Shown piece by piece: positions 1 to 9,728 of a stretch of 9,728 bases of DNA. The stretch is from CBDUXZ01 sp965371325 [NCBI: uncultured bacterium]. Its GTDB lineage: Bacteria > JAUYMQ01. The stretch spans positions 1-9,728 of the forward strand of contig CBDUXZ010000041.1 of the NCBI GenBank assembly GCA_965371325.1, given 5' to 3'. How positions within the stretch are numbered: position 1 is the stretch's first letter; every line of letters begins with the position of its first letter. The position numbers and the translations under genes were made by a program. The notes under the pieces were generated by a model that saw nothing but the letters and a program-made list of their open reading frames with translations, made no database searches and was not told where the DNA came from.

Positions 1-2180
1 CCTGCGGAGATCACCCTGTCCAGGCGCGCGCGCGCCTCCCCGGCCCTCCCGGCGTCCGACGCGAGCCCCGCCAGGGTTATCTCGGCCGCGCTGTTTTCCG
101 GCTCCAGCGCGAACGCCTGCGCCAGCCGCGCCCGGGCCTCTTCCGGGCGCCCCAGCTCCCTCAGGCTCCGCGCCAGCAGGACGTTGGCCCGCGGGTCTTC
201 CCGGTCGAGCGAGACCGCGAGCTGGAAGCGCCTGAGCGCGGCCTCCGGCTGTTCCAGCGCCTGGTAGATCAACCCGAGCATCAGGGCTGCCCGCCAGCGC
301 ATTTGCGTGTCTTCACCCTCAGAGGTCGCGGCCCTCTCCAGAAGGGCGCGGGCCCGCCCGAGATCGCCTACTTCCGCGCAGGCAATACCGAAGCTGACCT
401 GCGTAAAGATGAAATCGGGATTCGCCGCGAAGGCGCGCTCGTAATAGGGAATCGCTTCTCGGCCCGCCCCCCACTCATGGAGGGCATTCGCATAGTTCAG
501 GTGGCTCCGGTAGTGGACGGGCGGCCGTGCCAGCGCATCCTCCCAGAGTATCAGGGCGTTCTGCCAGACGCGCTGGCGCGCAAGGGTGAGGGAGGCATAG
601 CTCGCGAAGATCCCGACCAGAACCATCGCGGCCACCGCCCCCTGGGCGGGTGTGCGCAGTCTCCCGAGAAGGGCCACCGTGGCCAGTCCAGCGGCCGCCC
701 CGTAGCCGATGAGCGGTATCTGCAGATACCGGTCGGCCATGCGAATCCAGAAGGGCAGGATCTGCGCGACGGGGAGAAAGCCCAGCCAGAAAAGGGCCAT
801 CCACCAGAGGGAGCGGCGCGCCCCGAAAAAAGCCCGGAAGGCGGCCAGGGCGCCCGCGCCCAGGACGAGATAACCCGCCACGGACCAGGTGCTCAGAAGC
901 GAATCGGCGAAGGGAGGGACGTAGAGGGTGGACAGACCTGTCGGAAAAAGGAGGAGACGCGCGTATCGCGCGAAGATCCCGGCCACCGTTGCCAAATGGA
1001 GGGACAGGCTCCCCCCCATCCAATGCGGGCCCACGATTCCCAGTTCCGCCTGGGCCTGCACGTTCACCAGGGTGAAGAGAATGGCGGCACCCACGAAGGG
1101 GATCTTTTCGCGGATTATGCGCCAGAGCGGTTCGCGCCTGTAGCCGAGGTCATAGAGGAGCAGGACACCCGGCAGGATAACGGTGCTCATCTTGCTGAGC
1201 AGCGCCGCCACGAAGAGGATCAACGAGAGGAGCCGGCCGGCGCGCGAAGCGACGGATTCCCGTGTCGCGCGTATGTAAACGATGAAGGAGAGGAGGAGAA
1301 AAACGGTGGCGAGCAGCGCCTTGCGCTCGGAGATCCAGGCAACCGCTTCGACCTGCGCGGGGTGGGCGAGGTAGACCAGCGCCGCGATGCCCGCCGCAAG
1401 GGGCGGTGCGCGAAGCGCCAGGAGCAGCCATGCCACGAGGCCAGACGCGAGAGCGTGCAGAAAGAGATTCGTGAGGTGATAACCGAAGGGGTCGAGTCCC
1501 CAGACGGCATGATCGAGCGCGAACGATGCGAGGGTAAGCGGGGCGTAGTTCCCGCGAAACGGCTCGGTCCACCACGTCTTCACGGCCGGCCAAGCGAGCG
1601 ACTGTACCTGCTTGTTGTTGGTTATGTAGGTATCGTCGTCCCACAGATGAATGAAGTCGCTCCCGAGCGAGGGAAGGTAGAGAAGGAAAGCCAGGAGGGC
1701 GGCGCCAAGGGCCAGTAGCAGTTCGGTGCGGATGAAGCCCGCGGTGTCCGCCTGTACCGCTTCGCGCCGCCGCATGCCGCGGCGCGAGATCGCGTTCACG
1801 AAGAGGATCGCGAGGGCCGCGCCCGCGAAATCGAGCGCCAGATCACCAAGGGCCGGCGTCCGGCCCGGCACGAAGCCCTGGTGGTATTCGTCGCTGAGGG
1901 CAAAGGCGGCCACGGCGCCCAGGGTCCAGAAGGAGGGCCAGAGGCTCGCCGGAAAGGCCCGGTAGCCCCCCGCGAAGGCCAGGAGGACCAGGGCTGCGAG
2001 GCCGGCGTAGAGGGGAACGTGGGCGAGGTTTGCGAGCCAGGGGGGGATTTCCAGGGCCCCCAGGGCGGAGCCTGGCGTCCCGGAGAGGGCGAAGATGAGG
2101 GCGCCGTAGAGCAGGGAGAGGGAGGCCCAGAATGCGTGCTTTCCGCGGGCCACCGGGACCGCGCGCGAAGCGCTGCTCAT
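1..2180 (-). CDS. VanZ-like / TMTC-type GT-C transferase / TPR fusion protein (3' end outside window)
   Basis: One uninterrupted frame runs from ATG at 2180-2178 to the left edge (726 codons, no stop), so the C-terminus is missing. Residues ~15-130 resemble VanZ: a short helical membrane domain with NLAHVPLYAGL (51-61), SDEYHQGFVPGR (96-107) and an Asp at 113. From ~155 a second membrane part has TMTC/GT-C marks: WDDDTYITNN (180-189), GNYAPLT (210-216), YHLTN (234-238), HPAQVEAVAWISERK (273-287) and ADRYLQIP (482-489). About five TPR units follow from ~556. Bacterial proteins of this second type are putative polyprenyl-phosphate-sugar-dependent glycosyltransferases with the active site facing the periplasm; TPRs usually bind proteins. 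The start is set by GGGAGGAG upstream and directly abuts the TAG of the preceding epimerase gene. VanZ-like proteins recur in exosortase loci, but their role is unknown. The domain calls are firm; the acceptor substrate is unknown. Confidence 0.85.
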   Translation of the reverse strand, partial: MSSASRAVPVARGKHAFWASLSLLYGALIFALSGTPGSALGALEIPPWLANLAHVPLYAGLAALVLLAFAGGYRAFPASLWPSFWTLGAVAAFALSDEYHQGFVPGRTPALGDLALDFAGAALAILFVNAISRRGMRRREAVQADTAGFIRTELLLALGAALLAFLLYLPSLGSDFIHLWDDDTYITNNKQVQSLAWPAVKTWWTEPFRGNYAPLTLASFALDHAVWGLDPFGYHLTNLFLHALASGLVAWLLLALRAPPLAAGIAALVYLAHPAQVEAVAWISERKALLATVFLLLSFIVYIRATRESVASRAGRLLSLILFVAALLSKMSTVILPGVLLLYDLGYRREPLWRIIREKIPFVGAAILFTLVNVQAQAELGIVGPHWMGGSLSLHLATVAGIFARYARLLLFPTGLSTLYVPPFADSLLSTWSVAGYLVLGAGALAAFRAFFGARRSLWWMALFWLGFLPVAQILPFWIRMADRYLQIPLIGYGAAAGLATVALLGRLRTPAQGAVAAMVLVGIFASYASLTLARQRVWQNALILWEDALARPPVHYRSHLNYANALHEWGAGREAIPYYERAFAANPDFIFTQVSFGIACAEVGDLGRARALLERAATSEGEDTQMRWRAALMLGLIYQALEQPEAALRRFQLAVSLDREDPRANVLLARSLRELGRPEEARARLAQAFALEPENSAAEITLAGLASDAGRAGEARARLDRVISA

Positions 2181-3119
2181 CTAGGGCGCTCCTCCCGGGA
2201 GGAAGAAGGCCGCGGTGCGCTCGAGCCCCTCCCGCAGCCCTATGCCGGGCTCGTAGCCGAGGAGACGGTGGGCTTTCGAAATGTCCGCAAGGGAATGGCG
2301 CACGTCGCCCGCGCGTGGCGGGCCGTATTCGGCCGGGATATCGACCCCCAGAATGTCGCGCAGGTCAACCAGCAGCCTGTTCAGCGTTATCCTCCCCCCG
2401 CAGGCCACGTTGATGACTTCACCGACGGGCTCGCTTCGCTCGGCGGCAAGGAGGTTGGCGTCCACCACGTTGTCAATGTAGGTGAAGTCGCGGGACTGCT
2501 CGCCGTCCCCGAAAACCGTCGGCTTCTCGCCGCGGGCGAGTTGTGCGATGAACTTGGGGATTACCGCGGAGTAGAAGCTGGCGGGATCCTGCCGGGGACC
2601 GAATACGTTGAAGTAGCGGAGCACCACCGTCTCGAGTCCATAGAGGCGCGAGAACATGACGCAGTACAGCTCGCTGGCGTACTTCTGGAGGGCATAGGGC
2701 GAGAGCGGCGAAGGGGGCATCGTTTCGATCTTGGGAAGCGTGGGGGTATCTCCGTAGGCGGAGCTCGACGCCGCGTAAACCACCCGGCGAACCCCCGCGT
2801 CGCGTGCCGCGAGGAGAACATGGAGGGTCCCCTGCACGTTCACCGCGTTCGTGGAGACCGGGTCTTCGACCGAGCGAGCGACCGAAGGGAGAGCCGCCTC
2901 GTGGAAAACCCAGTCCATACCCTCCACCGCTCCGCGAACCACGTCCGGATCGCGCAGGTCGCCTTCGCGCAGATCGATTCGACCGGCGGCCTCGGCCAGG
3001 TTCTCCTTGCGGCCGGTGGAGAAGTCGTCGATGACGCGCACCGCGTGGCCGTGCTCGAGAAGCCGCGTCACGATGTGCGATCCGATAAACCCGCCCCCGC
3101 CGGTCACAAGCGCCTTCAT
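2181..3119 (-). CDS. NAD-dependent nucleotide-sugar 4-epimerase (extended SDR, WbpP/GalE-like)
   Basis: The protein has 312 residues, normal for an extended short-chain dehydrogenase/reductase. It begins MKALVTGGGGFIGSH, a Rossmann GxxGxxG NAD site at residues 6-13. The serine-rich strand is AASSSAYG (116-123), and the catalytic pair is Tyr142/Lys146 in SPYALQK. LRYFNVFGPRQDP (167-179) and FGDGEQSRDFTYIDNV (203-218) are typical of UDP-GlcNAc/UDP-Glc 4-epimerases and related enzymes, so it probably interconverts UDP-hexoses or UDP-N-acetylhexoses in the cytoplasm. Exact substrate cannot be read from sequence. The frame extends 31 codons upstream, but ATG at 3119 is chosen because it starts the Rossmann strand, has GGAGAG upstream, and forms an ATGA overlap with the galE stop, implying translational coupling. 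It is followed with no gap by the VanZ/TMTC/TPR gene. Confidence 0.88.
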   Translation of the reverse strand: MKALVTGGGGFIGSHIVTRLLEHGHAVRVIDDFSTGRKENLAEAAGRIDLREGDLRDPDVVRGAVEGMDWVFHEAALPSVARSVEDPVSTNAVNVQGTLHVLLAARDAGVRRVVYAASSSAYGDTPTLPKIETMPPSPLSPYALQKYASELYCVMFSRLYGLETVVLRYFNVFGPRQDPASFYSAVIPKFIAQLARGEKPTVFGDGEQSRDFTYIDNVVDANLLAAERSEPVGEVINVACGGRITLNRLLVDLRDILGVDIPAEYGPPRAGDVRHSLADISKAHRLLGYEPGIGLREGLERTAAFFLPGGAP

Positions 3120-4108
3120 GATCTGCTCTCCGCGTACCCCGCCGGATGAGTCTCCATCCACGCGGCCGCGTCCGCGATGATCTCCTCGATCGCGGGTTGC
3201 CGCGGCCGCCATCCCAGCTCGCGGCGCGCCCTCTCCGATCCCGCAACCAGGGTCGCGGGATCGCCTTCCCGACGCGGCCCTTCCTTTACCGGAACCTCCT
3301 TGCCCGTCACCTTGCCGACCGCCCCGAGCACCTCACGCACCGAGAACCCCCGCCCGGTACCGAGGTTCAGCGCCCCTCCCGGCCCGCCCGACTCGAGGGC
3401 TTCGAGCGCAAGCACATGCGCATCGGCAAGATCGCGGACGTGGATGTAGTCGCGCACGCAGGTTCCGTCCCGGGTGCGATAGTCGGTCCCGTAGATCTCG
3501 AGCGCGTCCCCCTCACCGCGGGCCGCGCGAAGCGCAAGCGGAACGAGATGCCGTTCCGGCCGGTGATCCTCCCCCCGGGCGGACGACGCCCCGGCTGCGT
3601 TGAAGTAACGAAGGGAGAGGGTCCGCCAGCCATAGGCGGCCGAAAAATCTTCGAGGGCCCGTTCGATGGCGGCCTTGGTTGCGCCGTAGGGATTGCCGGG
3701 GGCCAGAGGGGAATTCTCGGTCAGGGGAGCATCCCCCGTGCCGGCGTAGACGGATGCCGTCGAGGAGAAGATGAAACGCCTCACGCCGCACTCTTCCAGC
3801 ACGCCGAGCAGGCGGAGCGCCTCCAGAGTGTTGACGCGCCAGTAGAGCGCGGGGTCGGTCACGCTCTCACTCACCGTTGAGCGCGCCGCAAAATGCATCA
3901 CGGCGGTGACGCCGTGCTCCCGGATCAGGCCCTTCACCGCCCCCGCGTCGCCGACCCCGTTCTTCAGGAAAGGCGTGTCCGGAGGGACCGCGGCGCGATG
4001 CCCGGTGCTGAGATCGTCGAGGATGACCACGCGCCGTCCGCGGGCCACCAGGGCCTCCACGGCCACGCTGCCGATATAACCCGCTCCACCCGTAACGAGA
4101 ACGCTCAC
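3116..4108 (-). CDS. galE: UDP-glucose 4-epimerase GalE
   Basis: The 330-residue product matches GalE in length and motif order. It has VLVTGGAGYIGS at the N-terminus (NAD-binding GxxGxxG), DDLSTGH (31-37), the MHFAA strand (71-75), FSSTASVYAG (114-123) with the catalytic Ser/Thr position near 117, and NPYGATK with Tyr141 and Lys145. Next come LRYFNAAGA (166-174) and the GalE signature GTCVRDYIHVRDLADAH (215-231). The enzyme interconverts UDP-glucose and UDP-galactose, supplying galactose units for surface glycans. The frame is open for 17 codons further upstream into the GT2 gene. GTG at 4108 is preferred because the Rossmann strand starts there, AGGTAGGG lies upstream, and the gap to the GT2 stop is only 7 bases. 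Its TGA overlaps the next gene's ATG. A close relative acting on N-acetylated sugars cannot be excluded. Confidence 0.88.
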   Translation of the reverse strand: MSVLVTGGAGYIGSVAVEALVARGRRVVILDDLSTGHRAAVPPDTPFLKNGVGDAGAVKGLIREHGVTAVMHFAARSTVSESVTDPALYWRVNTLEALRLLGVLEECGVRRFIFSSTASVYAGTGDAPLTENSPLAPGNPYGATKAAIERALEDFSAAYGWRTLSLRYFNAAGASSARGEDHRPERHLVPLALRAARGEGDALEIYGTDYRTRDGTCVRDYIHVRDLADAHVLALEALESGGPGGALNLGTGRGFSVREVLGAVGKVTGKEVPVKEGPRREGDPATLVAGSERARRELGWRPRQPAIEEIIADAAAWMETHPAGYAESRS

Positions 4109-4115
4109 AGCAGCC

Positions 4116-4805
4116 CTACCTGGTGAAGAGTCCGTACTTGACGATGCACCAGATGGCAATGACGCCGTCCTTCCATCCGATTTTCTTCCCCTGCGAGTAG
4201 TCGCGGCCGCTGTAGCTGATCCCCACCTCGAAGATTCGGCAACCCAGCCGCGCCACCTTGGCGGTCACCTCGGGCTCGAAGCCGAACCGGTCCTGCTCCA
4301 GGTGGAGCTGCCGGATAATCTCCGTCCGGAACATCTTGTAGCAGGTCTCCATATCGGTGAGGTTCAGATTCGTAAAGCAATTGGAGAGCAGCGTCAGAAA
4401 GCGGTTGCCGAGGCTGTGCCAGAAGAGGAGCACACGGTGCTCCTTTCCCGAGACAAACCGCGATCCGTAAACCACATCGGCCTTCTTCTTCTCGATGGGA
4501 CGGAGAAGATCGAGCAGATCTTCCGGTTCGTACTCCAGATCGGCATCCTGAATGACGACCACTTCCCCCGTGACCCGCTCGAGCCCGGCGCGTACGGCGG
4601 CCCCCTTCCCGCGATTCCGCTTCTGGTAAACCACCTGCCCCAGCTTCCCTTCGATCTCGCTCTTGAGAATCTCGGGGGTTCCGTCGGTCGAGCCATCGTC
4701 AACCACGATGAGCTCAAGGTCGAGGGGCAGCGCGCGCACCCGGTTCACGATCTCCCGAATCGTGGCTTCTTCATTGTATACGGGGATGATGACCGAGAGC
4801 TTCAC
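4116..4805 (-). CDS. GT2 family glycosyltransferase, polyprenyl-phosphate sugar synthase (DPM1/GtrB-like)
   Basis: This 229-residue GT-A enzyme has SVIIPVYNEE (4-13), VVDDGSTDGT (34-43), KRNRGKGAAVRAG (62-74), the metal-binding QDADLEY (86-92), VYGSRF (112-117), DMETCYKMFR (151-160), FGFEPEV (174-180) and SGRDYSQGKKIGWKDG (199-214). These mark the dolichol-phosphate mannose/glucose synthase-like branch of GT2, which moves a sugar from a nucleotide donor to a polyprenyl phosphate at the cytoplasmic face. No C-terminal membrane helices are evident, so it resembles the soluble DPM1 form. The start is GTG at 4805, preceded by a strong purine run (4810-4820) containing GGAGGGAGGG. A 79-base gap separates it from epsI. 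The lipid-linked sugar it would make is the expected donor for the two GT-C-like proteins in the same operon, which is inference. The transferred sugar is unknown. Confidence 0.87.
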   Translation of the reverse strand: MKLSVIIPVYNEEATIREIVNRVRALPLDLELIVVDDGSTDGTPEILKSEIEGKLGQVVYQKRNRGKGAAVRAGLERVTGEVVVIQDADLEYEPEDLLDLLRPIEKKKADVVYGSRFVSGKEHRVLLFWHSLGNRFLTLLSNCFTNLNLTDMETCYKMFRTEIIRQLHLEQDRFGFEPEVTAKVARLGCRIFEVGISYSGRDYSQGKKIGWKDGVIAIWCIVKYGLFTR

Positions 4806-4884
4806 GTGGCCCTCCCTCCTCCGGGGCGCAAAGCGCCTCGCCTGCGGGGTTTTACGCGCCCGTACTACATTCGCCGGCGCCCGC
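4806..4884 (-). other. 79-base intergenic gap between epsI and the GT2 gene, with a small hairpin
   Basis: This is one of only two gaps of about 80 bases inside the otherwise tightly packed gene series. A perfect 5-bp stem, GGCGC-TTT-GCGCC (4825-4837), sits just before the GT2 ribosome-binding site. No T-run follows it on the minus strand, so it does not look like a standard rho-independent terminator. I see no convincing promoter boxes. Confidence 0.3.
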
Positions 4885-5559
4885 TCACAGTAAGCTCTCC
4901 TCGCGCATCTCGATGATCTCGCCGAAGATGGGGACGAGCGTGGCCGCGAAGCGCCTGAGCCGCTCCTCGTCCTCCCCCTCCGTGCCGGGATTTACCGCGG
5001 TCGCCACCTCGATGAACCCGTTCCCGCCTCCCTTCCCCGTCAGAATCTGGGTTTTCAGGGAGTCGAGCATTTGCCGGGTGCGGGAGGCCGTTTGATAGTT
5101 GTTCGAGGAGAACCACCAGTAGAGCACGATCTGCTTCTCCGCCCCCTTCTTCGCCAGGAAGCGGTTGGCGGAAACACTCGTCCCGGGCAGGGTCTGCTCC
5201 ACGGTGCCGGAGAGTTGCTCGTACTCGATGTTCCACCCCTGTGAGGTAAAGCAAACCTCCGGCTGATGGGCCCCCCAGCGGTTGGTGCCGTGAAACTGCG
5301 CGAAGACGAAGATCCTTCTCCCCTCCGTGTCCTCGTATTCACGGGAGATCAACGCGTCAGGCCTGAGGATATCGAGGACATACTGAGGCATCTGGATGTC
5401 TCCCAGGCTGACGTGGCCGGCCACCTTTTCCGGAAGGGATGCCAGATCGGGCGGGGCTTGCGCCTCGGGATTACGGAACTTGCCGATTCCCATGTTGGCG
5501 AGGCATGCCAGCGCCACCATGATGACTATCAGCCAGCCGTTTTTTCGTGTCGCCGCCAT
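4885..5559 (-). CDS. epsI: EpsI family protein, exosortase-associated
   Basis: The 224-residue product begins with a basic, hydrophobic signal-anchor (residues ~5-24, RKNGWLIVIMVALACLANMG), followed by a domain expected in the periplasm. The EpsI signature is clear: WGAHQPEVCFTSQGWNI (95-111), with the HxPExC core at His98, Pro100, Glu101 and Cys103. A second family mark is IVLYWWFSSNNY (144-155). EpsI proteins occur next to, or fused to, exosortases in exopolysaccharide loci; their biochemical role is not settled. Here the gene is separate from the exosortase, not the fused arrangement. It starts inside the exosortase coding end with a 31-base overlap, and GGAAGG lies 8 bases upstream of ATG 5559, so expression of the two is probably coupled. 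The conserved Cys is intact. Confidence 0.87.
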   Translation of the reverse strand: MAATRKNGWLIVIMVALACLANMGIGKFRNPEAQAPPDLASLPEKVAGHVSLGDIQMPQYVLDILRPDALISREYEDTEGRRIFVFAQFHGTNRWGAHQPEVCFTSQGWNIEYEQLSGTVEQTLPGTSVSANRFLAKKGAEKQIVLYWWFSSNNYQTASRTRQMLDSLKTQILTGKGGGNGFIEVATAVNPGTEGEDEERLRRFAATLVPIFGEIIEMREESLL

Positions 5560-6437
5560 TCCAGAAACCTTCCGATGCTGAAGAGGAGCGTGAACGCCAC
5601 CACGAAAACGCTGAAGCCCGAGAGATCGTGAATCAACGCGCTGGAATCGATCTCCCCCCTCGTATACCAGCCTTCGCCCGGGAGGGTGGCGTCAACCCCG
5701 AACTTGTAAGCCACAAGGGTAAGGAACGTTACCCGCACGTAATTCGCGGCGATCGCAATCGGAATTCCGATGAGAAAGAGCGATACACGCTCCCACGTCT
5801 TTCCCCAGAACAGGTAGGCGTAGACCGCCCCCAGGGCGAGCAGCGCGAAGAGGGAGCGGATGCCACTGCAGGCGTCAGCCACCTCCAGGACCCCGTTCGG
5901 GAGGTAGAGAATCGCGCCGTCACGGTAGATCGAGACCCCAAGGGCGGCAACCGTCGACGTGGCCATGCGTGCGGCGATGATTTTCATGGTGAAGGTGATG
6001 GGCGTGAGAATGAAGGTGAATATCGGAATCATGAAAACAAGGAAGGCGATCGGGAAGAGCACGAGCCTCAGCACGTGCCGCCCCCAGACGGCCAGGACGA
6101 TGCCGATGATCAGCGTGATCAGCGAATAACAGGCAAGGGTCTTGACCGCGCCGAGGTTCGCCAGCAGCAGAAGAACGAGGCTCCCCGCCGCGATCCAGAC
6201 GCCCGCCGACGAAGGCTCCTTCGGCGCGGCGGCGATCTGCTCCCTGCGTCTCCAGACGAGAAAGAGAGAGATAATCGGTATGAGATAGCCGTGGGAGAAC
6301 TCCGGCAGGCTGTCCCACTTCTCGACGAGGTACCCCACGAGTGGGAAGTAGAGGAAGAGAACCCCCGCCGCAATGAGCAGCAGCTCGGCCGGGGGCATTG
6401 TTACCACGCGGGCGCTCGTTCCGGTTTCGGCTCTCAC
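5529..6437 (-). CDS. Exosortase (EpsH-related transpeptidase-like membrane protease)
   Basis: The 302-residue protein is mostly membrane helices, and it has the full exosortase set: FSHGYLIPI (47-55), the nucleophile Cys190 in ADACSGIRSL (187-196), Arg235 in NYVRVTFL (232-239) and His270 in HDLSGF (270-275). Exosortases recognise a C-terminal tripartite tail (short motif, hydrophobic helix, basic cluster) on secreted proteins, cleave it, and probably pass the protein to a surface anchor. I cannot assign the subtype (XrtA, XrtD and so on). The start is GTG at 6437, with AAAGG at a good spacing, 6 bases after the TAA of the GT39-like gene. The in-frame ATG at 6398 has no ribosome-binding site and lies just before the first helix, so it is a less likely start. 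No substrate protein with such a tail is visible in the window. Confidence 0.9.
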   Translation of the reverse strand: MRAETGTSARVVTMPPAELLLIAAGVLFLYFPLVGYLVEKWDSLPEFSHGYLIPIISLFLVWRRREQIAAAPKEPSSAGVWIAAGSLVLLLLANLGAVKTLACYSLITLIIGIVLAVWGRHVLRLVLFPIAFLVFMIPIFTFILTPITFTMKIIAARMATSTVAALGVSIYRDGAILYLPNGVLEVADACSGIRSLFALLALGAVYAYLFWGKTWERVSLFLIGIPIAIAANYVRVTFLTLVAYKFGVDATLPGEGWYTRGEIDSSALIHDLSGFSVFVVAFTLLFSIGRFLEWRRHEKTAG

Positions 6438-6443
6438 TTGCGG

Positions 6444-7778
6444 TTACCTTTCTCTCACGGTCTCATCCCCGGTGGATGATTGGCTGCCAAAGCGCCTCCA
6501 GGCCCGGTCGGCCGCCACGACCGCGAACATCCAGAGGTAGGGCGAGATGGCGGATCTTGCCCGCGCGTCTCCCCAGAACACCAGCACGGAGAGGCAAAAT
6601 GTGCACACGAGCAGGTGAAGGATCACCTCCGGCCCATCGCGGCGGAAGGTCAGCACCATGCCGGCGACCATCCAGGGCAACGCCAGGCCATAGGTCAGGA
6701 AATATACGATCTTACGCGCCGTCGGAATATTGGCCCAGGGATTCCAGAACCGGGCGAACTTGAACATCAGGAGCTTCGGTACCTTTTCCGGATTGCTCGC
6801 CAGGAAGTTCAAGCCCAGCCGCCAGGCCCGCCTGTTGATCTCCACCTGATCGTACGCCACGGTCCGCAGCTCATCGTAAAAAGGGAGCTGCGCGAAATGA
6901 ACCCACCGGCCCCAGTGCTCCCCCTGCAGAACCCGGATATTGTTCGCACCCCAGAATGCGAGCCCCCCGCTGGTCGTCACGGGCACCCAGTGCCCGGTCT
7001 CTTCACGAAGGCGCATAATCCACGGGCCTGATACGAGAATCGCGGCGATCATTATAACAGAAACAGTAATGCCCACCGCCCGTATGTCCGCCCGATCGGC
7101 CTTGCGATAGGTCCACCAGGCCCAGAGCAGCAGGAAGGGCGGAAAGAGCAGAAGCACGGGGCGCGTGAGGGTGGCCGCGCCCATCGCCGCGCCCGTGTAC
7201 AAAAGCCAAGGCAGGCTCACGCCCCCGCCGGCCGGGCGCGTCCCCCCGTGCGCCGCGAGCGCGGCGGCGCGGGCATCTCCGAGGCGGACGAACCCGTAAA
7301 TCATCGCCGCAACCAGGGGAATGAAAAGCGTTTCGCTCAGGAGCCCGTGGAAGAAGAAGACGTCTGCTGGGGCAAGGGCGAACAGGGCCGCCGCCGCGAG
7401 GCCGCAGCGCTCGCCGAAGAGGCGCCGGCCGATCAGAAACGCGAGCCAGGCTGCAAGCGCCCCCAGGGCCGCCTGAGCGATGCGCGCCGCCGTGTAGTCG
7501 TGCCCCGCGACCCGGTAAACGACTGAAAGGAACGCCGGGTAGAGCGGCGGACGGAACGAGATGAAGGTGTCCTGAAACCTGTAGCCCCCTCCCTCCGAAA
7601 GGCTGACCGCGAGCCGATCATAATCACGGTCGTCGGCGACGGGCGGCGCGTCGAGGCCCAGCAGAGCGCTCGCCACCAGCCGTGCGGCGAAGGCCAGAAC
7701 GACGACGGCGGGCACGAGAATGCGGCGGTGTCGCCCGAGACCGTCCCGGCTATCCGGAACAAGACCCTCACCTCGCAT
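6444..7778 (-). CDS. GT39/ArnT-like polytopic membrane glycosyltransferase
   Basis: The 444-residue protein has many membrane helices (first at ~20-41; others near 100-117, 125-162, 190-221, 235-252, 357-400). The GT-C acidic motif is in the first loop, PVADDRDYDRLA (46-57), followed by FRPPLYPAFLS (75-85), LSETLFIPL (147-155) and LTRPVLLLFPP (204-214). These patterns fit PMT/ArnT-type enzymes, which take a sugar from a polyprenyl phosphate and move it to a protein or lipid acceptor at the periplasmic face. The C-terminal WGDARARSAISPYLW (402-416) corresponds to the usual late RY.LP region but is diverged. The frame also has a TTG two codons earlier; ATG 7778 is preferred because GAGGAG is 8 bases upstream of it and only 2 from the TTG. 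It lies six bases upstream of the exosortase gene. Donor and acceptor are unknown. Confidence 0.82.
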   Translation of the reverse strand: MRGEGLVPDSRDGLGRHRRILVPAVVVLAFAARLVASALLGLDAPPVADDRDYDRLAVSLSEGGGYRFQDTFISFRPPLYPAFLSVVYRVAGHDYTAARIAQAALGALAAWLAFLIGRRLFGERCGLAAAALFALAPADVFFFHGLLSETLFIPLVAAMIYGFVRLGDARAAALAAHGGTRPAGGGVSLPWLLYTGAAMGAATLTRPVLLLFPPFLLLWAWWTYRKADRADIRAVGITVSVIMIAAILVSGPWIMRLREETGHWVPVTTSGGLAFWGANNIRVLQGEHWGRWVHFAQLPFYDELRTVAYDQVEINRRAWRLGLNFLASNPEKVPKLLMFKFARFWNPWANIPTARKIVYFLTYGLALPWMVAGMVLTFRRDGPEVILHLLVCTFCLSVLVFWGDARARSAISPYLWMFAVVAADRAWRRFGSQSSTGDETVRER

Positions 7779-7786
7779 TGTCAAAG

Positions 7787-7792
7787 CTCCTC
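7787..7792 (-). promoter_or_regulatory. Ribosome-binding site deciding the start of the GT39-like gene
   Basis: GAGGAG lies 8 bases before ATG 7778 and only 2 bases before the alternative TTG at 7784. This selects the ATG. Confidence 0.6.
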
Positions 7793-7859
7793 GACCTCCC
7801 TCCCCGCGCCCGGCAGACGTTGACGAGAAGGTATGCCGCGCAGGAATAGCTCGCCTAAC

Positions 7860-8149
7860 TCACCCGCCCCCCAGCCGGCGCGGAAGCCCCGCCTTGACGA
7901 GATGCCGGGGCGCCCTTTCCACGAGATCGCGCCAAAGGCCGTAGCGCTTCAAAAAGCAGTAGAGCGTGGGGGAGACAACAAGCGGATAGAGGGCGGACTT
8001 GAGAAGAACGCGGCCCGCAGCACGAGATAGGCCCCACCAGAGAAGAAGGGGAAGAGGAGATCGCGCAGCATCTTCGCGCTGCCGTTCACCATGGGTGGAA
8101 GGCGGGCGAAAACGACGATCACCCCTTCCGCCGTCGGGAGCGCCGTCAT
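7860..8149 (-). pseudogene. Small unrecognised gene, apparently split by a -1 frameshift
   Basis: ATG at 8149 forms an ATGA overlap with the stop of the upstream epimerase, exactly the coupling used elsewhere in this operon. The frame reads MTALPTAEGVIVVFARLPP and PMVNGSAKMLRDLLFPFF, then loses plausible coding character and stops at 7949. The overlapping -1 frame has no start codon of its own after 8149, but its second half looks like real protein: GRVLLKSALYPLVVSPTLY, then CFLKRYGLWRDLVERAPRHL, ending with TGA at 7860. The whole span is 290 bases, one short of 97 codons. This fits a single ~96-residue product with one base lost near 8000-8035, where the coding-like signal changes frame. I do not recognise the family; it contains one moderately hydrophobic stretch. 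It may be a degraded gene, a sequencing error or, less likely, programmed frameshifting (no classic slippery heptamer seen). Confidence 0.45.
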
Positions 8150-9261
8150 TTCGTGAGCCCCCGTTTCTCCAGCTCCTCCTTCGCCCGCATAACGGCGTCA
8201 TCGGCCAGCTGCGTCCGCACCCATCGCACCAACTCCTCGATTCCATCCTTGAAGGCGACCTTCGGAGACCAGCCGAGCAGGCGCTTTGCACGCGAAACGT
8301 CGGCGTAGCAGTGGCGGATGTCGCCCGCGCGGAATTTCTCCTCGATCTTCGGCGCGTTCTTGAACTCGAGCTTCGTGGAGAGCACCCGGGCAAGATCAAG
8401 CACGGAGACGGGACAGCCCGTGCCCAGGTTGAGCACCTCGCCGTTGACGCCCCCGGCCTCCATCGCCGCCATGAGGCCAGAGACAATGTCGGACACATGG
8501 ATGAAGTCGCGGCTCTGAAGCCCATCCTCGAAGATGACCGGCGCATGGCCGTTCAGAAGGCGTGAAGAGAAAATCGCAGCGACGCCCGTGTAGGGGTTCG
8601 AGAGGGCCTGCCGGGGCCCGTAGATGTTGAAGAAGCGAAGCGCGGTCGTGGTGATCCCGTAGGCGTGCCCCACGGCGAGGAACAACTCCTCGTGATCGCG
8701 CTTCGTGACGGCGTACACGGAGGTCGGAAAGAGCGGCTTCTCCTCGTCCGTGGGGACCGCCCGAACTGTGCTACCGCATCGCGGACAGCGCATCTCCCAG
8801 TCGCGGGCAGCGAGCTGGGCATCGGGCCTCAGGCGGGGGAAGACCGGCCCGCAGGCCTCGCACTGGTACTTCCCTTCGCCGTAGCAGGACATGCTCGAGG
8901 CCACGATCAGCTTTCGCACGGCGTGTTTCTCGTTGGCGAGCAGATCGAGCAGGACGGCTCCACCCAGGGTATTCACCTCCACGTAGCGGGCGATGTCGTA
9001 CATGGACTGGCCGACACCCACGGCGGCGGCGAGATGGAAGACGACCTCCATCCCGTCGAGGGTCTTTCTGAGGACGTCCCGGTCGCGAACGTCGCCTCGG
9101 ATAAACTCCGCCGAAGGATTGAGATAATCCGGCGGACGGCTCTCGGGGTGCACCTGCGGATCGAGATTGTCGAGGATCCGGACCTGGTGGCCCGCTGTAA
9201 CGAGCGCGTCAACGAGGTGGGAGCCGACGAAGCCCGCCCCGCCCGTCACAAGAATTTGCAT
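8146..9261 (-). CDS. NAD-dependent epimerase/dehydratase with a four-cysteine (zinc-ribbon-like) insert
   Basis: The 371-residue extended SDR enzyme starts MQILVTGGAGFVGSH (NAD site 6-13). It has FHLAAAVGVGQS (75-86), SSMSCYGEG (122-130), Tyr183/Lys187 in TSVYAVTKRDHEEL, LRFFNIYGPRQALSNPYTG (208-226), and FEDGLQSRDFIHVSD (244-258). Between the serine strand and the YxxxK motif there is an insert with CEAC (134-137) and CPRC (159-162), two CxxC knuckles expected to bind a metal. This insert is known in a subgroup of sugar epimerases, including enzymes annotated as dTDP-L-rhamnose 4-epimerase-like, so rhamnose-type substrates are possible but unproven. ATG 9261 is preferred over the preceding TTG because AAGGAG lies 5 bases upstream. 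Its TGA overlaps the ATG of the small frameshifted ORF. It appears to be the first complete gene of the operon, behind a 375-base leader. Confidence 0.87.
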   Translation of the reverse strand: MQILVTGGAGFVGSHLVDALVTAGHQVRILDNLDPQVHPESRPPDYLNPSAEFIRGDVRDRDVLRKTLDGMEVVFHLAAAVGVGQSMYDIARYVEVNTLGGAVLLDLLANEKHAVRKLIVASSMSCYGEGKYQCEACGPVFPRLRPDAQLAARDWEMRCPRCGSTVRAVPTDEEKPLFPTSVYAVTKRDHEELFLAVGHAYGITTTALRFFNIYGPRQALSNPYTGVAAIFSSRLLNGHAPVIFEDGLQSRDFIHVSDIVSGLMAAMEAGGVNGEVLNLGTGCPVSVLDLARVLSTKLEFKNAPKIEEKFRAGDIRHCYADVSRAKRLLGWSPKVAFKDGIEELVRWVRTQLADDAVMRAKEELEKRGLTK

Positions 9262-9266
9262 CAAGA

Positions 9267-9272
9267 CTCCTT
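9267..9272 (-). promoter_or_regulatory. Ribosome-binding site deciding the epimerase start
   Basis: AAGGAG sits 5 bases before ATG 9261 and only 2 bases before the in-frame TTG at 9264. This selects the ATG as the start. Confidence 0.65.
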
Positions 9273-9280
9273 CGGCGGTC

Positions 9281-9538
9281 CCGGGAGAGACACTCTCGGC
9301 GTTCAGTGCGGCAACCTAGCAACAGGATCGGTTCGGCAGCAAGGATATTCTACCCGCTTTCGCCGCGGCCTTCCCGTATGCTTCCCCTCCCGGTAGACAC
9401 TCTGAGCCTGGAGAATTCTCGCACAATCCGGGCACCAGGAGGAGAAGCATACGACTCCGCTCAACCATGGCGGATAAGTGTCTAAATGAACCGGACCATC
9501 TCTGCGGAGGGAACGGACCCGGGATCGAAACACTCTCC
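9281..9538 (+). repeat. Three copies of a short CCGG-spacer-ACACTCT motif
   Basis: Copies read CCGGGAGAGACACTCTC (9281-9297), CCCGGTAGACACTCTGA (9389-9405) and CCCGGGATCGAAACACTCTC (9518-9537). The related GTGTCTA at 9478-9484 is a partial copy in the opposite orientation. They are confined to the gap before the epimerase gene and could be protein-binding sites, but the motif is short and degenerate. Confidence 0.3.
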
Positions 9539-9630
9539 GTTTCGGGGACATGGGGCTGGTCTCCAAAATAAGGAGAAACTCTACCGAAGCGCCCGTCTTC
9601 AGGCCCGAAGTTATAATTCGCCACCCACAC
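9316..9630 (-). CDS. Possible small ORF of unknown function
   Basis: A GTG at 9630 is preceded by GGGAGG, which overlaps the stop of the upstream glycosyltransferase gene at a reasonable 9-base spacing. The 104-residue frame starts VWVANYNFGPEDGRFGRV and its first ~50 residues have a protein-like composition. The later part is poor in coding features, uses less GC at third positions than the neighbours, and overlaps the long inverted repeat. I recognise no domain. It could be a decayed gene start or chance. Confidence 0.22.
   Translation of the reverse strand: MWVANYNFGPEDGRFGRVSPYFGDQPHVPETESVSIPGPFPPQRWSGSFRHLSAMVERSRMLLLLVPGLCENSPGSECLPGGEAYGKAAAKAGRISLLPNRSCC
9374..9454 (-). promoter_or_regulatory. 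Long RNA hairpin candidate in the epimerase leader
   Basis: CGTATGCTTCCCCTCCCGGT (9375-9394) and ACCAGGAGGAGAAGCATACG (9434-9453) are inverted repeats matching at 18 of 20 positions. In a minus-strand transcript both mismatches become G-U wobbles, and one further wobble pair can be added at each end, giving a continuous 22-pair stem around a 37-base loop. On the plus strand the same two positions would be C-A mismatches. One arm carries CUCCUCC and the other GGGAGGGG, so a Shine-Dalgarno-like purine run is sequestered. No U-run follows, so it is not a standard terminator. It could be a leader regulatory element, an mRNA-stability element or a small palindromic mobile remnant. Confidence 0.5.
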
Positions 9631-9636
9631 GTTCGG

Positions 9637-9728
9637 TTACCTCCCTGGTGTCGGCGCTTTGTCCATGACGTCTCGATAGAGATTCTCAACGCGCCGTCGG
9701 TGCGTCTCCTCGCTATATTTTTCTTCCG
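9637..9728 (-). CDS. C-terminal tail of a probable glycosyltransferase (5' end outside window)
   Basis: Only 29 residues are present: EEKYSEETHRRRVENLYRDV, then MDKAPTPGR and TAA at 9639-9637. The charged, helical ending with a late LYRDV resembles the tails of GT4-type glycosyltransferases, and the neighbourhood is glycan synthesis. The fragment has no catalytic motif, so the family is inferred from context and tail character only. It is the gene just before the 375-base gap and shares the operon orientation. Confidence 0.45.
   Translation of the reverse strand, partial: EEKYSEETHRRRVENLYRDVMDKAPTPGR

Follow-up and report, generated by a model that had tools for sequence, protein, structure and literature searches.

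The role of the VanZ domain is unsettled. According to the available text of PMC7146870, VanZ was shown to reduce lipoglycopeptide binding, and a 2025 analysis, in the part of its text that was available, predicts that VanZ domains act on outer-leaflet lipid head groups, those of polyprenyl-phosphate carriers included, a statement that stands as a prediction only (PMC12419801). The locus described here offers one clue. The window, by which we mean the whole stretch of DNA analysed (9,728 nucleotides; contig CBDUXZ010000041.1 of assembly GCA_965371325.1, from an uncultured bacterium), carries a gene in which a VanZ domain is joined to a probable glycosyltransferase core and to a TPR arm. Fusion to a probable polyprenyl-phosphate-sugar transferase, with a GT2 enzyme encoded in the same operon, points at the class of substrate on which VanZ may act, and makes the head-group prediction directly testable in one protein.

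Three modules in one open reading frame

The frame begins with an ATG at position 2180 and, in the list of open frames, runs to the window edge at position 3 without a stop. From the N to the C terminus its product comprises a VanZ domain, a TMTC-like membrane core and five TPR units (Table 1). A single frame with three modules is what the first-pass annotation of this DNA, which left the strand unstated, had described, and the 726 stop-free codons on the minus strand bear it out. The same annotation had proposed a profile check of the translated frame, with mixed results: VanZ and TPR models match, but the GT-C core matches no model in Pfam. AlphaFold models of the whole protein (2 sequences) and of the core (4 sequences) were poor in the membrane part (mean pLDDT of the two models, 46 and 41).

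Table 1. Features of the window, with profile scores against model cut-offs and protein identity to the relative L001 where available
Feature	Position	Strand	Basis or remark
VanZ–GT-C–TPR fusion gene	3..2180	minus	726 codons in window; C terminus beyond window edge
VanZ domain, residues 16-132, read as four helices	1785..2135	minus	PF04892, NF037970
VanZ signature DEYHQGFVPGR, residues 97-107	1860..1892	minus	With H54, D113 and D117, the predicted lipocone site
Arg-rich linker, residues 133-153	1722..1784	minus	6 K/R of 21; likewise 6 in L001
TMTC-like GT-C membrane core, residues 154-533	582..1721	minus	Motif table, hhalign, relatives
First core loop, WDDD...NYAPLT motif, residues 180-216	1533..1643	minus	Motif alignment
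Five TPR helix pairs, residues 557-725	6..512	minus	Pfam TPR models, AlphaFold, Foldseek
NAD-dependent sugar epimerase	2181..3119	minus	PF01370; 82% in L001; stop codon abuts ATG of the fusion
GalE-type UDP-glucose 4-epimerase	3116..4108	minus	TIGR01179, 373.4 bits against 262.3; 73% in L001
GT2, polyprenyl-phosphate-sugar synthase-like	4116..4805	minus	PF00535; 82% in L001
EpsI (DUF3485)	4885..5559	minus	TIGR02914, 61.3 bits against 42.8; 72% in L001
Exosortase	5529..6437	minus	PF09721, 222.8 bits; TIGR02602, 180.8 against 105.55; 78% in L001
Second GT-C protein (PMT_2)	6444..7784	minus	PF13231, 46.5 bits against 26.1; 67% in L001

The fusion at a second locus

Genome contigs were scanned with six short peptide patterns for residues 1-560; the 28 pattern matches yielded one relative, on a contig from a Deltaproteobacteria metagenome-assembled genome (MAG), referred to here as L001. 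The L001 fusion (9677-12064, 796 aa) has the same architecture. The two proteins are 57% identical over residues 14-726 (713 residues), in an alignment that spans both junctions and has no gap in the linker between VanZ and the GT-C core. Identity is 59% over the VanZ plus GT-C part and 61% within the VanZ domain, and the neighbouring genes, from the epimerase to the second GT-C protein, are matched in L001 as well (Table 1).

In the first-pass annotation two doubts had been raised about the fusion, namely that a sequencing error near 1720-1760 had joined two genes, and that the fusion might be absent from all related genomes. The sequencing error was rejected, given the same join in L001, and the one relative that was found does have the fusion. 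Because L001 carries the same fusion through both junctions and within the same operon, a frameshift or a misjoin is very unlikely and we take the fusion to be real. As for an artefact of any kind, in which a sequencing error or a misassembly merged separate genes, its probability is virtually nil: the same fusion and operon order occur on a separate public contig, and the G+C content by codon position is alike in the VanZ, GT-C and TPR parts and in the adjoining genes.

The VanZ domain and its predicted lipocone site

The N-terminal module is recognised by two profile models. Pfam VanZ (PF04892) matches residues 49-129 with 37.5 bits, against a cut-off of 30.1, and covers model positions 56-123 of 126; the L001 fusion scores 36.2 bits against the same cut-off. 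NCBIfam vanZ_1 (NF037970) matches residues 50-121 with 50.1 bits against a cut-off of 20. The VanZ signature SDEYHQGFVPGR occupies residues 96-107, and its residues 97-107 are the same in L001 but for Y/F and G/R. A VanZ-like domain with its signature, as first annotated, is confirmed. Hydropathy places three of the four helices (16-34, 52-70 and 114-132), and a low-confidence AlphaFold model places helices at 11-33, 47-70, 78-101 and 111-139, the third of these being the one missed by hydropathy. A search of PDB sequences with the VanZ part returned chance-level matches only.

In the available text of the 2025 eLife analysis, VanZ domains are grouped with the phosphatidylserine synthases and the TelC toxin in a lipocone superfamily, whose site is defined as His, Glu and Asp residues across helices 2, 3 and 4 (PMC12419801). 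When placed by eye, the site of the VanZ-2 family, with His in helix 2, Glu in helix 3 and Asp in helix 4, would correspond to H54, E98 and D113/D117 in both the window and L001. H54, E98, Q101, D113, D117 and the PGR of the signature are identical in the two VanZ domains, and the DxxxD of VanZ-2 helix 4 is present in both as D113LALD117. The RKxxH of VanZ-2 helix 2 was not found, the corresponding residues being ANLAH in the window and FNLAH in L001. The domain is thus similar to the VanZ-1 and VanZ-2 lipocone proteins, as these are described in the available text, in its four helices, its His/Glu/Asp site and the DxxxD of its last helix, and unlike them in being joined to a GT-C core. Fusions of VanZ are many and varied in that text, with TPR among the fusion partners listed for VanZ and Skillet-3 (PMC12419801).

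It had been suggested on first annotation that VanZ handles the lipid carrier. This idea agrees with the lipocone prediction as given in the available part of PMC12419801, and also fits the presence in the operon of a GT2 resembling polyprenyl-phosphate-sugar synthases.

Kinship of the membrane core

The identity of the core is less readily assigned. Residues 144-540 have zero matches in Pfam even at E 10, the DUF1736 (PF08409) and GT-C models included. The core had no match in the PDB sequence search, and Foldseek gave none at E 0.001 for a core model taken from low-confidence AlphaFold predictions (4 sequences). In L001's genome, which is a fragmented MAG, eight places match a query made of VanZ plus core, the fusion included; five of the other seven core proteins were aligned and are 31-38% identical to the core of the window. 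The VanZ domain of the fusion is the only one found in that fragmented genome.

A motif alignment was made from seven bacterial core sequences (the window, L001 and L010-L014) and two from phage contigs (L021 and L022), with no TMTC protein among them. Two of the TMTC-type features, the DD of the first lumenal loop (M1) and the C-terminal TPR repeats, are present in the fusion. The first-loop DD, which in the window reads WDDD, and the lysine of an SK pair are kept in all seven bacterial sequences, and HPxxVE and ADRY are found in the window, L001 and most of the others (HPIHTE and AERT in L014; AERY in L012). Modelling of TMTC proteins, as reported in the available text of PMC7801869, assigns metal binding to the Glu of motif M4 and the Asp of motif M5. 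The Glu that follows the conserved Lys (M4) is replaced in the window (SKM), in L001 (SKL) and in L010-L013, and kept as KE in L014, L021 and L022. At M5, by our own placement, LSTLY or LSILY stands where L014, L021 and L022 have Asp, although in L001 and L011 an Asp follows two positions later.

L014 stands apart in another respect: among six other proteins it is the sole one with weak matches to TMTC_DUF1736 (20.4 bits against a cut-off of 27) and PMT. Of the six aligned core proteins in L001's genome, it alone keeps the TMTC-type Glu after Lys.

Further indication of kinship comes from the second GT-C protein of the operon. A profile built from nine core sequences was compared by hhalign with this PMT_2 protein, and gave a probability of 60.6 (E 8.3e-5) over 143 columns, in an alignment that pairs NYAPLT with FRPPLYP and covers part of the core. 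The exosortase, used as a control against the core profile, reached 0.4. L014 alone, compared with the PMT_2 protein pair, gave no match (0.2). A tentative kinship of the core with the GT-C proteins has moderate support from its TMTC-like order of motifs together with this moderate profile match, and to this extent the first-pass description of a TMTC-like GT-C core holds. Its stricter form, that of a TMTC-type protein proper, is not supported, given the absent M4 Glu, the M5 Asp absent as placed, and the absent DUF1736 match.

The comparison with TMTC1-4, the eukaryotic O-mannosyltransferases, shows both sides. Like them, the fusion has a membrane core followed by TPRs, the latter predicted on the side of the lumen or periplasm, and it shares the first-loop DD, Y-x-P, the conserved Lys and a [DE]R near the last loop, these motifs being those of the available text of PMC7801869. 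Unlike them, it is a bacterial protein encoded within an exosortase operon and has an N-terminal VanZ domain, and it lacks the M4 Glu, the M5 Asp as placed and a DUF1736 match in Pfam.

TPR arm and membrane topology

The C-terminal module is modelled with a pLDDT of about 70-95 from residue 561 on. Several Pfam TPR models match between residues 563 and 724, and the five modelled helix pairs agree with the first-pass count of at least five TPR units. In a Foldseek search the model resembled the TPR domains of O-GlcNAc transferase (OGT), MamA and YrrB.

The arginine-rich linker between VanZ and the core provides an indication of topology. When four VanZ helices are counted, the positive-inside rule suggests that the linker is cytoplasmic, and the VanZ signature, the first GT-C loop and the TPRs would therefore all lie on the periplasmic side. 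This orientation depends on the third VanZ helix: hydropathy labelling without it puts the linker outside, and the sides are reversed once the helix from the weak model is added.

The operon and its exosortase setting

The genes that accompany the fusion include an exosortase and EpsI in the same operon, and the exosortase setting assigned on first annotation is thus supported. An assignment of the exosortase as XrtA was rejected, its score with TIGR03109 (184.4) being under the cut-off of 208. As in known exosortase/EpsI (PEP-CTERM) loci, exosortase and EpsI are found with glycan genes, and PEP-CTERM domains are present in L001's genome; the position of the window exosortase below the XrtA cut-off is a difference from such loci. 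In L001's genome 14 of 19 PEP-CTERM matches exceed the cut-off of PF07589, against none in 14 control genomes. With the NCBIfam model, 19 of 22 matches are over the cut-off, which was also passed in two of the 14 controls. The same genome contains an exosortase and a second, partial exosortase match. Next after the operon in L001 come genes for a histidine kinase and for a response regulator of the sigma-54 type; these are distinct genes and score below the PrsK and PrsR cut-offs. A PrsT match in L001 (449.5 against a cut-off of 312.2) was given no weight because this protein is above the cut-offs of MamA and PilW TPR models as well.

For the GT2 of the operon, the best matches among solved structures were dolichol-phosphate-mannose (DPM) synthase and ArnC. 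The weaker matches included sll0501, which, like the first two, is an enzyme that charges polyprenyl phosphate. The second GT-C protein was without a match in the PDB sequence search. The start of GalE was placed from its match to L001.

Other features lie elsewhere in the window. On the minus strand, at 7863-8101, about 37 residues resemble the start of an L001 glycosyltransferase (51%, E 1e-4), presumably a GT4, and abutting them in another frame are about 50 residues that resemble the end of the L001 flippase (50%). From this relic, the window locus seems to have lost by deletion a glycosyltransferase and a flippase that are both long in L001. The first epimerase (8146-9264, minus strand) has a zinc-ribbon-like insert with CxxC pairs at residues 133-168, inside the epimerase fold, for which the zinc-ribbon matches in Pfam are weak and below the cut-off. 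At 9303-9728, also on the minus strand, an open frame of 141 codons leaves the window upstream of the operon.

VanZ near exosortases elsewhere

It had also been stated on first annotation that exosortase loci commonly contain VanZ-like proteins, and for this we found no support, in a sample too small to speak against it. Six of 29 exosortase-bearing plasmid records were analysed, and a profile search over the whole of these six records detected VanZ in two. No annotated VanZ was found in the exosortase flanks of the six records (15 kb or to the record end, the gene table being incomplete). In one of the two, a Haematobacter plasmid, VanZ is located ~42 kb from xrtD. In the other, pPfer1 of Paludibaculum fermentans, the VanZ and EpsI genes are ~3 kb apart, and the distance to the exosortase, measured round the circle, is ~14 kb. 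This VanZ protein (L061, 11380-12549) is encoded next to a flippase gene. It resembles the present case in having VanZ with an EpsI gene nearby and an exosortase on the same record, and differs in its size (389 aa), in having one VanZ match over the cut-off plus a weak second, and in being annotated as VanZ family only.

No paper naming VanZ together with exosortase or with PEP-CTERM was found in the literature search. VanZ has no occurrence in the available text of PMC1569441, which described the exosortase/PEP-CTERM system, and exosortase, PEP-CTERM and GT-C have none in the main text of PMC12419801. Fusions of VanZ, with TPR among the partners, were thus known already (PMC12419801, available text), as were TPR-bearing GT-C proteins; no instance of VanZ combined with a GT-C core inside an exosortase operon came up in the literature searched or by these terms in the main text of PMC12419801.

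A possible role for the fusion and its alternatives

The modules of the protein, their order, the intact VanZ motifs and the occurrence of fusion and operon at a second locus are observed features, and it is from these that we infer each chemical step that follows. With somewhat less than an even chance of being right, we tentatively propose that the protein is a transferase of the inner membrane, encoded in an exosortase-linked operon for a glycan or glycoprotein, and that it has a built-in VanZ domain that processes the carrier. According to this proposal, and judging from its family, the GT2 would act in the cytoplasm, charging undecaprenyl phosphate with a sugar that GalE and the epimerases supply. 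Once the loaded carrier has been flipped, its sugar would be transferred at the periplasmic face by the TMTC-like GT-C core, and there the TPR arm may hold the acceptor, most likely sorted surface proteins, PEP-CTERM proteins for instance, or the partners in their assembly. VanZ, its site facing the same side, would process the phosphate head group of the carrier in line with the published lipocone prediction, for example by clearing spent or unused lipid-linked sugar and so coupling carrier turnover to transfer. A donor from the GT2, an acceptor on the TPR arm and carrier processing by VanZ would together be the most economical reading of the locus.

This transferase model is supported because L001 shares both fusion and operon with the window (protein identities of 57-82%), and because the VanZ site residues are intact and match the lipocone His/Glu/Asp. 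It is further supported because the GT2 resembles DPM synthase and ArnC and the TPR arm resembles that of OGT, and because L001's genome has an exosortase together with the 14 PEP-CTERM matches over the cut-off. The topology suggested by the linker, in which VanZ signature, first GT-C loop and TPRs would share the periplasmic side, is in its favour too. Against it count the negative Pfam GT-C and PDB searches with the core, the H2 motif that departs from RKxxH, and the finding of a single relative. The strongest point against it, read from the motif alignment, is the absent metal ligand: without the M4 Glu and, by our placement, the M5 Asp, catalysis may differ from that of TMTC proteins or be lost. 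If it were lost, the core could be an acceptor-binding part or scaffold devoid of transferase activity, VanZ being the sole enzyme and the TPR arm organising the assembly of EPS. The division of the M4 column, in which L014 and both phage proteins keep what the other sequences have replaced, would favour such an arrangement, as would the similar division at M5, with the reservation of the nearby Asp in L001 and L011. We nevertheless consider an inactive core unlikely, since the first-loop DD and the SK lysine persist in every bacterial sequence aligned, HPxxVE and ADRY persist in most, and the degree of identity to L001 over VanZ plus GT-C argues for retained function. Moreover, metal ligands vary among GT-C enzymes.

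Other readings place the uncertainty in VanZ rather than in the core. VanZ might be a regulator or sensor, in that a ligand of the TPR or GT-C part controls the head-group activity of VanZ, or in that VanZ senses carrier-bound precursors and gates the transferase, either way making no product of its own in a distinct step. In the available text of PMC12419801, fusions of VanZ and Skillet-3 to extracellular ligand-binding domains, TPR included, are read as signalling, and the kinase and response regulator that follow the operon in L001 would be in keeping with this. However, these two are encoded apart from the fusion and fall short of the PrsK and PrsR cut-offs, and VanZ is joined to what is probably an enzyme working on the same class of lipid; for these reasons we judge a regulatory VanZ improbable. 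That VanZ serves to insert or position the protein in the membrane, kept for folding or oligomerisation and with no chemistry of its own, seems to us very doubtful. Experiments on VanZ enzymology were not met in the literature searched, where the shown effect is the reduced lipoglycopeptide binding (PMC7146870, available text), but the window and L001 agree at every predicted site residue while sharing only the 61% identity over the VanZ domain given above.

Returning to the transferase model, one may speculate further on a 'transfer and recycle' enzyme, in which a surface protein bound by the periplasmic TPR arm receives its sugar from undecaprenyl phosphate through the GT-C core, and VanZ cleaves or exchanges the phosphate head group of the carrier. 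This narrower version is possible, if on the unlikely side. Should it be true, VanZ chemistry would be coupled in cis to a glycosyltransferase and dedicated to exosortase-sorted proteins. If the fusion is indeed a transferase, glycosylation and exosortase sorting would become parts of a single pathway.

Related proteins on mobile elements

Scans of plasmids gave one weak GT-C match, and none with the VanZ query or the second GT-C protein. Scans of viral contigs gave nothing beyond the two phage loci included in the motif alignment. The L022 protein had no match in INPHARED, and neither phage protein had one in PHROG at E 0.001. Each of the two contigs, from uncultured phages, encodes a short, TPR-less, TMTC-like GT-C protein (L021, 2917-3846, 309 aa; L022, 4911-5990, 359 aa), in which the KE and Asp motifs are present and ND replaces the first-loop DD. 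Both genes are located some 0.7-0.8 kb downstream of a gene for a P22-type coat protein, and it is possible that they represent a glycosyltransferase within the virion gene module.
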